Made by a program: the position numbers and the translations under genes. 64,000 bases of DNA from Lepidurus packardi (taxonomy: Eukaryota > Arthropoda > Branchiopoda > Notostraca > Triopsidae): the NCBI GenBank assembly GCA_023053545.1, contig JAKZAN010000002.1, positions 10,102,790 to 10,166,789 on the forward strand. The letters run 5' to 3'. Positions within the stretch are counted from its first letter, which is position 1, and every line of letters begins with the position of its first letter. This document shows positions 1 to 64,000 of the stretch, one piece after another. The notes under the pieces were generated by a model, which worked only from the letters and a program-made list of their open reading frames with translations, searched no databases and had not been told where the DNA came from.

Positions 1-1689
1 GTCTGTAACAAGTGCGTTCTTAGCCTGCACGAGTTGTTGGATTTTAGTAGTGCGACGCGACGGCCGCCATGCTGCTTTACCCGCCAGCTTCGGCCGTTGG
101 ACTTGGGTGACCATGGAAGTGAGGCAAACATAACAAGAACACCCAACATGAGGCATTGCTTACTTGTTATTCACGAAAAACATTGAGCTTTCCTTAGTAT
201 TTCAAGTAAAGCAACTCAGCTTGCCCTCCCATAATTTCGTGTTAAGCAAAACTGTTCGTATATTCTTTTTAAATTGAAGAAACCAGCGGAAGTTAGTAAC
301 AAACGCATTAGCGAGTTTAGACCCAGATTTGTGACTGTGCATCGACGCTTACTCAAGAAACAACACACTCAGAGCCAAGGATTAACCTACACTAGTGGAA
401 GAAAGAAAAAAGGTAGAAAGCGCCAAAATTTTTGAAATTATTGGCACTTGAATTGGGGCTTGGCAAAAGGCTCAGAAACCGGATTTGGAAGGGTTGAAGC
501 AGTTCCAGGAATTATGATTAATTTTATCTAAAGCAGAAAACTTGGGCTTTAGTGCCTTGATAAAAGTTACGTCATTTGATTCACGTCCGGTTACCTTCTT
601 AATGCTTAATACGAAAATTAATTATGTCTATTGTTTTTGCTTAGCTATTAAGATTGTATTCTAGCACTATTGAAGCATTCTGCGAACGCACTACGCAGTG
701 CTATTGCCCACCTTTTTGGGGTGAAGGCGTCAAGGCAGTCATTCATTGTCAGGGCTGTAATATTCGGTTACCATTCATCTCTTGTTTCCCGGGACTAATT
801 GTTTCCATTTTTCCAATACAGGGAGAACAGTTGGACCACCAAGGATTTAATTTGTTCCACTTCCGGTGCTGAATTTCTATAAAAACACTCCAAGTGTGGC
901 AATTGGACCCGCCTCCATGTGACTGAATTGCTTTCCCATTTACGTTCATGGTCTTGAGCCGCCCAAGCCAAACGCTTCTTGAATTCTCAAACATATTCTC
1001 TTGCATCATAAGCGAGAAGCATAAATTTATACTCCTACGCAGTTTGCCCCCCAAAATTCCAGCAAGTGGCGTTCATTTTTCTTTAAAAACGAAGAAAAGA
1101 TCATAAAAAATCGGCAGCACTTGGGCTAACTGCGCATATTTCTTGACGATTCCAGAGGAGCGCGGGGGAGACAAGAAGGGGAGGCTTCCATGCAGGGTCC
1201 CTTGGTGTGGCTGAACTCTGTGGTAACTGCATTTGACCTTTCACCTGTTACCAGTTCGGGAGCCAACGCGGATTATAATTATTGGCACCTTGCAAGTTGT
1301 TCTGCTCCGAGGAGTACCGCACTGGCCCCGGGAAGCAGATCCCACCACTTCGCCATGGAAAGTTCCGTCCTCGTGCAAGCAAAACGCCCAGATTGGCATA
1401 AGCATGAGCAAATGATGCACCGCACTAAAAGTGAGTCATCATGCTTGCCTTTTATAGTCCTAAGAAAAGGTAAAAAAGGGAGCTCGTTTGACTAGTGGTG
1501 CCGAGTTTTTTCCCGCCCTTTTAACTGATGGAGACGTGATTCCTTGCGTGATCCACGCGTTTCCAAGCTTAGTCTACATCAACACAACAATGAAACTTCA
1601 ACCTTTTCCATGCCACTCGCACCGTTTTCATTGTTGAGTAAGGCCGAATAGAGGGCTCGGACTTACGCAACATGAAAATGAACGACAAA

Positions 1690-1960
1690 GTGCAAAAAAA
1701 GTAGTTCTCACTTAAATTAAAAAAATAACTCCAATTACTTAAATAAATTGGAATTACTCTTTTTTATTTATTTAATTATTATTTATTTAAGCAATTGAAG
1801 TTTTATTATTATTATAGTTATTAATAAATAGAAAATAAAACTAAATCAATAAAAAATAATCATTCCAATTACTTAAATTTATTGCAATTATTATTATTAT
1901 TTATTTTATTAATTGTTTAAGGAATTTTAGTATTATTAGAAGTAATTTTATAAGGGCAAG
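1690..1960. repeat. AT-rich low-complexity block
   Basis: This stretch is almost entirely A and T, with repeated variants of CCAATTACTTAAAT and TTATTATTATT. It looks like degenerate simple-sequence DNA. No terminal repeats or coding capacity can be seen. Confidence 0.6.
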
Positions 1961-4172
1961 AAGTTTTAGGATAATTAGGATACTGGTGCCTAACGTTATT
2001 TTAATTTGTTTTTATTTTTCGCGGTTGTGATTTTTGGGCTGGGATGAAATTAAAATTGCATGTCATTCGCAAGGCTAAATTACGTTGTCCGATGAGCAGC
2101 TCACGGAAATGGGGGGAAGTGCACCTACATTCGTGTTAGCCATATGGCGAAACAAGGGGTAGGCGGGGGTGCGAGGTTTGGGTGGGGAAAACTCGACTCG
2201 GTACCCCCCTTGTCGCTAATCAATACGCCGCGAAAGTCCAGGTGACAACCCAAAAGAAGCCCAGTTTGCCTTGTTTGGATTCCCATAGTACTTGTCCTTT
2301 TTTACTCACCTTTTTTTCCCTCAAGTCATGCGTTTGGTGTTTGTTTTCATTTATGGAGTACTCGCTTGTCTTGCCCTGGTTCGTAAACTCTCCTACCAAG
2401 GATTTTTGCATCAAAAAGAGACCAAAGAAAATCTTGTGTTGTTACCTGGGATACTTTACCTGGAAAAGGGAGCTGAAAATAGTCACAAATCACGTGGTGT
2501 TTATGTGCGTTTCCCGGAACCACGCCGTTTTTGTTACCTATTGTAAAGTAAGACATGACTTTGAGGTTTTAGTACGTTTACTTGCACTATTTTACAAATT
2601 TTGACTTTAAAATTGTGTATTTTAAATTGGTAAAGCTCAAGATAACCGCATTCAGAGGTTTGAAACACCTAGTTTGGAGATAACTTCGTAGACATTCTTA
2701 ACGGAGCCGAATCAACAGATTCGACCAAGATGTTTTGTAAAAAGAAAAAAAAACAGGGGAATATTTTAAATACGGATAACTTAGAAGAGACTGAAATACT
2801 ACAGGCAAACTGAAGTACGTGCTGGAGCTGTACTTGCTTTATTCTTTTTAAGAGGATAACAGTCGTAGTTAGAAAAGGGGAAAAAAGAAGACGAGCCGAA
2901 TAGAGGAAGTAAAGGCTTGTTGTAGGCTATTTTAGTGGTCTTGACGAAGTCGCAAAGTCGACGTCTGGGCGTCCCGGCGCCCTCCCCTGTAAATAACACT
3001 CCAGGGTTTTAGGTTTCCTTATTTCCTTTACTACCAAACGCCTCCGATGAAAACTTTTGATGTGTTATTCTGAGGATTTATCGTCGGCTCTGCACAGACG
3101 AGCTATGTAAATTTACCCAACTATTTGTTCTTCGTTTCTTTCTTTGCTGTTATCAAGGCGGGATAAGGTTTCGGTGTATAGGCTGTGATTTGTTGGCGGA
3201 AGTCTGGTCAAAAAGGTGGTAGGACTAATTACTTAATTCGTAGGGTTTGAGGAGGGACGTAGAGAGTGACGTAAGAGTGCAGACACACCGCACCCTGCGC
3301 CAAGCTTGTTTTCTTCAGCTTGCTAGCTCTAGAAGCCCCCGTTACATACATATCCATAGAGCAGGGCCAAGACCCGGCTTTAAATTGTCCTTCTCGAAAA
3401 GCTCCTCAACAAGCAACCCCCCTCCCCAAATGCTGGAATGGGCGGTATGTCAAGGCGGCGCCGCGTGGCGTCCAGACAGATGACGGATGACTTGGACAAG
3501 GGAAGAAAAACCGATGTTCCCATAGCAATAGAGGAAGTATATACGTACCGTGTACGGCTACATAGGCAAGCTACCTAGAAATCGTTTGTAGGGGGGAAGT
3601 ATGACAAACTTTGCTAAAAAAGCAAACCTAAGGAAAGTGGACAAGAAGATAGGCGAAAATAAAAATACAGAGATGGGAAGTGAAGAAAAGCAAATGCGAA
3701 AAGGTGAAAGAGAGGGAATCATGAACTAGACGAAAAAGGAAGAGGGTCCCTTGTTCCTTTGAAGTTTTACCTATGGGTAAAGGTCCCTATACATACACCT
3801 CATTGCCATCTCACCTGGAGCTTTGGAATGATAGCTAACTCTCTCCCTTTACTCTTCGGTATTATAATGACTGGCTTGGCCAGATTCCCGAAGCTCATGA
3901 ATCTGTATAGAACCCTAGTCTATGTGCATAATTTCGAAGTAACCCCATTTGTTGTAGTCTAGCAAGTAAAAACAACACCAATAAGCATTTAATTGGTTCC
4001 GTGACTACATCGGTGTGAGCAAAACATATTAGTTCTAGGAGATAGCTTAGGAGAACGTTTGTATGATATAACCACGATATAAGCTAACTACGCTTGGATT
4101 TATGTTTTATAGGGTTATGTTTGAACGGTTAAAGTAGCAACTTCCTCATTCAGCGCAATAGTTATTGAAATG

Positions 4173-4820
4173 CAGAAGATGCCGCTTATTGTGGTCGCTG
4201 GTTATGAGAATCGCTTTATGGAATCAAATTTAAAGGACCGATTCAAAATGATACAATTCGTCATTTTAATCGGTTATTAGAATCACTCTTTCGGATATGA
4301 GAATAAGTTTCAAAATGATCTTCACATACACAGTAACGAAACTACAGTAGTGATTGCTACATGGACTTTGCATATTGACCAATGACATTGCTTTTACGTT
4401 GTTTTGACCAATCCTGTGATTTAAAGGCTATTACTACGCGTAGGTGGAAATCCCATCTAAACTCCCCAATCAATTAAATGAGCAGGTTATTCAATTGAAT
4501 GACCAGTTGAATGTTAGTTGTATTTTAGACGTGTGGTTATATTGAAATGGCGGTGAACAAGAAAAGGGTTCATTTAAATGTAAAAGAGAAGTAGCGACTC
4601 ATTGAAACTAATGACAAGTTACATTTAAAAGACTTGCCACAAAGGGAAGCGGCCGTTAAGTTAGGCATTCCTCAATCATCTATCAAAATTATCGAAAAAT
4701 TATTATAAAGTAAACAATACTGAGTATAGTAGAATCTAGAAAAATAAAACGTTTGGGAAAGTGTCAAAAAGTAGATGATGCTTTGTTTCCTTGGTTTAAA
4801 CAAGGCAAGGTTTATTGAAA
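4173..4820 (+). mobile_element. Tigger/pogo-like DNA transposon fragment, 3' truncated
   Basis: The left end (CAGAAGATGCCGCTTATTG) matches the terminal inverted repeat of the complete copy at 36566-37415. The two copies align in opposite orientation for about 600 bases. From about 4547 the fragment carries the start of a decayed reading frame that begins MAVNKKRVHL and continues with a helix-turn-helix segment (REAAVKLGIPQSS) and a later VDDALFPWFKQ segment. These are typical of the CENP-B-like DNA-binding region of pogo/Tigger transposases. In-frame stops show it is dead. The match to the other copy is lost after about 4820 and no right terminal repeat was found. Confidence 0.75.
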
Positions 4821-6662
4821 ATTTGTTTTCACTTGTTTTTTAAATGTGTGATTTTTACAAGATAAAGTTCGTGTTATATAATTCGCATGTCTGTAGATAA
4901 GAACTGCTTATTTATATGTATTAGAATGTATAAAAACGGAGCGTATCACTGGAAGAGAATGGCCTAGTCTAAGAATGTGCTACTTTTATGCGTTATCGTG
5001 GACCTTTGGCCAATTGGGTCCTCATTCGTGTGATTGATGAGGTTGTTTGGGTGCTGTAGTTCTTACAACGGAACTGGGCTACTTTAGCCACGCATTGAGC
5101 ATTTTTGGGATGAGAAGTTGCGAGTCCTCGTGCCCTCATATTAAGCATTGGGTGACGGCATTCATTCATAACTAGCTCGGAAATGAGTTGGGTTGAGAAA
5201 GATGACGAGAAAGGACGTGTGAAAATGAAGGGTAATGATATCCTTTGAGTGTTTTTTTTTTTCATTTTTATCTCACGAAAAAGAGGAATGTTGGCTTTCA
5301 ATGGCAATGTCATGAGATGCAGTGAAAGACGAGCTCCCAAATGGCCGTATAAAGCTAACTAAAGGTTTAGTATGATTATGTCAAGGGGAAACGAGCTATG
5401 ATCACGCCATGGCTCTTCTTATTTAACCATAGCACCTGCCAGACCTGGAAAGCTCCTCATCTGGGAATTTTATTTTTTGCTTGTTTTTATTTGGGTTGCG
5501 TTTTTTTCTCGAATAATTGGCGTCCTTTCTGTGTCTATGAGGAGGAAACAACAGTGAAACGACGAATGTCTTTCCTTTCAGCTGTCGTTCACTAAGCACC
5601 AAGAAGTTCCCAAAGTTTTGCATTTTATCGTGTACGAAATTTGACGTCATGGAAGTTTGGGCTGGGTGGGAGGAAAGAGGGTGAAGAGGGGGGTAGGAAC
5701 GAGGGTTTGACGTCATAACAGGTCGTGGAAGCTTGAGCTTGAAGTGTTATAATTGTAGGAGCTTGGGCAAAGAGAGCAAAAGCTTCTGACGGCCCTTTTT
5801 AATGAGTCCAAGGATGAGGTCGCGAGCTCCACTTCCGGTGGGAGTGTTAGAGAAGACGAGCATTCCGGCCCCTCCCCCCAGCTTCTTCGCTTTTGCTTGT
5901 TGATTTCCTAAGGAGATTACCTCAGAGCGAGAGATGCCAGGATGCTGTCTGGCCATCGTGACTTGTTTTTTTTTTCTCCGTCCAAGTCGCTTTCTATCCG
6001 TGTGAGAGCTATTTATATATTCCGTGTACAAGAGTAATACTATACACATGGGAATGTTTTCCCTTCTAACATGCCACTGTCATGAGTGAGAATGCGGATG
6101 CTCAGCTTTGAGGCATATAAGTCTGTGGGATACAGTTATAGATTTGGATTATGCGTCAGCGGGAACGAAGAGGCCTGTTTTTTTGTATCTTTAAAGATTT
6201 ACTTCTCTTATCAATTATTCGCCGATGGGACTCGGGGTTTTCGTCTTAAAAAACCAGCGTTAATGTTCCTGGCTGAGCTTTAGACCTAAACCTGCAGATC
6301 TTCTTGTTTTCTCCGCCTTTTCCCTACTTTTTTAGGGGGAAAAGTCTGGACTATCAAAAGAACAGGCAAATTAGGTACTCCAAAAGAAGTGTGTGGGCTT
6401 TAGAAGACTTTTTTTTCTTGTAAGGTATTTCTTTATGATACTTGAATGCTCAAGTATGTGCTCCGCAATCCTTTGCGTGACTGAAATGCTTGTTTTGGGG
6501 CTTACCACGCACCTTTTTGCTCAAGAATACATGTATATATAATTTTTCTTCCAAATTTCACTTAATTAATCTGCAGTATTTTTTCCGAAAAATATTTTGT
6601 TTTCTTCCAAGATATTCTTATAAGAGGTGACTGTATCATTATGTTAAAAAAAAGATCAGTGA

Positions 6663-13125
<6,463 letters not shown>

Positions 13126-15017
13126 TCAATTTGGCTTGTTATGATTTAGCTTTTTTACAAAATTAAAGAAAAAATGGTTTAAAAACATGCGTGGAAGGGC
13201 TTTCTCTCAGTGTCTAACGCTACCACACCCATGGTGATTATGTAAGATAGCAAAATTAACATAAGTTTGAACACGAAAGTGACCTAAGCAGCAAAAAGAA
13301 AAGACAGGTCGTGAAGGCTTTGCGAAGGGTTTGTGACGAAATACGAAGGATTTTGCTCAAGCGTTGTGTATGGATTCGGGAGATATTCATTTGTGTGTGT
13401 TTTTGTCCGTGCTGATATAATATTATTAATATTAAGATTCCCCCCGTTTTTTGCCCCTCTGAAAACATGGATTTTAATTGTTCACACTTTGGGTTGATGT
13501 TACGACAGTTTCTATAGGTTTCCAAGCAGTAGGGGAGGGGGAAGAGGTCGTTTTTTTGCACGTAAATCGTAATGTGAACATAAAAACAAAAGTAAGACTT
13601 TACTACAACAATAGGATCATGCGTGTTTTCCGGAATTTTCTTTTCTCTATGGTAAAACGAAGATAGGCTACAAACTATTTTGGACGCATTTTTCAGTAGC
13701 GTGCGTTGGATCCGATTTCATGAGTTATTTCAAACATTTTGTCTCATATGCAATTGTAACAAAAAATCGGATACAAATGACACGCTTTCAGCTCGCAAGT
13801 ACAACTACTTACTATAGTAGTTGCAGCTCTGCGACGTTTTGGTTTGTTTTTTAAAAACCTAACAGAGCGATCCAAGTCAGTGTCTGATGTATCACAACTT
13901 ATATCTGAATGTATGGCAAAAAAAAGAGCAGCTATAATGTAAAACATACCTCCATAGACACGTACATTTTTTTTGCAGCTGTCAACCAAGGCAGTCTGCA
14001 GAGAAAAAAGCCCGGCCTCCGTGATCATGCTTTTTCGGCTATAAAAAAAATCAGTAATAAATATCATCTACGCAGTTTCTGATAACCAACTTGGCTTTTT
14101 CGAGAATTCGTATGCAAACGTAAGCGTCACAAATTTCACACCGTCTCTACAGAGAAATCTTGCTAAACGGAAGTGATTCTGTGAGTAAGAAAAAAAAAGG
14201 TGTTTGTATTGACTTGTATAGAAGTCGCTCCTTGCCCAGCTGGCCTTTTTAACAACTTCCAACTTTTTTACGTCGTTCAGCTCTTAGGTTTTTAATAATA
14301 ACAAACAAAAAAATGCTAGACTCTTTGGTAGGGATGAATCGACGTAACCCCCAAATTTTTTTTCTTTTTTTTAAAGAAAACAATTATTAAATAGCACAGA
14401 GGTTTAGAACCTCTGATATTGCAATACGGAGAACGAGTTCCTACGCCACTCCCTCTTAGAAGACCTCTCTCTCCCCTTTTGCGTACAAGAAATTTTTTTA
14501 GAGCCCTTTCCCTTTGCCCATTAATATTATAATTATTTATTTTTTCTTTTGCTTTGGTAATGATTATTCATGTTGATCTATTGATAATGTACCTCTACTC
14601 CATCGTATCTTCAATCAACTTGAAATCCAATGTACTGTATTACGACGTCAAAAGACAATAATTCCATTCGCAAAAGGACAAATTTATTTATTTGTGGACA
14701 AGACATTGTCGATTGACCCCTTTTCATTAGAAAATGCAATACGTAACCGTTGACTGTGCTTTGCGGTTTACTATCTTTCTCCCTTACCTTTTTGGTATTG
14801 CCTCTGCATAAACTGTGTTATTCCCAAAAAATAACAAATATTGTTTTCAAGGCCTTGAAACCATGCTGTTCGACTGGTTTATTTCTTCGATAAAAACAAC
14901 ATAAAAGTAACAGTAAAAGTAAAAGTAAGTAGATAAAAAGGTCACGGACAGTGTGTGCCAGTAAGGCTGCGCAAAACAGAAAAGAAAGGTCAAGGAACGA
15001 GATTTAGCTTAAGGCAG
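13126..15017. other. DYRK1A 3' UTR and intergenic DNA
   Basis: A poly(A) signal variant ATTAAA lies at 13162-13167, 37 bases after the DYRK1A stop, and is a plausible 3' end. A longer 3' UTR cannot be excluded. The rest is AT-rich and I see no coding exon. The short minus-strand frame at 13744-14067 shows no family resemblance. Confidence 0.5.
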
Positions 15018-16421
15018 CTAATCCTTCTTCTGCAAGGTGTCGCGGCTATCACGGATTTTAAGAAGCGCCTTGGAGCCTTGTTTACTCATAATTCTGGGTA
15101 AAGTTAATATTAGTTATGAAAACGTTGTTTAAATCGTTTAAATTCCATACAGCTTAGTGATGCCTTGAAAATATTGCCAACCGTACATGCCTACCAAGAC
15201 TGGGTTTTGAGCGATCCAGGCTTCATGCAACTCGTTGATTATTGCCACTGCACTCAAATGTGCGCAACGTTGTGTGCTCATCCTTCTGTCATCAGCTTGC
15301 ATGGATTTGCCGAAAAGCTACGCAAATACAAACTTAGACTATACTACACCAAGAGAATTAATGATAATCATACTTGGCCAGACTTTTCGGTGAAACAATT
15401 CTGCAAGAGGTTAGAAAAAACAGGGCCTGGTACCAGCAAAGTTATCTTAATACCATCCGAGAACTTTTCTGCGCGTAAACATTCGAAGTAACCCTAGCAA
15501 GTAGAACCGTTTTAATTATGTTATACTTTTTGCTGAAAGGAGGTTTTACATGAAGAGCGTGTTTTGAAGCGGTATAGCTGGCCGAAAATGGCACCCCTAA
15601 TTTTCCTGCCACGCTAGAATTAACGACTATTTGGCCGGATTTCTGTTCAATGAAATATGGTAACACTACGCGTGTCAAGGCTACAAGACTGAAAACGTTC
15701 AGTTCAAAAAGCTCCTTGTCGACTTTAATGTCAATGGATTCCCAAGCAGCCCGTTGCGAACGTCCGGCATTGTTGACCAGAATATCGAGCTGTGTAACAT
15801 ATGGAAAGCAACTTTGGATATTACAAGTCCTAGAGTAATGAACAGGTGTGTGTACTTTTCCGAAGTGATCCAGTACATTCTGGAAACATTTTTGGTGGTT
15901 TTCCAATTGGGTAACGTCCATTGGCACTACGAGAACATCTTCGGATTTCAACCCAGCTTCCTTTCCAAGTTCTGAGTTCAAAAAACAGTCACGACCTCAA
16001 GTAAATTTTATCCCAGAATCCTCAATTTCAAATTACCCAGACATTTTTCTCGCACTCGCTGTAATTCCGTTTCGCGACGTGCGGATAAGGCTAGTTTGCC
16101 ACCGTTTTCGGCAATGCTATAGGCAAGGTTCTCGCCAATGCCACTCGATGCTCCTGTGATCCACACCACTTTCCCTGCGTAGTTACCTGCGAATAAAGCC
16201 CTAATTAGAAACGAAACGAGCAATAAATGTAGAAACTTACGTAAGCTCTTGCCGAAGCGTTCATACAATTTGAGCGTGCAGTCACAATCCAGGTAGGAAA
16301 TAAGAATGAAAAATAGTACAAAAAGCAGAACCTGGATTACGCACATAAGTGCGATAAGCTCAAGAAAACTCATGACGGGACTAGCAAAAAGACGCTCCAA
16401 CACCGTAAAGAGAAACAGCAA
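15018..16421 (-). CDS. DHRS7: DHRS7-like short-chain dehydrogenase/reductase
   Basis: Seven exons on the minus strand (16421-16241, 16186-16037, 15971-15856, 15789-15550, 15493-15374, 15317-15151, 15093-15018) encode 349 residues, against about 339 in human DHRS7. The N-terminus has a hydrophobic membrane anchor (about residues 15-42). The Rossmann cofactor motif is ITGASSGIGE, followed by LDILVNNAG, the catalytic serine in VVNSSVAG, the YTASK catalytic Tyr-Lys pair, and LVPGPVFSN. The C-terminal region from KSMQADDRRMSTQRCAH to the WIAQNP segment matches DHRS7 rather than DHRS7B. The product is expected to be an NADP(H)-dependent membrane-associated oxidoreductase acting on retinoid, steroid or similar carbonyl substrates. 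Its start lies 364 bases from MED29 in divergent orientation, so a shared promoter region is likely. Confidence 0.93.
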
Positions 16422-16784
16422 GACTAAACAAGATGAAAGAGTTTTACCATACCACGTACCTCATTTACCTGGAATCCAGTTTCAAGGTGCTCAAGGTGTT
16501 CCCAAAGGCGTGTGTGATTTGAAAGAGGTAGTCTAACGCATAGGACTTCATGAAAAGGTAGCCTATTTGCGTAGTATAGTCAAACCAAGCCTAAACGACT
16601 GAAGTCCATCAGTGGTAGGCGGGGCTTTCCATTTTATTTATCAATTTGTTTACAAACTACAACATTCGAGCACGCGGGAATTAGAGTCATAGGAATTACT
16701 AAAAAACTGCTGCTTTAAATTTGATTTATTCCTTGCAGTTGAACATCAACAGACTTTGTAGTCTTTTCGCTTTTGGCAGTAAAT
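16422..16784. promoter_or_regulatory. Divergent intergenic region, DHRS7 / MED29
   Basis: Only 363 bases separate the start codons of two genes transcribed away from each other, so both promoters should lie here. On the MED29 side an acceptor CCTTGCAG at 16731-16738 suggests that a 5' UTR intron ends there. I see no clear TATA box. Confidence 0.55.
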
Positions 16785-17554
16785 ATGGCAGCCAATATTG
16801 GTATGGGTATGGGAAACCCTGGCATGATGATGCAGCAGCCTGGGACTCCTCAACAACAACAGCAAATGCATCAGTTACAGCAGCAATTGCAGATGCAGCA
16901 ACAACAACAACAACAGCAACACATGGGTGGACCACCTCAGCAAATGCTTCAGCAAGCTCATCCAAATCCTGGCATGACCCATAGCAATCCCCCGGCCCAG
17001 ATGATGGATCAAAATAAACTGGATCATGTCTCGAAAGTGAAAACTCTGGTCTGGCCCTTGAAGGAAAGCTTAGGCGTGAGTCTTACCATTAAAACCTGTA
17101 TGCCATACAGCTGACTTTTTTCTGTAGGCCGCAATGAAGAGCGCATCTCAGAACTTTAGCCAAAATAGCGCTATAGACGTAGGTAATCTGAAAAGCGGGG
17201 ATATTACCATTCCTAGATTTGATAAGCATTTGGAAGAATTTTACGCCATCTGCGACCAGATGGAATTGAATTTGGTACATATTTCCGTTGAACTTAAAAT
17301 AGCGTTTGAACGGTAGACCATTTCTATTTTAGCGGGCGGCTATAGAATGTGCTTCTGTGAGTAGTAACAGCTCACGGTATGTGCCAACACCTTTGAATCT
17401 GGTCAAATCCGATCCTGCCCAGGTGTCAGGACCCATGCCGGATAATTTGTCATACCCTCAGTATTTATCTGTTGCTCGGATGCAAGTTACCCATGCGACA
17501 GAGATTCGCGATGCGCTACTCCAGGCAGCGTCGAATTATTCTAATGAATCCTAA
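16785..17554 (+). CDS. MED29: Mediator complex subunit 29 (intersex)
   Basis: Three exons (16785-17075, 17128-17274, 17333-17554) encode 219 residues. The first part is a low-complexity Gln/Met-rich region, with runs of up to eight glutamines. The conserved MED29 core begins at LDHVSKVKTLVWPLKESL and continues through FDKHLEEFYAICDQMELNL to HATEIRDALLQAA near the C-terminus. MED29 belongs to the tail module of Mediator and links activators to RNA polymerase II. In Drosophila the orthologue, intersex, works with doublesex in female sexual differentiation. The two introns are 51 and 58 bases. The ATG at 16785 was chosen because the frame upstream has no other Met after the 5' UTR acceptor. Confidence 0.94.
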
Positions 17555-18274
17555 TTTCCATGAATCAATCTATAATTTTAATGAATTTGAAATACATTCG
17601 CGTAAATGAAACCGGTATTGCTTTATAATTGCTGTCCCCCAATGTTATAAGGATAGGAAAATTTGAAATTTGGCGGAAAGGGGCGGAGCTCGAACTGCTT
17701 AAATAATTAATTACTCGGTTAATATGCTTAGTCGACATAGGAATTCTTCAGCTAAAACATGTGATTTGATATCTTCTGTAACACATATTTTTTCATTTTG
17801 AATCCTTACTCCCCCTCTAAACATTAAAGGGTTCATTCGTCCCGCGCGACGCCCTATCGTAACCGCTGAACGGAAGTGTCGCTGCTGCTTGTAGCTCGGC
17901 GGGAAAAAATCGGCCGCGTCTCGGTGGGTGACAGTGGGTAAGAACAAAGACAGTCGACTTGGCATTTCTCGTGGCATTTCTGGTAAGCATTGTTTGCAGG
18001 ATTTTATACTATTAAATACTAATGTCGTGAGTGCTTCATCGAGTGAACTGTTGTAAGTTTTGCAAAGCAATAGGTGTGCTTATTTGTTCCCAACTTGCTT
18101 GTGTATAAACTGTATGTGCAAAAGGGCAACACAACGAATAAAAGATAATTTTCGGGGTCTGTCAAGTTTAGCATAAAATCACAGATGGTTTCCAAGTCAA
18201 GCAACAATGTGCTGGCACACTTTTAAAAGCAAATGGTCATGTTACTTTTGTTTTCTATTTACAGAAATCTCAGA
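17555..18274. other. Intergenic DNA, MED29 to Cut8-like gene
   Basis: I see no coding exon here. The acceptor TTCTATTTACAG ending at 18264 lies 10 bases before the next start codon, so a 5' UTR intron of the Cut8-like gene probably lies in this stretch. Confidence 0.5.
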
Positions 18275-19564
18275 ATGGATCCAAATGTGACGCCCATAAC
18301 AAGACGGCGAGGAAGAGGAGCCCTGGCAGAATTATCCCGCCAATTTGCTCGCGGAGTTGTGGTTAATCCAACCACCCCACCAGCAGCCACTACTACCATA
18401 ATTGAAACCGAGATACATCATACTACACCAATAACTGTAACCAACATGCCAAGCTCCTTGGTGTCGCCTGCTCCCTCTCCAGATGAAATGGTTATACGTC
18501 TGAGAGGAAGAAAGAAAACTCCATTGACATGGAGTCCAGAGTCGGATGCAGGCATCCATCGCTTGACTAGGCAAGAAGCTACTCCTACAAAGAACAGTAC
18601 TCCTATAAGAGTCGTTCTGGGTTTGCGAACTAGTCCCAGAAAGCGTCTGCAACTTTCTGAAACTAAGGATGGTTCCCAAATTACACCCAAAAAAGTAACA
18701 TCCCATGGACTATTTTATAAATATACATTTTATACGTATTCTAAATATGCACTTGTCTAGGTCTCTCCAAATAACAAGCGTCAAAAGCTAGAACTCAAGT
18801 TGCCCATCAATTCCGCCCCTTTGGATACGGTACTGAAAGGGCTTTCCCACGCGCAACTTGTTAACGTTATTCAAAGACTTGTTGTCCAGCACCCAAACCT
18901 GAAAGACGTAAGCTCTTATCTTTAAATTGAAAGCAAGTTTTTAAACAAAGGTTTTTGCAAAAGGAGATCTATGAAAACATGCCGCAACCTGATTTGATAT
19001 CCGTGGAAGAAGAGCTGAATTACTTGAAAAAGAACATCTTCAAGTCCCTGCCTACTAATAGGCTGACATCCAAAACGGATTCCCCGGCTTACAGCCGAGC
19101 TGCCACGCATTTACTCACGTTTAAAGTATAAGGCTTCTAAATTTTCTGGAATTAATAGACGAATTTGAACCACTTTTTTGTCTAGAGAGCGGTCGTCGAA
19201 AATGGTAAACGCTTGCTGGACAGTCAGCATTGGGAAACTGCTTTGCAGTATGTGGTTTTGGCGTGGTGTTATGTGAGAGCAACTCCTGTATGGGATAATG
19301 CACCACATAACAGCGTTCGCAAACAGTGCTTTAAAGCACTAGCGTCTTATGCTATACAGGCATTGAGAAAGGCATCACTCGAAATGGAATATCGGAAGGA
19401 GCTGAAAGAAAAGTAAACGGATAATTCTCATTTTTACACGTGACTTAAGTGAACCAATTCTTGTACATTTCTTGTACAGATTTGAAGACTTTGCCATCGA
19501 TAGCGATGATATGCAAGCTTGCTTAAAACTCCTGCGTTCGCAAGGTGCGCCAGTCGTGCTGTGA
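18275..19564 (+). CDS. Cut8: Cut8/Sts1-like nuclear proteasome tethering factor
   Basis: Five exons (18275-18694, 18761-18907, 18964-19125, 19186-19412, 19480-19564) encode 346 residues. The first 150 or so are basic and Pro/Thr-rich, with RRRGRG and SPRKR patches that suggest nuclear targeting. The C-terminal two thirds match the Cut8/Sts1 family: LSHAQLVNVIQRLVVQHPNL, then MPQPDL, a helix with LKKNIFKSLP, TFKRAVVENGKRL, and the WDNAPHN motif followed by an alpha-helical region. In fission yeast and Drosophila this protein holds the 26S proteasome in the nucleus. The acceptor before exon 3 (TTTTTGCAAAAG) is weak, but it is the only one keeping the frame. The gene ends 286 bases from the convergent POLR1E gene. 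Confidence 0.86.
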
Positions 19565-19849
19565 ACCCTATTTTTGGTTTTAGGTTAATTATGTTTATTT
19601 TTTTCCCATGGAAGAATGAACTGACTATTGAACAATTGTTGCGAAGTTGAAAATATGGGAAAATGAAGAAAAAATAACCATTTTGCATGGATTGACCCTT
19701 TTCTTTTTAAAATTATGGACACTGCCAATGTGATGGGGGTATTATCATGTTTTAAAATGTTGGAACTTAAAAAGAAAAACAGGTTTATTTTTTCGAGGAT
19801 AATAGAAGAGTGAAACTTGTATTTCGTTTTTTACAAGCTATTTATGCAA

Positions 19850-21342
19850 TTACTTTCGTTTCCCTTGCTTCTTGTCTTTCTTTACATGAGCCAGCTTCGG
19901 TGGCTCTGCCAACGGTATGTCGAGTACTGCATGGTGTTCACCCTTATCTTTATCTATTGAGCAAAAACCGCCTACGACTTTAACCAAAAGAACCATCCTA
20001 AATACGGCGTTTTATACCAAAAATACTAAAGGAAGTTCTATTTGTAATTACTTTTTCAAGTCGCAGGCTATACTTTTGCATAATAGCTGCAGATCCAGAA
20101 TGTAGTTGCTAATGATTAGGCCTAAGACAATTACGTAGCAAATTAGCTTCTCTCGATCAATCTTGCTCATCATCCTAGAAAAAATAAGTAATTAATTGAA
20201 AAGTAATATATTGAATATTAATTTTTTTAATTAACTGGGAGATTTAAAATATGTGAAACCTTTTGCCCCCTTGGGAAGTAGTGAACAAGTTTAGAGCTTT
20301 TTCTCGGACTGGTTGTGGATACTCTCTGGGCAAGATATCGGGCTTCCTGAAGTCTTGCTCGCGCTTGAACGATAGAGTGATTAAGCATTCTATAAAGAGG
20401 AGCAACTCGCAGTGAAAGAGCTTTTCGTCCTCGTCCAAACCGGAAAGGTTGCGCAGTGCTTTAAATGTTTGTTTGAAGAATGGGGAGTAGCCATTTCGAC
20501 CTTCTACAAGGTTATCGATATCTTCGTCGGTTGCTTGCCAGTAGTAATTTGCCAAGGCTTCTAGACTCTTTAACTCAGTTTCGGATATAATATCGTGAAC
20601 CCTGTAAACTTCCGATGCTTTGTTGGCAGCACGATTCATAGGCGGCGTTAAGTAATCCAAGTTTGAAAGTTCCTCCGGCAAAGTAAGGTCTTCCAAATTG
20701 ATCATAGACTTGTCAGCAGCGTTCTGAAGGTTAGCTTCGACGTTTTCTGTTTTAACAGTCCATTTTTCTGCCTGGTCGTACAGTCGCTGACCTTTAAGCA
20801 TGCCAAAGTTATGCACAAAGTTTTTGGAGAGTTCTTGGCGGCGAGCTCGCTTTGCTGAAGGCAAATTGTCTTCTTCTGCATGACAATCATCCACGAGCAG
20901 AGGGTTAGTGGACGCTGGTGGTGTTACTCTAGGCGCCAAACACACAGAACTTAGTTCAACCAGCTGTATCTTCTTGCTGCGCTTGTTACGAATAGCCAGA
21001 AAGCTATTGTCGTACTTTGAAATGGGTTGAATGTGGCCCATATAACATTGTTGATGCTGCCCATTGGACACTTTGCAGACAACCACTCTTTTTTGCTGGT
21101 CCTTCGCACCTGTTCCTTCCTCTAAAGACGGAGAAAACAAGCTTACTTGTAGATTTGGGGAAGCATCCAAGTTTAATGAAGCGTGTTGAAAACCAACTAC
21201 ATTTAAAGAAACACGAAAATAATAGTTAATACAACTCTTTAAAATAATGTAAGTGATTACTTAAGACAGGTTCCAGTTTATTTTTGGTCTCATCTTTGGT
21301 TTTCACATCATCAACCAGGCTTGTCTGCTGCTTTGTACCCAT
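19850..21342 (-). CDS. POLR1E: RNA polymerase I subunit A49/PAF53
   Basis: Four exons on the minus strand (21342-21261, 21196-20260, 20174-20052, 19997-19850) encode 429 residues. The N-terminal half is the part that dimerises with the A34.5-type subunit. The linker carries KNFGMLKGQRLYDQAEK, which resembles the FG-K-QR motif of the family, and the LTPPMNRAANKASEVYRVHD segment matches the LPPYN...EDVY region before the helical linker. The C-terminus (DREKLICYVIVLGLIISNY and the following helix) corresponds to the tandem winged-helix part of yeast and human A49. A Lys-rich tail ends the protein. The role is initiation and elongation by RNA polymerase I on rDNA in the nucleolus. Donor GTTTCA of exon 2 is non-optimal but keeps the frame and the family match. 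Confidence 0.88.
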
Positions 21343-21987
21343 TTTTATACTTTTTGGGTTTGCTAAACAAAGTAACCCACGTGGGTTACACCTTTATGAA
21401 CACCGATTACACTTTTTGTTTGCGATAGATGGCGGAACAAGGATATTTCCTTGATTTTAGAGTTGACCAAGAGAGTGCATCGCTGTGCTGAAATATGATT
21501 TTAAACGATTTAACCGTGAACAATCAAGTCGCATTGAGAGTCGCAAGTCGCAATTGAGAGATAAAAAAAATAAGCGGTTTAGAATGTACGGTAAGTTCTC
21601 TAAGCGATAGTAAGGGCTATAACTGCATTCCATGCTAAGCTAAAATCGAAACTATCTCGTACGATTGATAAGAAATACCACAGTATATAGGTTTACACAA
21701 CAGGGCTATCTTCCAATGTTAAGGTTTTCTGACGACCGTCTCGGTCCCCAGAGTAATATTCAGCTAAAAGGCCAGAAGACGAAAGGGTACATTCGCAAAC
21801 CTCCCAGTGCAGTTCAAAAAAGGTCACGACGGTTTACAAAGCGCGTAATTTAAATCTATTGCTTTAAACTATGTGAGCTTAAAATAAAAGATGAATTAAC
21901 TAGGTCAAAGCACAACACGTATACACATTATAGACTATTTCGCGTTACCCAGGTTGCACCACGAGGAGGCAGTCTATTTTGCAACCC

Positions 21988-22047
21988 ATACATAGGTGTT
22001 TTATAGTATACAGGTTTAACTCCATATACTATAAAATACCTATGTAT
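21988..22047. repeat. Hairpin, 23-bp stem with 14-base loop
   Basis: The arm at 21988-22010 and the arm at 22025-22047 are reverse complements with one mismatch, which would be a G-U pair in RNA. The loop is CAGGTTTAACTCCA. The size is close to a microRNA precursor, but a short MITE or a cruciform-forming repeat is equally possible. Confidence 0.7.
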
Positions 22048-22509
22048 ATTAATGTCTATATGTGTTGTTATGACTATTTATGTCTATATACGAGTTATCC
22101 ATTACATTGGTATTTTGCAACTGTTCCTAAATGTTACTAACTTTTGCAAGTTTAGTATTTTTCTTAACACTTTCAAATGCGCGCGTTGCCGGTAGGACCC
22201 TACGGCAGCCCAAAACTCCCGAGAGTGCCCGAGAGAAAGGTCACCAGTCCCCCGTTTTCTGAATGTTTTCTTCTCTTCTCGAACCCTTTTTCTAGTAGAT
22301 TAGGAATGCCTACATGGGGGTACATGGCACAGTCTGGGAATCCATCCCCCATATAAGCCTTCGTACCCTCACATCCTCTTGGGACCGAGAGATTTGTGAG
22401 AAAACCTTAACATTGGAAAGATACCCCTGTTACCATACTGTGTAAACCTCTATACTGTGAGAAATACTAGCATGAAAAGGCGATATAAAGACTGAGAAAT
22501 ACTGTAGTA

Positions 22510-22900
22510 CCCTGTTTTATGGTTATAAGCTACTAGCTTAGTAAACGATTTTTAAACCAAAACGTTTTACATTATCTTTACCATTATCCATTACATTATC
22601 ATTATTCTCTACCCTCTATCAGCTACCTACCACTCAAAACAAGATGGATAGTTTTGTTTATTTAGTCTCTCAACATTAGACTAATTATTCTCTTGAGCAT
22701 ATGGGAAATTTGGATGAAAACTTGTGAGAAAATTGTGAAAAAATTTTGCTAGGAAGACAGAGATTAAATTATGTAGGATTTTTTTTTTCACTAAGCAAGT
22801 ATTTTTACTAAGCTTCTACTTTTTACTAATCGACTTTTGGCCCGAAAAATTTACTTTTAAACTCTACTAAAAGCTACTAGCTTATAACCATAAAACAGGG
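22510..22900. mobile_element. MITE with 30-bp terminal inverted repeats
   Basis: The left end (22510-22539) reads CCCTGTTTTATGGTTATAAG and onward; the right end (22871-22900) is its reverse complement with one mismatch. The 391-bp interior is AT-rich and non-coding. I see no clear target-site duplication, so the exact ends and the superfamily are open. Confidence 0.8.
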
Positions 22901-23670
22901 AATGCAACGAAATCCTATGTAAAGACATGGAAATACTATACAAGTAGATTAGTTAGAGGTTACAAACTTTAGTTGTCTGTTCACGTATGAAAAGGTTTGC
23001 GACGATATTTGCAGACATAATATTATTTTCGTTGAATAGAATTAGTAGCCAAATTTATGTTACATACTTTCCCTTTACAATTTCTGTACGTGCAAGTAGA
23101 ACATGAGATTGAGCACTTAATAACTTGCCACATCCGCATGACTTAGTTTATCCTCACCTGGGATCGTTTTTAAACTGGAATATATCAAAGCTTTGTATTC
23201 ATATGCTACAATTAATCGCTGGCTCCGTAGTTAAACGTAATACGCAAGCCACATATGACTTGGCAGAGTTTTTTGTTTTATTCAAAACAGATGAAAAAGA
23301 ACATTGATAATTTGCGGTTGTTGTTATCACTTCTCCGTCACAGCCAGAATTCCGAGCTGCCAAATTATCTTTGCTATATCCGCTTTTGATTAATAAATGG
23401 AAGCAACGTCCTTATCGGTTTCGATTATAGTGTGTAACGCGGAAGTCGTTGTGAGCCAAAATATATTTTCGGAGTATTTCTCAATCGTCAATTTCCTGTT
23501 CGAGCTCATTATATTTAAAAGAACGTTCTCAAAAAAGAAAGTATTGATTATGTTCGTTGTTCCTAAAAAAAAGTTCTGCAATTGCACGAGAAAAATATCC
23601 CATAGTCTTAGAAGACGCTGTGGGTACTTCACTTTACTTATTTCGCCAAAAACCCTATCTTGAGGTCAAA

Positions 23671-23943
23671 TCAAGTTCTATTGCCCCGGAATATCCAGGT
23701 CTCGCGTGGGAATACCTCAGGATAACTGAACTGATCACTATAGTCCAAGCTCTTAATAACGCCCCAGGCATTGTTTTCTTTTTCGACAAAGTTATTGTGT
23801 TCAGCACACCCTTTGTGGTCTTGGCGGGCCGCCAATACTTTGGATAGGTCGGTATCGGTTGTTACCTTAGTAGTTAACGACAGTATATTTGGTTGTATAT
23901 CCCTGTTGTGCTTTAACCCCAAAGGTGTCCTCGGGACAGTCAT
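23671..23943 (-). other. Unrecognised coding-like segment, possibly decayed gene
   Basis: The minus strand is open for 90 codons and has a protein-like composition, including HNNFVEKENNAWG and SYPEVFPRETWIFRGN. I do not recognise the family. No confident splice sites tie it to other exons, and the plus strand is also open over much of the same stretch. It may be an exon of an unknown gene, a pseudogene fragment or chance. Confidence 0.25.
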
Positions 23944-24559
23944 AGATTACCTCGATCGATTGATGACCACTTTCGTTACCAAAACATGCTTTTCAGTTTA
24001 ATTGAATCCAACCTGATTCCAACATTGATATTTTATCCTAAACCGCCCCGCAAAAGACCAAAGATCTTGCTATAATATGGAGCTATTAGAAGCTTAGGTT
24101 TGTACAACTTTGCTCCAGTGCTAATAATTCTTAACAAGGGCTTTGTAGATAGCTTTGTTAATTAAGATGTTTACGTATGTTTGATTTTAAGTTAGGCGAA
24201 TCATTCCAATGGATTATTTTGACCGTTGTAAGGAAATTATACTTTAGTCTTTTACTGGTTTTGTATCACAAGTTACACTCCCATAACAAAACATAGTCTA
24301 TGTCTTTAGTCACACATTCAGAATTGGTAGGATTTCGAATTGGCCGTGTGATTTTTCACTCATAATTGAACACGTATAAGTAATGAGTGTATAGTGTGCA
24401 TCACAAAATTCTTACTATGCTAGTTGGTTCATTGAGTAGAAGTAGTGCGTCATACATCAAACATCTGGCTTATTTCCCTAATCGAATTTGTGTGTTAATT
24501 GGACGCATTTTTTAATTTGCTGCTTAAATTAATTATAGTAAAGCAAAAGTAATTTAAAC

Positions 24560-25528
24560 CTATCCAATACCCAAGTGCTCGATTTGTTCTTTGTAGACAG
24601 AACGTGCCATGTAGCCAAAAGTCATATTGTATGTTAAAATGTTATTTTCATCGAAATGAGCGATATTTTTGTAGTCTGGGTCTAGATAGGATCTGTGGTT
24701 AATTAGGAGATGAATAGTATCTTGGTCTACCCATTCGGGCCAGTAAGAGCGAAACAAGCTATGCATCAGCATATGGACTCCGAATTTCAGTTTGACTCGG
24801 TGCACGAGATTAGGATTCTTCCAGAGTACTTCCTGGGTGGGTTTTTCGCCAGCATTATAGTACCAGAGGTCGGAGCGATACTGTCGATACGTGTCAAGCC
24901 ATCTTTTCAGAAACCGAGCATCTTTATGAGCGATGATAACTTGGCTACCCAAGTATTGATTCTCATCCCAGCCGACCACTATTTCAAATTTGCGGTATTT
25001 GTCTAGGTTGCGGACGACAAACATGTCGTTATCCAAGTAAATTCCGCCGTATTTCATCATGAGTCCGATTCGCGTCACATCAGAGCCATGGTGCAAACGC
25101 CATCCTTCACTCAATTTTTGTCCAAACACTTCCGAGGGCACTTCGGCCGGAACAATGCGTACGCGAGTCCAAAGGTCTTCTTCGTGTTGTATCATACCCC
25201 AGAATTTGCCACTGAACTCTTGTACGTTCGTATGGAAGAAGAAGTAGTCCGGCTTATGATTCAGGTAGGCTGAACGCACACAAACGTAGTCGACGAAGCT
25301 GAATTCGGTTTTGTTGAAAAATACATAGTGGATGATATTAGGGACGATGAAATAATTCACTCCAGTCTCGTTGTCGAAACCTTGGAAGTTAATATCTTCT
25401 GAGGGAGCTAAATCGCTCAGCAGCGTTTTCCGTGGAATTGTGCTTATATAGAAGGCGAAAGGGATCAACAGTCCAATGCTACTAATGCACAAGACGATTT
25501 TGAGCCTAGGCGTCAAGTGTCTTCTCAT
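24560..25528 (-). CDS. GT32-like glycosyltransferase, type II membrane protein
   Basis: One intronless frame of 322 residues. The N-terminus is a short basic tail followed by a membrane anchor (about residues 10-28), the usual layout of a Golgi glycosyltransferase. IPNIIHYVFFNK resembles the PKIIHQ start of DXD-sugar-binding glycosyltransferases. The donor-sugar motif is YGGIYLDNDM, the GGxYxDxD signature of GT32-type enzymes such as alpha-1,4-N-acetylglucosaminyl- or galactosyltransferases. The protein is expected to add a hexose from a nucleotide sugar onto a glycan or glycolipid; the substrate cannot be read from sequence. Lack of introns, unlike its neighbours, suggests origin by retroposition or a naturally intronless family. 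A decayed paralogous tail lies at 25938-26008. Confidence 0.8.
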   Translation of the reverse strand: MRRHLTPRLKIVLCISSIGLLIPFAFYISTIPRKTLLSDLAPSEDINFQGFDNETGVNYFIVPNIIHYVFFNKTEFSFVDYVCVRSAYLNHKPDYFFFHTNVQEFSGKFWGMIQHEEDLWTRVRIVPAEVPSEVFGQKLSEGWRLHHGSDVTRIGLMMKYGGIYLDNDMFVVRNLDKYRKFEIVVGWDENQYLGSQVIIAHKDARFLKRWLDTYRQYRSDLWYYNAGEKPTQEVLWKNPNLVHRVKLKFGVHMLMHSLFRSYWPEWVDQDTIHLLINHRSYLDPDYKNIAHFDENNILTYNMTFGYMARSVYKEQIEHLGIG

Positions 25529-25937
25529 TGCTTAAGAAAAAAGTCGTCTTTTAGTAATTAGATTTTTTATCTTGAAGGGAATCGATATATTTACTTGGAA
25601 ACAAACGTTGAATAATCATCACTAGTTAGTCTACTTCACATTAGGGTACCAGTGTTGTAAGTTTCACGAAATAATGTTACTCCAGCAACAGGAAGGATGT
25701 TGCTTTTCGCTTTCGCCGCGTCCCTTACTATACGCATCTGATCGAAGCCGAGCTCGATGCTAACTGGGGCGCCATGCGCATTGAGGGGGATTCGGTGGGC
25801 CCCTCGTAATCTATAAGAACAACCATTGTCCACGTTCACCCCCCACCTTCCCCCCTTGTACCCCAAACAATTGCGTTTCACCCTAACGAGTACAGCAAAA
25901 AATTATTAATGCGTGTACACTTTCTGCGTGTAAACCT

Positions 25938-26008
25938 GTGCGATGCCTAGGTAATCGAGTCGTTCCTTGTATAGAAAACGTGCTATGTAGTCAAAAGTCT
26001 TCTTATGT
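25938..26008 (-). pseudogene. Fragment of a paralogous GT32-like gene (C-terminus)
   Basis: The minus strand reads KTFDYIARFLYKERLDYLGIA, which aligns with the C-terminus MTFGYMARSVYKEQIEHLGI of the gene at 24560-25528. The bases also match clearly over about 70 positions. No related upstream coding sequence was seen, so this is the remnant of a local duplicate. Confidence 0.75.
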
Positions 26009-26163
26009 GTCTGCCTTGGTTAGGTGATTTTCAAGTCTCTTTCCGTTCGAGCTCGTTAGCTTTTTTCTGACTGATAAGATTTCGTGGCGTTGATGATTTT
26101 AGCTCAAACCTTCCACTAAAAAATCCACTCCATGAGTGTACACATGGAGTGTACACATTTAGG

Positions 26164-26199
26164 GGATCTCACCGACGCATTATGATGCGTCTGTGAGAT
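26164..26199. repeat. Short hairpin around GACGCAT/ATGCGTC
   Basis: GGATCTCACCGACGCAT is followed almost at once by ATGCGTCTGTGAGAT, giving a stem of about 15 bp with one mismatch and a tiny loop. There is no T run after it and no known function. A similar but shorter palindrome is ACTGCATTATAATGCAGT near 60276. Confidence 0.55.
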
Positions 26200-26532
26200 A
26201 TTAATTAATTTTTTTTTTATAATTTGGATTAGATAATTTCAATCCATTACAATTTCGATTAAATTGGGGAACAATACGCCAGGTGCTAAATGGAAGGATT
26301 TAAAGTGGGAACCTGTTTTATTCATCAGTATGCTACACTACGTGCTTTTATTTTTATTCTATTTCTTGCGATACAACAATACACTTACGGAATAAATAAA
26401 AGGAATTAAAAGATATATTTACCTGAAAGTTGTAATATTGGCATACATTCTTTACTTGGAAGAGGCAGTAGCATACAGGTTACACTGCCGTATGCAAGTC
26501 CCCAGAGGCGGACAGAGTTGGATCTCTAGTTC

Positions 26533-26826
26533 AGGGCTGTCCAACTTCTGACCCACTAAGGGCCACGATACTACGCGAGTTTCTGGGGGGGCATCATATA
26601 CTTTTGATAGAATAACATGTAAGCTTTCGACTTTTCACATTTTCTGTGATTACGCGAACGTATTGTATTCTTCGCTACACCCCTGGCAAAAGTATAGACC
26701 TAATACATGTGACGCTGTAAATTTCCAAATATATTTGTCGAAGTGGTCGGGGTCCGAATCAAAGCCTCTCAGGCCTCGGGTAAAAGCCTCGCGGGCCGGA
26801 TCCGGCCCGCCGGTTGGACAGCCCTG
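26533..26826. mobile_element. hAT-type MITE with 8-bp target-site duplication
   Basis: The element begins CAGGGCTGTCCAAC and ends GTTGGACAGCCCTG, perfect 14-bp inverted termini. It is flanked on both sides by CTCTAGTT (26525-26532 and 26827-26834), an exact 8-bp target duplication. CAGGG termini, 8-bp duplication and the subterminal GGGCC / GGCCCGC motifs are typical of hAT non-autonomous elements. It is 294 bp and has no coding capacity. The intact duplication and termini suggest a fairly recent insertion. Confidence 0.92.
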
Positions 26827-27100
26827 CTCTAGTTTATTGAGTCTTAAGTTACGCGGAATTGTAGCTGTATCGTTTTGTCAAAGGGGATACTTAACAGTAG
26901 AACTATATTTTGATGCGCCAAAGAGAACCTCAAATCAAAGCGTATATACCTAACGTGAGAGATACGAAAAAAATGCCTGCGTAATAGTTACCCTGCAATG
27001 TTGTACGGTATGGTACCGAACCCGAATGGGAAAGCCCCGACGGGAGAGCCTCATTTGAGTAGACCGAAAAGTGGTTTTGACATTGTATTGACTGAAAAAG

Positions 27101-28026
27101 TTATTGCAACTCGTCTTTCGACATTAAGCGTTTCACGGCTTTCCGATAAAAGTCAAAAATAGTTTTACTGGCTTCACGACATGATTTTATGCATTCAAGT
27201 AATTGGTTATCGGAGAGTTTTCCAACTGTATGCGTCATTATTAGGTCGTAATCGACACTGTCAAAGGCAAACGTAGCTATTGTTTTATAACCATCCTATA
27301 AAATGGAAAGCAAATTAAATAAGTAAGAACTAATATCGCTTTACTGTAAATCTTACGTCTATCTGAGACTGCTCGGGATCGATAATGATCTTTTCATTGT
27401 TGGAAACAATGCACGTTACAGCAGCAACCAGGAAATCCATGGGAATGCTTGCATTCATCAGAGCTAAGCAACTGGCGTTTATAACCGTAGAAAGGAGCTG
27501 CGAAAGAAACTCATTTAGCCTTAACACATTGTAAAGACGACGCTGTCTTACCCCTCCGTCGTCCTGGATTTCTTGAATGATTAATGAAATGGCAGTCCTT
27601 GGGTGAAACGCTTTTAAAATGGCAACTTCACAGGCGTTTTTAATGACATGCTCCGCGACCCGTTCCTGAGTTCCTTGATAAATAAATGCATACAATGTGA
27701 CTCAAGTTTACTCCAATTTTAGGATTAATTTAAAACCTGGGAGACCGATTCTTGGCTTGTAGATAACTTCCAAATATGCTTTGTCCGGCTGCTCTTTCTG
27801 ATGCCTTGCTTCAGAAGGTCCATATACAGCAGCCATGGCCACAGTACGTCCTATAAGTACGATGATATGTATTAACTTAATTCAAAACAAGTATCAAGTC
27901 AAGGGGGAAAAAACTTGACCCCGGAGAATGGATTATTTAAATTGTACCTTGTGTAAATGCTGCGGACCCATCAGGTTTTGTTAAAACACTGAGCTCACAG
28001 GTCATTGGACGAAGCTTTTTGTCCAT
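27101..28026 (-). CDS. EXOSC5: Exosome complex component RRP46
   Basis: Five exons on the minus strand (28026-27948, 27850-27737, 27673-27552, 27497-27357, 27295-27101) encode 216 residues, against 235 in human EXOSC5. It is an RNase PH fold protein: the N-terminus has ELSVLTKPDGSAAFTQG (the PDGS motif of the family), then VYGPSEAR, IYKPRIGLPG, the FHPRTAI segment, and NASCLALMNASIPM, each with a clear counterpart in RRP46. It is a non-catalytic ring subunit of the 3'-5' RNA exosome in nucleus and cytoplasm. The gene is head to head with protein kinase D, with 712 bases between start codons. Confidence 0.93.
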
Positions 28027-28738
28027 AATGTCGCAGTTTATGCAAACGAAATATATAAATGTTTGGCAAATGCACGAATAAAATGCACACGCGCTCAGCC
28101 TTGTTTTGTAGACGATGGCGCTGCGGTCGCAATTCATGCGCGCGAGGTGATCAGCAGCCGGGACTCCTCCTACAGCTCCGGTTTGTTGTTTACCAAGTCA
28201 CCGTCAGTTGGCGTCGACACGGAAGAGAGTTCGCAAGTTGGTGGTTGGTTATGGTGGTGTTAACTTTAAAACAAACACCGTTCAGTGGAACTCCCTCGAA
28301 CTTAATTGTTTTGGTTCGTCCTAGATGCTAGGGTAAGCATCAGTCCGTTAATCTTTATTGCTAAGTGGTAAATGACAACAGAATTAAACTGGAAGCTTGC
28401 TTTGGTGTAGCTACAGGTTGGGTTGGGCTTGCCTGCGGGGTATCTGACTATTTCGTTTTGGATGTGCTAGACTGAATAAGCTAGAACAACCTCTATAAAT
28501 CCCAATTTGTTGGGAAGAGCCCTGATTGGTGTGCAATCTGCCAGTCTTGCATTTCAGAGTCACGCAAACGCTGCATTGAATATATCTGTAAATGTTGAAC
28601 GTGCTTCCTTGCATGCCATTAAAACCACTTCTAGCCTTGGGCTATTAACTGTAGTAACCCGATAATCCTTTGCTGTTCTGTTTTGCCCTTCTTTAAAACT
28701 CTTCAATATTCTTTCTCTTTTTAATTTTTAGATTGATT
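28027..28738. promoter_or_regulatory. Divergent region, EXOSC5 / PKD
   Basis: This should hold both promoters and the PKD 5' UTR. A stretch of higher GC at 28100-28240 looks like a 5' exon. The acceptor ending at 28731 (TTAATTTTTAG) shows that the first PKD coding exon follows an intron. The short frames at 28059-28331 have no family resemblance and are probably UTR. Confidence 0.5.
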
Positions 28739-38617
<9,879 letters not shown>

Positions 38618-40593
38618 TCGTCGGTGCTTTTCTCTTTTTCGACACATTTTAAACGCAACATTGTGAGAACATGATTCAACCGTCATGGGCCTTATTGCTA
38701 AAGTAAGAAAAAGGATGAAACTTGCCTTGCTATCCAAGGACGATGACACTGGGTGAATCTTTTCATATGTTAGTTTATTTCCTGATGGCCTTTTAGGCGC
38801 CTTTTGTATTTTTGAAGGGGTTCACGTTTGAAATGGTAGGTAAAATCGTGTTTAAGGGCGTCAAAAAGTTAGCTATCCTACCGTCCATCAGATTTTCTAG
38901 CGGTTTACGTTACAATTGGATGATCTAGGATAATGTAAGGTTTTTTTCTGTGGTTCTTTATTTTTAGCAAGTTTGTGTGCCTCTTCTGGCAAATCTGGTG
39001 GGGAAAAAGGACAATCTCAACACATTCCCGCGTGAGCAATATATAGCTGCCAGCTTTTTTTTTTAGTTTTTTTCCCCCGGGTTACATCAGTGATGCAGGA
39101 TGAATATTATGAATAACAGAGAATGGAGTGTAGTTAAAAAAGGCACCGTAGCTTGCCATCTTCAGTTTAGTTATTGTTTTAGTTAGCCTTTATATGGGTG
39201 CTGGGTTTTATCAGATTTATACAAGTTTTCATAACGTTTAAAGTTATACATCTGAGCGTAATACAAAATAAGAACGAAAAAAGCGCAAAATAGTAATCTT
39301 GCTATGACTGATAATAAGTCTGCTTTGATTGTTTTATGTATAGTATAACTAGTATTTTTTATGTGTTTTAGCGATGCACACTAAGTCAAAGTTCACAAAA
39401 CGGATAAAGTACGGCAACACGATTAAGAAGCTATAAATTTGGAGCTCGTAGAGCATTTTGTGACCTCTGCCACAGGGTTCGCAATTCGCTTATAACTTCG
39501 CACATCTTGACGATTCGGTTGAAATTTGTATGCGTACGAAAACGTTACACGTATAACTTCATATATAACTGTATAACTGAACACTATAACTATAACATCG
39601 TACACCAAAGAACCGACTTATGAACCTCTTGACCCCTGCTTTGGGTAAAGTGAAATGGGTAAAGTTGTTCTGAAATTCTCGGGCGCCTCCCAATCGTCCA
39701 CCGTGGCCAACATGGGTGAGTTGACATCCTTTTCGCTGTATTTGCATACGGCCTAGATACTGTCCCAAGTGTATGATTCCTCGAGAGTCTCAAACCCAAT
39801 GAACAGTGGGAATTGACTTAGCAAGTGAATATAATTTGGGAATTGACCGCACAGGAATTGACCGCATTCCATTATTCGCCTCCAGTTTACATGGGTGGGC
39901 CCATTCGCTATTTCACGGGCGGCAGACTCATTTTGTTAGCTTTAGATCAGTTTTGCAATTCTTTTCATTCGGAGAAATATTGCAAATAGGTCATTTCCTG
40001 TGCACGACACAATTTGGTGACGTTCATCTGAGGCTGTTTGTGAACCTCAGAACACCATTACACTTCACATTTGCAAAATAATTCCAAGGCTGTTAAGCAG
40101 CCATCTGTGAAGATCGAATTCTGTGAAATGCATGCTGCTGACGGCTTCTAGAGCGAATTAATTCGCTTTATATACGCTCTGTGTAATTAATATGCCAAGA
40201 AAGGATTGTAAAAGAAAGAAGTTTGACTTATGTTAATAGTATGGTAAGTAGTGACTGTTAACCTTAGGGAAGTGACATGAAATCGGCTTCACTGCTAAAA
40301 GGCTCTACGGAAATTATCCAGTTGAAAGTAAACATAAGTTCCTAGCAGTTATGATTAGCTATACTTGTTACGTTATGATTATTTGCTCAACTTAAAAGTT
40401 TTGACTAAGCAAAAAGTAGTGAGGCCCAAATGAAATGTATTCTTTATTATCAGACATAAATCATTCCTTTAATAATAATAATACCATTAGTTTCGAAATC
40501 GAACGAGAATGTTTTCTCTCTATAATACGGCATTTAACGTAACACTGACTGCCTAAAGTAACTCTTTGTTTACCAGTGGTTCTCAAGACGATG

Positions 40594-40928
40594 CCCAAGT
40601 AGCACAAGTTGGTCGATAAATGGTTGAAATGACGTCACCGACGTCTGAAATTGACGTCACTTTGTGACGTTAAGACGGACTGCAAATTGTATGTCACCTT
40701 TACGTTGTATAATCGTCAAATTTAGACGTCCAAGGTATCGTCCGTTTTAGGTCGAAACAACGTTGCTCAGAGTCAAGTATATAGTCCTACGGGGATTTTT
40801 CTTTCCCCAACGATTAAAAGATTACCAAAGATTGCAAATTGTATGTCTTTGCAACGTTGAAATAACGTCACTTTTTGACGTTAAAGGTCAGAAACAGACG
40901 TTCCTTCGACCAACTTGTGCTACTTGGG
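40594..40928. mobile_element. MITE with perfect 23-bp terminal inverted repeats
   Basis: The left terminus CCCAAGTAGCACAAGTTGGT (plus CGA) at 40594-40616 and the right terminus at 40906-40928 are exact reverse complements. The 335-bp element has many ACGTC/GACGT motifs, two of them full TGACGTCA sites (40630-40637, 40652-40659). No coding capacity. No clear target duplication, and the superfamily is not recognised. Confidence 0.87.
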
Positions 40929-41855
40929 TGGAAGCTTATGAAATACATTAAGTAACATGTAAATTTATTCCTAACATTCTTTTCATTTTTGGTACTAATA
41001 GCGTAATTATAGATACGTACCATTCAACGGCAGCTCTGTAGGCGACGCGAGTTAACGTTAGATCGAATATCACCGTTTATACTATATCGGTTTAGTATTA
41101 AAGAAAAAATTCTCTCTTTCTTGGAAAATCTTACGAATAGAATGGCTGAGATGTAGTCAACCTTTTCCAGCAGTATTCATATGTTTTACGGTACCAGTTA
41201 TGTGTATCTGTATAGTTTAACTTACCGTGAGAACCTTATCGAATAACTGTAACGTAACAACCAAGTCTTTCCCTTCTTATGTGGCGTCGTAGACACAACG
41301 AGATCCATCGTAGCATGACAGCGCACGTTTGCTTGCATTTATCCGTTTCTTTCTGATGAAGTCATAGCTTTTGTACATTGTCAATGATGACCGCATAAGG
41401 CTTTCTTCACTTCATTAGCAGATCTTGTTACAGGGAACGCTTAGGCATCGTTGAAAAGAATTACGTTGCCACACCATGGGTTTTCAGGTTACTCTCACCT
41501 GTCTCCTCAGAAGCAAACTATATATATATTTAAAAAAAAAAACTAAAAAAAAAAGATGTAGACGTTTTACTCCTTTCCCCAGTTTAGTACCAGTGCAACT
41601 ACTTATTTCAAAATAATGCATTCTTTTTTTGGTATGAAACTCATATTTCACGGAAAGCATATTTCCTTCTCTCTCGCCCTCTTTAAATTTCTCTCCCTAT
41701 TAAATAAAGCACCACCATTTAAAAAGACTTATTTTAGCTAATACGACTTTTAAAAATGTAATAGAATAATAAAAAAATCATAAAAAATCTATTAATAAAA
41801 ATTCAGCTTTACCTTTGATGTAGCCAGGTGTGTGGTGAAGCTTGCTTTGAATAAT

Positions 41856-41892
41856 ACTGATAACATTGGGCACGACGCCCAGTGTTATCAGT
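41856..41892. repeat. Hairpin with 16-bp arms
   Basis: ACTGATAACATTGGGC is followed after ACGAC by GCCCAGTGTTATCAGT, with one mismatch. The 5-base loop and the GC-rich top would give a stable RNA hairpin. Function unknown. Confidence 0.65.
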
Positions 41893-43558
41893 CCATCGGG
41901 CATGTCTTTCCATGTACGGCAGCCACAACTCCCGGGTGGGTTAATCGGTGCTATGAAAGCCATACCGGTTTTCATTCATGAAATATCCGAAAAGAAACAC
42001 AGGTGGCTTGATCAATGGACTATGAAAGAATATCGTCCGCAGCACTTTTTCATTACGCCAAGCCCGTCTTTGCACACTTTTGTATGTAAAAAGTCTCGAA
42101 AAAGATTCTATGAGAGACAAATATTCCACTATGACAGCAAAGTTGAGTTGCTGACGTCAACTACTGACTGAATTTACGTTCCTTGTCACAGAACATAGCT
42201 CACAAGATTCAATCCAAGAAACTAGAATGCATCTGCCATGTCAGAGGATGCAAATAACTTGTGTAAGCCCGGCCAACCCAAATCCTGCCCTGTATCTAAC
42301 TTTGAACTCTCATAAAATAGTAACTACTTTCTAACACAGATTTAGAGAGACAGTGTTATAAATACGTAGTCTTCGTATTTATAACTACGGGGTGACAGAT
42401 TCTTGTTAATTTGCCGATAATGACAGAAATAAATGCAGGGTGAATGTCGGAATGCAGAACATCTTGGCGACGCAGCTTTCTCATCACGGGAGTCAGTGTT
42501 CTTTTTGTCAAATTTCTTTTTTGGTGGTCCATCCGCGCTTCAAATAGCTCCAGAAGAAAATAGGCTTAAAGATGCAAGAATTGGTTCCTCATAACTCCTC
42601 AGCTTGACACGTAAAAAAAGAAGAAAATGAAAGGAAAAAACGGGAGTAGTTTGGCTTCCGCAAATCGAAATCTACGAGCAACCCTGAAGTGAGTCAGAGC
42701 CACTTGAACTTCCATTAGGAATGGTTCCAATATACACAAAACTTTACGGGGATAGAAATATAACAAACTTACCCCGACCATTTACGTCCTCGTCGAAGTC
42801 CCCTGAGTCGGTCCAGTTCCCAACCTTCAAGACGCAACATGGCAAGTACAAAGGCTTTGATTGTACTCCCTTTTCTTAGAACTCTTAAGACCAAAAGTAT
42901 GAAGTTTACTGCATGGTCTAAAAGTAGCCAAATTCTATCATGAGTCAACAATTTATCTTACAGAAAACTTGAAAAAGCACAGTGTACATTATTCCTGTGA
43001 GCACACTTTTCGCACATTAGGGCAAGAAGGCGTATTAAAAGGGAGGTTTACAATGGTATAGGCTTACTGGATAGCTGATTTCCGCTATGATGTCATGCGC
43101 AGGTGATCAAGACGAATATCCAAATCTTCGTTTGTTCGCCTATAAGAATGAATCGCAAAGAGTTTCGTTGAATTTGGCTCCTGCAGGCTTCCACGGTGTT
43201 CATATTGCACTGTACTACACGGTACCGTGCGACGCATACGCAATCCCTGCCTCCTTGCCAGCCTCCTTGGAGAGCTTGAAGACAATGATTCGGTAGCCTT
43301 ATGGACAGCTTGAGGGGCATGTTGTTTTTCCCTCCTCTTGGCATGTGGGATGCGTAAAGGGTCATTAAAGGCAAGCCCGCCATCACCATTCGCTCCAGTG
43401 CTTGACAGAACACCGTGCAACTCACCTGGAAAACAACGAAAAACATTATTACCATTAGGTCAAGTTATCCACTCACCACTTGCATTTTCCTGTGAATAAG
43501 CCGTCTGCGTATACTTTAGGAAATAATTCAACTCAATCCCGCTCTAATACACACAAAG

Positions 43559-45314
43559 ATGCGGTCGAATCTCGCTTTCCTACTGGTGTTCTTTTGCGCA
43601 ACCACAAAAGGTAAATGCTTAACTCATAAAATATCCTATCAAAACCGAATAAAGGATTTTGGTTTTACTATTCTCCTTTGCAGCTTTGTCAATATCCCCC
43701 ATCCGAAGTTTGAAAAATAGGTATGATTTTCCTCGAGATACCAAAGAAGATGCGGCCGCTCTGGAGAATCGTTGCTGTGCACGACAAGCGAAACAGCAGC
43801 AAATCGGTTACGGTAAAATTTCCAACCATGTATCCTGGCAATGGATACGTGAATTGCAATGGGTTAAAACCTTTCATTGTGAATTAGGCATTGACGGGGA
43901 AGCTTTATACGTCGACGTGGGCCAGTGTCGCAAAACATGCTCTAAAAAGACTAAAATCCATCGGAAAGAGTTTGAATCAATTTTGAAAGCCAACAGTTCG
44001 GTAGATCCCATCGAAGTAAAACTGAATTTTGCTTAACGCTTCATAAGTGAGCTAATTGGTATACAATTATAATAGTTATTCTTGGCTATGCAACGCGATA
44101 TGGCCCCTTCCTCATGCGGCGAAGAGACAACGTGTGAAGGCACCCGTACACGCATGGAACGACATATGACACTGTCCGGACTGCAGCAAGTGGCCGTGCT
44201 GGAAGATTGTCTCTGCACTGCACAGCCTTCGGCCTGTCAAAGGACCCCCAACCTGGTCGTCTATTTTCCCGGCACACCTTTCGAAAAGACCATTGACATG
44301 GGAGCCTGTCACGGAGCTTGTTCGTCAGGTAACATGAAATCTTAATAATACTGCTTTAGGATTACGATTTTCTTGAATGAAAGACCTGTGGGGACTTCTG
44401 CAAGTCTTAGCTACTGGAGGCGAAAAGCTAGGCGCGGTGATTTATGTGTTACTGTCACATTGACATGTAAATCACACTGATTGATTGGCAATAGAACTCC
44501 AATGCAGGTGCCACTTTTGGGCACCATGCCCAGTGACATGAACCACACCTTGCTTTTCAAAGTCCTTTCCAATTCAAGTCCACTTCTGTAGTAAGCCGAT
44601 TACCAAAGAGACAACAAGGGGTACATATTAACGAGAAATGAAGTATCCTCTCTTCTCAAAAAGAAGCGGCCTTGTCCCATTAACCTATAACAAAAAAGCT
44701 TTAAATGTATTTATTATATTTTTAAGGATTTTTCTTTTTGTTCTCCTTTTTTTATAGATTTGGGATGTCGCCCAGTTCGTAATCGGACGGTGGCCATTCC
44801 TGGTCCCAATGGCGATGAGTGCGTGCCGATAATTGAAGAGTGCAACTGCCAAGGCTCTTGTTATCGTATGACTCAACTAGAACACATCTACGACTACTCC
44901 AATGTCCAAGCTGGGGAAGATGAGGATGAGGAAGACAAAGAGCCACTGCTCAAAGTCGTCGATGTTGGACACTGCATTGGGATTTGCGATGGAGTACATC
45001 GTAAACATCAGTGCGTCATCAGGTAAGAAATATATACACACATACGTGCAACAAAATTAAATGTAAAATAGCAAGGATTTGCAATCTTAACTTACCTACA
45101 ACCACAAAAAGGGAATGTAATGGGAAAGACGATTTTCTAGCATTGAAATGTACTTTGTTTTTAAAGAGATTCGGAGGATCAAACCCGATGTCTGATGTCC
45201 CTAGCTAGGCAGGAGAATAATTGCGGACCAGTTGCCTTCGAACTTCAACGTTACAAAGCCGAAAACGGCGACGAGAAAAATCTGATGGCCATAACGGAGT
45301 GCGGCTGCCAGTGA
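43559..45314 (+). CDS. pnhd: Pinhead-like secreted cystine-knot protein
   Basis: Five exons (43559-43610, 43684-44015, 44076-44328, 44758-45022, 45167-45314) encode 349 residues. The first 18 residues are a signal peptide (NLAFLLVFFCATTKA). The rest has three cysteine-rich blocks that look like cystine-knot modules: the first around NRCCARQAKQQQ and VDVGQCRKTC, the second around EDCLCTAQPSACQ and DMGACHGACSS, the third around VVDVGHCIGICDG, ending ECGCQ. VGxCxxxC and CxC endings recur. An acidic stretch (EDEDEEDKE) separates the second and third. This architecture, and the position just upstream of an ADMP-like gene in the same direction, fits Pinhead, a secreted antagonist of Admp in ascidians. 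Exon 2 to 3 uses a 60-base intron that avoids a stop; I chose it because it keeps the frame. The assignment rests on synteny as well as sequence. Confidence 0.8.
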
Positions 45315-46524
45315 TACCCACACACTTCCATTTCCAAGTTTGTCCCGAGGTTTTCAAACCCATTTTACCCATGCCAAGCTTTTGCCATTGCCCGTCGCTA
45401 ATTGTATACCCAGAACTTGCTTTAGGTTCTCTCTTTTCTCTCCTCTTTCTCTTTTTCTTCCCTCCCTGCTGTAAATATACTTCCCCACAACTAGAAACAA
45501 CTTGATTTACCTAAGAAAAAGACAACAAGGGGAGGAAAATGGATATGAATTATTGTAGAAACCCAGAGAGATGACCTGATATTTGTTTCAAAGACATTCA
45601 TGGAGGCTCAGTGCTTATACTATTAAGCTTTTGGAGAAATTGCAAATACATTTTCTAAAATCAAAAATTCCAAGAAAGTCTCATGGTGAGAGCATATGTT
45701 TTCAAAGCGACTCAATGCATTTTTGGATGCTAAAAACGGACGGCGCCTGGGATCAGCAGGGAAGCTTTACGTTGACATGTTGGCCATGCTTTCACAGCTC
45801 ATTATATCTGTCGTAACCTCAACAGGGTTTTGAATCAGAGGGCTATTTCACAGAATGTGCGCTTGAAAATCGATGACTGTGACTGGAATGCATACCCAAT
45901 AAGGCGCGTCTCTCCGCAGGCATGTCCTCTCCATGGCAGAAATGCTTGCAAAACGTCACCAAGAATCCATTTTCTCTCCATATAGCTCGTAACCGTTCGG
46001 TTCGTAGAACCCTAAGCCTGATACCAAAAATGTCCTTCCCAAAATTAGCGTCCTGCAAGAGAATGCTATTTTTCTTGTGCAATTTATGGTCTATAATGTT
46101 CAGCTATTCTAGTCATCTGGTATGCAAAGATAGAAAGGCAATACGAGACAAATGAGTCAAAGCCGAGTCCAAAAGCGTCCCATCATCTCGTCCATGAGGT
46201 TATGCGTGTGATAAGTAAGCGCGGGATGAAGGGAATTCTCGGCGACACCAGGCGTTTATGGAATTTGGCATCCAATATTAAAAGCTCACCTTTTTTTATC
46301 CATATGAGTGTGTGCATCGCTCTTTTTCCCCCCCTTTCTTGGCCCCTGTGGAAGTAAGGTATTGGTCGGTGATTGGCCCGCAGAGGAATGTCTCCGCAGC
46401 ATGTGTCCACCGCCCCTCGCTGATTTAAAGTGGCCAAAGCGACGTATGCCATCCCAGTAATCAGTGGCTGATCCAACGCTTCACGTGCGACAATCCTAGC
46501 CGATTCTTCCTTCAGACGCAAACC
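45315..46524. promoter_or_regulatory. Pinhead-ADMP intergenic region
   Basis: These 1.2 kb separate the Pinhead stop from the ADMP start and should contain the Pinhead 3' UTR and the ADMP promoter. In Ciona the Admp enhancer lies in the corresponding interval. I see no open frame with family resemblance and no clear TATA box. Confidence 0.5.
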
Positions 46525-47908
46525 ATGAAGAGTCTCCTAGTGCTTTGTACCCTGCTCGCAGGTCTGCTAAACCAGTGTTCAAGTATGGCAGTGGATAAAA
46601 CTGAATCCATGGACAAAGACGCTGCTTACAAAAAATTATTACAGGTAAAACAAACTTCCATCATTTCTCTACCGAAAATCCTCATTGTTTTATTTTTTGG
46701 GGTGCGGTACATTTGAAGGTGTTTGGCGTGGAAGACCCTGCAGCTCCCAAGAACCCTCAACCCCCACCGCAATACATGTTGAACTTGTATAAGAGCATTG
46801 CTGATCGAGACGGCATCACACGTGCGCCCAATCCTTACAACGCCAAAGTCATTCGGAGCTTTGTGGAAAAGGGTAGGACTGCTTAAAATTTGAATTTTTA
46901 CCTTCATAAAACTTATCCGTGACTCTTGGAAAAACAACTTTCAGAATGGGAAACGTCTTCTCATCCTCACCTCGCTTTTAACATCACCGGTTTGGGTGCG
47001 TCTGAGCATCTTCTCGAAGCTGAGTTACATGTGTACCGCCTCAAAAGCCAAGGCCTTCAGCCCCATAAAGTACATAATTACATAAATCTTACCAACACTG
47101 CCATACTAAAGAAAAAAATCCTTTTAGGTGAGCGTATACGAAGTATTGGACCCTAAATGGTTAAACGAGCCCGAGAAGAATCGCCTAGTGGATTGGCATT
47201 ATGTTAGCAGTCCTACACCTGGCTGGGAAGTTTTCCGCATCCGCTCAGCCATTAAAGACTGGTTCTATAGTACGCAAACTAATTACGGCTTTCTCGTGGT
47301 CGCCACGACCGCTTCTGGTAAAAAGGTTGATGTTAAGTTTTCCCGGCGAGCTGATGGCCACCGCAATCGTCAACCTATCTTGGTCCTTTTCAACGATGAA
47401 CCTTCTAAGCAACGGGTTAATACAGGTATGCGTAACTTTGGGGGGAAAAATGGAGCCTATAGTTCAGATTATCATGTATATATTTCAAATTATAAATATT
47501 CAAATGACTCTTCACAGGCACTGAAGAATACAGTAGCTTGGAAGAAGAAAACGAAGTTACTTGGCGAGTCAAGCGTTCAACACGTGGCACACGGAATGTC
47601 ATAAAGCTGAACTGTATGTGGATTTTGAGCGAATTGGCTGGTCATCTTGGATCATATCTCCTAAGGGCTACAATGCTTATCACTGTACTGGCCAGTGCAC
47701 ATTTCCATTAGGGCAAAGCCAGCGTCCAACGAACCACGCTACCGTCCAGAGTATCGTCCATGACTTAGGCTTGGCTGTCGGAGTCGACAAGCCTTGTTGC
47801 GTCCCGAGTCGTTTGCTGTCCCTCAGTCTTTTGTATTATGACGACAATGAGAATGTGGTTCTTAAGCAGTACGACGAAATGGTCGCAGACAGCTGTGGAT
47901 GTCATTAA
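46525..47908 (+). CDS. Admp: ADMP-type BMP ligand, with an apparent frame break
   Basis: Exons 46525-46644, 46719-46872, 46945-47069, 47128-47425 and 47518-47908. The N-terminus is a signal peptide (SLLVLCTLLAGLLNQCSS), followed by a TGF-beta propeptide with PPPQYMLNLYKSIAD. The mature domain begins CHKAELYVDFERIGW and has the seven cysteines of the family, including YHCTGQCTFPLG, KPCCVPSRL and the C-terminal DSCGCH. The PLGQSQRPTNHATVQSIVH segment and VVLKQYDEMV favour a BMP/ADMP type. With canonical splicing, exon 5 is read as EEYSSLEEENEVTWRVKRST, with a furin site RVKR, but the mature domain lies one frame away; the switch falls near 47595. A second furin-like RRKR exists in the mature frame. 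Either a one-base error, a real frameshift or an alternative splice is involved. The ligand should form dimers that signal through BMP receptors. Confidence 0.85.
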
Positions 47909-50165
47909 ATTGTTAAAAGCTGATAATTTAACCATCACCGGAACGTTTTCTAAAGAAATTAATTAAGCTAGCAAATTGAAAACCATATCAAAAACACCTA
48001 TAATAGCGCTTTCGTTCCAATCAGCTTGACGCCTTTTTTCTTAAGGATGGGCAGTGCATATTCTAAAGCATCAAACCAGACATTCCTGGACATAAGCTAA
48101 AAAAATGCTTGGGATATACTGCCTTTTATTCAAACATGTTAAACGAAAAATGGCTTGCTTAGTTACCCATGTCATGTCCCACAAATAAGCGCGCCAAACT
48201 AATTTCTCCTCGCTCGAACTTGAAGCATATAATAATCATGCATATATAAAAGGCCACTTCAGTTTCATTTATAAATAAAAGACATGTGAGTCAAACTTGA
48301 ATATCAATTACCTATCTTGTTCCTCGCACATCGAGAGGATCTTATTCAATTGTTTCCGGAAATGGACTCTCCTTGTTGTTTTAAAACGTTAATCCTGACT
48401 TTATCTTAAGGTAAAATCATTAAACTGGCAGTTTATAGCCTTTCCGCACCTTGAACCCACCTCATCTTTGCAGCGTTATTAGAAAGAGGAGGTCCTGGAC
48501 AGAACTATACCCATAAAGGGTGCAGTTCGTAAACAAATTTTCTTTATCTAATTTTTTAACAGAGATTCCAATTCCCCTTTCCTATTTCTTAAAAAAGCAA
48601 AGCAGGTCCTACCCAAAGGTGAGAAACAGCAAATGTTAGCAACGACCTTATGCAAGGTTTACATCAATTTTACGCGTAGTTTATGTCTGTCCTGCTACTC
48701 TGATAATATTGTCCTTGGCGGGTTTCCAAATGCGTATACAACTCTAGAAACGACAGCATGTGAAATCGGAAGACCTTTTCAAGGAGTCATTGGGAGAAGT
48801 GTCAGCTTCCCAAGTATGCCGCTTAGAATCCCAAAATAGCTGTCTCGGCTTTTAAATGGTCACGATGAATCAGTCTAACAGGTATGTCCCCATGTAAAAA
48901 TACCGGCCTCGCGCAGACCAAGGTTTCCCATACCGGCAAGAAACGTAACATAACATAACGCTATCCAAAGAACGGAATTTAACTTCAATAGTTTTGCCCC
49001 ACATTCCGAGCTTTAATGTTTGAAGGTCTCTTGGTCGAATTACTATATTAGCAGTGTTCCATATTGAAGTTCTAACTATAATGAATAAGAGTCTTTCTCA
49101 GAGTTATGCTTATTTTGATGCACACGATGAAAATTTAGAAAGTACAGCATGAGTGCGTAACAATAATGCAGACTAGCAAAGAGCAGATGCTCACGCTGGT
49201 TTAATATTTAAAGAAAAATCAAAAATGTAGAATGATATCACGGGTTATCTCTTCTTGAATATCATTGTACTTCTTGGTTAGTTTGACGTCAATGGGTATA
49301 GGTCCATCGTTAATAATATCGACAAGTGGGTTTTAAGCAGTAACGATGATAGTATATTCCAATATTGCAACCAATGACACTTCATCTAACAAAGAGCTGA
49401 TTCAGTGTGTTTAGGATTGACTAGCTAGGCATTTTGAAATGCAAAGTTAGAAATAATTATAAACTAATTAACGGGATAGAAAGGGTTAAGTGTTACACAG
49501 ATATTATAAAGAATAAAACGCAATTCACAATCGCAAAGAAGCGCAAAACATTATAGTTTGGGTTACCGGACATGCAATTATAATACAGTATTGAAAGAAA
49601 AAAAATCTGACGCAACGCATCATGACAATCACGATCTTCTCTGACGTCAACAAGGAATGACAATTTGTTATGTCTTCGGTCATCCTTTATTTGCATCTTA
49701 TCACCGCAGTGATAAAAAAATATATTTTTAAAAAAGCTTCTTTTTGTGGGTGCAAGACTCATTTCGAAGAAATAAATAATCTCGGTTAAGCAGCTGGGTC
49801 ACATTTTAATATTGCTCAACCCTTTGTCCACAGCAAAAAATCATTGTATCAGCAATGCCATCAACGGAGTCGATACCGAAGGCATAATAAAAAGCCACGC
49901 CATCCTCGGAGTTATTAGGTGATATCTTTCTCCACACTTGAGTACTGTCTTTCACATATTATTTAAATTGATAACATGAGGATATTTTGATGTCTTGTAT
50001 GTGTGAGCTTTTCAATAAAATTACTTTAAAGCAAACACATTAAAGTTTTACTAAGTCAAACTTTTAGAGAGCACGAGGTACGGCTGTAGGTGAAATCGTT
50101 TTTATAAATTGAACAAAAGATGGATACTACCCCACGGATATGATAATACCTTATGACGAATGTAC
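47909..50165. other. Intergenic DNA downstream of ADMP
   Basis: A poly(A) signal AATAAA at 48274-48279 could end the ADMP transcript. The rest is AT-rich. One 43-codon minus-strand frame at about 49817-49948 (containing EDGVAFYYAFGIDSVDG) looks protein-like but is not recognised. No other gene seen. Confidence 0.45.
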
Positions 50166-50422
50166 CTTTAAGTTTGCTTTTAACCAAGTCTGCGATGGTA
50201 ACTACCCATCTGGAGGCTTCTGCAGCATAATATATCTTTCCGCTACGTTCTTCTGTGAGTATTGCCTGCAGTAAAGTTTTCACAGCTTGGGAACGAAACC
50301 TGTGATAAAATAAAATCAAACAGAAAAGACATGAATAAAAGGCGGACTCCTAATAAGATGGACCTTTTCGCAGGATTGGGTCGAATCTGATATGTATACT
50401 CCTGTTCCTTGGCCTTTCGCAT
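50166..50422 (-). CDS. Tctex1-type dynein light chain, N-terminal part only
   Basis: Two exons on the minus strand (50422-50364, 50299-50166) encode 64 residues. The peptide EQEYTYQIRPNP followed by FRSQAVKTLLQAILTEE and the helix ending VKSKLK matches the first half of Tctex1-domain light chains such as DYNLT2B/TCTEX1D2 (NTYILRP...RFRPSVVK...IKDKLK). Exon 2 ends with a phase-1 donor GTACAT. The second half of the domain, expected to start near RYK and contain SRCxWD, was not found in the 2 kb downstream. The gene is therefore truncated, decayed, or its last exons are too diverged for me to see. A functional product would link cargo to cytoplasmic dynein. Confidence 0.6.
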
Positions 50423-51107
50423 TTTTCAGAAATTCTTCTCAATTCTCCGGTTTGCTGTTGATTTTCTTATGCGTGGTTACCAAAGCAACAAAAATTGGCT
50501 CCACGAACTTCCGCCATTTATATTGCGCGTAAGAAGCGTCAATTTTTAGACTGAGTTGTTTTTTGCTGTTTTGCATATTGTGTTAGTCTTCTACCCATTC
50601 ATGCTTACGTCACTACTTTTAATAAGTACGTAGTAGTTTATAAATTTAATTAGAGAGCTGACATACACTTTGGTTTTGAAAAGTAAAGGAAAACAAGTAA
50701 ATCTGCTCCTTTGTCATAATCCAGATTCCGTTGTCTAATAGTTCAAGTTAGTCTTCCTACATATTTCATGTACAGTATCTATACTCTGTGTTTGTATTTC
50801 AATGAGAACTTGCCAGCTTATTGTTTCTTCGAACGGCCACCTGATGGTGTGACGCACGCTTCTCCCGCCCGTAATGCTGGCGAAATAAAAGTAGGCGAAT
50901 ATCGAGTAACTAAATGGTAAAAATAGCGTACAAGACGTGAATTACTTAATAGTAATGTGCACAAGAAAATGCAGTATGTGTTTATGCAGGTTTCCGGCAT
51001 TTCAATGTGGACTCCAATTGTTTTCTAGGAACTTCGTCTATTCTTTGTAGGGTGTCACTTATAATTTAAGCTCTACTATTTTAGTTTGACCAAAACAAGG
51101 GTTATTT
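50423..51107. other. Short intergenic region before U2
   Basis: This holds the promoter side of the Tctex1-like gene and the upstream elements of the U2 gene. A proximal sequence element would be expected about 50-60 bases before 51108; CACTTATAATTTAAGCTCTAC at 51056-51076 is in place for it but I cannot verify it. Confidence 0.35.
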
Positions 51108-51294
51108 ATCGCTTCTCGGCCTTTTGGCTAAGATCAAAGTGTAGTATCTGTTCTTATCAGCTTAATATCTGATACGATTCCCATGTGGAATCCAGTATAT
51201 TAAACTGATTTTTGGAAACTGGCGGAGTGCTGGGGCTTGCTCCACCTCCGCCGCGGGTTGGCCTGGAATTGCAGTACCTCCGGGATCGGCCCAT
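51108..51294 (+). ncRNA. U2: U2 spliceosomal snRNA
   Basis: The 5' end ATCGCTTCTCGGCCTTTTGG is the invariant U2 start. It is followed by GTGTAGTATCTGTT with the branch-site-pairing GTAGTA, stem-loop II (TTATCAGCTTAATATCTGATA), the Sm site in GATTTTTGGA, stem-loop III and the stem-loop IV core TTGCAGTACCTCC. The length of about 187 bases matches animal U2 (188 in human). The 3' end is estimated. U2 base-pairs with the intron branch site in the spliceosome. The gene looks intact and could be functional. Confidence 0.96.
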
Positions 51295-52147
51295 TCCCTC
51301 CGGGGGAATAAACTATTAAAATTAATTTCTTTTACGATTTAATACATTTGCTTTCTTAGTTTCTCCTTGTGTATCTAAAATGCTATAGCCTAACTGTATA
51401 CAGCAGTGTGTGTTGATCAGTTATTTTTTATCCATTTGCAAAGATGAAAAATTATCGCCTTGCCTTCGGTTTCAAAACTAAAAAAGATATGTTACAGAAC
51501 AAACCAATTCATGTATTCTTACTCCTATGTTAATTATTCATACTAACTGCGCGGCTAATTATTTCGCGGAATAGGCCTAGCCCCTTCCTGCTAAATTTCC
51601 CCAGACAACTAGTCGGCGAGCTAGCGCGTTTACTTACAAGCGCATCAAAAATCGACCCAGGGAATCATAGTAACGGTACATTTATCTTTTACTAATCTGT
51701 AAATCATTTATCATAGGAACGGTACATTAATGCTTAAGAAAGTCTTACATGCTTAGGTTAATTTAAAAACTCGATCATACAATAGTGAGTTTTGGGTTTT
51801 TAAAAATAAAAGGTTGGGCGAGTCACACCAAAAGACAGGCAAATTGCAGAACAAGCACTATGAGACGGCGTTCTAACCAAGTATTTCAATTACCCTACCT
51901 TTTTTGTCAGTTGGCGTCGCTTTGCCAAAATCCGTATGGCTGCTTAAACTCATGACGACTTATTTTCGTCTCACTCAAAGTGATTATGCAAAAATTATAA
52001 AAAAAATATAAGTGATATAAGTCCAGACCATAATACAAGTCGTATTTTTATAAATCGAACAAATATGTTTCACTACCTACAGAGTTACACTTTGCACCAC
52101 ATCCGTCGTATTTATAGAAGTTTCAAAGCGTAATTTTTGTAGAATAT

Positions 52148-52215
52148 GACCAAGTCGGTATGGCGCAAGTTGGGGGAACGAGAGGTCCCAGGTTCGATTC
52201 CTCGTCGATGCATTT
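52148..52215 (+). repeat. tRNA-like SINE head or tRNA relic
   Basis: TGGCGCAAGTTGG resembles a pol III A box and GGTTCGATTCC is a perfect B box, about 30 bases apart. The bases between them are too few for a full cloverleaf and the acceptor ends do not pair, so this is not a working tRNA gene. Confidence 0.5.
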
Positions 52216-52569
52216 TATTTCGTCAAAAAAATAATTAAAATTGGCTCCCTTTCTCTGTACCATAAACCTTCCCGGCAAAATTCCTATACCAATATTCAAT
52301 ATTGCGAAGTTTCGGCATCACGAGCTCGAATATCGGGGATAGGAAACCGAGCAGGGGAGTTGGGAACAGGGAAGGGGCGCGGCTCTCAATTTTTCACGAT
52401 TTTTGAAGGGGACCCCCTTGATACAGCATTATTCCTTATGGAGAAAAGCCCTGAAAACCCTTTTCCAGCTCGAAAAGGAGCCGCGCCCCCTTTTTGGCCC
52501 AATCCACCAATAGGATTCCTCCTTTCTGTTGAGGGCGAACCCCTTTTAGCGCATTTTTTAAAAAGTCAC

Positions 52570-52830
52570 CCAAACTTCCAACATTTTCACTTTTATTAAA
52601 AATTACAAATCTTACAACAAAAAGGATATTTTTGGAAACTAGAATATAAGGGGAACGTTTTGAGTACAACAAATAAGCAAATAGGGAATTTGATTACGAT
52701 TGAAAAATCAAGCAAAAATTCCCAAAATTTTCGCTTTAATTTCAAAAATTAGGAATCATACAACAAAAAGACATTTTTGAAAACTAGATTTTATGGAGAA
52801 AATTTTGTGTTCTTCAAAAAAGCAAATCAG
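52570..52830. repeat. Degenerate direct repeat, period about 145 bases
   Basis: Two copies share ACAACAAAAAG, the following TTTTTGRAAACTAGA and AAGCAAAT in the same order (52570-52682 and 52721-52830). They have diverged by roughly a quarter. They may come from a satellite or from a repeated element. Confidence 0.6.
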
Positions 52831-53257
52831 GCAAACGAAGTGTGGGTGCGGGGCAAACATCTCATTTGAATTATGTTGGAATCCAACTTTTGGAGATAAC
52901 AAGTCACATATGAAACAGATTTGGAAAGCCAAGCACTAGAGCAATGTTTGGGAGGAATACATTGTACAATAAAAGCAAAAAGAATGTGAAAACAAGCTTT
53001 ACACAAAACAATTCTACTTAATTCTACATAATTTTACAATAATACAAAAAGTCGAACCCAAAAGCTGCAATGTTAAACATCATGATCCTTCTAATGTGTA
53101 AATTTTATGTTAAAGTACAACAGCCGAAGTTGGATGGATAATAATTGATTATTCACAGCCAGTAGATCCATTGGTACGTGAAATCAGCAAGGAATCTTAT
53201 GTAGGTCGTTCAACAGTCTGCTCCTTCTTCTGTATAGCCAAACCAGAAAGCTGTTAA

Positions 53258-53790
53258 AATACACCTACAATAAATAAATTAGGTTTGAAATTCATATAAA
53301 CACATGGCAGATTATATAGTACCAATGGGTTCGGCGCAGTTACGGATTTGGTCCTTCTTTTAAAGTTCTTGCCAGCGTTAAAACAGCACAATCCAGCATA
53401 ATCTTGATCACCATTCAAGTTTGGCCGTAGACACAAGGACAAGACGACACAAGAACGACATGTGTCTAACCCTCTCAGGAGCTAATGCGATACCGAGTTG
53501 ATTAAGTTTCGGCTCCCTGGCTAACCACACAGAGATTCAAACATTTCTAAGCCGTATTGATAATTACGTCATAAAGACGGTCAAGCACGACGGTTCTATT
53601 ATATTCTATTAAACTATTAAATATATTTTAAACAATCTTTCCTTGATCCCATACATACCTGTTCCACGTGGTACGCCACGTTTTCACTCAGCTTCATTTG
53701 CGTAACAGCAAACATGATGTCTTTCCTAAAAAAACTAAAAATTGCGAAGTGAACCAGGCAAAAGATAAAAAAGCATAATCCTAGCGGCAT
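53258..53790 (-). other. Possible small secreted-protein gene, unverified
   Basis: A minus-strand exon 53790-53659 is open for 44 codons from an ATG. It starts with a hydrophobic stretch (LGLCFFIFCLVHFAIF) and ends at a good donor CAG|GTATGT. A downstream open segment at about 53258-53480 contains a Cys-rich peptide (CRSCVVLSLCLRPNLN and GLCCFNAG). I could not find an acceptor that joins them in frame with certainty. The family is not recognised. Confidence 0.25.
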
Positions 53791-54535
53791 CTTGTTTGGA
53801 CTCGTCCAGCCTAAATTTAACAAACAAGCCTGTTTTAGACGTAATAAAACTTCTACTCGCCCAAACGTTTGAATGAAATACTGCACAGAAAACACGCCCA
53901 AACTATACAAATGAAGCTAAATTAGTGACTATGAATCACAGGAATGTTGTGCGCGTTTGTAAACTGAGTAAGTTATTAAAATTGTCTTAAAAACCACCAA
54001 CTGTTCCTAAAACTGGATCGTGACAACAGAACTCACCCTTCACATGCAGCTTATTCGGCTGTTCGAGCGCGACTAAAGCAAGGCGAGTATGCAAGCTAGT
54101 AACAGCGCCACTTGCGGACATTTCACTTGCGCGCGAAATTCAATCAAATGGAACTCTCAAATAGAACCTCTCAAAGGGCCCGTGACGTCCCAGTACTACT
54201 GCAATATATAGGTCAGACCGTATGCCACATGCTGGAAAGTCGGGTCTTGGGTTTGGGGTCCTCATGTCCGAAACGTCGTATGACCCCGGTGTTCTTGGAA
54301 TATTAGAAATAAGGTCTTCCAGCAAGATTCGTGAAAAGATCGTATCTCGAGTGAACACTTCGACGAACTACGTTCGTCGAGGCAGGTCAGGGTGCATATG
54401 TCAATTGACAACCTCGTCTTTTCCTCATTCTGCCAGTACCGGCCTAGCACTTAAGTGAAGATTTTTAGTTTTTATTTTAAAGAGAAACGCAAGTTTGGTG
54501 AATATTGAGAACGTTTTCATCGAAAAGTGGAAACG

Positions 54536-55838
54536 ATGCCACAAAACGAGCTGTTTAACCAAGACTGGGAAGAAGTAATGTATCCCTCCAATAAGTTGTG
54601 GACTGGCTTTGATAGGTTTTACAGGTAAGCACGTGCTGGTTTAACCGTATTTTTTTATGTGAACGAAATTGTGATTTTTAGGCATAAGCCGACCAATGTC
54701 CATGCCATTCCAGGGCTGGCAGATCCATTTATAGTTGATCGTCTACAGCACGAATTTCAACCACGGCCTGCTGACGTGCACGTTATTACCTATCCAAAAG
54801 CAGGTAAGAGATGAATTTGTGAAGATCGTGGAATTCATTACTAATTATCCAGTCCCATAAAAGGGACAACTTGGATGCAAGAATTAGCTTTTCTAGTTGA
54901 CACCGAGTTGGATATGGCAACAGCCCGTTCAATTCCGTTAGAAGTTCGTTTCCCATTCGCGGAAGTCAATCTGCCACCATTAGTAGTTGGATTGGATGCA
55001 ATTAACAAGTTTCCGCCGGCTCCAGCACCTCGCTATATCAAATGGCATAATGCGATGCCATTTTTGCCGCAACAAATATTTAGCACTTCTAAGGTATTGC
55101 TTTCTTAAAAGAAAGGTTGATATTTAATGTTGGATATCTCATTTTTAGTCAATCTATGTGGCGAGAAATCCCAAGGATTTATGCGTTTCCATGTATCATT
55201 TTGCCAGAATGAATCGGCAATGGGGTTTCGTTGGAAGTTTTCAGCAATTTCTCGAATGTTTCCTCGAAGGAACAGGTAAACACCACTGGAACAATTACGG
55301 AAAAATTATAAAATTACTGGAACCATTATTCGTAAAATTTTTTGCTAACGAGAAGCTAATTTTATAGTGCCATTTGGACCATATTGGTTCAACGTGTTGT
55401 CGTACTGGAAGAATAGAGATAATCCTAATCTTCTATTTGTTAAGTATGAAGATTTGCATGGAGATACCTTGGCTGTTATAAAGAGAGTCGCAGATTTTCT
55501 AGACAGAAGTCTAAATCAGGTACTAGCAAGAATCCTGTTGAAAATACAAATACCTACACATTGTATGTATGTATTTTTAGATGCAAATTCGTACGGTGGC
55601 TGAGAATATCAGTTTCGACGCCATGAAAGAAAACCCTATGGTAAATCATTCCCATTGGGATCGACTTGGGGTCAGAAAAGAGGGAGAATCGCAATTTTTC
55701 CGGTCCGGCAAAGTTGGAGATTGGAAAAAACACTTCACCTTAGAACAAAGCGACGTCATGGATGAATGGATTAAGGATAATTCGGCTATGTCAGGCTTAT
55801 CCTTCGAATATTATACAAAAAACCGACACATTGATTAA
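54536..55838 (+). CDS. Cytosolic sulfotransferase (SULT family)
   Basis: Six exons (54536-54624, 54682-54803, 54864-55093, 55149-55275, 55368-55519, 55581-55838) encode 325 residues. The PAPS 5'-phosphosulfate loop is YPKAGTTWMQE (about residue 67). The residue equivalent to the catalytic histidine lies in KWHNAMPFLP, and the 3'-phosphate contact is in IYVARNPKDLCVSMYHF. The C-terminal GKVGDWKKHFT is the RKGxxGDWK-type PAPS motif with the first residues changed. There is no signal peptide, so it should be cytosolic, transferring sulfate from PAPS to a small hydroxyl or amine compound. The acceptor substrate cannot be told. In arthropods such genes usually occur in large families used in detoxification. 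Confidence 0.93.
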
Positions 55839-56677
55839 TGAGCACTTCAGTGTGTCCTAAAGGAAACGATTGCATTGTATATACAAAGGATAACCGGTTT
55901 CAAAGTTCCGAAGAAGATACGAAAAGGTATCGGTTTCCTATCTGACTGAACGTTGAGTGTTAAATATTGTTTCACGAATGTTTTAAGCCTCTCTTTTCGT
56001 AGTAAACGCGCTAAGTAAACCCAATATTGATGTTAAATATATGTGGTTTAGATTATTTTGCTCGCGTTTAGAGTCGGAATAAGTCGTAAAAGCTAAAATT
56101 GAACTGGGTCCGGCGTGAATCTCCTTTCTTACGTTACTTTACTTACGTTACAACTGACTCGTCAAACATAAAAGCTACCGACGTTTCATATACGGTCAGG
56201 CGTGAACTACTAGCTTTAGTTTCGGCAACCGTTACTAATGGTACTACAATGACCTACAATGAAAACTAAAAAACCTGTCAACCACAAAAATCGGATTTCC
56301 CCTTGCCACCATCACATAACCGGTCATTCTACTGTTTTTGGAAAGAAATACAGTTGTAGGAATATTGGACAATGGTAAAAGGGACAGCCTACATACATCA
56401 AAATGCAAAGTCAACTTAATAAATTATAACAATTTATAAAGTGTACCATAACCCAGAGATAAACAGATAATGTAAAAGTGTACGGACAAATGGGTGCGGA
56501 TGTGATAATCTTGCACTCAAGTCAGGGTGAAACGGGGTTCCCTATGGGATTTAAGAGTGGGTGGAGTAACCACCAAGGGGCGGTGAAGATGATGTGCAGA
56601 AACATACAAGTTTTAATGCGTTAGGAAAAAGAAAAAGACAATTACGTTTTTTTCGACGATTTCTGTTTTTAAAAAAA
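55839..56677. other. Intergenic DNA, sulfotransferase to GT92
   Basis: This is the convergent 3' flank of two genes, AT-rich with no gene seen. Confidence 0.55.
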
Positions 56678-58076
56678 TTAGGAGCACGATTGTAATTGAG
56701 TTGTTATATATGGAATTCTGCTAAGAAAGCGAGTTTTGTACCGGTGCATTCCCAAATCTTCTTTAAGAGGCGTTACACATCCATCATCCGTTACACGGTA
56801 ATGATGACTAAATCCGTATTTGGTGTTGACAGCGAATGATTTTTGTCCTACCCCTTGGCGATAATTGAAATGGCAGCCATTTTCTATTATTCTCCTTGGT
56901 CGTACAATTAACTTGGATCGAAAAGCAAATGGATGGTAATGAACTCTGCGTAAAGTTTTTGTGAACGTATAGTATGGCTGCAATTCAGATTCTAGGGCCG
57001 GAGTCTGCTTTCCGTCTTCGCATTGAAGAGCGAAGAAATTATTTTTGAATATGAAAGTAGCAGTGGTCATAGGATCTGCAATTGTGTTCAACGTGGAGAT
57101 CAGATCAGCTAAAGTGTCTTGATATTCCGGTACGATGAACTCATCCACGTCAATAATGAGTAAATAATCGTGCTGGAAACGAAGACGATAGATGCAATCA
57201 TTAAAACCGGCATACAAGGAAGCGCCAACGATTTCTCTTCCAAATTTCAAGTCATTATGAAATGGAAAGACCGACACGATCCCTTCTTGAAGGTATTTTT
57301 CTAGTAAGCATTCTGCGTCTGGGCTTATTGAATTGGCATAAAATGTGAAATGATCAACACCTAGCATTCGGTTTAGTTCAATGAATTCAATTAATCTGTG
57401 TGTATAACTCCAGTTTCCGTATAAAGGAGCTACACATACTCCAATTGATGCTTTATGGGGGTCGATTTCTTCATGGTCTTTAACAGATTTATTAGCATTA
57501 GCCACTACGAGCAGGTTCCCGGAAGGAATGGCGTGCAAGATCTTCACAGGGTCGTTCAACTTTGGCAAAGTATCTTTGTCGAAAGAGCTGCCCACGGAGA
57601 CGTAAAGCAGGCACGGGTAAGCCTTCCAGAGGACACAAAACATACAAAGCACTGTAAGGCCGATCAGTCTTGTATCCGATTAGCTGAACAACTGCTGGTA
57701 CAATTATCCATTCCATTTCACGAAAAGAGTTCCTGGTGGTGTTTCGATAGGCAAATGCACAAAATAATACATGTTGAAATGATTTCTTGCCTACTGCAAT
57801 AACTAGAATCTTTCGTTGGTTTTCTGAGTCATCATAGTAAGCTGAATACACGTAAAAACGATCGGGTACAAGTTGTACCTTTTGAAAGTCACACTCAAAT
57901 CTTTCAAAACAGCGCTGGAAATCCTGAGATAAATTTCGTTCCCATTGCGTTGAAATCTGCTCTTCGATCAAGTTTCCTGGTTTCTTAGTCTGCGATCTTG
58001 TCAAAGGATTCCATGTCCAAAAAACAAGAATACCAAAAACTGAAGCAAGAGCCACTCTCTTAGTCGAATGACGCAT
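56678..58076 (-). CDS. Glycosyltransferase family 92 (DUF23) protein with a frame break
   Basis: An intronless minus-strand gene of about 466 codons. It begins with a short basic tail and a membrane anchor (RVALASVFGILVFWTW). FYVYSAYYDDSENQRKILVI is the conserved GT92 start (YVFSAYYDDR in the family). The catalytic core has VCVAPLYGNWSYTHRLIEFI, LGVDHFTFYANSI, DYLLIIDVDEFIVPEY (the DxD metal site) and the late conserved His in SHHYRV. The first part (58076 to about 57605) is in one frame and the rest in the next, the switch falling near 57601-57606 between PVPA and VSVGSSFDKD. No GT-AG intron can bridge it. So it is either a pseudogene or a one-base error. GT92 enzymes add galactose to N-glycan cores in the Golgi in worms. 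Confidence 0.78.
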
Positions 58077-60446
58077 TTTCTTCGACTGTATGTAGGCTAC
58101 TACCAGATTGAGACCAAAATACACTCGACATTTTATATACTCGACTTAAGTTTTAAGGAGCTTTTTTTATTTAACAGACAACTGTTTATATAATACACCA
58201 ATAGCGACAATTTCAGTTCAGGTTTTAGGAAATGAAACAATAAACTATTCTTTCAAAGACACAAGTGGGGCAAACACGCGACTTATTTAACGGACATACA
58301 TATTGCGAAAAAACACTTGCTTGAGAATGGGTTTTCCTTATTGTTTCAGGAAAACTGTTCCAAAGTTGATATTCGTCAACGCGAAAAGGTGTTCACAAGT
58401 TTTCTTGCTAATGTATTTGTCAAAAGAAAGGAAGTAAGAAAATTATACACGTAGGCTATACCAAGGGCGCCACACTTGTTAAGCATTACGAACTGCACGC
58501 CTTCAACTATTCGAGTATCTATATTTAAATATGTTCCCATTAGATGGCACAGTTTTGACTAAAAACTGTACTTAAACTGTGTGCCATGCAGTACCGAAAA
58601 TTGCCGCCCGGTTTTAGGAATGACACAACAAATTAGCATTCAAAGACACAGGTGGGGCGAAAACAGGAGGCAGTAAACGATAAATCGGCTCCGACCAAAG
58701 TTCCGGCTTATTGTTTATTTCTGTTGTCGAATAACACATTTCTTCGACTGTATGTACTACCAGATTGAGACCAAAATATACTCGACCTTTTATATACTCG
58801 ACTTAAGTTTTAAGGAGCTTTGTAATGAAGTACTAAGAGTTACCTTAGTGATAAGAGTCCTGCGTTGTGTTTGATTGTTTTACTATAGGATGGCTACCAG
58901 TTTAAGAGAAAGTAAGAAACGCAACACAGAAATTACTATTAAATGTAATCTTATTGTTCAGAAGCAACTTGCACTTCACTGTGTTAACACGTAAGAAAGA
59001 AAGAAAGATCAGGAGTCTCACTGTATTAGAATTTAGGTTGTCCTCGTAACTGTGTCTGAGTTGAGACTGATTTGTCAGCACTAAGTAATGTCCGAGAACA
59101 GTTCGGTTTTCTACTATAGTTTACAGAGAGGGGGCAGAAGGTTTAAAGAGACTCGCCTAAAGGGGGTGAGTATGTATTACAGATGGACAGTTATTTAGAT
59201 AGATTATTCCCTCAGTTTGTGGGAAACAGACTGAGGCCCGTTCGCTAGTAGTAATACGAGAGGTGGGGTAACATGAATGTCAATGGAAGGAAACCAGGCC
59301 TACGGATTCAAGGGAAACGTCTTCAAGTTACGAGGTAACTTGCTAAGGAAATTAGGCTAGGGTTAAAAGACACATAACAGCTTTAGGTATAGAGTGGCCA
59401 GTACAACTATTGAATCCCATCTACGAATTAGGAGTTCAGATCTTCATAGCAAGCTTTGTTTATTTAACAGACAAATGTTTATATAATATACCAGACAATA
59501 CCCAAAATTTCAGTCCGGTTTTAGGATATGAAACAATAAACTATTCTTTCAAAGACACAAGTAGGGCAAACACGCGCCTTTTTAACCGACATATTTTTGT
59601 ATTGCGGAAGGAAAACACTTGCTTGAGAATGGGTTTTCCTTATTGTTTCAGGAAAACTATTCCAAAATTGATGTTCCCCAACGCGAAAAGATGTACACTA
59701 GTTTTCTTGCTAATATATTTGTCAAAAGAAAGGAAGTAAGAAAATTATACAAGTATACCAAGGGCGCCACACTTGTTAACCATTACGAACTGCACGCCTT
59801 CAACTATTGGAGTATCTATATTTAAACTGTACGAGCAAGACGGCATTTTATGATCCTAAAATCTAATTTTTTAGGAAAACGTATTGATTTGATCATTTTC
59901 AACTGAAACATGGCATTCACACAAAAGTCGTTTTGCATCAGTTTGAAACTAATTACTCAGTTAAAATAGAAAAATATACGTAGGGGTTCAGCGACAACAT
60001 ACAAGTTTTCATGCTTAGTTATAAACTCAATCTTATTTTTTACCTTATGATTTTATTCCCTTTAAATTGATCGCTTATATATTTAATAGGTCGTTTGATG
60101 TATATATGTAGTGAGCCTATCATAAAACTAAAGATTTATATCCGTAAATTCAGAAAATACGAAAAGGTTACATAAAAAAGAGTTTATACCTATAATTTTT
60201 AAGTAAACTGGCTTTTAAGTCTATCTAATTGGCATGATAACTATCCCATAAAGTTTTCACCTGCCTTTTTTACTGCATTATAATGCAGTCTGTAGATATA
60301 TCTACATATTCACCATAGAGCATTTAGGTAAACCAACTAAAATACGTTTCCTGTTTAATTCCTCTACTGTCCAGAAATGGGCGTATAGAGAGCATCACAG
60401 TCTATCCACGGAAAAGGACATTACAATATTTCCTTACGTTTTCACC
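58077..60446. repeat. Multiplied upstream DNA of the GT92 gene
   Basis: A 370-base segment at 58160-58530 recurs at 59450-59826 with about 90 percent identity by eye. A part of it (the GGTTTTAGGAA...CAAAGACACA core) recurs a third time at about 58600-58680. The 5' flank of GT92 (58079-58160, TTCTTCGACTGTATGTAGG onward) recurs at 58740-58825. All copies have the same orientation, so a tandem duplication followed by deletion is likely. No coding exon seen in this stretch. Confidence 0.8.
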
Positions 60447-62412
60447 CTATGTCCGCAAAGTCAGGACGACGTCAAAAGGCAACGGACTTAAAATGAACGA
60501 AGCACGCGGGATCAACGACGGTTTGGGTTGGCCGGCTGGCAATCCAAACTTAAATTGTTGTAGCAGGGCCGTAGCGAAAAGGAACAATTCAATTTTTGCC
60601 AAGCTTTCTCCTATGCATACTCTTTTCCCTGAGGGGTGAAAATGAACTAAAACATTATTTTCGGAGAAATATAGACTGTTTACCAATAGCGAACGGAATG
60701 AATTGGTCCACGTGTTTAACCCTTCCGTCGTTGGTTAGGAAATGTTCCGGGTAAAACTCATCTGGTTTTTCCCAAGTTTTTGGATCGTGCAAGACTTGGT
60801 ACAAGTTGGGTACAATCATTGTATCTTTCGGAATGTTATACCCCTTAAACTCTATCAATTCGTTAGACAATTGAGCTACCGAAGTTTCGCTCTATAAGAC
60901 AGTTTACTTGTTTCGTCTGTGGAGTAGTGAAAAGCGCCTAAAGGTACCAAGGAAGCAAATCTTTGACATTCCATTAATACAGCTTCTGTATACGGCAAAC
61001 TGTTAAAAAAAACTTTGAGTCTTAGCAAAATTACACAAGTGATAGTTTACTTCGCTTTGTCGTCCATTGAAGGAAGTCTTTCCTTACCGACGAAGGTATC
61101 CAACTCTTTTTGGACTTGTTCTTGAATATTAGGATGAGTGGCTAACAGCAAGAAAACCCATAGCAAAGTGGTGGATGTCGTTTCTGAGCCAGCAGCGAAC
61201 AAATCCAAAGTGCTGACGACCAGATTAGCCACTGTTAAGACCCACAATTAAAACACGTCCTTTCTCTATATCTTACTAAGCATAATAATATCTTACTTCC
61301 GTCTTCGCCGGTAAAAGGCGTGGGCTTTCCTGTTTTTTCATCTTGCAGGACTTTATCCAAGAACACGTGCATAAAATCACTAGCGTCTCCTTCTCGGTGG
61401 GCTTCTATGTGCTCGTTAATAATTTCCTGGTACAAGAAAACTATTATTTCATCCCACAACATAGTTTGGTACTATTCTTACCCTAAACATAGATTTGTTG
61501 TTGTTAATGAAGTTAATAAATTTTTTAGGAAGGCCGTTCACCAGGCTTAAAATTGGAATAAGTTGCGTTAATTGAGTACCTGCTCCCTCACCAATAAACC
61601 TTCACCAATAGTAAGCAGCAATAAGAATACTAACAGAAAAAATTCCTACATATCTTTTACTTGTTCAACTGCTCTATTCTATGTGTTGCTACTGGATCTT
61701 CTAGCTCAAACCGTTGTCCGGTTGTGATAGTCCACAGCGCGTTGACTACGGCCAGATTGAAAGTGTTATGCAATTTAATAGGTTTTCCAATGCTTCGCCT
61801 AAAATCAATCAGTTTCAAGATTATTATTATTTAGTCGTACAGTTAGAATAACTCACTTGAAAGATTCCGCTAATTCCCGAATTTCTTCTTGGATAACTCT
61901 TTCAAGACTGGACTTGCCAAACCCAAGGTCTCGCAAATGTCTCAGCGTGAAACGTCGAACCTCGTTCCAATTATGACCATCAGAAAACAATATGCCTATT
62001 GACAAAAAGTTGAACCAAACCATACACAAGAAGTTTAAAACCTATCAACCTTTGTTATTTGAACGGAACTTAAAAAATGGGAAAGGCGGACGCCCTGTGA
62101 ATGTTTCTTCCTTAAAGGCATCTCTGATAAGTTCGTAAGAACTTAGGACGACTGCTCGATAGCCACCCATGTTGATACTGAAGATGTCTCCGTAGTTCTC
62201 AGACAAGTCACGTAAGGTGAGATACGGCCGTTTACCCAGAAACGGCAAGTAGCCGACAACAGGCAAGTTCCATGGTCCTTTTATTTACATATTACTAATA
62301 TTTATGAATTTGATTTAGTGATTAACCTACCAGGAGGATAATTAGATGGCCGAGCCGTTAACTTGTACAGCAGGTAGCCAAGAATCAAAGCTATCGTAAC
62401 CGGCAGCCACAT
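60447..62412 (-). CDS. Cytochrome P450, CYP2 clan
   Basis: Ten exons on the minus strand (62412-62331, 62277-62050, 61995-61857, 61798-61661, 61599-61482, 61426-61297, 61231-61051, 60999-60908, 60875-60684, 60628-60447) encode 493 residues. The N-terminus is a membrane anchor (LPVTIALILGYLLYKL) with a proline-rich hinge. The C helix has WNEVR, the I helix AAGSETTST, the K helix ExxR as ECQR, the meander PDEFYPEHFL, and the heme-binding loop FAIGKRVCIGE with the cysteine ligand. These motifs and the GPWNLPVVGYLPFLGK start place it in the CYP2 clan, endoplasmic-reticulum monooxygenases. The subfamily (possibly the crustacean CYP370 group) and substrate cannot be assigned by eye. The acceptor of exon 9 (GGTAG|CTC) was chosen as the only one that keeps the frame. 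Confidence 0.93.
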
Positions 62413-64000
62413 GGTGTCGAATTTAAAACTTTCGTGGCCTGCGCTTGTTCGTGACAAAGGTTAGAACCGTTTTGTCGGACTGAACGAATGGGGCAATCAC
62501 ATTTATTGAGGGCGTTTTATGGTTGTACAACTCTATAATAAATTGCAAGTCATGGTGATTTTGAGCTTTTTTAAACTAATTCTTTACGACATATGAGACT
62601 TCGACATATAGATTAAAAGAGGACGTCATTTTTGTTCAGGTCTAATCTAGTGCCTTTTTGAAAAATTTTGAAAAATCTAATGCTAAGAAACAAATAAAAT
62701 TCCATAATAATTCCCATCACAGGGAAAGCTATATGTTAATGAATTATATGCGTTAAAAAGTTTCGTGACATATAGTTCCATAATTGATCAAGAATAATTT
62801 TTCTAATTTTTTATTACATGGCATCATTGAACAATGGCAAGAGAATAACACAATAATGAAAAAAAAATCAGTAACCAACGCACCTCGATGCTTATAGCAT
62901 TGGTAATATTTATCCAACGAAGTTTTTTGTCCGTCTACTTCGTATACAGCTTCTTTTGTGTGGGTGCCTGAGGGGCACTAAAATGTTTGTTTTTTAAAAA
63001 AATTTATATTGGCGTATAGGCATAAGCCCGTTGCCAAAGTTTATTATTAAAAACGTACATTTAAAACCGGGTAGGGGAAAGGGATATAACAAAACGCTAT
63101 CACATTGGGCGTCCTTTGTAAACTGGCAAGCCCTTCACCGTATGTTTCCATCTATGTTAGAGAAGGTTTACTGCTAGGGAAAAACCTTTACGTTTTTGGG
63201 ATTCTATTGCAGACAAAGAGTTAAAGCTCGAAACTTCAGGAGGGGAAAACGCTATAAATTAAAACTTGGACACAATCACACAAATTAAAACTTGGACACA
63301 ACTTGAAAATAATATTCGCCTATTTATAACCAGGCTTTTGCTTCGTTGAATATCTTTTTGGCAGTGCTTAGAAAGATGTGGGTTATTAAAATATAATTGC
63401 CATACATTTATATTAACTTAAAAAACATATTTGGACAATTAGCTTAGAATTCAAGTTTCATGATTATTCCATGTTTAGGAAGCTAAATTTCGGACAAAGC
63501 GCATTCATCAAATGTTCTAGTCTTAAAAAGAAAACGAATTTCTTTAATTTTTCTAGAAGATTCCTAAGTAAAAGGTAGTTGGTTGTGTTCGTATAAGAAG
63601 ATATCGTTCTTAAGTAACGTAGTTGCCGTTGGGAATCCGTACGTTGTATGGATTTTAGATTTTTTTTTGTTTGTGATTCTAAAATGTTGAATGTATGTGG
63701 CTTATATAACTTAACGATATGAAGTCACACGAAGCTATGTTGAACAGCGAAGAGAACAATAATTTGATAACACTGCTGAAACACTTGTATCGCAGACCGT
63801 GCTTGTAAGTAATGGAAAGTAGTAGACGGGTTGGAATGAACTAATTTGTATTCTTTAGAAAACACGACATTCAAATTACTTCTAAAGCCATCTCCACGAA
63901 TCTGTCCACGAATGTTTAGAAACCCTAATGTATAGTATGGAACAAAGAACCCATTAATTTTCATTCTGGATTTTTAATGAGTTTTTTTTTTATGAGAATT
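62413..64000. other. 5' flank of the P450 and window end
   Basis: No exon can be supported. A 20-base direct repeat (AAATTAAAACTTGGACACAA) occurs twice in tandem at 63256-63301. The minus frame at 63725-63964 has no family resemblance. Confidence 0.5.

Follow-up and report, generated by a model that had tools for sequence, protein, structure and literature searches.

Two genes at positions 43559-47908 of the window (the whole 64,000-nucleotide stretch of DNA that was analysed) raise the question of whether they form a Pinhead–ADMP tandem and whether their adjacency has a role of its own. The order of Pinhead followed by Admp in tandem is found in other animals. The tandem of Ciona and vertebrates is reportedly treated by Imai 2012, Yan 2019 and Itoh 2021, and Imai 2012 is said to have described a Pinhead–Admp cis effect in Ciona and to have proposed adjacency itself as part of the patterning mechanism. 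The genome likely has two Pinhead–ADMP tandems, this locus among them, that arose through an ancient duplication of the unit; Pinhead would act on ADMP, the two genes would be expressed exclusively of one another, and interference would occur in cis.

The limits given for the pair in an earlier note on this DNA proved exact: the ATG of the Pinhead-like gene is at 43559 and the stop codon of the ligand gene ends at 47908. The claimed order and orientation also held, with a Pinhead-type gene (Pinhead-A, 43559-45314) followed by a BMP-class ligand gene (ADMP-A, 46525-47908), both on the plus strand. The spacing, put at about 1.2 kb, measured 1,210 bp from the Pinhead-A stop (45314) to the ADMP-A ATG (46525), and the claimed signal peptides appeared, judged by eye, as hydrophobic N-terminal leaders in both genes.

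Pinhead-A exon 1 (43559-43610) encodes the leader peptide and ends in phase 1, the same phase as exon 1 of Pinhead-B, its counterpart in a second pair described below. Exon 2 (43684-44015) holds the bulk of repeat 1; exon 3 (44076-44328) contains the end of repeat 1 and the start of repeat 2 and is 46% identical to Pinhead-B exon 5; exon 4 (44758-45022) contains the end of repeat 2 and the start of repeat 3; and exon 5 (45167-45314) includes the stop. The start of exon 5 was shifted from 45209 to 45167 because the added RCLMSLA stretch matches Pinhead-B. In ADMP-A, exon 1 (46525-46644) encodes the leader peptide and exon 2 (46719-46872) is 154 nt long, equal to ADMP-B exon 2. Exons 3 (46945-47069) and 4 (47128-47425) encode propeptide, and exon 5 (47518-47908) encodes the propeptide end, a furin-type site, a seven-cysteine mature ligand and the stop. 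The window annotation is corrected at two points: the last Pinhead exon and a broken ADMP frame.

The second gene encodes a TGF-beta ligand. Its parts were searched separately; the joined propeptide matched Pfam TGFb_propeptide (E 9.9e-25) and the mature part, whose seven cysteines were read on the A/B alignment, matched TGF_beta (E 1.2e-35). On a ligand tree of 17 rows, built from a short domain and with few starred branches, the window ligand was distinct from BMP2/4, BMP5-8, BMP9/10, BMP3 and GDF5. Genes of the same genome joined BMP2 (93/93) and BMP9/10 (99/95), and the genome's own BMP5-8 assignment was weaker (83/85; a partial row at a fork shared with one very long row). ADMP-A and ADMP-B were sisters at 93/91, below the star threshold of the method, a support value counted against the preferred explanation. 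They stood beside a clade in which human BMP3 joins a BMP3 gene of this genome, with an adjoining support of 92/92.

That position, and the finding that human BMP3 (PDB 2qcq) was the best solved-structure match to the mature domain (E 4.3e-39), would suit a BMP3 (GDF10-type) orthologue instead of ADMP. This is very unlikely, as a separate gene at C5:11018503-11019285, on another contig, groups with human BMP3 at 98/97, has a CACR ending like that of human BMP3, and scored 163.9 bits against human BMP3 with the next structure at 118.8. A tree forcing ADMP-A and ADMP-B together with human BMP3 alone was rejected, weakly (p-AU 0.0486). A BMP3 identity for the window ligand was dropped: the C5 gene holds the BMP3 place and ADMP-A and ADMP-B fall outside that clade. 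In an excerpt of PMC4244043, one arthropod is reported to have both ADMP and BMP3.

The ligand appears to sit on the ADMP/BMP3 branch and, because the genome holds a separate BMP3 gene, ADMP is its best assignment. The ADMP claim of the earlier note accordingly stood by exclusion (the genome has its own BMP2/4, BMP5-8, BMP9/10 and BMP3 genes) and by linkage, in a comparison made without a reference ADMP. Among the best 60 of 65 PDB matches to the mature domain none was named ADMP, and viral contigs scanned with the mature ligand gave zero matches.

Known Pinheads are secreted and cysteine-rich, with a cystine-knot-like repeat layout. The putative Pinhead identity of the first gene is based on its linkage to ADMP, seen twice, and on its secreted cystine-knot-like layout, together with a lack of other matches, i.e., on linkage and exclusion. 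That family membership was assigned in this way counts against the preferred explanation. Zero Pfam models matched Pinhead-A (first 335-residue model) up to E 0.1, a PDB search with the Pinhead-like protein gave zero matches, and a profile of six Pinhead repeats returned two PDB rows (best E 0.17), both of unrelated proteins. Pinhead-A looks like three cystine-knot-like repeats. The pattern C...GxC...C...G...CxC was common to the six repeat units of Pinhead-A and Pinhead-B in a six-unit alignment, with CxGxC in four of six. The scores of the repeat unit pairs were reached in 1, 14 and 1 of 1000 full shuffles for Pinhead-A, and in 0, 581 and 0 of 1000 for Pinhead-B. With the family not fixed by any Pfam or PDB match, the first gene might encode another secreted cystine-knot antagonist, of the DAN, Noggin or bursicon type, lying there by accident. 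There is little to commend this: the DAN, Noggin and bursicon families, which Pfam covers, are absent from the Pfam scan results, and the same divergent protein lies directly 5' of an ADMP-type ligand at two loci.

The second locus (pair B; G000:C2:10867885-10872756) is inverted on the minus strand of the same chromosome, about 717 kb from the window pair (pair A). It consists of Pinhead-B (375 aa, nine exons) and then ADMP-B (394 aa, five exons), with 1,065 bp between them. The two pairs agree in order and orientation, and their spacing is similar (1,210 vs 1,065 bp). Since the genome has a second copy of the two-gene order, the arrangement in the window is not due to chance. All four Pinhead-A introns (phases 1, 0, 1, 2) have counterparts of the same phase and order in Pinhead-B, and the same is true of all four ADMP-A introns (phases 0, 1, 0, 1) in ADMP-B. 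On the A/B alignments six of the eight intron positions were exactly aligned; Pinhead intron 3 agreed to within one or two residues. The linker that holds ADMP intron 4 is too variable for alignment.

Pinhead-A and Pinhead-B share 125 of 312 aligned residues. ADMP-A and ADMP-B are 43% identical over 251 propeptide residues and 80% identical over 104 mature residues, with the genome's other ligands at 27-55% over matched parts. Between the two pairs pS was 0.78-0.85, i.e., saturated, and pN of mature ADMP was 0.114. Synonymous saturation means that the copying of the unit is ancient and that linkage has lasted since, and a mature pN this low at saturated pS points to long purifying selection. 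No third pair was found with the mature ligand or either Pinhead as query. When 1,414 open stretches of at least 30 aa around pair B were compared with the window (E up to 1e-3), 18 rows were obtained: nine lay within Pinhead or ADMP, on the coding strand or opposite it, and nine in a dispersed repeat at window positions 9838-9997. No other gene common to the window and the 69.8 kb around pair B was found. A Pinhead–ADMP unit duplicated within one genome is a variant arrangement of a known kind, new here.

In the assembly, a one-base break interrupts the ADMP-A frame after the cleavage site and before the mature ligand. After the intron at 47426-47517, exon 5 reads RVKRSTRGTR in one frame and the mature domain, ECHKAELYVDF, in another. 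Relative to ADMP-B the break falls within 47580-47593, as judged by reading the sequence of a single DNA copy in the assembly; a continuous frame from leader to stop is found in ADMP-B and is interrupted there in ADMP-A. There are 25 GT-AG introns that would keep the frame, and among the best 8 of these 25 none was convincing. The best scored 7.5 bits vs 14.4 for the modelled intron, with splice weights derived from 19 introns of the four Pinhead/ADMP genes. A search of the assembly for this stretch on a further haplotype returned just the window itself and ADMP-B. Neither the frame break nor the second pair was part of the earlier note, and the break counts against the preferred explanation.

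The position of this break, the poor scores of alternative splices and the intact ADMP-B would agree with a recent loss of ADMP-A, its function being carried by pair B. Such a loss is improbable. The mature domain of ADMP-A is fully open and, at the pN and pS given above, strongly conserved, and therefore any loss would be very recent; an assembly error of a single base is the simpler cause. The frame break may be such an error.

The 1,210 bp between the Pinhead-A stop and the ADMP-A ATG (45315-46524) showed no beyond-chance conservation against pair B. With permissive gaps, the gapped score of the intergenic DNA was reached by 12 of 100 dinucleotide shuffles, and the best 18-base intergenic block (15 of 18 matches) was equalled or beaten in 7 of 20 plain shuffles. 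For the upstream 2 kb of the two pairs, the observed score was reached by 34 of 100 shuffles. The pattern GRCGNCN5GTCT, a BMP-response silencer, matched once in the window (at 10647, vs 0.41 expected) and was not found in L016.

Intergenic non-conservation counts against the preferred explanation, as does the possibility that neighbours 1 kb apart in a compact genome simply remain adjacent. On such grounds the linkage could be passive: an old tandem left unbroken in a compact genome, whose proteins may interact while adjacency has no regulatory role. This is a serious possibility, at somewhat under an even chance, and near neighbours would seldom part. No other duplicated neighbour pair with which to calibrate passive linkage was found in the compared regions. 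Against it, order, orientation and a spacing of about 1.1-1.2 kb were held in two copies past synonymous saturation, and a cis effect is reportedly known in Ciona.

Under the preferred explanation, an ancestral unit, with Pinhead upstream and ADMP about 1 kb downstream on the same strand, would have been copied as a whole. In both copies order, orientation and rough spacing would have survived, even as the sequences drifted apart until synonymous sites were saturated. ADMP is most likely a secreted, dimeric BMP-type ligand that is cleaved at a basic site. Secreted Pinhead, with its three cystine-knot-like repeats, would most likely bind ADMP and act on it extracellularly, the two genes most likely being expressed in opposition. 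Adjacency would most likely help this exclusivity, in that Pinhead transcription would interfere with ADMP control DNA, and the double repression proposed in the earlier note, including cis-repression like that of Ciona, may operate at this locus. More tentatively, and rather doubtfully, the two anciently duplicated, cis-linked modules might have specialised as two patterning circuits in which fast-evolving Pinheads discriminate slow-evolving ADMPs, a reading suggested by the contrast between 40% identity in Pinhead and 80% in mature ADMP.

Like the Ciona and vertebrate tandem, the window has a Pinhead-type gene directly 5' of an ADMP-type BMP ligand gene on the same strand, both encoding secreted proteins. 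Unlike that tandem, the unit occurs here twice in one genome, the window ADMP frame is broken in the assembly, and opposed expression, binding and cis-interference are putative. Among solved structures, human BMP3 comes closest to the mature ligand, although this genome has its own BMP3. Pinhead–Admp is reviewed in PMC8753366, PMC8034876 and PMC11226491. Passages of the first two describe zebrafish Pinhead not as an antagonist but as a BMP-like ligand promoting Chordin degradation like Admp, a description counted against the preferred explanation. Sea urchins and acorn worms have paired admp1/admp2 according to PMC4600745, a paper in which Pinhead has 0 occurrences. Two ADMP paralogues per genome are common to those animals and this one; here every ADMP retains its own Pinhead neighbour.

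Drosophila is without ADMP (PMC4244043, excerpt), and therefore arthropod tests require another animal. Two ancient copies of the unit provide an internal replicate, so that the need for the neighbours to stay together can be tested in one animal. Opposed expression in both copies would favour the cis model; its loss from one copy that stays linked would mean that linkage is passive.

The same genome also contains a cluster of paired globin matches, which fits the earlier description of the DNA as crustacean. Water fleas typically have clusters of two-domain globins.

The Pinhead-A and ADMP-A genes were both found on the + strand within 43559-47908 of the window (G000:C2:10102790-10166789; genome 108.6 Mb). 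Pinhead-A comprised five exons (43559-43610, 43684-44015, 44076-44328, 44758-45022, and 45167-45314) encoding a secreted-type product of 349 residues. Its last exon was initially modelled as 45209-45314; coding similarity to the paralogue extends further upstream, and a frame-keeping acceptor at 45166, stronger by eye, placed the exon start at 45167. ADMP-A also comprised five exons: 46525-46644, 46719-46872, 46945-47069, 47128-47425, and 47518-47908. The gap from the Pinhead-A stop to the ADMP-A ATG measured 1,210 bp, confirming the same-direction tandem, 1.2 kb apart, described in the earlier note.

A second pair of these genes was present on the same contig (C2). The mature ADMP-A query matched C2:10867888-10868205 (-) at 78%, and the Pinhead-A query matched C2:10871378-10871608 (-) at 46% and 10870833-10870928 (-) at 47%. 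This pair B was also ordered Pinhead to ADMP, with a spacing of 1,065 bp, and lay ~717 kb from pair A in the opposite orientation. Pinhead-B contained nine exons (375 residues) and ADMP-B five exons (394 residues) in a continuous frame. Every intron of pair A, four in ADMP-A (phases 0,1,0,1) and four in Pinhead-A (phases 1,0,1,2), had a counterpart of the same phase and order in pair B; Pinhead-B had four further introns. On the protein alignments, six of the eight introns were at exactly aligned positions. The remaining two were Pinhead intron 3, offset by one or two residues beside an alignment gap, and ADMP intron 4, inside a linker too variable for alignment. One acceptor in the intron set was weak, at -0.6 bits; its sequence suggested that it belongs to Pinhead-B exon 6, leaving this exon boundary unsure. 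Searches with Pinhead-A and Pinhead-B gave no third Pinhead copy.

In a genome of 108.6 Mb, the odds that a Pinhead copy would by accident fall in the correct orientation and no more than ~1.1 kb upstream of ADMP were ~5 in a million (hand calculation); therefore, Pinhead and ADMP were most likely copied together as a unit. At E values up to 1e-3, the 69.8 kb around pair B shared only Pinhead, ADMP, and one dispersed repeat with the window. The repeat occurred at window 9838-9997 and near pair B (~3280-3720 of stretch L018 there), with matches in both orientations.

Pfam matched both the propeptide and the mature domain of the TGF-beta family in ADMP-A, in agreement with the earlier reading of the second gene as a BMP-type ligand. 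Among solved structures, human BMP3 was the closest, then BMP6, BMP7, and BMP2. A whole-genome family search for the ligand returned at least 12 matching stretches, which represented ten ligand genes once adjacent exons of two genes were merged. Beyond ADMP-A and ADMP-B, the nearest structure allowed five more to be named: BMP2/4 (C1:5392k), BMP9/10 (C3:12554k), BMP3 (C5:11018k), myostatin/GDF11 type (C2:7184k), and activin type (C2:9383k). A tree of 17 mature domains was built from eight human references and all of the genome's ten ligands but one, C5:6442k. Of its 14 inner branches, four exceeded the program's star threshold, and no branch had the named outgroup as one of its sides. ADMP-A and ADMP-B were sisters (93/91) beside a clade of the animal's own BMP3 and human BMP3 (98/97), and all four joined at 92/92. 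The partial domain C5:1509k grouped with BMP6 (83/85) jointly with C4:2844k, a very long row of unsure placement. With ADMP-A and ADMP-B outside the BMP3 clade and the other ligand types taken by the animal's own genes, the window ligand was putatively assigned to ADMP, on the strength of exclusion and of the adjacent Pinhead gene, the tree references being all human. A weak CBM96 match (21.7 bits; cut-off 26), overlapping the propeptide match at window 46525-47579, was probably due to chance.

Synonymous divergence (pS) between copies A and B was saturated: Pinhead 0.85, ADMP propeptide 0.80, and mature ADMP 0.78. Nonsynonymous divergence (pN) was 0.42, 0.41, and 0.11, and identity 40%, 43%, and 80%, respectively. 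The duplication of the pair is thus old, with strong purifying selection on the mature ligands. By these measures Pinhead is far more diverged than the mature ligand of its presumed partner, and the ADMP propeptide as diverged as Pinhead.

No useful match to the Pinhead proteins was found among Pfam models or PDB chains. Each protein contained three consecutive units ending in CxC, and the six units could be aligned on the common pattern C...GxC...C...G...CxC. CxGxC occurred in four of the six and was absent from both first units. Among 1000 full shuffles, 1, 14, and 1 equalled or exceeded the local scores of the three Pinhead-A unit pairs; with cysteines fixed, the counts were 7, 11, and 2 of 1000. 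In Pinhead-B, none of 1000 full shuffles reached the score of units 1-2 or that of units 2-3 (0 and 5 with cysteines fixed); units 1-3 did not match (581 full and 597 cysteine-fixed shuffles of 1000). Cystine-knot repeats, as a predicted fold, are the natural reading of these units.

With intron 4 at 47426-47517, ADMP-A exon 5 reads EVTWRVKRSTRGTR, and the mature domain lies in a different frame; homology located the break at 47580-47593. Just upstream, the mature frame also holds a second basic stretch, RRKR, to which an alternative splice could in principle connect. No such splice was convincing: scored with weights built on 19 introns from the four genes, the best of 25 frame-keeping GT-AG alternatives summed to 7.5 bits versus 14.4 for the modelled intron, and it omits most of the exon 4 propeptide. 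Other than the ADMP-B match, the assembly contained no second copy of the broken stretch. Because the ADMP-A mature domain is so well conserved, a base error in the assembly sequence is the simplest reading.

In Ciona, Pinhead reportedly antagonizes ADMP and represses it in cis, and the tandem is said to be present from arthropods to vertebrates, both points going back to Imai in 2012. Likeness between the intergenic stretches of pairs A and B did not exceed chance. At the level of DNA, the two pairs neither prove nor disprove the cis-repression proposed earlier, and linkage persisting in two copies is compatible with cis-repression and passive retention alike. Reviews name Pinhead as a regulator of ADMP (PMC11226491); for zebrafish they describe reciprocal repression of Pinhead and Admp, each of which promotes Chordin degradation (PMC8034876, PMC8753366). 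Arthropod ADMP has been reported from Strigamia (PMC4244043), Nasonia and Gryllus (PMC8051952), whereas sea urchins, acorn worms (both PMC4600745) and bryozoans (PMC13121700) have two ADMP genes. Among the open-access papers listed, none dealt, judging by title or abstract opening, with a duplicated Pinhead-ADMP unit, which could have been published elsewhere.

Several other features were observed in the window. Upstream of Pinhead-A, a protein kinase D type gene was represented by a C1 domain (E 1e-14) and a by-eye kinase piece at 34306-34653 and 37673-37984 (+). Inspected by eye, a long protein kinase exon at 11392-13122 (+; E 2.5e-38) resembled the DYRK1A/minibrain type and had a low-complexity tail. 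A full-length U2 spliceosomal RNA gene (51108-51299, +; 179.4 bits) lay 3.2 kb downstream of ADMP-A. A glycosyltransferase family 92 gene occupied 56681-58145 (-; E 1.1e-34); at 57501-58145 it is overlapped by an open stretch in a different frame that has no Pfam match and resembles, by eye, the N-terminal part of this gene, suggesting either a further frame break or an intron. Cytochrome P450 fragments were seen by eye at 60450-62284 (-). Elsewhere in the genome, paired globin matches formed units at G000:C3:8691666-8698346 and 8583227-8584012 (-), three of which were arranged head to tail. This favours a branchiopod origin of the genome; water-flea haemoglobins form similar head-to-tail units of paired globin domains.
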